Assembly (NCBI GenBank): GCA_016213555.1
Contig: JACRAC010000005.1
Span: forward strand, 1 to 32,492
DNA length: 32,492 nucleotides
Reading direction: 5' to 3'
Source: Candidatus Aenigmatarchaeota archaeon
Lineage (GTDB): Archaea; Aenigmatarchaeota; Aenigmatarchaeia; GW2011-AR5; JACRAC01
In this document: piece after piece, positions 1 to 32,492 of the stretch
Numbering within the stretch: position 1 is the stretch's first letter
How the letters are laid out: each line of letters begins with the position of its first letter
Made by a program: the position numbers and the translations under genes
The notes under the pieces: model-generated
Seen by the model: only the letters and a program-made list of their open reading frames with translations
What the model was told of the DNA's origin: nothing
The model's database searches: none

Positions 1-258
1 TGCAAGCGCTAAACCAAATTCAACATACATACCAGTTCCAACAGGGTCTGTTAATAGAATAAATACATCGCAATTAAGAACACCATTTGTATCATCTATA
101 GCATATTGTTTTGCTAAATCTGGGCTATTTTTATAAGGTACTAAAGATTTATGTTTAGTCCAGTCAAAAGAAATTTCATGCCCTTTATTCTTTAGTACTT
201 CAATAAATTTTCTTACATCAGGAATCCTTGAAAATCTAGATGCAATATAGAACTTCAT
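1..258 (-). CDS. Nucleoside 2-deoxyribosyltransferase-like protein (C-terminus off the window)
   Basis: The first 86 codons are present and the reading frame runs off the left edge. The protein begins MKFYIASRFSRIPDVRKF and later has DPVGTGMYVEFGLALA. This matches the fold of nucleoside 2-deoxyribosyltransferases and related N-glycosidases: an N-terminal strand followed by an Arg/Ser-rich loop, then a GxxxExG segment whose Glu is the usual nucleophile. Family members cleave or swap the base of a deoxynucleoside or nucleotide; the exact substrate cannot be told here. The start is the ATG at 256-258, about 40 bases downstream of the stop of the next minus-strand gene, so the two could be co-transcribed. 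Fold assignment is fairly sure, reaction is not. Confidence 0.7.
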   Translation of the reverse strand, partial: MKFYIASRFSRIPDVRKFIEVLKNKGHEISFDWTKHKSLVPYKNSPDLAKQYAIDDTNGVLNCDVFILLTDPVGTGMYVEFGLALA

Positions 259-297
259 TATAAAATCTACTCAATACATCTTAAATAATTTTACAAA

Positions 298-597
298 TTA
301 CTCCTTTTCTAAATCAGAAAGCTTTTCTTTTATAATATCAGCTATTGACTTGGCAGAATTTGTTTGATAAAGATATTTTAACTGACCTTCTATAAGAGCT
401 TCTTTTTTAATGAATTGTTTACCTACCAAATCAGATAAACATGATCTTATAGTTCTTTCAGAAAGTTTAGAAACCTTTACTATTTGCTTTATTGTCAACG
501 GCTTCTTTGAAAGCAGATTGAATACTTTTTGCTCGTTCTTTCCTATTGACAAATGTTTTATTACATCATCAATTTTACTTGATTTTTTAGCAGTCAT
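298..597 (-). CDS. Small winged-helix transcriptional regulator
   Basis: A 99-residue protein. After a short basic N-terminus comes a classic winged-helix core: NEQKVFNLLSKKPLTIKQIV (helix 1 and 2), then VSKLSERTIRSCLSDLVGKQ (recognition helix), then a wing containing KYLYQT and a charged C-terminal helix. This resembles TrmB/ArsR/MarR-like archaeal regulators; no sensor domain is present. Its promoter region faces that of the gene at 732, and a perfect 8-bp inverted repeat lies between them at 672-690. A small HTH protein next to a palindrome suggests a regulator-operator pair, but nothing shown here proves that this protein binds it. No operon partner downstream other than the partial gene at 1-258. 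Confidence 0.75.
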   Translation of the reverse strand: MTAKKSSKIDDVIKHLSIGKNEQKVFNLLSKKPLTIKQIVKVSKLSERTIRSCLSDLVGKQFIKKEALIEGQLKYLYQTNSAKSIADIIKEKLSDLEKE

Positions 598-663
598 ACT
601 ATAATTATTTTCAGCCAGAATTTAAGCTTTGTAAGACTGTTTTTCCATCATAAATAAGGCTGT

Positions 664-701
664 TACATATATATGCAAAATATTTGCATAAGCTTTATAT
701 A
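664..701 (+). promoter_or_regulatory. Palindromic operator plus TATA box upstream of the gene at 732
   Basis: The arms TATGCAAA (672-679) and TTTGCATA (683-690) form a perfect inverted repeat with a 3-base spacer. It is followed directly by a TATA box, CTTTATATA (693-701). A second copy with the same arms, spacer length and following TATA box lies at 4486-4512. The arm and its upstream flank, TACATATATATGCAAA, are identical in both copies. Position over the BRE/TATA fits a repressor site. Confidence 0.7.
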
Positions 702-731
702 GTAGAATAACTAAATAAATTTAGTGATTTG

Positions 732-1220
732 ATGGCAGCACTTGCAGTAGCTTATGATTTTAAACAAATTCTTAGTGAGGCGCAGCCTAGGCAAGAAAGA
801 GAAAAACATCTAAAAGCAGTTCCAAATGTTGCTTATGTAGATAAAAGTTCTTTGAGGTTTCCTTCAAAAACTTATGAAACAGATTTAACTTCAGTATATT
901 CAGGTCCAGCTACTTGGACGTTGATACAAGAGCGAACAGGATATAACGTATCATGTAATGTAAATGGAATGGTGTTACCAATTCAATCAAGATCATTTAC
1001 TTATCAAGGAATTTTAGACAGATTGTATGGTATGGCTGGAGCAGGAAAAACTCGTGATAGAGCAATAGAGTTTGCTAGAACATATTCACCTGAAGCTGGA
1101 TTTGATAAAAATGACAGCTGGACAGGAGAGGTAAGTAATATAAGAAATGAAAGAGCAAGAAGTAGAGAGGATAGAAAATGGGCATCTAAATACGTATCTG
1201 AACACCCTCCAAAAAAATAA
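732..1220 (+). CDS. Unknown protein, 162 residues
   Basis: No family recognised. The ATG at 732 is preferred over the TTG three bases upstream because GTGAT at 724-728 gives a Shine-Dalgarno site. The protein is soluble with no signal peptide or membrane segment. It has a central segment with aromatic residues (YSGPATWTLIQERTGYNV) and an Arg/Lys-rich C-terminal third. The string GMAGAGKT at about residue 100 fits the Walker A pattern on paper, but no Walker B or other NTPase motif follows, so it is probably chance. The gene stands alone behind the palindromic promoter at 664-701, which it shares with the unrelated small gene at 4552. Confidence 0.7.
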   Translation: MAALAVAYDFKQILSEAQPRQEREKHLKAVPNVAYVDKSSLRFPSKTYETDLTSVYSGPATWTLIQERTGYNVSCNVNGMVLPIQSRSFTYQGILDRLYGMAGAGKTRDRAIEFARTYSPEAGFDKNDSWTGEVSNIRNERARSREDRKWASKYVSEHPPKK

Positions 1221-1262
1221 TTTCTAGATTTATAACATGACTGAGTTGTCGAAAAAATAAAA

Positions 1263-1414
1263 TAGCCCCAGGCAGATTCGAACTGCCGTCAGTGGGTTTC
1301 TTTTCTTCATGGAAGTACGACGTGAAATTTGTTTGCAAACTTCGTTTCATCCTTCTCGAATCTTTAGATCCGTGATCCAAAGCCCACGATCCTTGGCCGC
1401 TAGACTATGGGGCT
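1263..1414 (-). tRNA. tRNA-Gln (anticodon UUG), intron-containing
   Basis: Read on the minus strand. Acceptor arms AGCCCCA (1408-1414) and TGGGGCT (1264-1270) pair fully and the discriminator is A. The D-arm is GTCT/GGAT with loop AGCGGCCAA. The anticodon stem is GTGGG/CCCAC and the T-arm is GGCAG-TTCGAAT-CTGCC. The anticodon loop is CTTTGG + A, giving anticodon TTG (Gln). A 79-base intron interrupts it after position 37. CCA is not encoded, consistent with the cca gene at 29861. An A1-U72 pair is usual for archaeal tRNA-Gln. A T-rich run just past the 3' end (1247-1262 in reverse) can act as terminator. Glutaminylation would depend on GatDE at 9467-13049. Confidence 0.92.
1298..1376 (-). other. 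tRNA-Gln intron at the canonical 37/38 position
   Basis: The exon ends are ...CTTTGG and ACCCAC..., which rejoin to a normal 7-base anticodon loop when 79 bases are removed. Near the 5' splice site TCACGG can pair with CCATGA near the 3' site with one mismatch, which is compatible with a bulge-helix-bulge substrate for the archaeal splicing endonuclease. The 3' boundary may be off by up to three bases because the flank is a run of A. The middle contains an internal hairpin around GTTTGCAAAC. Confidence 0.8.
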
Positions 1415-1506
1415 ATAATCATAAAATTATCATTTCTGATCTTTTTATCTTAGATCTATAGGAATCTATAAATATAAATTAAAGGCAAATAAGCTAGTTG
1501 AATTAT

Positions 1507-1806
1507 ATGGGATTTTTTGCTAGATTATTCACTTTCAGAGGAAAAGTTTACAGTTTAAGAAAAAAATACGATAAGTTCAGGGAAAAAGCTGATAAGGAAG
1601 ATAATACAGAAAAAAGAATGAATTCTTTGAAGATATTAGATCAAGTAGAGCCTACACTTGTCATATTAGAGGAACAAAATATGTCAAGATTTGACAGAAC
1701 GCGCATGGTGGCTGTTGTTGATTCTGGAGTAGAACAAGCAAAAGCTATATTAGAAGATAGGTTATTGATAAAACAAACACAACAAACAACACAAGGACCC
1801 AGATAA
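1507..1806 (+). CDS. Small charged, probably helical protein of unknown function
   Basis: A 99-residue protein from the ATG at 1507; a TTG nine bases upstream is a less likely start. The N-terminus MGFFARLFTFRGKVYSLRKK is amphipathic and basic. It is followed by a long Lys/Glu-rich segment (KYDKFREKADKEDNTEKRMN) likely to form a coiled coil, and a Gln/Thr-rich tail. No known domain recognised. TATA-like sequence ATAAATATAAATT lies at 1469-1480. The gene precedes trm56 by 34 bases on the same strand and may be in one transcript with it. Confidence 0.6.
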   Translation: MGFFARLFTFRGKVYSLRKKYDKFREKADKEDNTEKRMNSLKILDQVEPTLVILEEQNMSRFDRTRMVAVVDSGVEQAKAILEDRLLIKQTQQTTQGPR

Positions 1807-1840
1807 TAAGTCTTTAATTCTTTCAAGACAGATTTAAGGT

Positions 1841-2368
1841 ATGATAGTTGTTTTAAGACTAGGTCATAGAATAGGAAGAGATTCTAGAATAAGTACACAC
1901 TGTGGCTTAGTTGCCAGGGCTCTAGGAGCAGATAAAATAATATATTCAGGAGAAGAAGAAAAAGGTTTGTTAGATTCAATTGAAAATGTTACAAAACAAT
2001 GGGGAGGTTCTTTTCAAACAGAGTATAAGAAAAATTGGAAAACTGTTATAAATGAACATAAGAAAAAAGGATTTTTAGTAGTTCATCTTACAGTATATGG
2101 ATTGGCTATGCAGGATGTAATGCCGAAAGTTAAAAATACTACTAATATGCTAATAATAGTAGGGGGAGAAAAGGTTCCTGGTGAAGTATACCAACTAGCA
2201 GATTATAATATAGGGGTTAGTCAACAACCTCATAGCGAAATAGCATCTCTTGCTGTATTTCTTCACGAATATTTTCAGGGAGAAGAACTTTTTAAGTCCT
2301 TTACTAATCAAAAAATAAAAGTAATTCCACAAGAAAGAGGAAAAAAGATAGTTGAAGACAAATCTTAA
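1841..2368 (+). CDS. trm56: tRNA (cytidine(56)-2'-O)-methyltransferase Trm56
   Basis: Trm56 is a SPOUT-class enzyme that methylates the 2'-OH of C56 in the T-loop of archaeal tRNAs, using SAM. The 175-residue protein has the family's N-terminal block VLRLGHRIGRDSRISTH followed by GLVARALGADKI. The C-terminal knot region contains IIVGGEKVPGEVYQLADYN and IGVSQQPHSEIASLAVFLHE, which form the cofactor pocket and dimer interface. Length fits the family. The ATG at 1841 is preceded directly by AAGGT. The stop is nine bases from the start of the next small gene. The substrate C56 lies in the T-loop TTCGAAT of the tRNA-Gln encoded at 1263-1414. Confidence 0.93.
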   Translation: MIVVLRLGHRIGRDSRISTHCGLVARALGADKIIYSGEEEKGLLDSIENVTKQWGGSFQTEYKKNWKTVINEHKKKGFLVVHLTVYGLAMQDVMPKVKNTTNMLIIVGGEKVPGEVYQLADYNIGVSQQPHSEIASLAVFLHEYFQGEELFKSFTNQKIKVIPQERGKKIVEDKS

Positions 2369-2377
2369 GATGATCTC

Positions 2378-2584
2378 ATGGATATAAAAGAGCATCAAAT
2401 AAGAGCTGTTCTAGAAAATGGCAATAAATTAGCTAAAATTGCTGGAATTTGTATAGGAGCCTATCTTGCTTATAAAATTCTTAGTGAAAATTGGTATTCT
2501 ATTTCAGATTCTGCTCAAGAAATATTGATAGAAGCTTCAGACAGATATCAAGGAAACTTTAATCGAACTCAGCCAATCCCTTGA
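2378..2584 (+). CDS. Small single-span membrane protein, unknown
   Basis: A 68-residue protein. The hydrophobic stretch IAGICIGAYLAYKIL at about residues 22-36 is a probable single membrane helix, flanked by charged ends. The Shine-Dalgarno-like site GATGATCT precedes the ATG. It follows trm56 by nine bases, so co-transcription is likely. Its last 26 bases overlap the 3' end of taw1 on the other strand. No family recognised. Confidence 0.6.
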   Translation: MDIKEHQIRAVLENGNKLAKIAGICIGAYLAYKILSENWYSISDSAQEILIEASDRYQGNFNRTQPIP

Positions 2585-3626
2585 AATTTTTAACATTATC
2601 TTCTCTTGTTAATAGAACTACCCTGCTGTCTGTTTTTTCATCAACTATTCTGTAACTGCTATTAGACTCAACTTTCTCTGCAAATTCTCTTATCTGTTCA
2701 TGAGAAGGCATATTATCATATCCTAAAACATTTCTAGATCCACCAACAGCCATGAAGGCCTTAAGTTCAAAAAACTTTGCTTGGCTGTTTTCAGCAAACT
2801 CAGCATATCCTTTTGGATCTGTAAAATTCAATCCTTTTGCCAATGTTAATCTTAATACAGTATTACACTCAAAATTTTTCAATAGTTTTAATGATTGTTG
2901 TATTCTTTCCCAAAAATCTTTTTGCATAGGTATTGCAGTATTTTTGTACATTTCAGGAGTTGTTCCATAAAATGATAGATATAGATTTGTAGGTTGATGA
3001 TCTATCAATTTTTCTATCATATTAGGTATAGTACCGTTGCTTACTAAAAACGAAGTCATTCTTCTTTCCATTATTTGATCAATAAACTCAGGTAAATATG
3101 GATATAATGTAGGTTCTCCTGATAACGAAATAGCAAAATGTTTTGGATCCATGGCTTCTGTTAGTTTATTTTTATCAGCATTACCAGTTCCATAAAATCC
3201 TTGCAATACCTGTCTTTGAGCTTCTATACATCCATCTATTATTTGTCTTGGATCATCCCAGTTTTCTTTTTGTCTAGGCATTGTATAGTTGAAGTTTCTC
3301 CAGCAAAACTTACAGTTAAATGTACAAAACAGCATTACAGGAGACATCTGTACACATTGATTACTCTCAATATTGTAAAATTTTTTCTTGTAGCAGAAAT
3401 TCTTACCTCTTATACTTTCCTTTGTCCAATGACATACTTTTATTGCACTATGGTTTCCAACAAATCTATAACCCATCTTTGTCAGCTTATCTCGCATAAA
3501 GTCTAGTCGTTCATCTATTCTCTGACTTATCTCTTGCGGTACGTCTATAAACCCATCTGGAATAGCATTGCATCCGCTAGAGCAAGCCTTTTTATTATCT
3601 TCATTTTTCAATATAGGTAATTGCAT
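2559..3626 (-). CDS. taw1: tRNA 4-demethylwyosine synthase Taw1 (TYW1)
   Basis: Radical-SAM enzyme that condenses N1-methylguanosine-37 of tRNA-Phe with pyruvate to give 4-demethylwyosine. The radical-SAM cluster ligands are C101, C105 and C108 in FCTFNCKFCWRN. Three further cysteines, C65, C78 and C91, spaced 13 and 13 apart and 10 before C101, match the second [4Fe-4S] cluster of archaeal TYW1. ISLSGEPTLYP is a SAM-binding block. No flavodoxin domain is present, as expected for archaeal TYW1. At 355 residues it is about the usual length; the N-terminus carries two extra cysteines (C15, C19). Divergent from taw2 with 51 bases between the starts. Confidence 0.95.
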   Translation of the reverse strand: MQLPILKNEDNKKACSSGCNAIPDGFIDVPQEISQRIDERLDFMRDKLTKMGYRFVGNHSAIKVCHWTKESIRGKNFCYKKKFYNIESNQCVQMSPVMLFCTFNCKFCWRNFNYTMPRQKENWDDPRQIIDGCIEAQRQVLQGFYGTGNADKNKLTEAMDPKHFAISLSGEPTLYPYLPEFIDQIMERRMTSFLVSNGTIPNMIEKLIDHQPTNLYLSFYGTTPEMYKNTAIPMQKDFWERIQQSLKLLKNFECNTVLRLTLAKGLNFTDPKGYAEFAENSQAKFFELKAFMAVGGSRNVLGYDNMPSHEQIREFAEKVESNSSYRIVDEKTDSRVVLLTREDNVKNFKGLAEFD

Positions 3627-3677
3627 TAAACTAACTAGAATTTAACGCTTTTAAACTGTTTTTCCTATTCTCAATGT

Positions 3678-4484
3678 ATGACACTTAAGCAGAAAATATC
3701 AACTGCAGCTGGAATTCCTGTGGAAAAACTACCTTCTAGATATCAAATAATAGGTAACGTGCTTCTGGCAAAATTATTTTATTTGGATAAAAATGAGAAG
3801 AAGAAATTTGCTTTAGCGGTTAAGCAACTTTTACCATATATAGAAACCGTCTGTGAGATTAAAGAGATTTCAGGCAAACTTAGAAAACCTAAAATAGTAA
3901 AAATAATTGGAAAAAAAACAGAAACCGTACACAAAGAGAACGATATATTGTATAAACTAGATGTATCAAAAATAATGTTCTCAAAAGGAAATTTATTAGA
4001 AAGAAAAAGGCTTCTTGAAAATATTAATTCTGAAGAAGTTATTGTAGATATGTTCTCAGGTATAGGATATTTTTCATTATCTATTTCAAAGAAATGTAAA
4101 AAAGTATATTCAATAGAAAAAAATCCTTTGTCTTTTAGATATTTGAAAGAAAACATAATATTAAACAAAATAGAAAATATTAAGCCAATTATAGGAGATT
4201 CGAGAAAACTTAGGATAAAAGAAAAAGCAACTAGAGTACTAATGGGATACTTTCCAGGAACTGAAAAATTCCTACCAGCTGCCATGAAATTTCTTGATAA
4301 AAAAGGAATTATTCATTATCATAATTTATACAAAAGAGGAGATTTAACAACACCAATATCTGATATAGATAAAGCAGCTAAAAAAGCCGGTTTCAAAATA
4401 ATTTCTTTCAAGCAAAGAACAGTTAAAAGTTACAACCCTACTTTAGATCATATAGTTCTTGATGTAGGACTAGAAAAGTTATAG
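3678..4484 (+). CDS. taw2: tRNA-Phe aminocarboxypropyltransferase Taw2
   Basis: Transfers the 3-amino-3-carboxypropyl group of SAM to C7 of 4-demethylwyosine-37, the step after Taw1. The 268-residue protein resembles the Trm5/Taw2 methyltransferase fold: SAM motif VDMFSGIGYFSL at 123-134, acidic motif YSIEKNP at 144-150. Two features favour Taw2 over Trm5: FSKGNLLER at 101-109 (Trm5 usually has a proline/arginine variant), and MGYFPG at 189-194 in place of the NLP-type motif. The start is the ATG at 3678; the ATG at 3674 is out of frame. Shares a short divergent promoter region with taw1. The methylase making the m1G37 substrate (Trm5) is not in this window. Confidence 0.85.
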   Translation: MTLKQKISTAAGIPVEKLPSRYQIIGNVLLAKLFYLDKNEKKKFALAVKQLLPYIETVCEIKEISGKLRKPKIVKIIGKKTETVHKENDILYKLDVSKIMFSKGNLLERKRLLENINSEEVIVDMFSGIGYFSLSISKKCKKVYSIEKNPLSFRYLKENIILNKIENIKPIIGDSRKLRIKEKATRVLMGYFPGTEKFLPAAMKFLDKKGIIHYHNLYKRGDLTTPISDIDKAAKKAGFKIISFKQRTVKSYNPTLDHIVLDVGLEKL

Positions 4485-4485
4485 A

Positions 4486-4520
4486 TACATATATATGCAA
4501 ATTATTTGCATATCTTTAAA
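4486..4520 (+). promoter_or_regulatory. Second copy of the palindromic operator, before the gene at 4552
   Basis: The arms TATGCAAA (4494-4501) and TTTGCATA (4505-4512) are perfect, with spacer TTA. The flank TACATATATATGCAAA (4486-4501) is identical to that of the copy at 664-679. A TATA box, CTTTAAATA, starts two bases after the palindrome. Same geometry as upstream of the gene at 732. Confidence 0.7.
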
Positions 4521-4551
4521 TATACTGGTATACAAATAATAATGTGGTATA

Positions 4552-4788
4552 ATGTACAATAACGGTATGGCTGTTCTTAGCAAGCAGGGAGACACGTATT
4601 CTTTAGAAGCGGTTGACTTGAGTTTTGACTTTTCAAATAGAGGAGTTTTTTCTGATATAAGGGAAGCCCTAGGAGCATATGCAAAAGAGATGGGTAGAGG
4701 AGTTTCTCTCTCATTAGGAATTGGTATAACAGATTCAGATAGAAAAGTATATGATGGATTCAGAAACAACTTACAGCCAACTTCTTAA
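4552..4788 (+). CDS. Small unknown protein, 78 residues
   Basis: A short soluble protein beginning MYNNGMAVLSKQGDTYSLEA, with alternating polar and hydrophobic residues (beta-like) in the first half and the segment REALGAYAKEMGRGVSLSLG in the second. No family recognised. GTGGT at 4544-4548 may serve as ribosome binding site for the ATG at 4552; the ATG at 4567 is an alternative. It sits alone between taw2 and the membrane-protein cluster, directly behind the second palindromic operator, and is therefore a likely co-regulated partner of the gene at 732. Confidence 0.6.
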   Translation: MYNNGMAVLSKQGDTYSLEAVDLSFDFSNRGVFSDIREALGAYAKEMGRGVSLSLGIGITDSDRKVYDGFRNNLQPTS

Positions 4789-4823
4789 AAATATGTTAAA
4801 GATTATTTTAAAAAAATAGTATT

Positions 4824-5288
4824 CTACTTCGCAATAAACGCAAACGCAGCTATCATTATCACAAGCATTAACAATACAGCTATTACAGTAGGATTTACGA
4901 TTACACTAACAGATCCTATAGCAGTTATGAATATTATAATACCTATTGCAATCATTGCAACCAAGGTAAGTTTACTTTTTGCTATAGCATCTATTCCTAT
5001 TCCAGACATTGACATGAAAAGCACTATTATCAATATACCTGCCAATACAACAGCAGCCATTCCAAATGAATTTACGAAAAAGTTAGCTAAGAACGGTCCT
5101 CCAAATCCCATTACAAAAAATCCAGCTACCATAGAAACTACAGCAATTATTCTCAAATCATCTCCAAGAACTTTAGATTTAGCTAAAAGCCCAAAAGTTA
5201 TTGCAAATATAAAAACCCATGGGAGTAAAAATCCAAAGAAGCCAAGCTGATTCAAATTAGTTACAAAAACCTGAAATGGATTTGCCAT
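4824..5288 (-). CDS. Multi-spanning membrane protein, paralogue of the gene at 5368
   Basis: A 154-residue very hydrophobic protein with about five predicted membrane helices. The first block, GFFGFLLPWVFIFAITFGLL, matches the first block of the neighbour at 5368 (GFYDFLLPWIFTFAVVYGLL), and the middle block MAAVVLAGILIIVLFMSM matches its NATVILAGILVIILLLVM. No known transporter or channel motif seen. GAGGA lies seven bases before the ATG, and the TATA-like ATATTATATAG lies upstream, with an inverted repeat between them at 5304-5320. The gene ends the four-gene membrane cluster. Confidence 0.75.
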   Translation of the reverse strand: MANPFQVFVTNLNQLGFFGFLLPWVFIFAITFGLLAKSKVLGDDLRIIAVVSMVAGFFVMGFGGPFLANFFVNSFGMAAVVLAGILIIVLFMSMSGIGIDAIAKSKLTLVAMIAIGIIIFITAIGSVSVIVNPTVIAVLLMLVIMIAAFAFIAK

Positions 5289-5303
5289 GATAATTCCTCA
5301 ATT

Positions 5304-5320
5304 ATAACAATCTTTGTTAT
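5304..5320 (-). promoter_or_regulatory. Inverted repeat between TATA box and start of the gene at 4824
   Basis: ATAACAATCTTTGTTAT is a 7-bp inverted repeat with a 3-base loop. It lies 16 bases upstream of the ATG at 5288, downstream of the probable TATA box. It could be an operator or a 5'-leader hairpin. Confidence 0.4.
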
Positions 5321-5367
5321 CTTTACTATATAATATTAACTAAAATTAGAATTAGGAAAAATAAAAA

Positions 5368-5892
5368 TTAATCTTTCTTCTTATCTCCGCCACCACCTCC
5401 AGGACCATCTTCTCTCATGATCATGTAGACAGCTGCGATTATCACTATCAATACTATTATCAATGCTATCATATCAGGGCTTAATAATCCCCAGTATCCT
5501 ATTCCAGACGCAGCACCTGTTGATACTATGAATAGTATTACACCTATTATGATCAATACTATCATGACAGATGATCTTCCAAGTTTAGCCTTATGATCAA
5601 ATCCTACCATGACTAATAATAATATTATTACAAGTATTCCTGCAAGTATTACAGTAGCATTTCCAAACAAAGTTATGAAAAATGCAGCCAATTGTCTTCC
5701 TGCAAACGCTGTAACAAAGAAAGCTGCTACCAATGCTAGGGCAGCTGATATTTTTTTGTTAACAGGACCAAATATATTAGCTACTATCAATAACCCGTAA
5801 ACTACTGCAAATGTAAATATCCAAGGCAGTAAGAAATCGTAAAATCCTAGAACTCTTAATGTTCCTATTATCTCTTCTGCAGATACTACCAT
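5368..5892 (-). CDS. Multi-spanning membrane protein with Gly/Lys/Asp tail
   Basis: A 174-residue protein with about five membrane helices. The N-terminal signature FLLPWIFTFAVVYGLL is shared with the gene at 4824 and in looser form with the gene at 6024. It ends in a hydrophilic tail REDGPGGGGGDKKKD, probably cytoplasmic or a flexible linker. GAGG precedes the ATG by nine bases, and a TATA box (AACTATATATACTAG, minus strand) lies about 50 bases upstream, so it has its own promoter after the terminator at 5977-6021. Function unknown; such hydrophobic repeats could form a pore or scaffold, but this is inference only. Confidence 0.75.
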   Translation of the reverse strand: MVVSAEEIIGTLRVLGFYDFLLPWIFTFAVVYGLLIVANIFGPVNKKISAALALVAAFFVTAFAGRQLAAFFITLFGNATVILAGILVIILLLVMVGFDHKAKLGRSSVMIVLIIIGVILFIVSTGAASGIGYWGLLSPDMIALIIVLIVIIAAVYMIMREDGPGGGGGDKKKD

Positions 5893-5976
5893 AAATTTTG
5901 CCTCAATTTATTACTACACTCTTATTTTGTCTAGTATATATAGTTTTGTCAAGTTTATAATAATCTAGTTGTCTTG

Positions 5977-6021
5977 AAAAAACTATACAGATAAAAATTG
6001 TTTTATCATGTATAGTTTTTT
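5977..6021 (-). terminator. Long hairpin with T-run, terminator after the gene at 6024
   Basis: The arm 5977-5996 (AAAAAACTATACAGATAAAA) pairs with 6001-6021 over 20 base pairs with one bulged base and a 4-base loop. On the minus strand it begins three bases past the stop codon and ends in TTTTTT. It is nearly symmetric, so it could also work on the other strand. Confidence 0.75.
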
Positions 6022-6023
6022 CT

Positions 6024-6488
6024 CTATTCACTAAATCTTGAATATGCTAACAATAATATTATCAGTATTACTAATATTCCAACCATCCACAATATTGTGT
6101 CTCCTGGAACTGTTGCAAGTCCTATATAGCCTGAAATTTTATCCCATGACACATTTATTAGTATAAGCATAGTGCCTAGTCCAACCATAGCAGGCCACAC
6201 ATCATTCTTTTCACCTTCTTTTTTGGTAAAGAACAGTTTTTTCAGTAATATTACAAAGAATAAAAATACAAGGAAAATAGCTGCCAATGGTATTATTCCT
6301 GTCATGAATAATACAGCAGGTTCATAAGAAGCTGTAACAATTCCTATAGCTGCAGCTATTACACCCATTGCTTTTCTAGAATCTGGAAAGATCTTTGCAT
6401 AAACTAGTAAAGCAAATACTAATGCAAAAGTAAACGCAAACGTTGCCAAAAATCCTATCAAATCTTTTGTTAGAAATTCCAATACCAT
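6024..6488 (-). CDS. Multi-spanning membrane protein, third member of the cluster
   Basis: A 154-residue protein with about five membrane helices. The first block FLATFAFTFALVFALLVYAKIF resembles the first helices of the genes at 5368 and 4824, so it is probably a diverged paralogue. A basic loop, KKLFFTKKEGEKND, lies mid-protein between helix pairs. It starts 17 bases after the stop of the gene at 6506, so these two form an operon closed by the hairpin at 5977-6021. No known function. Confidence 0.72.
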   Translation of the reverse strand: MVLEFLTKDLIGFLATFAFTFALVFALLVYAKIFPDSRKAMGVIAAAIGIVTASYEPAVLFMTGIIPLAAIFLVFLFFVILLKKLFFTKKEGEKNDVWPAMVGLGTMLILINVSWDKISGYIGLATVPGDTILWMVGILVILIILLLAYSRFSE

Positions 6489-6505
6489 TTATTATCAACT
6501 ATTAA

Positions 6506-7105
6506 TCATCTCTTAGAAGGAACTTTGAATCTATCGGTTACCTTCTCAACCTCTCTAGCTATTTGAAGTCCTCTACTTCTGGCCTCAGACTCCATCATTA
6601 TTAATTGTTGCATCACAGCTCCTTTATCTTTAGTACTAGAATCTTTCATCGCATTTTCAGCGTTTCTTATCATGATCTGTAGTTCATGAGTTGTCATTTG
6701 TTTAAAAGGAGAAGATGCTTCATATCCACCTCCACCAGACCCACCAGAAAATCCTCCACCTGAAGAATATCCACCTCTACGCGAGAAATGCTCAAGTATG
6801 AAGTATATCAATCCTAGGCCAAATATTAGGAACAGGAAATAAGGTCCTGCAAATCTAGCAAACACTCCAAAATATCCACCAAATATTATAAACAAATATG
6901 AACCTAATCCTACCAATAATCTAAGTCCTGGATGTCCAGCAACAACTCTTCCAACAGCCATGTATATTACTAATATAATAAAAATAGTTGGTATCAAGAA
7001 AAACATTACCAAATCATTTATTATAACTCCAGTAAACGGTGAAGCTGGATACTCCATCATCTGTAAAATCTCTTTGAACAAAAACACTCCTATATCTATT
7101 GCCAT
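6506..7105 (-). CDS. Membrane protein with glycine-rich linker and cytoplasmic helical domain
   Basis: A 199-residue protein and the first gene of the membrane cluster. About three or four membrane helices occupy residues 30-110 (for example LVMFFLIPTIFIILVIYMAV and GPYFLFLIFGLGLIYFILEH). A glycine/serine linker (GGYSSGGGFSGGSGGGGYE) follows, then a charged helical C-terminal domain (TTHELQIMIRNAENAMKDSS ... REVEKVTDRF). The layout suggests a membrane base with a soluble interaction domain. The linker is like those in secretion or pore components, but no homologue is recognised. A hairpin in the 5' leader (7135-7156) may regulate it. Confidence 0.72.
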   Translation of the reverse strand: MAIDIGVFLFKEILQMMEYPASPFTGVIINDLVMFFLIPTIFIILVIYMAVGRVVAGHPGLRLLVGLGSYLFIIFGGYFGVFARFAGPYFLFLIFGLGLIYFILEHFSRRGGYSSGGGFSGGSGGGGYEASSPFKQMTTHELQIMIRNAENAMKDSSTKDKGAVMQQLIMMESEARSRGLQIAREVEKVTDRFKVPSKR

Positions 7106-7134
7106 ATTAAAAATCTCTCATTTTTGATATAAAA

Positions 7135-7156
7135 TTGAATTTCCTATAAAATTCAA
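7135..7156 (-). promoter_or_regulatory. Leader hairpin or operator before the membrane cluster
   Basis: TTGAATTT (7135-7142) and AAATTCAA (7149-7156) form an 8-bp inverted repeat with a 6-base loop, 30 bases upstream of the ATG at 7105. A TATA-like run ACTATATATTAGG (minus strand, about 7184-7196) lies further upstream, which would place the repeat inside the transcript leader. Confidence 0.45.
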
Positions 7157-7212
7157 CTTAACATAATAAACTTTAGAATAAGCCTAATATATAGTTTAAT
7201 TAGAAAGAAAAT

Positions 7213-7310
7213 TATGTTTGTGTGGTGTCTTGAAGTTTGAAAAACTTTGAGATAGACGCATTCTTTGAATGTGTGGTGTTAGGATGATCATCTTTCATCA
7301 CATCCAGAAC
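7213..7310 (+). ncRNA. Candidate structured RNA with an orphan copy of the 7331-gene leader
   Basis: The 16 bases TATGTTTGTGTGGTGT (7213-7228) are an exact reverse complement of 7972-7987, the leader of the gene at 7331. A second partial copy, TGTGTGGTGT, is at 7270-7279. Between and after lie short hairpins: AAGTTT-gaa-AAACTT, CATTC-ttt-GAATG, and the palindrome GATGATCATC. A TATA-like ATATATAG lies about 20 bases upstream of the first copy on the plus strand. The region has no convincing coding frame. A small RNA or a transcript-end structure is possible. The C/D-box pattern was checked and is incomplete. Confidence 0.35.
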
Positions 7311-7330
7311 ACGTATGATTATAAGAAAAA

Positions 7331-7966
7331 TTAATTAATGTTGTATTTTCCAATACCTTGAAAAAGCTCTTCTAAAAGAGCTTTTGCATCTCTTTGTACA
7401 CCATCTTCGTTGTGAGCATGTGATTTTCCATTTCTTTCATATTTTCCTCCAACATACTCATGCGCCAATACTAAAGGATCTATTTCACTGACATATAAGT
7501 CATTTCCTTTTTGAAATCCTTTGTATCCGCCAGCTGCATTTCTATCTTCAGGATTTCTATCAGATGCATAACCAAATCTTTCTAACATTTCCTCTGGTGA
7601 AATCTCTAGAACATTAAAATCTTCTCCAAGAGCACGTTCTTTCACAGTTTTATATAATAAATGTGTATAACTATCCATCCTAGCTCCATCTGATGCATAT
7701 GCTGGTGTACCAGCGCCAGTAGCTTCTGTAGGTTTTGTATATATTTTTTTAAGAAGATCATTCCATGCCTTGTCAACTTTTCCAATGCTTTCTGCAGCTA
7801 ATCTATCATAAATATTTGTAGCTATAATAGGAACAGCAATTCTAGAAAGATTTTCCCATCCTTGTTCATCAACAGGGTATACTGGTCCTGCTCCACCTTC
7901 TCCTAAATGTCTTCTAACATTCTTTATCTCTTTAGGTATTATTGGACCTTTTGTTTGAGTACTCAT
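7331..7966 (-). CDS. Unknown protein with degenerate HEXXH-like region
   Basis: A 211-residue soluble protein from the ATG at 7964-7966; GGTG eight bases upstream is the likely ribosome binding site, so longer GTG starts are not preferred. The C-terminal part contains YKGFQKGNDLYVSEIDPLVL followed by AHEYVGGKY and SHAHNED. This resembles the ordering of the two HEXXH proteins at 18665 and 19043 (a GF/TKG strand, then an HE helix), but the second His of HEXXH is absent (HEYVG). It may be a distant or inactive relative. The gene is flanked by 16-bp inverted repeats at 7213-7228 and 7972-7987. Confidence 0.65.
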   Translation of the reverse strand: MSTQTKGPIIPKEIKNVRRHLGEGGAGPVYPVDEQGWENLSRIAVPIIATNIYDRLAAESIGKVDKAWNDLLKKIYTKPTEATGAGTPAYASDGARMDSYTHLLYKTVKERALGEDFNVLEISPEEMLERFGYASDRNPEDRNAAGGYKGFQKGNDLYVSEIDPLVLAHEYVGGKYERNGKSHAHNEDGVQRDAKALLEELFQGIGKYNIN

Positions 7967-7971
7967 TTTAA

Positions 7972-7987
7972 ACACCACACAAACATA
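7972..7987 (-). repeat. Inverted-repeat copy in the leader of the gene at 7331
   Basis: Read on the minus strand it is TATGTTTGTGTGGTGT, placed about 6 to 21 bases before the ATG at 7966, and it includes the GGTG ribosome-binding site. The exact copy in opposite orientation is at 7213-7228, beyond the 3' end of the gene. A full-length transcript would thus have complementary ends. Confidence 0.7.
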
Positions 7988-8001
7988 TATACTCCTCTTG
8001 C

Positions 8002-8010
8002 TATATAAAG
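8002..8010 (-). promoter_or_regulatory. TATA box of the gene at 7331
   Basis: CTTTATATA on the minus strand, with A-rich BRE-like GCGAAAT before it, lies about 20 bases upstream of the leader repeat. Further upstream, AAGTATATACTT at 8047-8058 is a perfect 12-bp palindrome that may be an operator. Confidence 0.5.
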
Positions 8011-8124
8011 ATTTCGCTACTCTTCAGTGACTCAACTAAGGATATAAAGTATATACTTGAATATATATTATATATTTAGATAAAATAAAAAAGAAAGAAC
8101 AGTGCACAAGACGAACCATTTGTT

Positions 8125-8616
8125 TTAAGCAGCGCCAGCATATCTGCCACGCTCTAATTTAGTCTGGTATCCTCTTTTCGAGTCATAGTTGAAAAAGTTC
8201 CCATCAGCTAATTGATGATAAGGACCTCCCATACCTAGTATACCTCCTCGTCCAAACAGAGCACCTAAATGATCATTATCAGCAGGACCATAGTATGAAA
8301 ACAATCCATTTTCCATTTTATGCATACCAGCAACTAAATGTCCTGTAAGATGGTCATAAAATGATATGTTTCCATGTCCATCAGCATGAGGTAATAAATG
8401 TATCATTTTGTGGGGTGCAGATGCTTTTGAATTCTCTCTTCTTTCAGCATTTGATCGTATATCTCTTGCTAAATCATCAGTCATTTTGTATAGCTTATCT
8501 TCATCAGTTCCACTTCTTGCAGCTTCTCTAATTTTATCAAATGCAAGTGAATCTGCATATTTCCAGTGTAATGTTTCTGTTCTGTCTAACCAATTCAATA
8601 CCGTACTTACTGACAT
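8125..8616 (-). CDS. Unknown soluble protein, 163 residues
   Basis: The ATG at 8614-8616 follows a perfect GGTGAT by five bases, so this start is strong. The N-terminal half is helical and charged (TVLNWLDRTETLHWKYADSL ... DDLARDIRSNAERREN). The C-terminal half is rich in His, Gly and Asp (PHADGHGNISFYDHLTG, YYGPADNDHLGALFGRGG), with many potential metal ligands but no recognised motif. No signal peptide or membrane helix. It is followed by 74 bases and then the promoter of the gene at 7331. Function unknown. Confidence 0.68.
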   Translation of the reverse strand: MSVSTVLNWLDRTETLHWKYADSLAFDKIREAARSGTDEDKLYKMTDDLARDIRSNAERRENSKASAPHKMIHLLPHADGHGNISFYDHLTGHLVAGMHKMENGLFSYYGPADNDHLGALFGRGGILGMGGPYHQLADGNFFNYDSKRGYQTKLERGRYAGAA

Positions 8617-8641
8617 AGTAATCACCTAATTTCACGTAACA

Positions 8642-8704
8642 AAACCTGCAAAGCAGGTTTAAAAAATCAAACAGACATTTGCGAAGCAGATTCTGATTCG
8701 CAAA
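8642..8704. other. Two adjacent hairpins in a gene-poor stretch
   Basis: Hairpin one is AAACCTGC-AAA-GCAGGTTT (8642-8660), 8 bp. Hairpin two has TTTGCGAA (8678-8685) and TTCGCAAA (8697-8704), extended inward by CAG/CTG around a 3-base loop, giving 11 bp with one mismatch. They lie just upstream of the gene at 8125 and past the short gene at 8734, so they may terminate the latter. The stretch 8617-9466 otherwise holds only two very short genes and another hairpin. Confidence 0.5.
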
Positions 8705-8733
8705 GAATTTTAAAAACTGTAGAAATCTTAGAG

Positions 8734-8835
8734 CTAGATACGTTCGTTTTTAGTATTCCAGCTTTGTAGGTAACTTTGTCTAGTAACATAATCATCAACT
8801 TCCATTATTCTTTCAATTTTTTTGGGGGTTCGCAT
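8734..8835 (-). CDS. Candidate 33-residue small protein or remnant
   Basis: The minus-strand frame ATG (8833-8835) to TAG (8734-8736) encodes MRTPKKIERIMEVDDYV..., preceded by AGAGGT as ribosome binding site at nine-base spacing. Its segment IERIMEVDDYV resembles KERENKVDYYV in the other short frame at 9019-9135, so the two look like duplicates. The perfect palindrome CTATTATTATAATAG lies just upstream. Too short to assign; it may be a remnant of a longer gene. Confidence 0.4.
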   Translation of the reverse strand: MRTPKKIERIMEVDDYVTRQSYLQSWNTKNERI

Positions 8836-9018
8836 CAAACAACCTCTATTATAATAATAGATTTATTTGAAAAATATGATCATATGATAGGTTTGTAAAA
8901 CCTTGTACAAAAGGCATCTAGCACTTTGTGAAAAGAGTTTTGAAATCTAGTTATTAGTTTTAGGCAAACAGCTTGAAGAACTAAAATATTACTAACACTT
9001 TCATTTTTCTTTGTCTTT

Positions 9019-9135
9019 TCATGCCCAAACTTTTTCTGCTCGTAATTCATCAGCTTCTTGTAAAAATAATTTGACGTAGTCTTGAACATAATAATCTACC
9101 TTGTTTTCTCTTTCTTTTTGAGATTTATTTTTCAT
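9019..9135 (-). CDS. Candidate 38-residue small protein or gene remnant
   Basis: The minus-strand frame starts at ATG 9133-9135 and ends at TGA 9019-9021. The product is charged and amphipathic: it starts MKNKSQKERENKVDYYVQDY and ends ADELRAEKVWA. GTGAAG precedes the start by four bases. It shares the VDxYV core with the short frame at 8734-8835. A different frame stays open across 8880-9089, which could be the shifted continuation of a broken gene, since the residues after the overlap are not obviously coding. Remnant or true small protein cannot be decided here. Confidence 0.4.
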   Translation of the reverse strand: MKNKSQKERENKVDYYVQDYVKLFLQEADELRAEKVWA

Positions 9136-9163
9136 AATCTTCACAATTTTTATAAAATATAAG

Positions 9164-9191
9164 GGACTGCAGAGTAAATAATCTGCAGTCC
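9164..9191. other. Perfect 10-bp hairpin in noncoding DNA
   Basis: GGACTGCAGA (9164-9173) and TCTGCAGTCC (9182-9191) are exact inverted repeats around an 8-base loop. They are more GC-rich than their surroundings. A TATA-like TTTTTATAAAATATAA sits directly before it on the plus strand. The rest, 9192-9466, holds only the promoter region of gatD; CTGATA/TATCAG at 9229-9251 form a weaker repeat. Confidence 0.5.
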
Positions 9192-9466
9192 AGCAGCTAG
9201 TGATTTACAATAACCCCTTTTTGGATTCCTGATATATTTAAGGATTATCAGTGTACAGCATAGAATTTTGTTGCTATTCATCGATTACATAGATTTTTAA
9301 CAATAAGTGGCTAAAATCATGATATTCCAGTAATTCAGAAAACTAATTGAATATAAATCAAGAAATATATATTACTAAATATATTTCCTTGTTATTAGTG
9401 GTAGTTTTAAGTAGTGATTTAAGAGGCTTTTTTAGAATAGATAAATAATTAATAGATAGTGATAAT

Positions 9467-10837
9467 ATGGATTATTCAAAAACAATTTTAGATCTATTAA
9501 AAAAATCTTCGGTAAAAATAGGAGATAAAATACTTATGACGAAAAGCGAAAAAGAATATTCAGGTATTGTTATGCCAAACACAGGATCTTCTGAATGTAT
9601 TGTATTGAAGCTCGATAGTGGATATAATATAGGAATAGAAATTGATGAAAAAACACATATTAAAAAACTAAGTGAGGAAGCTCATGTAGAGGGAAAAATG
9701 GTTTCGAGAAAACTTCAAAGAATAGAAAAATTAAAATTCGATCCAAAAAAACCAACAATAGCTATATTGAATGCTGGCGGCACTATAGCAAGTAGAATAG
9801 ACTATAGAACAGGTGGTGTAACACCTGTATTTACTTCTGAAGAATTGGTTTCTATGGTTCCAGAGCTTGCTGAAATAGCAAATATTCGTTGTAAAATGGT
9901 TTTTCAAATGTGGTCAGAAGATATGGAACCAGAACATTGGCAGATTCTTGCAAAAGAAATTGCTGAAGAAATAGAAGAAGGATGCGAAGGAATAATAATA
10001 ACTCATGGAACAGACTACTTGCATTATACAGCAGCAATCTTAGCTTTTATGGTTCAATCACTTCCAATACCTGTTTTAATTGTAGGATCTCAACGTAGTT
10101 CTGATAGAGGGAGCAGTGATGGTGCAATGAATTTGATATGTGCTTCAAAATTTATAGCTAGCAGCGATTTTTCTGGTGTAGCTATTTGCATGCATGCAAA
10201 CAGCAGTGATAATTCTTGTTATATTTTACCAGCTTGTAAAACTAGAAAAATGCATACATCTAGAAGAGATGCTTTTCGTCCTATAAATTCAAAACCGATA
10301 GCTATTGTAGATTACAAATCAGAAAAAATAGAATTTTTCTTAGATTATCAGAAAAAAGATTATAAAAGAAAACTAATTTTAGAGACAAGATACGATAAAA
10401 AAATAGCTTTGATAAAATCATACCCAGGTTTTAGAGCAGAACAGCTAGACTGGTATGAAAAGAATTGTAATGGAATAATTTTTGAAGGATCTGGTATGGC
10501 AGGAAATCTACCAATAAATATTTTGGATGATCATACAAAACATCATAAAGATTTTCTAGAAAAACTAAAGAAAATAACAGAGAAAACAGCTGTTTATATG
10601 ACATCTCAATGCATCTTTGGAAGACTTAATATGAATGTCTACACAACAGGTCGGGATCTTCAGGCAGCAGGATGCCAACCAGCTTATATGATTCCAGAAG
10701 TAGCTCTTGTAAAACTAGGCTGGATATTAGGACAAACAAAAGATCCGAAACAAATAAAAGAAATGATGGAAAAAGATTTTGCAGGAGAAATTATAGAGAG
10801 GTCAGAATTAGATGAATTTCCTCCAAATGATTTGTAG
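9467..10837 (+). CDS. gatD: Glutamyl-tRNA(Gln) amidotransferase subunit D
   Basis: GatD is the asparaginase-like subunit of the archaeal GatDE complex. It hydrolyses glutamine and channels ammonia to GatE, which amidates Glu-tRNA(Gln). The 456-residue protein has a GatD-specific N-terminal domain (about 1-90) and a type-I-asparaginase domain. Catalytic motifs are AGGTIAS with T106, HGTDYLHY with T182 and D183, and the lysine in TRKMHTSRRDAF. VGSQRSSDRGSSDGAMNL is also typical. GTGAT at 9457-9461 gives a good ribosome site for the ATG. gatE follows 385 bases later, with one unrelated small gene on the other strand between. The substrate tRNA-Gln is at 1263. Confidence 0.95.
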   Translation: MDYSKTILDLLKKSSVKIGDKILMTKSEKEYSGIVMPNTGSSECIVLKLDSGYNIGIEIDEKTHIKKLSEEAHVEGKMVSRKLQRIEKLKFDPKKPTIAILNAGGTIASRIDYRTGGVTPVFTSEELVSMVPELAEIANIRCKMVFQMWSEDMEPEHWQILAKEIAEEIEEGCEGIIITHGTDYLHYTAAILAFMVQSLPIPVLIVGSQRSSDRGSSDGAMNLICASKFIASSDFSGVAICMHANSSDNSCYILPACKTRKMHTSRRDAFRPINSKPIAIVDYKSEKIEFFLDYQKKDYKRKLILETRYDKKIALIKSYPGFRAEQLDWYEKNCNGIIFEGSGMAGNLPINILDDHTKHHKDFLEKLKKITEKTAVYMTSQCIFGRLNMNVYTTGRDLQAAGCQPAYMIPEVALVKLGWILGQTKDPKQIKEMMEKDFAGEIIERSELDEFPPNDL

Positions 10838-10866
10838 ATCTTTAAGCATCTAGCAGAGGTATCTTA

Positions 10867-11118
10867 TTATTTATGCCATGCTCCTATATAATATGAAGAA
10901 CTTTCTTTTCTTCTCATTCTATGAACGCTTGCTACAAAACTATAAAAAGCAGCATCAGTAGAAAATTCTAAATAAACAGGGGTACTAACTCTTACATCTT
11001 CTGGTGTGGTATAATCAATTTGAAAAGTTGCATGTTGAACACCAGGTCTTTTAACAGCATTTTCAGCATCTATTTTATACTGTATAATAAGTTCTTTTGA
11101 TATAGTATCAGTTACCAT
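10867..11118 (-). CDS. Small unknown protein between gatD and gatE
   Basis: An 83-residue soluble protein with alternating polar and hydrophobic residues (HATFQIDYTTPEDVRVSTPV, then LEFSTDAAFYSFVASVHRMR), suggesting a beta-alpha fold. GTGGTAAT precedes the ATG, and a TATA-like ATACTTATAAG lies about 30 bases upstream. It is inserted head-to-tail between two genes that are often adjacent, so it is probably a lineage-specific insertion. No family recognised. Confidence 0.6.
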   Translation of the reverse strand: MVTDTISKELIIQYKIDAENAVKRPGVQHATFQIDYTTPEDVRVSTPVYLEFSTDAAFYSFVASVHRMRRKESSSYYIGAWHK

Positions 11119-11222
11119 ATTACCACAAGTATATATTTACTACTTATAAGTATATAAAGATATCTGTACTATAGAAAAAGCTATTTATCACAAAATTTAT
11201 AGGTTCTTTCATAATTATAAAC

Positions 11223-13049
11223 ATGGAAGAAAAGCAAGTAGATTACAAAAAAATAGGATTTAGATGCGGTATTGAAATACATCAACGCTTAGATACAAAA
11301 AAATTATTCTGTCCTTGTAAAAGTACTCAATCAACAGAGCCAACTCTAGAAATAGTTAGGAATTTAAGACCATCTGCAGGAGAACTTGGTGCTATAGATC
11401 CTGCAGCATTATTCGAATTTCTAAAAGCAAAAACATTTATTTATAAATTGTCGCCAAATGAATCATGTGAAGTTGAAGCAGACGAAGCTCCTCCGCACGC
11501 TATGAATAAAGAAGCTCTTAGTATAGGATTAGAAGTATGCAAAATGTTGGAGTCTGATATACCTAATGAAATACATGTTATGAGAAAAACTGTTATAGAC
11601 GGATCCAACACGTCAGGGTTTCAAAGAACTTCCGTTATAGGTATAAACGGATTATTGAAAACAAGCAAAGGAAATGTAGGAATACTTAGCATTTGTTTAG
11701 AAGAAGAGTCTGCAAGAATAGAGGAGCGCACAGAAGGAAAAGTTATCTATAGATTAAATGGACTTGGCATACCTCTTGTTGAGATAGCTACAGATTCTAC
11801 TATTCAATCACCTGAACATGCAAAAGAAGTAGCTTTCTCATTAGGTATGTTGCTCAGGAGTACAAAAGTTCAAAGAGGTATAGGTACTATAAGACAAGAT
11901 ATTAATGTTTCTATAGCAAACGGCGCTAGAATAGAGATAAAGGGATTTCAACAACTTGAAAATGTTCCAAAAGTAGTTGAAAATGAAGTTATCCGCCAGC
12001 TTACTCTATTGGAAGTAAAAGATATTTTAAAGAAAAAAGGCGTAAAAGAAAAAGATTTCTTAACAAAAGAAAATGTTACAGGTATTTTTAGAAAAACAGA
12101 ATCAGATTTTATAAAAAAAGCTTTTAATGAAGGTTCTGTAATACATTCTGCTCTTCTCCCTCGTTTTGAAGGTTTGTTGAAAAAATCTTGTGGCGATAGA
12201 ACTTTAGGAAAAGAATTAAGTTCTTATGCAGGTGTATACGGATTAGGAATAATACATACAGATGAAGATTTAGACAAATACAAACTTTATCAAGAATTTC
12301 AAGAGTTAAGAAAAATACTGAAGGCAAAAGAAGACGATCTTATTCTTATAATTGTTGGAAAAAATCCAAATATTGACAAAGCTCTTTCCTTGGTTATAGA
12401 AAGAGCAAAGCAAATGTTACTAGGAGTACCAGAAGAAACAAGAATAGCAGATGGAGAAGGATCTAAATATACTCGCCCTCTTCCAGGTTCAGAGCGTATG
12501 TATCCAGAAACAGATATTCCTTCAATAAGAATAACTAAGGAACTAATAGATTCTATAAAAATTTCAAAAAGTCTTATAGAAATACAAGAGGAAATTTCTA
12601 AAGAAATACCAGAACAATTAGCAGAACAAATAGTGAAATCACCAACACTTCTTAAATATTATCAGGAGACAAAAAAGAACTTTGATCCTGTGATGGTTGC
12701 AAACACACTTACAAACACTTTAAAGATGTTAAAAAGAGACAATCATGATACTGACAAAATAAATAAAGATCATTTGATAGGATTGTTTACTTTAATTGAA
12801 AAGAAAAAAATATCAAAAGAAATTATTCCCCAAGCTTTGATAGATATGATAGAAGGAAAGTCTTTGGGTTACATAGAAAGTAGATATAAAATAATTGATG
12901 ATTCTCAATTAAGATCCCTTGTAAAACAAGCTATAAGGCAGACACCTGGAATAAAAGAATCTTTGTTAATGGGAGTCTTAATGAAAGATCTCCGTGGTAC
13001 TATTTCTGGCGAGCGTTTGATGAAAATAATCAGAGAAGAAATGAATTGA
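11223..13049 (+). CDS. gatE: Glutamyl-tRNA(Gln) amidotransferase subunit E
   Basis: GatE is the kinase/amidotransferase subunit that phosphorylates the Glu of Glu-tRNA(Gln) and transfers ammonia from GatD. The 608-residue protein carries the GatB/E signature GIEIHQRLDTKKLFCPC near the start. It continues with LEEESARIEER and GIPLVEIATDSTIQSPEHAKE, a C-terminal GatB/YqeY-like helical domain (KDHLIGLFTLIEKKKISKEI) and the tail RQTPGIKESLLMGVLMKDLRG. The insert from about residue 280 to 430 matches the AspRS-like domain typical of GatE. Length is normal. It ends one base before the convergent gene at 13050. Confidence 0.95.
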   Translation: MEEKQVDYKKIGFRCGIEIHQRLDTKKLFCPCKSTQSTEPTLEIVRNLRPSAGELGAIDPAALFEFLKAKTFIYKLSPNESCEVEADEAPPHAMNKEALSIGLEVCKMLESDIPNEIHVMRKTVIDGSNTSGFQRTSVIGINGLLKTSKGNVGILSICLEEESARIEERTEGKVIYRLNGLGIPLVEIATDSTIQSPEHAKEVAFSLGMLLRSTKVQRGIGTIRQDINVSIANGARIEIKGFQQLENVPKVVENEVIRQLTLLEVKDILKKKGVKEKDFLTKENVTGIFRKTESDFIKKAFNEGSVIHSALLPRFEGLLKKSCGDRTLGKELSSYAGVYGLGIIHTDEDLDKYKLYQEFQELRKILKAKEDDLILIIVGKNPNIDKALSLVIERAKQMLLGVPEETRIADGEGSKYTRPLPGSERMYPETDIPSIRITKELIDSIKISKSLIEIQEEISKEIPEQLAEQIVKSPTLLKYYQETKKNFDPVMVANTLTNTLKMLKRDNHDTDKINKDHLIGLFTLIEKKKISKEIIPQALIDMIEGKSLGYIESRYKIIDDSQLRSLVKQAIRQTPGIKESLLMGVLMKDLRGTISGERLMKIIREEMN

Positions 13050-13973
13050 TTATAGTTTAGCTTCATTAAGTCTTTCATAAATTCTAGCATATCTAGATAC
13101 ATCCGCAGGTCTAGGAAAGTCTACAAAACCATCTCCAACATATTCATAATGTACAGGATCTGATTCTGAAAGCCTTCTTCTAAATCCTTGCTGCTTCAAT
13201 AATTCTATAAGTTTACTGTCATCTTGAAGAAATTTTGGAACATCAAATGCGTTTCCTGTTCCATGAGGTCCTCTTCCAGGCCTTGCAATATATCCAGCAT
13301 GTTTCCAATGGTTATCAGGATCATAGTCCTCTCCAGCAGTATTTTTGTAAGCTTCTAACTGCTGAAAACTTGATCTGAAACATTTTCTAGGAGTATCTGA
13401 ATCATAAGCTCTTTCTATTGCATCGATAAGTGTTATCTTAGGATAATCTGGGTCTAGTTTATCAAGAGTTCCTATTTCATTTGAAGTTTTTCTCAATGCA
13501 ACAGCACAAGGATACATTAATCCAGCATTAAGAGTTTCTTGCGTTACGTTTCTACCAAAGTCTCTAAAATCAACCAATAAATAATCTTGAACATCTTCTA
13601 GTTTCCAGCCAGCTCCTCTATAAGTCTTAGAACCTGTATAGCCGTCTTTTTTCAATAAATCATCAGGAACTAAAGATTCATGATAGGGATAGTTTCCAGA
13701 AGGAAATGATACCCATTTTCCAGTTTCCCATGTCCATGTAACACCATGTAGTTTGCGAAGCTGTTTCTTTTCATTTTCTGTAAGTATATGGCCAAATTTT
13801 CTAGGTACATATACATTTTCAGGCAAGCTAGATCTATAACTACTATCTACTTGAGAATGTGTTTTTTCAGGCTTTATATCTACTGCAGTTTTTGTACCTA
13901 ATCCAGTATATCCGAGTACAGCTGTAGCTGCTGCAGCTCCAAATAAAAACCATCTTGATAATGATCTATTCAC
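13050..13973 (-). CDS. Membrane-anchored M15-type (VanY/endolysin-like) metallopeptidase
   Basis: A 307-residue protein with an N-terminal membrane anchor or signal (RWFLFGAAAATAVLGYTGLG) and an extracellular C-terminal domain. That domain has the M15 zinc-peptidase motifs: GPHGTGNAFD with ligands H237 and D244, and SDPVHYEYVG with D272 as catalytic base and H275 as third ligand. The H-x6-D spacing and DxxH form match the endolysin/VanY-like branch, which cleaves peptide bridges of peptidoglycan. The GTG start at 13971-13973 is supported by AGGTG at five-base spacing. Archaea generally lack peptidoglycan, so the target may be a bacterial neighbour or another surface polymer. Activity is inferred. 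Confidence 0.75.
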   Translation of the reverse strand: MNRSLSRWFLFGAAAATAVLGYTGLGTKTAVDIKPEKTHSQVDSSYRSSLPENVYVPRKFGHILTENEKKQLRKLHGVTWTWETGKWVSFPSGNYPYHESLVPDDLLKKDGYTGSKTYRGAGWKLEDVQDYLLVDFRDFGRNVTQETLNAGLMYPCAVALRKTSNEIGTLDKLDPDYPKITLIDAIERAYDSDTPRKCFRSSFQQLEAYKNTAGEDYDPDNHWKHAGYIARPGRGPHGTGNAFDVPKFLQDDSKLIELLKQQGFRRRLSESDPVHYEYVGDGFVDFPRPADVSRYARIYERLNEAKL

Positions 13974-14077
13974 AAATACACCTTTGTATACTACTTAGTA
14001 GAAGTTACTATTTAAACTTATAGGTTCTTAAAACTTTTATATATGGCACAAATCCAAATTTCTATAGTGATTAATAG

Positions 14078-14476
14078 ATGGCAGTAGAATCAATTATAGG
14101 ATTATTACCTTTGACAATAAGCGGCGTAATATGGTTACTTTTGAAGACTCTTTTAATATTTGTTGCACTTGTATTATCAGACAAGGTTCTTTCTCATGAG
14201 ATGAACACAAAACACATACTTATAATGGCATTTTTAGTAGCATTTATAGTGCCAATAATAGTCACCTTACTATTACCATATATAGCAATGCCAGCAGGAT
14301 TTGGTCAGATATTGTTTTATGGATTACCTCTATTAATGTGGATAGTATTTGGAGAAGTTTTGCTAGGAGGAGATTTCAAGGAGAAAATTACAGTAGCATT
14401 CATAGCATTTGCAATATTCACAGCTTTAGATTTGATAGGAATACAAGCAATAATAATGAGCTTTATTCCGTTCTAA
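14078..14476 (+). CDS. Four-helix membrane protein, unknown
   Basis: A 132-residue protein with about four membrane helices (ISGVIWLLLKTLLIFVALVL; HILIMAFLVAFIVPIIVTLL; FGQILFYGLPLLMWIVFGEV; KITVAFIAFAIFTALDLIGI). GTGAT at 14068-14072 is the ribosome binding site, and CTTTTATATATGG upstream contains the TATA box. It is divergent from the M15-type peptidase gene, with about 100 bases between, and ends two bases from a convergent gene. Not obviously a paralogue of the 4824-7105 cluster. Function unknown. Confidence 0.72.
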   Translation: MAVESIIGLLPLTISGVIWLLLKTLLIFVALVLSDKVLSHEMNTKHILIMAFLVAFIVPIIVTLLLPYIAMPAGFGQILFYGLPLLMWIVFGEVLLGGDFKEKITVAFIAFAIFTALDLIGIQAIIMSFIPF

Positions 14477-14477
14477 A

Positions 14478-15164
14478 CTATTTTTGAGTAGTGTAGAATT
14501 CTTCTTCTCCAGTATAAAATAAAAAATCACCAGTAAGTATAGGCATTAAAAAATTACGTAAAGTTGGTAATATACCATGAGATACTCTTCCAACTCCTCC
14601 CTCTTCTAAAAATCTTTCATTATCTCTATCACCTACAAAAACAAGTATTTCATTATTAACAGAAGACATCCCAATTACTGGATCTTTTATAGTACTTTGC
14701 ACTTTTCCATTTCTAACTCCAGTGTAATCAAAATTTACATCTGTTGTTATATTAGGAAAGCCTCTGAAAAGATTCAGTGCCTCGTAAATTAACCCTAATT
14801 TATGCCCATTATAAAATGCAACAGCAAGTGAAAACCTCTCTTGACCACTAAATATATGTCTGTATTTCACAATTCTACATTTTTGCCATTGGGTTTCACT
14901 AGAATTTCCATTAAGTTTAACCTCATCTTCATTTTCTCCTATTTTTAAAAAGAAATCTCTATCAAATCCTGTGTATTTTATAGACATGTTACCAAATTGG
15001 TCTAAAGCTGCTACACAATACCTATTTACATCAAAATAATCAGTAGGAACAGAACCCTTTTTAGATACAACAAAATTCTTTGAAAGCATACTTTCTACTA
15101 AAGGCATTTCTTCAACTCCTTCATAAGCTCTTCTAACAAAATCTCTATCAAAATAAGTTGTCAC
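14478..15164 (-). CDS. Unknown soluble protein, 228 residues
   Basis: No family recognised. The frame begins with GTG at 15162-15164; an in-frame ATG at about codon 20 is the alternative. The protein is mixed alpha/beta with many aromatic residues (YFDVNRYCVAALDQFGNMSI, QERFSLAVAFYNGHKLGLIY), without signal peptide or membrane helix. It follows mtaB by 39 bases on the same strand and could share its transcript. It meets the gene at 14078 head-on. Nothing in it points to a reaction. Confidence 0.65.
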   Translation of the reverse strand: MTTYFDRDFVRRAYEGVEEMPLVESMLSKNFVVSKKGSVPTDYFDVNRYCVAALDQFGNMSIKYTGFDRDFFLKIGENEDEVKLNGNSSETQWQKCRIVKYRHIFSGQERFSLAVAFYNGHKLGLIYEALNLFRGFPNITTDVNFDYTGVRNGKVQSTIKDPVIGMSSVNNEILVFVGDRDNERFLEEGGVGRVSHGILPTLRNFLMPILTGDFLFYTGEEEFYTTQK

Positions 15165-15203
15165 AGGCTTTTGGATACATAAAATTACATATCCTCTAGA
15201 AAT

Positions 15204-16484
15204 TTAAACTAACTTTCCAACCAAGCTTCTATTTGCATCTACAATTTCAACATCAACTAACTGACCTAATTCTAGTTTTCTATCATTTTGTATAATTATA
15301 GGTCTATATGCAAAATTCTTTGCAAGCCAAGTTCCTTTTTCATGATTATACTCATCAACAATCGCTTGTCCTTTCCATCCAACCCATTCTTTATTTTTCT
15401 CTAAAGCTATTCTAGTTACAATTTGCCAAAGCTTTTCACTTCTTTCTTTTAGAAGTTGACTAGGAAGTTGTTTCATTTTAGAAGCCCTTGTTCCAGGTCT
15501 TGATGCAAACTTGGAAACATTTACAAATTCAGGTCTACTTTTTTCAATAAGTTCTATGCTTTTTTGAAAGTCTTCATCACTCTCACCTGGAAATCCTACA
15601 ATAATATCTGTAACTAAACTCATTTTTGGAAAATTCTTTCTAAATTCGTCTACAATATAAAAATAGTTTTCACTGTTGTGACCTCGTCTCATCTCTATAA
15701 GTATGTTATCGCTACCGCTTTGAACAGGCAAATGCAAAAATTTGAATACATTATGATGTTTATAAGCATCTATTAACTTTTGTGTAAATTTCTTTGTATG
15801 TAAAGGATTCATCATTCCTACTCTTATAAAATATCTTCCATCTATCTTAGAAGTAACGTCATTTATAAGATCTGCCATATCTGTACCAATATCAAATCCA
15901 TAACAGCTGCAATCCTGACCTGTTAACCAGAATTCTTTACAGCCTTCCTGCCTAGCTGATTTTATCTGTTTTGTAATGTCCTCAATAGAATATGATTTCA
16001 AGTCTCCTTTAGCAAGCTTTGTGCTGCAAAAAGTACAATTAGAATTACATCCACTTTCTATAGGCACTATATCAATAATAGGATTTTTTCTTATTTTTGG
16101 TTGTAAGATTTTTATTTCAGTATTTTTCCCAGTTATTTCTATCTGCCTTCCTTCTAAAGTATTTTCAACAACTTCATTTATTTTTGATATATTATGTGTT
16201 CCAATTATACCAGCTTTTACAGCTAGTTTTCTTGCTAACATTGGATCAGCATCACTTATACAACCTGCAATAACTATTTTCTTTCCCAAACTATCCAATC
16301 TCTTCACATCAGCAACAATAGTATTTTCAGTAGATGATTTTACACTGCATGTATTAACTATGACTAAGTCTGCTTCTTTTTCATCTGAAAAAACATATCC
16401 TTTTTCCTTAAGCAAACCCTCCATTATCTCAGATTCTGCCTGATTATTGCTGCATCCATAAGTCTTGATATAAATCTTCTCCAT
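15204..16484 (-). CDS. mtaB: tRNA t6A37 methylthiotransferase (MiaB-like, e-MtaB type)
   Basis: Converts N6-threonylcarbamoyladenosine-37 to its 2-methylthio form in tRNAs reading ANN codons. The 426-residue protein has the three methylthiotransferase domains. The N-terminal UPF0004 domain has C11 (TYGCSNNQAE), C46 (NTCSV) and C75 (AGCIS), which bind the auxiliary cluster. The radical-SAM domain has C146, C150 and C153 (GCNSNCTFCSTKLAKG) and LHLPVQSGSDNIL. A C-terminal TRAM-like domain ends QLVDVEIVDANRSLVGKLV. Sequence features favour the archaeal/eukaryotic CDKAL1 branch over bacterial MiaB. With taw1/taw2 it is another position-37 modifier in this window. Confidence 0.92.
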   Translation of the reverse strand: MEKIYIKTYGCSNNQAESEIMEGLLKEKGYVFSDEKEADLVIVNTCSVKSSTENTIVADVKRLDSLGKKIVIAGCISDADPMLARKLAVKAGIIGTHNISKINEVVENTLEGRQIEITGKNTEIKILQPKIRKNPIIDIVPIESGCNSNCTFCSTKLAKGDLKSYSIEDITKQIKSARQEGCKEFWLTGQDCSCYGFDIGTDMADLINDVTSKIDGRYFIRVGMMNPLHTKKFTQKLIDAYKHHNVFKFLHLPVQSGSDNILIEMRRGHNSENYFYIVDEFRKNFPKMSLVTDIIVGFPGESDEDFQKSIELIEKSRPEFVNVSKFASRPGTRASKMKQLPSQLLKERSEKLWQIVTRIALEKNKEWVGWKGQAIVDEYNHEKGTWLAKNFAYRPIIIQNDRKLELGQLVDVEIVDANRSLVGKLV

Positions 16485-16533
16485 AGAACTAATGGAAAAA
16501 TTATAGATTTAAGCTTAGAAAATAAATTGAAAC

Positions 16534-16884
16534 ATGCTTTATCAAATAGGGTTAGCCTTCTCACTTATAGCAGCCTTAATGTCAGTAGTACTTTTCTATC
16601 TTGGATTAAAGAGCGAGAAAAAAGGCAAATGGTATCTAATATGGGCTGTCTTGTTCTTAGGAGCTTCTTTCGGAGGTCTTGAATGGGCTCTTTACCTGCT
16701 TGGAATTTCTATATTCAGTTTCTTCATATTTCCACTGATAGCATTCTTTGCTATATGGTTTGGATTCATAATATGGTCATTTGAGCGTATAGGAGAAAGA
16801 AAAATATGGATAGTGTTTTTAGCAATCTTAATTGTAATGATAATTATAGGAGTATATTGTCCTAATTGTGTTCAGTTCTCTTAA
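16534..16884 (+). CDS. Small membrane protein, four helices
   Basis: A 116-residue protein with roughly four membrane spans (YQIGLAFSLIAALMSVVLFY; WYLIWAVLFLGASFGGLEWA; IFSFFIFPLIAFFAIWFGFI; WIVFLAILIVMIIIGVY) and short charged loops KSEKKGK and ERIGERK. Divergent from mtaB with about 50 bases between the starts. It overlaps the 3' end of the gene at 16881 by four bases. Not recognised. Confidence 0.68.
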   Translation: MLYQIGLAFSLIAALMSVVLFYLGLKSEKKGKWYLIWAVLFLGASFGGLEWALYLLGISIFSFFIFPLIAFFAIWFGFIIWSFERIGERKIWIVFLAILIVMIIIGVYCPNCVQFS

Positions 16885-17132
16885 TAAGAAGAAACAAATC
16901 TAGGAAAATATTTTAAATGTCTTATAATATCTCTTCTTTGATCTCGAGAAACATATCCTATATGGATTTTTACATCTCCAGAAGCATCTTGATCGAATCC
17001 ATTATTAAATCCAACAAAAGAATATCTACTGTCATCTGCCCTAACACTACTTGAAGGAAATGCGACAAGTTTTTTATCGCCCATTCTCATAGAATACATT
17101 CCAGTCAATACAGGTATTGATATAACATTCAT
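16881..17132 (-). CDS. Small unknown protein, 83 residues
   Basis: Starts at ATG 17130-17132, following TTGATTATT as weak ribosome binding site. The product MNVISIPVLTGMYSMRMGDK continues as a probable beta-rich domain with Asp/Gly turns (NNGFDQDASGDVKIHIGYVS) and a basic helix (RDQRRDIIRHLKYFPRF). It overlaps the convergent gene at 16534 by four bases. No family recognised. Confidence 0.58.
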   Translation of the reverse strand: MNVISIPVLTGMYSMRMGDKKLVAFPSSSVRADDSRYSFVGFNNGFDQDASGDVKIHIGYVSRDQRRDIIRHLKYFPRFVSSY

Positions 17133-17226
17133 AATAATCAATCTAAAGACTTATATCTGCAAGTATATAAATTTAACTTTTTAGTTAAAATATGAAAAAG
17201 GCTTAATTAAGGGCTTTAATCCTTTT

Positions 17227-17928
17227 ATGATCAATCTCATATCTATGAGACTAGCAGCTTTATTGAGTGGCGGAAAAGATTCTATGTATTCTATGTATAA
17301 ATGCATGCAAGAAGGGCATGAAATTAGATATATAATTTCCTTTATTTCAGAAAATCCAGACAGCTATATGTTTCATACACCAAACATTGATCTTGTGAAA
17401 GAGCAAGCTAAATTACTAGGAATAAAGCATATAGAGATACCAACAAAAGGAGAGAAAGAAAAAGAATTGGATGATATTGAAGCAGCATTGAAGAGTATTG
17501 CAATAGAAATAGACGGAATAGTAACAGGCGCTACTGCATCTACTTATCAAAAATCTAGAATAGATGCTATCTGTGAAAGATTAGGGATAAAAAGTCTTGC
17601 GCCTCTTTGGCAATTACCTCCTGAAGAAACCCTTAGAAATATGATAAATGAAAAGTTTGAAATTTTCATAGTTACTGTGGCTGCGCCTCCTTTAGATCAA
17701 GAATGGGTAGGAAGAAAAGTTACGCATGAAGTAGTTGATGATCTTGTAAAACTAAACAAAAATCATGGAATACATATACTATTTGAAGGAGGAGAAGCAG
17801 AATCTTTTGTTACTGATTGTCCTATGTTTCCTAAAAAGATAAAAATAGTTGAATCTGAAAAAGTCTGGAACAATAAATTAAAGCATGGAATACTAAATAT
17901 AAAGAAGATAAAATTAATTGAGAAATAG
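17227..17928 (+). CDS. dph6: Diphthine--ammonia ligase-like ATP-pyrophosphatase Dph6
   Basis: Family of ATP-dependent amidotransferases (DUF71, N-type ATP pyrophosphatases) that make diphthamide from diphthine on EF-2. The 233-residue protein has the PP-loop SGGKDS at residues 14-19, followed by MYSMYKCMQEGHEI. Further family blocks are ENPDSYMFHTPNIDLVKEQA, GIVTGATASTYQKSRIDAIC, LAPLWQLPPEETLRNMI and ILFEGGEAESFVTDCPMF. The ATG at 17227 or the one six codons later (MRLAALLSGG) could be the start; family N-termini favour the latter. dph5 is at 25417 in a different operon. EF-2 itself is not present. Confidence 0.88.
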   Translation: MINLISMRLAALLSGGKDSMYSMYKCMQEGHEIRYIISFISENPDSYMFHTPNIDLVKEQAKLLGIKHIEIPTKGEKEKELDDIEAALKSIAIEIDGIVTGATASTYQKSRIDAICERLGIKSLAPLWQLPPEETLRNMINEKFEIFIVTVAAPPLDQEWVGRKVTHEVVDDLVKLNKNHGIHILFEGGEAESFVTDCPMFPKKIKIVESEKVWNNKLKHGILNIKKIKLIEK

Positions 17929-18606
17929 CTATTCAAAATAAAGTTCTTTTTCTAATCTATGCACAGGTCTTTCAGTAGTTATTCTATGCTTTCCTTGTGT
18001 TATATAATTAAAATCTTGGTGTTTATGAGGTGCCAAAGAATATACAAAACTCATTGCTCCTAGAGAAGTTGCTATAAGACCAGCTACAATAACTTTCTTC
18101 ATTTTTGGTACTTGTCTTTTAAGTGCTGGTGGATAAGATGGCCTTTTGCACTCTTCTATTCCAGTAAGATCTCTGAAAGTATCTACAGCATATCCTATAG
18201 GAACTCCATTAAAAAATGCAATACAAGCCATTGGTATAGTAGTTTTACCTATTTGATACATATCTATTTCATGTCCATACATAGTTTGTGTAGCAGCATA
18301 TATTGCTGGTGATAAAACTAATGTAGCAGCAGTAGTGTATAGAGCATCATGAACTGTCTGTGATTTTTCTGGCGAATCTGGAGAAACTCCAAACACATAT
18401 CTGGATAAATCCCTGCCTCTAGCAAATACATATCCAAGACCTAAATAATTTAGATATGTAGAGAAAATTCTTGCTTCCATAGAAGATTGGACACTCATAC
18501 CAGAAACTATCTCAACAGCAGCACAAACAGGATTTACCTCTGTCATTATTCCTGTAGTATCTATCACATGCTTTGTCAACCCTTCTTTTATTTTGCTGTA
18601 ATTCAT
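17929..18606 (-). CDS. AlaE-like multi-spanning membrane protein
   Basis: A 225-residue membrane protein. Two halves resemble the bacterial L-alanine exporter family: an IDTTG...AAVEIVSGMSVQSSMEARIF segment followed by GYVFARGRDLSRYVF, then a second half with LVLSPAIYAATQTMYGHEID and ending NGVPIGYAVDTFRDL. Each half ends in the family's arginine/aspartate helix end (GRDLSRY, DTFRDL). An extra C-terminal membrane helix (VIVAGLIATSLGAMSFVYSL) and a soluble basic tail follow, unlike the short bacterial AlaE. Substrate in archaea is unknown, so the call is fold-level. It abuts dph6 convergently. Confidence 0.5.
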   Translation of the reverse strand: MNYSKIKEGLTKHVIDTTGIMTEVNPVCAAVEIVSGMSVQSSMEARIFSTYLNYLGLGYVFARGRDLSRYVFGVSPDSPEKSQTVHDALYTTAATLVLSPAIYAATQTMYGHEIDMYQIGKTTIPMACIAFFNGVPIGYAVDTFRDLTGIEECKRPSYPPALKRQVPKMKKVIVAGLIATSLGAMSFVYSLAPHKHQDFNYITQGKHRITTERPVHRLEKELYFE

Positions 18607-18664
18607 TTAATTTCATTGACAGCTATCTTTTTAACTTTATAACAATATTAGTTATTTGATCATT

Positions 18665-19027
18665 ATGTTCAAACGATATCATAGTTATAGACCAAAGGAT
18701 TTTATGAAATTTGATTATCTTAGAGTTGATTTTTCTTTTACAGAGCAAGAAGATGTTTATTATTCAGCTACTATAAGAGTTGAAGATTCTGAAGGAAATG
18801 AAAAATGGATTCCTATTAAAAAAGTTTCAGCTAACGAGCTTCCAGAAGGCGTTCTTGGAATGACTAATCATCTTGAGATATTTATCAGAAATGATTTAGA
18901 TGCAATATGGACTAAAAAAGTTATTGAACACGAGAAAGCTCATATAAGACATCCAGATTTTTGCGAAGAAAGCATCAGAGAACTTACAAATACAAAAGAA
19001 CCTTTAAAGTTTTATAGAAAATTTTGA
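18665..19027 (+). CDS. Small HEXXH putative metalloprotein, first of a tandem pair
   Basis: A 120-residue protein from the ATG at 18665; TTGATC just upstream is a ribosome binding site, and a longer TTG start is unlikely. Motif HEKAH at 89-93, then H96 and E101/E102 (IRHPDFCEE), fits a minimal zincin active site with possible further metal ligands. Before it is PEGVLGMTNHLEIFIRN, a beta-hairpin like the PDGLLGFTKGERDITFRK of the next gene, so the two are paralogues. No signal peptide or membrane helix, so it should act inside the cell. Whether it is a peptidase or only a metal-binding protein is not shown. Confidence 0.65.
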   Translation: MFKRYHSYRPKDFMKFDYLRVDFSFTEQEDVYYSATIRVEDSEGNEKWIPIKKVSANELPEGVLGMTNHLEIFIRNDLDAIWTKKVIEHEKAHIRHPDFCEESIRELTNTKEPLKFYRKF

Positions 19028-19042
19028 ATTATAGTGATTATT

Positions 19043-19450
19043 ATGTACAAGTCTGAAAATAGGAAAATGGATAGTTATGATAGATTAGCTCTTATTGCTA
19101 GTGAGAATTCTGAACAAAGAGCTTATCATAAAGGAAATATGGTAAAAACATTTCATGCTCCTGGAAAGACATTCTATTTTATGGAAATATCTGATTGGTA
19201 CATGCCTGATGGATTACTTGGATTTACTAAAGGAGAAAGAGATATTACTTTTAGAAAAACACCAGAAGGATATGGAGTTTCAAAGTCAGAAGTAAAGGTT
19301 CATGAAATGATGCATAATCGTTCTGATTGTAACCATGAAGGCAATACTCCACAACATGAATCTAAAACAAGAGAAAGAGTTAGATTAGGTGTATATCCTG
19401 TAAAAAGATATAGTTTTGAAATGTCTGTAGATTATGAAAAAGCTGCTTAG
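19043..19450 (+). CDS. Small HEXXH putative metalloprotein, second of the pair
   Basis: A 135-residue protein from the ATG at 19043, with GTGAT five bases upstream inside the intergenic gap. Motif HEMMH at 87-91 is followed by H98, E99 and H105 (NRSDCNHEGNTPQHE), so several metal ligands crowd together. The GLLGFTKG hairpin before it matches the previous gene. The start-to-start layout and 15-base gap indicate an operon produced by tandem duplication followed by strong divergence. It overlaps mtnP convergently by four bases. Function unknown. Confidence 0.65.
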   Translation: MYKSENRKMDSYDRLALIASENSEQRAYHKGNMVKTFHAPGKTFYFMEISDWYMPDGLLGFTKGERDITFRKTPEGYGVSKSEVKVHEMMHNRSDCNHEGNTPQHESKTRERVRLGVYPVKRYSFEMSVDYEKAA

Positions 19451-20250
19451 CCCATTCTAGACCCTTCTAACGCATGCTGACAAGTACAATCTTTTTCATC
19501 TAGGTTAAAAGCAACCTCTTTTATAATATTTTTAAGTTTCTCACTATTTTCTTTGAACGTCTTCATCACATCTTCAACTGTAACGCTCTCCACAGAGTTG
19601 TCTTCTTTAACACCAGTATCATAATCTGTTATCAAAGAAATATTTGCATAGCATATTTCTAACTCCCTAGCCAACAAAGCTTCAGGGTAAAGTGTCATAT
19701 TTACTATATCCCAGTTTTGGTTTCTAAACAGATTACTCTCAGCTTTTGTAGAAAATCTAGGACCATTTATTACAACAGCAGTTCCTTTTTGATGAAATCT
19801 ATGTTCTTGAGATTTTAGAGTTTTTATCAAATGATTTCTTATATGATTGCAAAAAGGATCAGCAAAAGAAAGATGTACAACACATTTTTCTACAGAACTA
19901 CTATCACCATTATAAAAGGTGTCTTCTCTACCGCTGGTAAAATTAGCCAACTGATCAGGAACTAAAAAATCACCAGGTCTTATTTGAACTTTTAACGACC
20001 CTACTGCAGTAGCGCTTATTATCTGTTTTATGCCTAGTTGCTTTAGTGCATATATGCTTGCTTTGTAAGGAACTTTATGAGGCGGATATTTATGTCCTTC
20101 TCCATGTCTTGATATAAACGCAACTTTCTTTCCTTGGATTTCTCCAACAGCTATCTTAGAAGAAGGTCTTCCATAAGGTGTCATAACATCTAAATGCTTA
20201 TGACCTTCAAGAAGTTCATAAAATCCAGATCCTCCGATTATTCCAATCAT
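19447..20250 (-). CDS. mtnP: S-methyl-5'-thioadenosine phosphorylase
   Basis: Cleaves methylthioadenosine, the by-product of polyamine synthesis and aminocarboxypropyl transfer (including the Taw2 reaction), to adenine and methylthioribose-1-phosphate. The 267-residue protein starts with the phosphate loop MIGIIGGSGFYELL and has FISRHGEGHKYPPHKVPYKA and ATAVGSLK. NMTLYPEALLARE indicates an MTA rather than a general purine nucleoside phosphorylase. The C-terminal DCTCQHALEG carries a CxC pair as known in thermophilic archaeal homologues, where it stabilises the enzyme. TTTTAAATT about 20 bases upstream and no ribosome site suggest a leaderless transcript. Confidence 0.92.
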   Translation of the reverse strand: MIGIIGGSGFYELLEGHKHLDVMTPYGRPSSKIAVGEIQGKKVAFISRHGEGHKYPPHKVPYKASIYALKQLGIKQIISATAVGSLKVQIRPGDFLVPDQLANFTSGREDTFYNGDSSSVEKCVVHLSFADPFCNHIRNHLIKTLKSQEHRFHQKGTAVVINGPRFSTKAESNLFRNQNWDIVNMTLYPEALLARELEICYANISLITDYDTGVKEDNSVESVTVEDVMKTFKENSEKLKNIIKEVAFNLDEKDCTCQHALEGSRMG

Positions 20251-20273
20251 ATTAAAACCCTTAATTTAAAATA

Positions 20274-20296
20274 CAAATGAATTGAAACTTCATTTG
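20274..20296 (-). promoter_or_regulatory. Inverted repeat upstream of the mtnP TATA box
   Basis: CAAATGAA (20274-20281) and TTCATTTG (20289-20296) are perfect 8-bp arms with a 7-base spacer. The probable TATA box lies between this site and the gene. A transcription factor site is possible; only one copy was noticed. Confidence 0.4.
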
Positions 20297-20336
20297 ATCA
20301 TAACATAGAAAATGCAGAAACGCTTAAAAAGTAATT

Positions 20337-20597
20337 TTATGCAGCTTTTTTAAGTATAAAGCTTTTATCAAAATCCTCTGTATCGTAGTAAAATAGTAGA
20401 TGAGCTTTGCCATCATCAGATATCAATCCTATTAAATAATTCCCTATATGTCTTCCATTGTCTAACATAGGAACTAAAACATTTCCTTCATTATAATCAA
20501 GAGGGTTTCATAAATATACTCTGCTATTCCTAGTTTCCTGTAACCTTTCTAATAAATCTGTAGGATAGTTGTCCCTTAAGATGTCTTGAGCCCTTCG
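20337..20597 (-). pseudogene. Decayed gene with an in-frame TGA and no start codon
   Basis: A minus-strand frame runs from 20597 to a TAA at 20337-20339 with one TGA at 20508-20510. Both sides look coding: the upstream part reads QDILRDNYPTDLLERLQETR, the downstream part NPLDYNEGNVLVPMLDNGRH and later GLISDDGKAHLLFYYDTEDF. No ATG precedes the first part after the upstream TAA. The simplest reading is a pseudogene in which one codon, perhaps TGG, became TGA and the 5' end is lost. The family is not recognised. This stretch between mtnP and tbp holds no other gene; 20598-20687 is AT-rich with nothing evident. Confidence 0.6.
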
Positions 20598-20687
20598 TTA
20601 TTTAATTATAGAGAAGATTGTTTAAAAAGACTTTTAATTAGCAAATTAAAAAGAATAAATAAGGAATTTCAAAAGGTAAAAAAGAAA

Positions 20688-21254
20688 TTACCAAGCCTTC
20701 AACTCTGTCAGCTTTTTCTTTAGCCTCTTGACAGCGTCTTTTACAGCATCCAATGTTTTAGCACCTGCGCATACAGCTCTTCCAGATGAGAAAAGCAAAA
20801 ATGCTACCTTAGGCTCATCTAATCTGTAAACCAATCCAGGAAACTGCTCAGGCTCATACTCAGAACCTTCTAACTTGAAAGCCAGTTGATCTAAATTAAG
20901 CTCTTTTCCTAGGTTAACTGCAACTACTATATTTTCAATTTTTATTTTTATAGAATCTTCATTTACTCTAATACCGATTTTCTTGATGTTTTTAACAGTT
21001 TTCTTTAGAGCAATCTTTGCAGCATTTGTGCTTCTTGCACCAACACATATAATTTTTCCAGACCTAAAAATTAATGTAGCTACCTTAGGCTCATCTAATC
21101 TGTAAACCAATCCAGGAAACTGCTCAGGCTCATATTCACTAGACTCTAAAACAGTAAGCAATTTATCCAAAGAAATTGTTTTTTTAATATCTGTAGAAGC
21201 TACTACATTTTCAATTTTTATATCCGCAACAGATTTTTTAATATCCGCAACCAT
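20688..21254 (-). CDS. tbp: TATA-box-binding protein
   Basis: General transcription factor that bends promoter DNA and, with TFB, recruits RNA polymerase. The 188-residue protein is made of the usual two saddle repeats. Each has the block YEPEQFPGLVYRLDEPKVA followed by a strand (TLIFRSGKIICVGARST / FLLFSSGRAVCAGAKTL). The N-terminal extension (MVADIKKSVADIKIENVVAS) is typical and there is no acidic tail. GAGGTG at 21265-21270 is a good ribosome site for the ATG at 21254. A 56-bp stretch is identical at DNA level in both repeats (20803-20858 and 21079-21134). The promoter is part of the palindrome at 21299-21329 shared with mcm. Confidence 0.97.
   Translation of the reverse strand: MVADIKKSVADIKIENVVASTDIKKTISLDKLLTVLESSEYEPEQFPGLVYRLDEPKVATLIFRSGKIICVGARSTNAAKIALKKTVKNIKKIGIRVNEDSIKIKIENIVVAVNLGKELNLDQLAFKLEGSEYEPEQFPGLVYRLDEPKVAFLLFSSGRAVCAGAKTLDAVKDAVKRLKKKLTELKAW
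20803..20858 (-). repeat. 56-bp exact internal repeat in tbp, copy 1
   Basis: Identical base for base to 21079-21134, 276 bp (92 codons) away in the same frame. It encodes the conserved block ending in RLDEPKVA of the second saddle repeat. The protein-level repeat is normal for TBP, but identical synonymous positions are not. Confidence 0.85.
21079..21134 (-). repeat. 56-bp exact internal repeat in tbp, copy 2
   Basis: Second copy, in the first saddle repeat. Outside this block the two halves of tbp differ freely at DNA level, so identity here suggests recent gene conversion or DNA-level constraint. Confidence 0.85.
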
Positions 21255-21298
21255 TTTAAAAGCACCTCACGTTTCACTATTTAGTAAAGGAAAATAAA

Positions 21299-21329
21299 TA
21301 CTATTTAAACCAATATCATTTAAATAGTA
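21299..21329. promoter_or_regulatory. Symmetric divergent promoter between tbp and mcm
   Basis: TACTATTTAAA (21299-21309) and TTTAAATAGTA (21319-21329) are perfect 11-bp inverted arms around a 9-base spacer. Each arm contains a TATA-like TTTAAATA. The minus-oriented arm is placed for tbp, about 45-55 bases before its start. On the mcm side a further TATA box, CTTTAAATA, lies at about 21335-21343. The symmetry could allow TBP to bind either way, or could be an operator for a factor controlling both genes. Confidence 0.6.
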
Positions 21330-21448
21330 AAAAGCTTTAAATACGATATTTGAGATAGTTTTTCCTAATTCTTTAGTAATCATTTCAAAGGAAATGTAAG
21401 TTAAAGTAAAATAAATATCCTAAAATACGTTATTGGATGTTATAGATT

Positions 21449-23440
21449 ATGGAAAAATTCGAAAGGCTTCATAATTTTCTAAGAGAATATTATTATGCAG
21501 ATATACAAAAACAGATGACAGAGGATATGCCTGCTCTTATAATAGACTTTTCTTTGTTTGATATGTTTGATCCTGTTTTAGCAGATGAGCTTTTGGAAAA
21601 TCCAGAACCTTTAATAAAAGAGTTTACAGAAGCATTGAAAATGTTTGATAGCTCTATACAAAAAATGAATGTAAGGGTAAAAAACCTTCCTGAAAAAAGA
21701 TATATTAGATTAAGAAATCTAAGAGCAGAACATATAGGTAAGCTATTGTGCACAGACGTTATAGTAAAGTCAGCAACAGAGATAAAGCCACAAATTTACG
21801 AAATAATATATTCTTGTCCAGAATGCTCTTTTAAAATTCCTGTTCCTCAAGAAGATTCAACATTTCTTCAAAAACCTTCTGTATGTAGCTGCGGATTTAG
21901 AGGAGAATTTGCTATTTTAGAAAGAAAAATGTACGACTTTCGTTGGTTAAGAGGTGTAGAGCCTTTTGAAATCACAACAGGAGAACAACCTACAGAGATA
22001 ATGATTCTTGTCAAGGAAGATCTTACAACTCCAAAAATACAAAAGAAAACAGATCCAGGAGCTAGATTAAGAATTACAGGTATATTGAAAGAAGTTCCAA
22101 GGAGAATAAAAGGAAAAGTCACTACAATACTAAATACACATCTAGAAGTAAATCACATTGAGACATCTGGAAAAGAATTAGATGAAATAGAAATAACACC
22201 AGATGATGAAGCAAAGATATTGGAAATTGCAAGAGATCCAAATGTTTTTGACAGACTTAGGGCTTCTATTGCTCCTGGAATATATGGATTCAATGAAATC
22301 AAAGAATCTATTGTTCTACAACTTTTCGGAGGACAAAAACATATTTTACCAGATGGATCTAGAGTTAGAGGAAACATCCATATTTTATTAACTGGCGATC
22401 CTGGAACAGGAAAATCAATGTTATTGAAATTAGCATCTTCTATAGTTCCTAGAGGAAGATATGTTTCTGGGTCTGGAGTATCAGGTGTTGGTCTTACAGC
22501 CTCAGTAAGAAAAGACGAAGTTCTTGGAAGCTGGGTTTTAGAAGCAGGAGCTTTGATATTATGTAATAAAGGATTGATCGCAATAGATGAGTTTGACAAG
22601 ATGAGCAAAGACGATCAAATAGCCATGCACGAGGCAACTTCAATAGAAACAGTTAGTATTGCAAAAGCAAGTATCATAGCTACATTACCTGCAGAAACAG
22701 CTGTTATAGCAGGAGCAAATCCCCGTCATGGAAGATTTGAGGCATACAAATCTATTCTAGAACAGGTTGATATTCCAGAAACCCTTTTGTCCAGATTCGA
22801 TCTAAAGTTTGCACTAAAAGATATTCCAGACAAAGTTCATGACGAACAAATGGCAGAGCATATATTAACTTCAAGAATAGTGCCAGAAAGTATTGTTCCA
22901 GAAATAGATGTCGATCTGCTTAGAAAATATATAGCATATGCAAAAAGAATAGAAAATATAATGCTTACAAAGGAATCAGCAGACATGCTTAAGAATTTCT
23001 ATGTTGAGATGAGAAATGCTTATCCAGATAGTGGTATAGTTAGTATAACCCTTCGTCAGTACGAAGCATTGTTAAGAATAGCAGAAGCTTGTGCAAAAGT
23101 CAGGCTTGATAATAAGGTTAGTCTTGACGATGCAAGAAGATCCATAAGATTAGTGAAGTTTTCACTTATGCAGTTAGGATACGACAGTGAAACCGGACGT
23201 ATAGATATAGATAAGATAGAAAGTGGTATTACATCTTCAACTAGATCAAAACTTAGAATTATTCAAGATATTATATCAGATCTTCAAAAAGAAACAGGAA
23301 AAGAAGTAGCAGTATCTGATGTAGAAGCACAAGCACAAGAACAAGGAATAGAAGGCAATAGAGTTAGAGATGTTATAGATCGTCTAAAAAGAGAGGGATT
23401 GGTGTTCGAACCAAAGCCAGGTTATATTAAAAAGACTTAG
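21449..23440 (+). CDS. mcm: MCM replicative helicase
   Basis: Hexameric 3'-5' helicase of the archaeal replication fork. The 663-residue protein has an N-terminal OB-fold and zinc domain (C123, C126, C146, C148, the last pair in the unusual CxC spacing). The AAA+ domain has Walker A GDPGTGKS at 316-323, Walker B IDEFDKM at 379-385, sensor-1 GAN at 422-424 and arginine finger R449 in LLSRFDL. A winged-helix tail ends with FEPKPGYIKKT. All key residues are intact and length is standard. An OB-fold/winged-helix gene starts 33 bases after its stop, forming a replication operon. Confidence 0.97.
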   Translation: MEKFERLHNFLREYYYADIQKQMTEDMPALIIDFSLFDMFDPVLADELLENPEPLIKEFTEALKMFDSSIQKMNVRVKNLPEKRYIRLRNLRAEHIGKLLCTDVIVKSATEIKPQIYEIIYSCPECSFKIPVPQEDSTFLQKPSVCSCGFRGEFAILERKMYDFRWLRGVEPFEITTGEQPTEIMILVKEDLTTPKIQKKTDPGARLRITGILKEVPRRIKGKVTTILNTHLEVNHIETSGKELDEIEITPDDEAKILEIARDPNVFDRLRASIAPGIYGFNEIKESIVLQLFGGQKHILPDGSRVRGNIHILLTGDPGTGKSMLLKLASSIVPRGRYVSGSGVSGVGLTASVRKDEVLGSWVLEAGALILCNKGLIAIDEFDKMSKDDQIAMHEATSIETVSIAKASIIATLPAETAVIAGANPRHGRFEAYKSILEQVDIPETLLSRFDLKFALKDIPDKVHDEQMAEHILTSRIVPESIVPEIDVDLLRKYIAYAKRIENIMLTKESADMLKNFYVEMRNAYPDSGIVSITLRQYEALLRIAEACAKVRLDNKVSLDDARRSIRLVKFSLMQLGYDSETGRIDIDKIESGITSSTRSKLRIIQDIISDLQKETGKEVAVSDVEAQAQEQGIEGNRVRDVIDRLKREGLVFEPKPGYIKKT

Positions 23441-23472
23441 GGTATTGAGTATTTTATTAAAAGGTGTGTATG

Positions 23473-24216
23473 ATGATAGAAAAGAAAAGATTACCAGCAA
23501 TAAAAACAAGGATTTCAGAAATAATTAATGGTAAATATATGAAAACAGAAGATTCTAGCTACGTATTAACAAAAAGAGCAGAAAAAGTTAGTAGAGTTAG
23601 AATTCTAGCCACTGTTGTTGACAAGTATATATCAAATAACAAAAAACTTTACAGTGTAACATTAGATGATGGTACAGATACAATAAGAGCAAAAATATTT
23701 GACTCTCTTGTACTAGATAAAATAAACATAGGAGACATTGTGGATGTTGTAGGAAGAATAAGAGACTACAACGAAGAGGTTTATTTGCTCATAGAAACAG
23801 TATGGAAGATAAATGACCCGAACTTTGAAATTCTTAGAGAATTGGAGATAAAAGAATTAGGAAAAACTATGGAAAGTAAGAAAAAGATGGTCCTTGAATA
23901 CAAAAAACAGATTAGTGATCTTCAAGAGTTAAAGCATGTAATGAAAGAATTTGGAATAGATCCAGAAGAAGTCGAGGCAATAGTAGAATCAGAATCAATA
24001 ATAGAACCTGAAAAAGAAGAGGAAATAGGTACAGATGATCAAAAAGATAAAATACTATCTTCTATAGAACTACTAGACAAAGGAGAAGGATGTACATATT
24101 CAGAGCTTATGGAAGCATCAGGCCTTCCTGAAAACATTTTGGATGTTGTAATAGAGGAACTTCTTAACGAAGGAGCATGTTTTGAACCAAAGCCAGGCAA
24201 GATTAAAAAGCTATGA
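23473..24216 (+). CDS. OB-fold plus winged-helix, RPA32-like ssDNA-binding protein
   Basis: Probable partner of the replication machinery. The 247-residue protein has one OB-fold at about residues 25-115 (VSRVRILATVVDKYISNNKK, SVTLDDGTDTIRAKIFDSLV, VDVVGRIRDYNEEVYLLIET). A charged helical linker follows, then a C-terminal winged helix (SIELLDKGEGCTYSELMEAS ... NEGACFEPKPGKIKKL). The layout is that of archaeal RPA32-type subunits (COG3390-like, judged by eye). Its last residues, FEPKPGKIKKL, nearly repeat the end of MCM. GGTG at 23463-23466 favours the ATG at 23473; 23470 is also possible. Sits between mcm and a HAD gene in one operon. Confidence 0.75.
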   Translation: MIEKKRLPAIKTRISEIINGKYMKTEDSSYVLTKRAEKVSRVRILATVVDKYISNNKKLYSVTLDDGTDTIRAKIFDSLVLDKINIGDIVDVVGRIRDYNEEVYLLIETVWKINDPNFEILRELEIKELGKTMESKKKMVLEYKKQISDLQELKHVMKEFGIDPEEVEAIVESESIIEPEKEEEIGTDDQKDKILSSIELLDKGEGCTYSELMEASGLPENILDVVIEELLNEGACFEPKPGKIKKL

Positions 24217-24230
24217 TTTCTAGTTAATGT

Positions 24231-24827
24231 ATGATTAAATGTATTATATTCGATTGGGGAAATGTGATAAAGTTTTACGATAACGATAAGTTTCGTAATA
24301 TTATATCAAGAAGATTTAATATTGATAAAGAACTCTTTAAACAAGTAGAGCTAAAACATAGATTAAAGAATGATTTTGGAAAAATAACTACAGAACAATA
24401 TATAGAAGCCATAGAAAATGAACTTGGAATAGATAAAAAAGAGTATTCTAAGTTGTTGTTTTCTAAAAATTTCTCAAATATAAACAAAGATTTAATAAAA
24501 ATTATAAAAAATTTAAAGAAAAATTACAAGATATTTGTTCTTTCTAATAATAATGAAAGTGCAAAGAAATCTATAACTTCTCATAAAATAGAGCATTTGT
24601 TCGATAAAATACTCTTTTCATATGAAGTAAAAATTAAGAAACCAGATCCAAGATTTTTTAGAAAACTATTGAAAGGAACAAAATTAAAGTTATTTGAATG
24701 CGTTTTTATAGATGACAGAGAAGATAACGTCATAGAAGCTATGAAATTAGGAATGAAAGGAATAATCTATACATCAAATAAAAAACTTCTAAAGGATCTA
24801 AAAGACTCTGGAATTAGTATTAAATAA
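24231..24827 (+). CDS. HAD-superfamily hydrolase (YihX/epoxide-hydrolase-like branch)
   Basis: A 198-residue protein with HAD motif I FDWGNVIKF (D in position 1, GN following, as in the YihX-like group), motif II VLSNNNES, motif III K in KIKKPDP and motif IV FIDDREDNV. A small helical cap lies between motifs I and II. Substrate unknown; members act on sugar phosphates or similar small molecules. It starts 14 bases after the previous stop and is probably in the mcm operon. A second, unrelated HAD gene is at 27132. Confidence 0.82.
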   Translation: MIKCIIFDWGNVIKFYDNDKFRNIISRRFNIDKELFKQVELKHRLKNDFGKITTEQYIEAIENELGIDKKEYSKLLFSKNFSNINKDLIKIIKNLKKNYKIFVLSNNNESAKKSITSHKIEHLFDKILFSYEVKIKKPDPRFFRKLLKGTKLKLFECVFIDDREDNVIEAMKLGMKGIIYTSNKKLLKDLKDSGISIK

Positions 24828-24856
24828 TTTATTAGTGTAAATCTTCTTGTGGTATT

Positions 24857-25036
24857 ATGTCAAAATTAAGATCAATAGCAAGCTTTCTGAAGATGTTTGC
24901 AGCTGACCTAAAAGAAGAATGGGATCAGATGGAACATAAATTCATAAAAATTGTAATAGGAGGAACCATATTTATAGTTACAGGACTTTTCTGGCTTTAT
25001 TTCTTCCAACATTCAAGTCCTTTCAAGCTTTCCTAA
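24857..25036 (+). CDS. Single-span membrane protein, 59 residues
   Basis: ATG at 24857 is preceded by GTGGT at five-base spacing. The product has an amphipathic, acidic N-terminal part (LKMFAADLKEEWDQMEHKFI) and one membrane helix (IVIGGTIFIVTGLFWLYFF), then a short tail QHSSPFKLS. The size and topology are like Sec61-beta or SecE subunits, but the sequence does not match them. The last third of the gene contains the first copy of a 32-bp direct repeat. Probably last gene of the mcm operon. Confidence 0.6.
   Translation: MSKLRSIASFLKMFAADLKEEWDQMEHKFIKIVIGGTIFIVTGLFWLYFFQHSSPFKLS
24999..25030. repeat. 32-bp direct repeat, copy 1
   Basis: Begins ATTTCTTCCAACATTCAAG and ends TTTCAAGCTT. It lies inside the 3' end of the 59-residue gene (encodes its last helix end and tail). 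The second exact copy starts 69 bases downstream at 25068. Confidence 0.9.
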
Positions 25037-25067
25037 TAGAAATAAGGAGAATATAGAATTCGACTGA

Positions 25068-25099
25068 ATTTCTTCCAACATTCAAGTCCTTTCAAGCTT
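25068..25099. repeat. 32-bp direct repeat, copy 2
   Basis: Exact copy of 24999-25030. It carries the stop codon and last codons of the DUF357 gene on the opposite strand, so the duplication has replaced or extended that protein's C-terminus. After the repeat both copies continue with CCTA (after one extra T in copy 1). Confidence 0.9.
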
Positions 25100-25345
25100 C
25101 CTACTTTTTATTATCTTTAGGTCTCTCAAGGTTTCAAAGATAGCCCATGACCACAATACAGCTTCAAAAGCCATTACTAACTTTTCTTGTTTTAGGAATA
25201 TTTCACTATCCTTGATATAAGCTTTGATATTATCAACCATATATTCTTTTTTTTTGTCCAAAAGTTCAATATGGACGATTTCATCCTTCATTTTATTGAG
25301 CCATTTATCGGTCTCATGTCTTAATGTCTTTTCTAAATCATCCAT
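25082..25345 (-). CDS. DUF357-family protein
   Basis: An 87-residue helical protein of the archaeal DUF357 family: DNIKAYIKDSEIFLKQEKLV and MAFEAVLWSWAIFETLRDLK match its two-helix pattern with conserved Tyr, Asp and Ala-Phe. Members often lie beside dph5 in archaeal genomes, as here, but their function is not known. AGGAT at five-base spacing supports the ATG at 25343-25345; an ATG five codons upstream (25360) is also open. Its last residues (KLERT) are encoded within the second copy of the 32-bp direct repeat. Confidence 0.75.
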   Translation of the reverse strand: MDDLEKTLRHETDKWLNKMKDEIVHIELLDKKKEYMVDNIKAYIKDSEIFLKQEKLVMAFEAVLWSWAIFETLRDLKIIKSRKLERT

Positions 25346-25416
25346 TTTTATCCTACTCATCTGAAATATGTTTCAAATTTTAAAACACAATTATGTTTTC
25401 TAGACTTACACAAACT

Positions 25417-26151
25417 TCATTTTGAAGTATGTGTCAAGTATTCTTCTTCCTTGAAATTTATATTTCCAGGGAAAATTATCACAGCTGGTACATCTTGTAT
25501 GTCTTTGTTTATTAAATTTTGTATAGAGTCGTATATTATTAATCTTTCCGTATTTCCTAGTTTTGCACATGCAATAATTTTAGTTGAGTTAGACAACACA
25601 TTCTTTTTCATAACATCTTCTAGTTTCAACAAGTTATTTAACCCATCCTTTACTTTCATTCCTATATCTAAAAGTACAAGAGTATGATAGCCTATTTTTT
25701 TATTAGACTCAATAACCTCATAAGGCGATGAAGGTTCAAAACCCTTTTGAAATTTAGGAATAGTAGTACTTCTTCCAAATTTATACAGCTGTAATCCAGT
25801 CTCTGCAATAGCTGTGTATATAGATGGAGCATGAATAATGTCGTATTTTATATTATTTTGCTTAGCTAATGCAACTATTTCAAAATGTGTAGTAGCAGAT
25901 AGAGGATCTCCAGGAACCAATAAAGCAATATCTGTATTCTTACCTTCTTTTATTAAAAATTCACTTTCAACTTTCTCTCTTTCTAGTATAATTATATCTT
26001 TTCCTATCATCTTCTCCAATTTTTTAATATCTCCTTGCCATATGTTTGTATAGAATTCTGCATATATTTTTTCACATAGTTTAAGCTTATCTATAGCTTT
26101 CAGCGTTAAATCACCTTCATCATTTAATCCAAGTCCAATAATATATATCAT
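25417..26151 (-). CDS. dph5: Diphthine synthase
   Basis: SAM-dependent methyltransferase that methylates the diphthamide precursor on His of EF-2. The 244-residue protein is of the tetrapyrrole-methylase fold: MIYIIGLGLNDEGDLTLKAI at the start, then LVPGDPLSATTH (SAM loop) and IIHAPSIYTAIAETGLQLYKFGR. Also LVLLDI and PAVIIFPG near the end. Length is normal. It starts four bases after the previous gene's stop and is followed by DUF357. Dph6 for the last step is at 17227. The gene for the first step (dph2) is outside the window. Confidence 0.94.
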   Translation of the reverse strand: MIYIIGLGLNDEGDLTLKAIDKLKLCEKIYAEFYTNIWQGDIKKLEKMIGKDIIILEREKVESEFLIKEGKNTDIALLVPGDPLSATTHFEIVALAKQNNIKYDIIHAPSIYTAIAETGLQLYKFGRSTTIPKFQKGFEPSSPYEVIESNKKIGYHTLVLLDIGMKVKDGLNNLLKLEDVMKKNVLSNSTKIIACAKLGNTERLIIYDSIQNLINKDIQDVPAVIIFPGNINFKEEEYLTHTSK

Positions 26152-26155
26152 ATAA

Positions 26156-26446
26156 TTAATTCATGAAGTATATTTTAAAAGCTGACTGTAGAGGTTTATT
26201 TGCCTGAACATTTTGTTTCTTTTCGTCTCTATATTTTGATATCCATACAGGAATTAGAATAATCACCAAAACTATTATGCAAAATAAAAAGAAGTTTATT
26301 ACATTATCTAAACTTGAAAATAAAGAAACAAAATCAATAGGACTATCTTTAGGAGAAAAGGATCTACCTATTTTTAACAAAAACCAAGTACCCACTCCAA
26401 GCAAAATCAAAGCTATTATTGCATTTCTTACATTTTTTGCAGCCAT
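26156..26446 (-). CDS. Two-helix membrane protein
   Basis: A 96-residue protein with two membrane helices (NAIIALILLGVGTWFLLKIG and VINFFLFCIIVLVIILIPVW) and a basic C-terminal tail. GTGAT lies six bases before its ATG, within the gap after the nuclease gene. It lies between the XPF-type nuclease and dph5 in the minus-strand operon. No family recognised. Confidence 0.68.
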   Translation of the reverse strand: MAAKNVRNAIIALILLGVGTWFLLKIGRSFSPKDSPIDFVSLFSSLDNVINFFLFCIIVLVIILIPVWISKYRDEKKQNVQANKPLQSAFKIYFMN

Positions 26447-26461
26447 TATAAATCACTTTGC

Positions 26462-27139
26462 TTAATCAAGTATATTCTTCTGGTATTTTCTTGTGAGAGA
26501 CTTTCTTATTATTTTTGCTCTATCCTTTCCTATTCCATCTACTTTTACTAATTCTTCTTCACTTGCCTTAAATATATTTTCTGGAGTCTTAAAATATTCT
26601 AGTAGCCGTCTAGCAAGAACAGTGCTTATTTTAGGTAATCCGCTTACAATATACTCTTGTCTTTGATTTTTTGTCAAAAGTCTTATTTTTTCTCGTATAC
26701 GAACGCTTTTTTCTAACTCTGTCTGTTCTCTTTTTGCAATAGTATATAAAAAATTAGCTGTTTCTTTCTGATTCTTAGTCCAAATAATAGGTATGCAACT
26801 GTCTATAGAAATACTTGCCATAGCTCCGCATATTGCATTTGGATGAATATTTCTAGAGGAAAATATATCATCTTCTCCTTCTATTATTAGCAGAGGTTTT
26901 TTGTAAGATCTCTTTAGATTGCTTGCCTGTTTGAATAATCTACCATCAACAATACTTTGTAAAAAATCCTCTACAGTCTTTCGTTCTACAGCAACTCTCT
27001 CACTTAGAAGAAAGTCAGCTACACCTAATTGCTTCTGAATAACGTCTACACTTATTTTAGAGTCTGACTTATTTTTCAGTAAATCAGGAATTCTTGTTCC
27101 ATTCTCTCTATGATCTGCATATATTACTATCTTATCCAT
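26462..27139 (-). CDS. XPF/Hef-type structure-specific nuclease with (HhH)2 domain
   Basis: A 225-residue protein corresponding to the C-terminal half of archaeal Hef. The ERCC4 nuclease domain has YADHREN near the start, then VERKTVEDFLQSIVDGRLFKQ with the ERKxxxD catalytic motif at 52-58. The end is a tandem helix-hairpin-helix domain (SGLPKISTVLARRLLEYFKT, KVDGIGKDRAKIIRKSL). It cleaves branched DNA such as stalled forks in the family. The ATG at 27137-27139 is preceded by AGGTGA, which lies inside the end of the HAD gene. The helicase half is separate at 27769, with a HAD gene between. Confidence 0.92.
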   Translation of the reverse strand: MDKIVIYADHRENGTRIPDLLKNKSDSKISVDVIQKQLGVADFLLSERVAVERKTVEDFLQSIVDGRLFKQASNLKRSYKKPLLIIEGEDDIFSSRNIHPNAICGAMASISIDSCIPIIWTKNQKETANFLYTIAKREQTELEKSVRIREKIRLLTKNQRQEYIVSGLPKISTVLARRLLEYFKTPENIFKASEEELVKVDGIGKDRAKIIRKSLTRKYQKNILD

Positions 27140-27776
27140 CTGATTCACCTAGAATTTTCAACAAATCTTCTGGTTTTCTTGCAATAAAATCAGGATTGTG
27201 CTTCTTTAGTTCTTTTTCATTATGATATCCCCATGTAGCTACAATTATTCTTATTCCAACTTTTTTACAAACAGCTATGTCAGCTATAGTATCTCCAACA
27301 TATACAGTCTGGGATTTGTTTAGTTTATGTTTTTTAAGAAAATTATCTATATTCTTTTCTTTTGTCTTTGCATTATCTTGTGTTAATATATCAGTAAATA
27401 TTCCATTAAAGTTTTCATTATTTATCCAGCATTCTACAGTATCACTAAAGTTAGCTGTAACTAAAGATAGTATGTAGTTCTTCTTCATAGAAGTCAATAA
27501 AGTCTTTATACCAGGAAATGTTTTTGACATATGAATATTTTCCTTGTATATTCTTCTATATTCTGATGTATCTTTTAATTCTTCTTCTGTGTAACCTAAG
27601 TTAAGAAGCCTATCAAACATGTCACCATGATAAAGAGTTTTATAGAATTTTAATGATGTATTTACTTTTATTCCTCCATGCTTTGATAGTTTAAGAAAAA
27701 TAAAATGATCTAGTTTAAAAGAATCTACAACAACTCCATTCCAGTCAAATATAATGGCCTTTATTTTACTATCCAT
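27132..27776 (-). CDS. HAD-superfamily hydrolase inserted between Hef halves
   Basis: A 214-residue protein from ATG 27774-27776, with GTGAT at five-base spacing. Motif I is FDWNGVVVDS, in which the second Asp of DxD is Asn; motif II is LVTANFSD, motif III contains TKEK and motif IV is YVGDTIADI. A helical cap lies between. This is the phosphoglycolate-phosphatase-like branch. Whether the Asn variant retains phosphatase activity is unclear. The gene overlaps the helicase's last codons by eight bases and the nuclease's first codons by eight bases, so all three are tightly coupled. Confidence 0.85.
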   Translation of the reverse strand: MDSKIKAIIFDWNGVVVDSFKLDHFIFLKLSKHGGIKVNTSLKFYKTLYHGDMFDRLLNLGYTEEELKDTSEYRRIYKENIHMSKTFPGIKTLLTSMKKNYILSLVTANFSDTVECWINNENFNGIFTDILTQDNAKTKEKNIDNFLKKHKLNKSQTVYVGDTIADIAVCKKVGIRIIVATWGYHNEKELKKHNPDFIARKPEDLLKILGESDG

Positions 27777-29301
27777 TATTATCACTTTGTTCACTTTTCA
27801 TCCTTTGAAGAATAGATTTCATCTTATTCTCTTTATGGTATCCAGACCAATAAAACGCTTCATCTCTAGTACCTTTAGTCATCATAACAAGTACTTTTCC
27901 TGCTTTAGTTCTTGCTGTACGGCCAGCTCTTTGGATCTTTCTTATCTCACTAGGTATAGGTTCATAAAATATTACAGTGTCTGTTTCAGCTATATCAAGA
28001 CCCTCTTCACCTATTGAAGTGCATACAAGAATATTATAAAATCCTAGCTTGAATTCATTTAAAATTTCTATCTGTTCTTTTTGACTAAGACCTTTTCCAG
28101 CTTTCTTTGCCTGTCCAAAAAAACCAACAGGCTTTGCTTTTTCTACTTCTCTAAGCTCTTTTACTAATTTATTTATAGTATCTCTATATTGAGCAAATAT
28201 TATGACTTTTCTCTCCCTATACATTTCATTTCTGATTATATCTTTAAGCTTCATTACTTTAGGATGTTCAATATTATATTCATCAAGTCTATGTGTAATC
28301 TCAATTGCTTTTTCAAACGCACTGGATTTTATCAATCTTTGCGCTGCTTTTGATTTCTCTTCTTGTAAAGAAGTTAAGTAATTTCTAAGAGCATATACTG
28401 TCTGGGTCTCTGCTAATATAAGAGCATGATCAATTTTCAAAATTTCTGCAATATAGGACATAGCAGCCAAACTTGACCCACTTTTACTCCTAGCCAACTG
28501 AGCTTGAAGTTTTAGAAGATCTACTTTGCTTATCTTTGAAAAATGTATTATTTTCCAGCTCATAAGCATTTCTATTATACTATTTCTATATCTTGATAGT
28601 TCTGAAGAAATATTTCTAAGCTCTTGTATAAGTTCAACATGAATAAAAGCCTGTGATTGTTTCTGTACATAAGGTCTTACATCCTCATCATCCCTGTCTT
28701 TTATCTCAACGTGTTCTATAAAAAGTTTCTTCTTAATTTCATCTATTTTTTGCTTATTTGATCCAGGAGAAGCTGTCAATGCCAATATCAGAGGATCTTT
28801 TGCCATTTTCATATATTGGTCAGCAACAAAAACATATGCATAGTTTCCTACAGATCTATGAGCTTCATCAACTATTAGTAGAGAAAATTCCTTGAAGTTT
28901 AACATACCATTTTTTAGATCATTCGCAACCGTTTGCGGAGTTGAAAATACTACATCTGCTTTATTATACAAAAGAGCTCTTGTACTAGGAGGATCAGTTC
29001 CAGTCACAGTTTTTAGTTCACTAGATCCAATCTTCATTATTTTCTCAAACGTATTTCTATGCTGATCTACCAATGGTTTAGTAGGCGCTAAAAACATTAT
29101 CTTTTTTGTCATATCTTTTTGTAATCTATTTGCGCAGACTACAGCTGCTATACTAGTTTTGCCTAGTCCTGTAGGAATTACTACCAACGTATTTCTTAAT
29201 ACAGCTCTAGAAGCAATATCATCTTGGTATCTTCTCTTTTCTATAGTATTTGGATTTATCCATTTGTGTATAACATATTCTTTATTGATTGATGTTTGCA
29301 T
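27769..29301 (-). CDS. Hef/FANCM-type SF2 helicase (helicase half only)
   Basis: A 510-residue superfamily-2 helicase. Walker A is IPTGLGKTS (42-50), FLAPTKPLV is motif Ia, DEAH is at 145-148, ALTASPGS is motif III, and IQRAGRTAR is motif VI. Between them is the helical insert typical of Hef/FANCM (about 230-350). In most Euryarchaeota Hef is one fused protein ending in an XPF nuclease; here the protein stops after the helicase. The start is the ATG at 29299-29301, matching family N-termini (EYVIHKWINPNTIEKRRYQ); a GTG 14 codons upstream is less likely. First gene of a six-gene minus-strand run. Confidence 0.94.
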   Translation of the reverse strand: MQTSINKEYVIHKWINPNTIEKRRYQDDIASRAVLRNTLVVIPTGLGKTSIAAVVCANRLQKDMTKKIMFLAPTKPLVDQHRNTFEKIMKIGSSELKTVTGTDPPSTRALLYNKADVVFSTPQTVANDLKNGMLNFKEFSLLIVDEAHRSVGNYAYVFVADQYMKMAKDPLILALTASPGSNKQKIDEIKKKLFIEHVEIKDRDDEDVRPYVQKQSQAFIHVELIQELRNISSELSRYRNSIIEMLMSWKIIHFSKISKVDLLKLQAQLARSKSGSSLAAMSYIAEILKIDHALILAETQTVYALRNYLTSLQEEKSKAAQRLIKSSAFEKAIEITHRLDEYNIEHPKVMKLKDIIRNEMYRERKVIIFAQYRDTINKLVKELREVEKAKPVGFFGQAKKAGKGLSQKEQIEILNEFKLGFYNILVCTSIGEEGLDIAETDTVIFYEPIPSEIRKIQRAGRTARTKAGKVLVMMTKGTRDEAFYWSGYHKENKMKSILQRMKSEQSDNNG

Positions 29302-29351
29302 ATGAATAAGATAGAAGTAAACTATTAAAAAATCTTTAGACACTAATCATA

Positions 29352-29819
29352 ATGTTCAGCAGAGAAATGGTAGAAAAATATAGGGCTTATATAAAAAACA
29401 TGAGTTCAGGAAGTGTTGCTTCTGTTATAGGAGGATTTGCAGGATCTTATATTTCAGATTTATTTTCAAGTTCTCCAGGAACAATAGCTACAACTTCTAC
29501 TATATCACAGTATGCAGCATCAATTCCAACATTCTCAGTATTGCATGCTAGATACAATAGACATCTTTATACAGACGATCAAGGAAACTTCATGTGGAAG
29601 CCATTTTTAAAAGATGTTGGAAAATTAAATGCAGCTCTTCTTCCTTTAGATTATGTGTATGTGCCGATAAGAGCTTATGTAAACTATTGGTTTCAGTCAA
29701 AAGGATATGATCCTTATACTGCCTCTTTTTTCTCTGATCTTATATGTATTCCTCCATACGTTTTAGCATCAATTCCTGTAGCAAATGCGCTAAAGATAAT
29801 AAGAAAACAAGACAAATAA
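29352..29819 (+). CDS. Membrane-associated protein, unknown
   Basis: A 155-residue protein with several moderately hydrophobic segments (GSVASVIGGFAGSYISDLF, LLPLDYVYVPIRAYVNYWF, LICIPPYVLASIPVANALKI) and a short charged C-terminus. The pattern resembles the AlaE-like protein at 17929 in having helices ending in RxYxNxW-type motifs, but the match is loose. Divergent from the helicase by 50 bases; cca follows 41 bases after its stop. Not recognised. Confidence 0.6.
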   Translation: MFSREMVEKYRAYIKNMSSGSVASVIGGFAGSYISDLFSSSPGTIATTSTISQYAASIPTFSVLHARYNRHLYTDDQGNFMWKPFLKDVGKLNAALLPLDYVYVPIRAYVNYWFQSKGYDPYTASFFSDLICIPPYVLASIPVANALKIIRKQDK

Positions 29820-29860
29820 ACTATTTTTATACCAGCCAAGCATATTAATTATGTGATTCA

Positions 29861-31219
29861 ATGAGTCTAGAAGGTATTAAAAAACTAGTTCTTGGAAAGA
29901 TAAAGCCTTCTAAAAAAGAAGAACTTGCAGTAAATACAATAACACATAGAACAATGGATATCTTAGAAGATATGGGCCATGAAGCTGTTGTAGTAGGATC
30001 TACAGGAAAACACACATGGCTTAGTGGAGACTACGATATAGACATATTTATTCTTTTTCCAAAAGACATGCCTAGAGAAGAATTAGAAAAAAAAGGATTA
30101 ACAATAGGAAAAGAAATTGCTAAAAGACTAAAAGGAAAATCCTTTGTGAAATACGCAGAACATCCGTATACTCAAATTCATACAAACAAGTTTGCTATAG
30201 ATATAGTTCCTTGCTATAAAATAGAAAAAGGAGAAAAAATTATATCAGCTGTTGATAGATCGCCGTTGCATTTGAAATATGTTATAGAGAAGTTGTCTCC
30301 AGATCAACGGGATGAAGTACGCCTTTTGAAACAGTTTATGAAAGGTGTTGGAGTATACGGTTCTGATGTAAAACATTTAGGATTTTCTGGTTATGTATGT
30401 GAATTGCTTGTAATAAAATATGGTAGTTTTGAAAATGTTCTTAAAGAAATTGACAAATGGGCTGTCCCACAAATAGTTGATATGGACCAGCATTTTGTGA
30501 AATCACTTCAAGGAGCTTTGTTTATGTCTGATCCAATAGATCCTCAAAGAAATGTTAGTGCTGCAGTTAATTCAGAAAGCTTGATAAAACTTATATCTGA
30601 CTCAAGAAAATTCCTACGAAAGCAAAGCGGAGATATATTTTTTGAGAAAATATATAAGCTCTCAGCTTCTCAAATTTCTTTGGTGAAGAAAAGAGAAACA
30701 TACTTTTTAGCTTTAGAATCAAAAAGACCAGATGTTATAAATGATACTTTGTTTCCACAGCTTAGAAAAACTCTTTGCAGATTAGAAAATCTGCTTAAAG
30801 AAGATTTCTCAGTTTTACACTCTATAGAATACGCTGACAACAAAAGCACATTTTTAATATTTGAATTGGCTTCATCTTCATTACCTGCTATAAAACAAAT
30901 GGTTGGACCTCCTATACAGTCTAAATTACATACATCTGAATTCTTATCAAAATATCGACAGGCAGATTTTGGTCCATATATAATAGAAAATAAATGGGTA
31001 GCAGAAGTAAAAAGAAAATATAGAAAACCAGAAGATCTAGTTAAAGATTTCTTAAACCAGCCTGAGGATAAACTAATAGAAAAAGGCATTCCTAAACACG
31101 TTGTTAGCGCTATAAAATCTTCTAAAATTCTTAGTGGCAAGTCTTTCTGGAAAATAACAAAGAACAAAACACTTTCAGATTTCTTAAGAAAAAAGTATTT
31201 TGAAGGAATAGAATTGTAA
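29861..31219 (+). CDS. cca: Archaeal CCA-adding enzyme (tRNA nucleotidyltransferase, class I)
   Basis: Adds or repairs the CCA end of tRNAs, needed here because tRNA-Gln lacks encoded CCA. The 452-residue protein begins with the nucleotidyltransferase core GSTGKHTWLSGDYDIDIF (residues 46-63) carrying the catalytic acidic residues D59 and D61; the third is in FAIDIVPCY. Following are the archaeal central and tail domains (DEVRLLKQFMKGVGVYGSDV, HLGFSGYVCELLVIKYGSFE, FGPYIIENKWVAEVKR). Length fits the family. GTGAT precedes the start by five bases. Confidence 0.96.
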   Translation: MSLEGIKKLVLGKIKPSKKEELAVNTITHRTMDILEDMGHEAVVVGSTGKHTWLSGDYDIDIFILFPKDMPREELEKKGLTIGKEIAKRLKGKSFVKYAEHPYTQIHTNKFAIDIVPCYKIEKGEKIISAVDRSPLHLKYVIEKLSPDQRDEVRLLKQFMKGVGVYGSDVKHLGFSGYVCELLVIKYGSFENVLKEIDKWAVPQIVDMDQHFVKSLQGALFMSDPIDPQRNVSAAVNSESLIKLISDSRKFLRKQSGDIFFEKIYKLSASQISLVKKRETYFLALESKRPDVINDTLFPQLRKTLCRLENLLKEDFSVLHSIEYADNKSTFLIFELASSSLPAIKQMVGPPIQSKLHTSEFLSKYRQADFGPYIIENKWVAEVKRKYRKPEDLVKDFLNQPEDKLIEKGIPKHVVSAIKSSKILSGKSFWKITKNKTLSDFLRKKYFEGIEL

Positions 31220-31277
31220 TTTGTTACTACCCAAAGATAGCTTTAAATATGTTTCTAGCGTAGTAAATGAAGATACT

Positions 31278-32141
31278 ATGGCATTAGAAACAGTTCAAAT
31301 GATAAACGTTCCAAGAATTCAAGCTTATCCATTAGGAAGTGTTGAAGGTCTTAGAACTTCTAGACAATATGATTTTGAAGGATCTGTAGCAAGAGAAATG
31401 CCCCAGGATAGTCTTGGAAAAGAGTATAAAAATATTCATTCTCAATCAATAGTTCTGGCAGATCAAGCAGTTTTATGGAATACATATTTGCTTTCAAAAC
31501 TTGGAAAAGTTAGCTTGCCTGAAGATTTTGGCGCAGCTCTTGAAACTATGTTTGAAAAAATAGGTTCCGGAAATATAACAAATGATGCTTGTGATTATGA
31601 TAACGGTAAAAAAGGATTGAAAAAAACAAAAGAAACAGACAGATCTGTTAGATGGATCAAACAGCCAGAAAGATTTGAACTAGACAACGGTGTTTGGAAA
31701 GCAATAGGCGGAAAAGAAAAATATATTTTAGTTCCAGAATCGGGATATGTTGAATCAACATGTGATGGTTCATATAATTCAGAAACAGGAACACCATTTT
31801 CAACAGTTGATACAAGAGCAAAAGCAGAAAAAACATGGACAAGCAAAGGATTTGATCCAGAGTTTGCAAGATTAGCAGTATCATATTTCTTTTCAAGAGA
31901 AGAAAAACAAGGTACATCAGCTGTTGGCCGTTGGTACGGCAGTGGCGTTAGTGGTCCGTTCGGTGTCGGCGCGAGCGACGATCCTGGCGATGGCGACGAT
32001 AGTATCGGTGCTTTGCCTTCAGGTAGGTTGTCGAGCGGAGCGAGACCGGTTTCTGAAAAGACCTATTTGGATGGTTTAGCAGAAGGAAAAAATCAAGCTT
32101 TTTCTGAAGTTCAGGCATTTTTGCAAAAAGTAAAAGAATAA
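31278..32141 (+). CDS. Unknown soluble protein with an internal GC-rich segment
   Basis: A 287-residue protein from the ATG at 31278; a TATA box, AGCTTTAAATA, at about 31239-31249 lies inside any longer frame, so the upstream TTG at 31221 is unlikely. The first 210 residues are ordinary mixed sequence (QYDFEGSVAREMPQDSLGKE, LVPESGYVESTCDGSYNSET, KAEKTWTSKGFDPEFARLAV). From about residue 214 to 258 there is a Gly/Ser/Asp-rich linker (SGVSGPFGVGASDDPGDGDD) followed by a normal helical tail. The linker's DNA is about 60 % G+C, far above the rest. No family recognised. Confidence 0.68.
   Translation: MALETVQMINVPRIQAYPLGSVEGLRTSRQYDFEGSVAREMPQDSLGKEYKNIHSQSIVLADQAVLWNTYLLSKLGKVSLPEDFGAALETMFEKIGSGNITNDACDYDNGKKGLKKTKETDRSVRWIKQPERFELDNGVWKAIGGKEKYILVPESGYVESTCDGSYNSETGTPFSTVDTRAKAEKTWTSKGFDPEFARLAVSYFFSREEKQGTSAVGRWYGSGVSGPFGVGASDDPGDGDDSIGALPSGRLSSGARPVSEKTYLDGLAEGKNQAFSEVQAFLQKVKE
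31918..32050 (+). other. GC-rich patch inside the gene at 31278
   Basis: The 120 bases 31921-32040 contain 74 G or C by direct count (40/60 and 34/60 per line), while surrounding lines are clearly AT-rich. Codons such as CGT, GGC, TCG and GCG appear only here. The frame stays open through it. It looks like a separate acquisition or an expanded linker. Confidence 0.75.
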
Positions 32142-32166
32142 AATCTTTCTAACCAAATATTTATTG

Positions 32167-32288
32167 ATCTCTAATGAGATTGTCTCAGACAATATATTTC
32201 AATAAGTTAAAACTTATTGGAGCATCAATGTAGATATTTGATTGAATTTCATTCAATCAATACAGGTAGAATTTTATTCTACCATGTA
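32167..32288. ncRNA. Array of five hairpins, candidate structured RNA
   Basis: Hairpins in order: ATCTC/GAGAT (32167-32180); ATTGTC/GACAAT (32179-32193, overlapping the first); CAATAAGT/ACTTATTG (32200-32219); TTGATTGAAT/ATTCAATCAA (32238-32260, 10 bp, 3-base loop); GGTAGAAT/ATTCTACC (32265-32283), which extends by TACA/TGTA with one bulge to 12 bp. No coding frame covers them. A TATA-like GATATATCC lies beside the array at about 32298-32306 on the minus strand. Transcription and direction are not shown. The rest of 32142-32360 holds nothing else evident. Confidence 0.45.
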
Positions 32289-32360
32289 TGATCCAAGGAT
32301 ATATCTAGCGAATGTTTGAACTACATGCCTGATTATAGAGCTTTTTTAAAATTTTGGTAA

Positions 32361-32492
32361 CTATTTAGCTCCTGAAAAAATTGCACATAATTCTTTCTCA
32401 AGTTGTTTACCTGGACTCAATCCATGATTATGCCATGTTGATGCAAGAGATCCTAAGATTTCGTGATGTTCTACGGATGCTTCAGAGCGCCA
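32361..32492 (-). CDS. C-terminal end of an unknown protein, cut by the window edge
   Basis: The last 43 codons of a minus-strand gene entering from the right; the TAG is at 32361-32363. The visible end reads ...ASVEHHEILGSLASTWHNHG and closes with KELCAIFSGAK. It is rich in His and probably helical. No family can be named from so short a piece. Confidence 0.55.
   Translation of the reverse strand, partial: WRSEASVEHHEILGSLASTWHNHGLSPGKQLEKELCAIFSGAK

Follow-up and report, generated by a model that had tools for sequence, protein, structure and literature searches.

A palindromic candidate operator abutting TATA boxes and its probable TrmB-like regulator in an Aenigmatarchaeota genome

Several archaeal regulators act from palindromes or other sites placed at the core promoter. 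TrmB acts at the core promoter elements of malE and represses (PMC4706686), and Lrs14-type proteins bind sites that overlap core promoter elements, also with repression as the outcome (PMC12529230). Activation from upstream sites has been described for TrmBL1 and OxsR (PMC4158304, PMC9426492). TFB-RF1 also works from upstream, where it recruits TFB while bound to a palindrome located at a conserved distance from a weak BRE (PMC5937170). For Aenigmatarchaeota, our literature searches yielded no operator or regulon, and nothing direct on the operator considered here or on the transcription regulators of the phylum. These archaea are uncultured and their genetic manipulation is hard. A regulator whose 19-bp operator can be predicted from sequence constitutes a directly testable transcription switch.

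Here, we analyzed a stretch of 32,492 nucleotides ("the window"), which is the whole of contig C54 of an archaeal MAG of 878,832 bp estimated to be 87% complete. We propose, with a probability of about 0.6, that a palindrome found twice in this window is the operator of the protein encoded at 298-597, and that a homodimer of this protein would cover the BRE and most likely repress a small set of genes including 732 and 4552. The switch is of a known type (single-winged-helix, TrmB-like), and its operator is new for the phylum as far as the literature found allows us to say.

Palindromic sites in the window and in the genome

Two exact copies of the palindrome TATGCAAA-N3-TTTGCATA were present in the window (Table 1), both within the identical 16-mer TACATATATATGCAAA (664-679 and 4486-4501). 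They are followed by CTTTATATA (693-701) and CTTTAAATA (4514-4522), respectively, each carrying a perfect TATA box (8/8), and operator 1 overlaps the expected BRE of gene 732. Part of the operator 1 flank, TTACATATA, is retained in the same-genus relative G001. The original prediction had located both palindromes and their common flank correctly, had announced a TATA box within three bases of each, and had rightly described the HTH gene as diverging from the first site. It had also claimed an identical geometry; the gap to TTTAWATA differs by one nucleotide between the sites (3 and 2 nt), so that near-identical is the better term.

Table 1. Features of the proposed regulatory system and their coordinates.
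Feature	Position	Strand	Sequence or remark
Regulator gene, 99-aa single winged-helix TrmB/Lrs14-like protein	298..597	-	PF01978, 1sfx, AlphaFold2, orthologs with the same site
Conserved 5' flank of operator 1	664..671	+	TACATATA
Operator 1 (putative)	672..690		TATGCAAAATATTTGCATA
TATA box of gene 732	694..701	+	TTTATATA; 3 nt past the end of operator 1
Candidate target gene 1, 162-aa protein	732..1220	+	no homolog in 30 other genomes of the order
Conserved 5' flank of operator 2	4486..4493	+	TACATATA
Operator 2 (putative)	4494..4512		TATGCAAATTATTTGCATA
TATA box of gene 4552	4515..4522	+	TTTAAATA; 2 nt past the end of operator 2
Candidate target gene 2, 78-aa protein	4552..4788	+	no homolog in 30 other genomes of the order
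One-mismatch site, contig C11	C11:3405		intergenic, TATA-abutting, before a 121-aa protein gene
One-mismatch site, contig C41	C41:3336		intergenic, TATA-abutting, before an 85-aa protein gene

The genome was scanned for further copies, and seven sites with at most two mismatches were obtained, four of them with no more than one (two exact and two one-mismatch sites). All four were intergenic, none lying in coding DNA, and each was followed after 2-5 nt by a TATA box matching at 7/8 positions or more. Chance expectation was taken from a second-order Markov model of the window scaled to 878,832 bp, which gave 0.004 exact and 0.155 one-mismatch sites, to be compared with the 2 and 2 observed (Poisson tail about 1e-5). 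With four such sites where about 0.16 are expected, and good matches not scattered through coding DNA, the assertion that the arrangement was unlikely by chance is borne out. Two-mismatch sites occurred at chance level (3 observed, 2.7 expected) and were set aside: two fall within coding genes, and the remaining one extends over the start of a sigma-70-like ORF.

Could the palindrome be something other than an operator, i.e., a chance similarity between AT-rich promoters, a mobile repeat or a hairpin terminator? Weak palindromes are indeed plentiful in AT-rich DNA, and site 2 starts 10 bp past the stop codon of a Trm5/Tyw2-like gene. However, the frequency is far over the Markov expectation, site 1 lies between diverging genes, and a genome from another family of the order has the same palindrome at its orthologous locus. 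A mobile repeat was ruled out, since the similarity stops at the promoter and no repeat unit was seen. We consider this explanation extremely improbable.

Other features were observed along the window and the genome. TATA boxes of 8/8 precede 732, 4552, 7331, 10867, 13050, 14078 and 16881, almost all of them uncharacterised genes, and the TATA boxes of housekeeping genes are weaker. The gene at 13050-13973 (minus strand) encodes a 307-aa protein with an M15 peptidase-like motif (HGTGNAFDVP ... DPVHYEY) and no Pfam match. The region 1264-1414 (minus strand) resembles a tRNA gene, possibly for tRNA-Gln(TTG), whose anticodon loop is interrupted by an intron of about 60 bases (GCCCCATAGTCTAGCGG ... 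CAGTTCGAATCTGCCTGGGGC); ARAGORN and Rfam detected no RNA gene in the window and both missed this one. The sigma-70-like ORF (L061:422-1501, on contig C60 of the source genome, G000), next to an endonuclease III-like gene, encodes a 359-aa protein with a bacterial sigma-70 region 2 (Pfam 1e-13), which in an archaeal MAG points either to contamination or to transfer of a sigma-like gene.

The regulator and its site across related genomes

The product of 298-597 is very probably the protein that binds the palindrome, judging from genomic association. PF01978 (TrmB) was the commonest Pfam match in its family, hit by 7/7 members (best E 7e-9); the window protein itself scored 24.0 bits (E 3.5e-5), just under the gathering threshold of 25.6. 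The family profile matched PDB 1sfx (AF2008), the closest solved structure, over 92 residues (E = 6e-16), and an AlphaFold2 model built from five sequences showed a wHTH fold with the order H-H-H-H-E-E-H and a recognition helix at residues 47-59 (mean pLDDT 73). Both the 1sfx match and the predicted fold indicate a single winged helix with a C-terminal helix, as in arCOG02242-type regulators (OxsR, AF2008). The protein ends after this helix, and the C-terminal sugar-binding effector domain PF11495 is absent, so that it is not a TrmB proper. Nor is it an Lrs14 by curated score, the Lrs14/Sta1 models NF040939 and NF053606 giving 26 bits against cut-offs of 90 and 80. An interface cysteine of the OxsR type was not found in helix 1 or 5; the sole cysteine, Cys53, lies in the recognition helix and is also present in one relative. 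The OxsR thiol switch is not evident here because the dimer-interface helices have no cysteine. By its fold, the regulator is a member of the single-winged-helix TrmB-like regulators. Its named homologs come from groundwater MAGs of Candidatus Aenigmatarchaeota, and no relative was found among viral contigs.

Strong members of the regulator family occurred in seven genomes of the order, the source genome included. In four relatives the orthologous HTH gene has the site next to it, with 16/16 matches in G025, 15/16 in G021, 14/16 in G001 and 13/16 in G014, where it directly precedes the TATA box of the HTH gene itself. The window and G025 share the order HTH gene, site, small gene, aTrm56 gene and Twy1-like gene, the window having extra small genes in between. 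Conservation in relatives, which had been named as a check, is seen at the HTH locus; the promoter at 4494 has no counterpart to compare, since a search of 30 genomes of the order gave no homolog of gene 4552. In the two other genomes, G006 and G016, the palindrome in the HTH promoter region is instead TTCATACGTATGAA, which is confined to this place in each genome, with no other copy at up to one mismatch, and position 55 of the recognition helix is K or R, versus S, T or D in the others. Operator and recognition helix appear, from this comparison, to change in parallel, and such a paired change is a natural specificity experiment.

The distribution of sites followed that of the gene. Among sites of at least 14/16, TATA-adjacency was found in 8 of 15 in genomes with the regulator versus 0-1 of about 26 in genomes without it (Fisher p about 1e-4 to 6e-4, for which 25 loci rather than 26 were entered). 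These roughly 26 loci in other genomes, at up to two mismatches, are coding or have no TATA box, and none is both TATA-adjacent and intergenic (one coding); we regard them as coding noise. A composite pattern of half-sites and TATA box, run on five genomes, returned only the sites already listed. In G001, at C29:12479 (L059, about 1480-1515), two back-to-back operators make up an inverted repeat about 32 bp long; a TATA box and a small gene adjoining the TBP gene follow it.

It may be argued that a different DNA-binding protein recognizes the operator and controls the HTH gene as one target among others. The genome is only 87% complete, so another regulator is conceivable. In G021, the operator serves the promoter of the gene following the HTH gene, and the promoter of the HTH gene itself has no site; in the window, the TATA box of the HTH gene is not clearly adjacent to the operator. 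Nevertheless, site and HTH gene have remained side by side in four relatives, TATA-adjacent intergenic sites were not seen where the gene is missing, and the recognition helix varies together with the operator, which makes this explanation quite improbable. A shared regulator and a small regulon, as originally suggested, are supported by the four TATA-abutting sites, by their recurrence at the HTH gene and by the change with the recognition helix.

Mode of action and target genes

In archaea, BREs lie directly before the TATA box. The gap between operator and TATA box was 2 nt in most promoters and 3-5 nt in the rest, and in most the last operator bases fall on the BRE. We infer that a homodimer of the 298-597 protein would bind the palindrome, that the 3' edge of the operator would place it over the BRE, and that the bound dimer would block TFB/TBP and repress transcription. 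The predicted regulon consists of 732, 4552, the 121-aa gene of C11 and the 85-aa gene of C41. Repression, through exclusion of TFB, is favoured because the operator overlaps the BRE, with TrmB at malE and the Lrs14-type proteins as precedents, and the perfect TATA boxes of the targets were also counted for it.

The same regulator and operator could instead serve activation, the protein recruiting TFB or TBP from upstream of the TATA box in the manner of TFB-RF1, OxsR and TrmBL1. All sites do lie upstream of it with a near-constant gap of 2-5 nt, which could mean a contact with TFB, the BRE adenines are imperfect at several target promoters, and in dual-acting TrmB-family proteins sites upstream of BRE/TATA usually activate (PMC4158304, PMC4706686, PMC9426492). 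However, the palindrome occupies the outer BRE and leaves little space for TFB, and the BRE A-A is retained upstream of both 732 and the C41 gene. Activation appears rather unlikely to us, and we give repression about twice its weight.

Since operator 1 lies in the regulator's own upstream region, autoregulation is likely. The operator or its variant abuts the HTH-directed TATA box in G014, G006 and G025, and in the window it separates the HTH gene from the neighbour that diverges from it. For the window copy autoregulation is not certain, because the best-scoring TATA box for HTH transcription is some 48 nt from the operator.

The products of 732 and 4552 had been described as unrelated small uncharacterised proteins, and this holds: they share no similarity and matched nothing in Pfam or PHROG. 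The C11 and C41 proteins likewise had no significant family match. Read-through into a pyruvate kinase gene from the C41 promoter was considered and rejected, as that gene has its own TATA box about 25 nt before its ATG. No sequence similarity was detected among target proteins, with the exception of the 3D-domain proteins that G021 and G016 encode at their HTH loci (L016:2184-2723; L018:427-1143), which adjoin the regulator gene under the operator or its variant and are likely cell-wall-active (hydrolase-like) enzymes.

Regulator and operator thus seem to persist while the genes they would control change between genomes; a conserved switch whose orphan targets turn over in this way is unusual. 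We tentatively raise the possibility, to which we give somewhat less than an even chance, of a conserved and co-evolving DPANN regulator-operator module that repeatedly recruits lineage-specific orphan genes, replaced from species to species and perhaps involved in host contact. The operator also marks as regulated small orphan genes that are otherwise invisible; being deliberately regulated, they are therefore probably real and functional.

Comparison with known systems

The system resembles the arCOG02242 group (OxsR of Haloferax volcanii; Lrs14/Sta1/AbfR of Sulfolobales) and AF2008 (1sfx), archaeal proteins with one winged-helix domain and a C-terminal helix. As in that group, there is no effector domain, sites lie at or just upstream of BRE/TATA, and autoregulation, known in some members, is expected. 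In contrast to the group, the site here is a strict 19-bp AT-rich palindrome, and lineage-specific genes take the place of stress or biofilm genes as targets. The regulator further differs from OxsR in having no cysteine at the dimer-interface helices, and from Lrs14/Sta1 in NCBIfam scores far below cut-off.

With TrmB of Pyrococcus furiosus at malE (TACT-N3-AGTA) and with TrmBL1 (TATCAC-N5-GTGATA), it has in common a probable PF01978-type DNA-binding domain and a short-spacer palindrome at BRE/TATA. Unlike these proteins, it has 99 aa without a sugar-binding domain and a different half-site, and no sugar genes are evident among its targets apart from a pyruvate kinase gene, which follows the C41 target and has a TATA box of its own. 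Compared with TFB-RF1 of P. furiosus (TCTGAA-N-TTCAGA upstream of a weak BRE), the site here abuts the TATA box and overlaps the BRE, and there is no evidence of activation; the two systems are alike in the conserved distance between palindrome and BRE/TATA and in a tiny regulon that includes the regulator's own locus.

Follow-up and report, generated by a model that had tools for sequence, protein, structure and literature searches.

The window, by which we mean the whole stretch of 32,492 nucleotides analysed here, belongs to a genome of 879 kb (G000) and carries near its end a plus-strand gene, an intergenic array of five hairpins (H1–H5) and the end of an insertion sequence (IS). These features are listed below, some with partners on a second contig of the same genome (C44, whose positions are given as L060). 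R1 is a covariance model described further on, G001 a sister genome, RT-16 an Rfam family (RF03019), and hairpins A and B, P1 and P2 are helices of the relatives.

31221–32141, plus strand: predicted target gene of a diversity-generating retroelement (DGR), the open reading frame holding the VR; start codon uncertain
31920–32021, plus strand: variable region (VR), partner of the TR at L060 (G000:C44) 219–320
32030–32046, plus strand: target-type hairpin within the gene, GTC-GA-GC-GGA-GC-GA-GAC
32154–32356, plus strand: probable leader RNA, 5' part, RT-16-type, cut by the IS; from the R1 match and the identity to G001
32167–32180, plus strand: H1, ATCTC-TAAT-GAGAT, 5 bp, at the position of hairpin A of relatives
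32180–32192, plus strand: H2, equal to hairpin B, TTGTC-TCA-GACAA, 5 bp (6 including a pair shared with H1)
32200–32219, plus strand: H3, 9 bp, loop of 2 nt, an insert between hairpin B and P1
32222–32225, plus strand: P1 5' strand, GCAT, pairing with ATGT at 32312–32315
32232–32237, plus strand: P2 5' strand, AGATAT, pairing with ATATCT at 32301–32306
32238–32260, plus strand: H4, 10 bp, loop of 3 nt, within the P2 insert
32265–32283, plus strand: H5, 8 bp, or 12 bp counting TACA/TGTA past one bulged A, within the P2 insert
32262–32264 and 32285–32287, plus strand: H5 extension, ACA and TGT, beyond the bulged A
32291–32300, plus strand: small cap, ATCC-AA-GGAT (G001 counterpart GTCC-AU-GGAC)
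32317–32341, plus strand: RT-16 core, first half, TGAACTACATGCCTGATTATAGAGC; second half at L060 143–217
32349–32356, plus strand: 8-bp target duplication AAATTTTG; second copy at L060 135–142
32357–32492, minus strand: end of the IS, coding for a protein C-terminus

The array at 32167–32288 starts 25 bases 3' of the stop codon that ends the target gene (31221–32141) and is intergenic, as a preliminary description had it and as the positions of the open reading frames confirm. That description had also reported five inverted repeats with stems of 5–12 bp, the fourth and fifth of 10 and 12 bp, and had judged them too regular for chance. The repeats are present as described, H5 reaching 12 bp if its extension past the bulged A is counted, and their regularity withstands randomization: the summed perfect-stem length was matched by none of 1000 dinucleotide shuffles of 32167–32288, nor did any of 1000 contain three stems of at least 8 bp. 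The bare count of stems of at least 5 bp (4) was equalled in 15 of 1000. Folding of 32142–32350 gave z values of −3.97 on the plus and −3.57 on the minus strand. A search of the window for tRNA and tmRNA found none, and Rfam yielded nothing at the gathering score in the window; with E allowed to reach 10, its matches were at chance level. We attribute the lack of an Rfam match to the IS, which splits the RNA.

DGRs, which hypermutate chosen genes via an RNA template, are numerous in DPANN archaea; to our knowledge, little is known of the marks of DGR template RNA in DPANN archaea. The TR at L060 219–320 is a repeat of window 31920–32021, and over these 102 bp VR and TR differ by 21 mismatches, 19 of them at TR adenines; the best VR/TR match is 73 with adenine free, as against 21 with C, G or T free. 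On C44 are also an RT gene (RVT_1, 73.6 bits, L060 673–1698) and Avd (bAvd, 45 bits against a cut-off of 40; NCBIfam DivGenRetAVD, 66.6 bits, below its cut-off of 80). Because of the VR/TR pair with its adenine mismatches, and of Avd and RT on C44, the gene at 31221–32141 is taken to be the DGR target. Pfam and NCBIfam searches with this gene gave no match, and it has relatives in 10 of 59 genomes. For the hairpin within it, the 11-mer GAGCGGAGCGA with 3–4 changing flanking pairs was found at 11 distinct loci, the window's included (near-exact pattern, 15 rows). All on one strand, the cassette runs target gene with VR, leader RNA, TR, avd, RT, and the five hairpins sit between the target gene and the TR. 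With TR/VR, an adjoining RT and Avd, the locus is by its sequence a DGR of a DPANN archaeon. The same cassette order is found on contig C28 of G001, with a hairpin row of different sequence; just 3' of the hairpins (32292–32347) the two are 86% identical over 56 bases. This was the one convincing relative in a DNA search with 206 bp of the window, the others being short; a match in G037 was dropped, as it resembles coding sequence.

The joining of the two contigs depends on the IS, which may be IS66-like. Its end, from 32357, recurs at 8 other contig ends with 98–100% identity, and both IS ends start GTAACTATTTAGCTC. We compared 11 contigs that end in the opposite side of the IS: AAATTTTG adjoins this other end on C44 and is absent there in the remaining 10. 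Because C44 is the one contig of these 11 with the 8-bp duplication, and with the backing of its content, it is very probably the continuation of the window; this join is judged from a short duplication, in an assembly that is incomplete. The IS would interrupt the leader RNA in G000, with the TR on one side and the domain plus half of the core on the other, and may impair this DGR copy. An 8-nt complement between the RNA halves across the IS was considered and dropped, since it was equalled in 98 of 1000 shuffles. The IS, with GTAA ends and an 8-bp duplication, breaks the G000 assembly at many places (∼20 contig ends).

RT-16 was reportedly first described in a 2017 paper, and its core letters may resemble those of 16S rRNA. 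The C44 half of the RNA matches RT-16 with 40.6 bits at L060 135–217, 5'-truncated and below the gathering cut-off of 50, while the window half alone found no RT-16 match in the Rfam search. As the RNA is split and neither half reaches the gathering score, we file the G000 copy as the remains of an RT-16-type RNA; a same-strand RT lies nearby, across the IS. The pattern of the core half occurred 11 times in the class and once for the reversed control, and RT-16 scored above the cut-off in all 12 relatives tried, each picked for carrying the core motif.

RT relatives were collected from 25 of 156 genomes of the class, plus 80 loci from genome records, nearly all of DPANN archaea; among the 96 RT loci examined near-copies may remain. 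The motif CTACAYGC...CATRAAATWCA lies 5' of the RT in 71 of the 96. An earlier, looser motif pass, in which identical cores were counted once, had given 76 matches, some of them loose and chance-like. By fixed thresholds a TR/VR pair with adenine mismatches was present at 58 of the 96 loci, and at none of 96 in a thymine control. At all 50 loci having both core and TR/VR the TR is 3' of the core, its segment beginning 52–192 nt past it, and the mismatches over these loci number 628 at adenines and 16 elsewhere; the other 21 of the 71 core loci fell below the TR/VR thresholds and were left out of the DGR-positive count. Per genome, RT-16 was found in 23 of the 156 of the class, all within the 25 with an RT, and in none of the remaining 131 (Fisher p 1.5e-25, a value computed, like all our Fisher values, with relatedness of the genomes ignored). 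None of 14 control genomes contained it. Viral contigs held RT relatives in two cases, one of which (L173) has TR/VR figures identical to those of L126, and gave 0 matches to the conserved core pattern.

Next to the core, where RT-16 has a simple 5' stem, ten members from four families carry a larger domain instead. Its order is hairpin A, hairpin B, the 4-bp P1, an internal loop CARUGY and P2, followed by UGAACYACAYGC; hairpin B reads TGTC-NNN-GACA in most of the ten. With helix arms chosen by hand, paired cells over the ten members were 50/50 for A, 49/50 for B, 39/40 for P1 and 54/60 for P2, and with arms paired across species the values were 0.61, 0.73, 0.85 and 0.78, respectively. The Avd loci G001_C103, G000_C41 and G133_C4, whose 5' part differs, were excluded from this comparison. 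When seven members, none of them from the genus of the window, were aligned automatically (A1), 91.7% of cells were paired, with a covariation of 0.390 against 0.257 ± 0.028 in shuffles, none of 500 being as high; slid structures gave at most 48% pairing. Hairpin A is poorly aligned in the seven-member alignment (67.9%), and P1 is 100% paired in it, with two pairs changed on both sides. This comparative evidence indicates that the domain is under selection for pairing.

A covariance search across related genomes with a model of the array had been proposed in the preliminary description; a model made from the relatives recovers the array region. R1, built from the seven members with the window's genus left out, matches the 32-kb window at 32154–32330 (32.5 bits, E 1.7e-6) with no second match, and under stricter filters its best match in the whole G000 genome is the same place (E 0.0016; next, E 0.63). 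The match has hairpin B, P1 and P2 in order 5' of UGAACYACAYGC, with H2 aligned to hairpin B, GCAT/ATGT to P1 and AGATAT/ATATCT to P2. H1 lies at the place of hairpin A and is aligned poorly by R1. Against R1, H3 is inserted after B and before P1; H4 and H5 lie in an insert of 60 nt within P2. The idea that the array is a structured RNA is thus borne out by the covariation, by the independent covariance model and by the matches to Rfam on C44 and in relatives; support for a protein-binding array, which had been offered with it, was not found in this analysis. Nor does the likening of the hairpins at 7230–7310 to the array hold, since R1 matches the window at the array only and relatives of 7106–7330 are short, weak matches, found in 12 relatives with a best E of 0.003 and none explaining the hairpins. 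The hairpins at 7215–7320 lie between two minus-strand genes and fold with z −2.5 on the plus strand, 4 of 200 shuffles being as good, and z −1.4 on the minus strand.

G001 has hairpins at the three places of H3–H5, with different stems: the 5' arm bases common to the window and G001 are 1/9 for H3, 1/7 for H4 and 5/8 for H5, and the G001 hairpin at the H5 place has the same ACA/TGT extension. As these hairpins keep their places and their arms are unlike, the genus keeps the architecture but not the H3 and H4 stems. Stems lacking preservation by compensatory changes, which by the preliminary description would have counted against it, were not what was seen for H1, H2, P1 and P2, the last two framing H4 and H5; H3 and H4 are replaced at their places by unrelated hairpins in the sister species. 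In terms of sequence comparison, H1 and H2 are part of an ancestral domain with compensatory changes, and H3–H5 are lineage-specific inserts.

Tandem hairpins are common in several related genomes. Perfect hairpins occur at ∼6–11 times the expectation from Markov sequence in samples of G001, G010 and G002, and their arrays are often joined by TGTACA or GTAC; the excess is absent from samples of G000 and G056, G000 having 4 adjacent pairs in 106 kb. Examples of such arrays, with 2–6 perfect hairpins each, from G001, G010 and G002 are:

L257, 11782–11956
L260, 7081–7278
L276, 8566–8684
L275, 2427–2524

The arrays have differing stems and like linkers, and there are many per genome. H5, with ATACA before it and ATGTAT after it, fits their style, and a similar hairpin is present on G001:C44 (86% over 29 nt, E 0.004). 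The H3–H5 inserts may have arisen from the array habit seen in these genomes, an origin that is compatible with a leader role for H1, H2, P1 and P2.

The domain is nearly confined to DGRs with Avd. In 10 core loci Avd is encoded between TR and RT; 9 of these carry the domain (4 of the 9 are in R1), and the 5' part of the tenth, G000_C41, is of another kind. Among the 61 core loci that lack Avd the domain is absent (best E 0.65). Counted per genome (n = 156), 9 have the domain, 9 have Avd and 8 have both. The exceptions are G071, with Avd, a more distant RT and no domain, and G105, with a weak domain match (E 8e-4) and no Avd. The cassette G010_C17 has domain and Avd, though in a tree of 32 RTs its RT falls among those lacking Avd (95/93), and the grouping of all Avd-type RTs in one clade is rejected there (p-AU 0.0013); a quick tree of 90 RTs agrees. 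As the G010_C17 RT groups with Avd-less RTs, the simplest reading of this single case would be a joint transfer of domain and Avd to a different RT.

Cassettes with other combinations were also noted. L183 (G118_C18) has the domain-bearing leader, TR/VR and Avd without an adjoining RT, and L056 (G010_C30) has a leader followed by an RT fragment, with no TR. Inspection of L222 (G001:C15) by eye showed a VR gene, a TR and an RT-16 core carrying additional inserted hairpins, on a contig without an RT or Avd match; RT and Avd may have to be supplied to this cassette from another place.

We consider it likely that the five-hairpin array makes up the 5' domain of an RT-16-type RNA (RF03019) that acts as the leader of the DGR template RNA. 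Such a leader would be transcribed together with the TR and fold beside it, forming a scaffold on which RT and Avd would assemble to copy the TR. Avd would be served by the extended domain (A, B, P1 and P2), and H3–H5 would be tolerated peripheral growths. In BPP-1 the order is avd-TR-RT, with a structured spacer 3' of the TR; the need met by that 3' structured flank would be served here from the 5' side of the TR. Extending this beyond the window is more tentative: throughout DPANN archaea, RT-16 could serve specifically as the 5' leader of the transcripts that carry DGR templates, with the extended domain as an Avd-specific docking module, exchangeable with avd as a unit among RTs, and with perfect hairpins that keep arriving at fixed permissive sites.

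Other explanations of the array have been considered. Its place directly after a stop codon, together with the frequency of hairpins in several related genomes, would suit a structure that has nothing to do with the template, either a transcription terminator or a fold at the 3' end of the target gene's mRNA. A T-run is absent after all five hairpins, so that the G+C-rich stem followed by a T-run that marks an intrinsic terminator is lacking; furthermore, RT-16 is tied to the RT, with the TR downstream, and G118_C18 and G001:C15 retain RNA and TR without an adjoining RT. We regard a terminator as very unlikely. The frequency of tandem hairpins could also mean that a genomic repeat of ACA-stem-TGT units lies here by chance, with no role in the DGR. 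Many such arrays are present in the G001, G002 and G010 samples, and the style of H5 is theirs, but this accounts for H3–H5 at most: H1, H2, P1, P2 and the core have homologues in four families, and few such arrays occur in G000, which makes a chance repeat an unlikely account of the whole.

A set of DNA cruciforms for DGR homing, comparable to the BPP-1 hairpin 3' of the VR, seems to us highly improbable. BPP-1 does require a hairpin or cruciform past the VR, its structure conserved and its stem sequence free, according to the relevant sections of PMC3240598, where the hairpins lie 4–34 bp past the VR and have GC-rich stems of 7–10 bp and 4-nt loops. The array begins 146 bp past the VR and its stems are AT-rich, whereas the hairpin already present at 32030–32046 fits the BPP-1-type feature; and P1 and P2 enclose further hairpins, as is more readily expected of folded RNA than of a simple cruciform.

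The RNA leader that we favour combines known and new elements. With RT-16 (RF03019) it shares the core CUACAYGC...AUAG...CAUGAAAUACA and its stems, as well as the place before an RT gene; it differs in having domain A, B, P1, P2 for the simple 5' stem, three more hairpins in the genus, the split by the IS and the tie to a DGR TR. Nanoarchaeal DGRs (Paul et al., 2015; PMC4372165) likewise have an RT, an adenine-mutagenised VR/TR and an in-gene GRA-loop hairpin; the portions of that paper covered here describe this target hairpin, not an RNA leader before the TR. As in the BPP-1 DGR, for which we draw on part of PMC3240598, there are RT and Avd, a TR transcript and structured sequences, there shown to be required; unlike in BPP-1, the structured RNA is 5' of the TR and avd comes after the TR. 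Retron msr-msd RNA (PMC8867640) is similarly a structured RNA beside a template and read by a neighbouring RT. Retrons are not known to have TR/VR, adenine mutagenesis or Avd.

The RT-16 family (RF03019 is named in a table row of the Rfam 15 paper, PMC11701678), DGRs in such archaea (PMC4372165) and target hairpins are already known. RT-16 as a DGR template leader was not found in the covered portions of the literature searched, including PMC4372165, PMC8144416, PMC8867640, PMC8143477 and PMC3240598; the 2017 source of RT-16 lay outside this scope. The extended Avd-type domain was likewise not found in the covered parts of the literature on RNA leaders of DGRs. If the leader reading is right, a family typed in Rfam only as sRNA gene is linked to a role in DGR templates, a defined RNA becomes available for RT–Avd assays together with a covariance handle for finding such cassettes, and related RTs with and without Avd, whose leaders are with and without the extra domain, offer a natural comparison.

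Runs of G were observed in and near the RT genes. Just 5' of the RT start, at the Avd/RT junction, a run of 9–11 G is present in 8 of 12 Avd loci scanned:

L060 (G000:C44), 674–682
L064, L065, L067, L070, L082, L089 and L091

Avd and RT form a single open frame with 11 G (L064) and with 10 G (L082), and the frames differ elsewhere; it is possible that the run is a slippage switch or a translation signal. In the 879 kb of G000, runs of at least 9 G occur in two places only, the Avd/RT junction and C55:174–185, where the run adjoins a GC-rich gene resembling another DGR target. Runs of 8–10 G are also found inside the RT frame, 401–565 nt past the start of the RT match, at L107, L125, L127, L142, L169 and L093, and might make the RT phase-variable.
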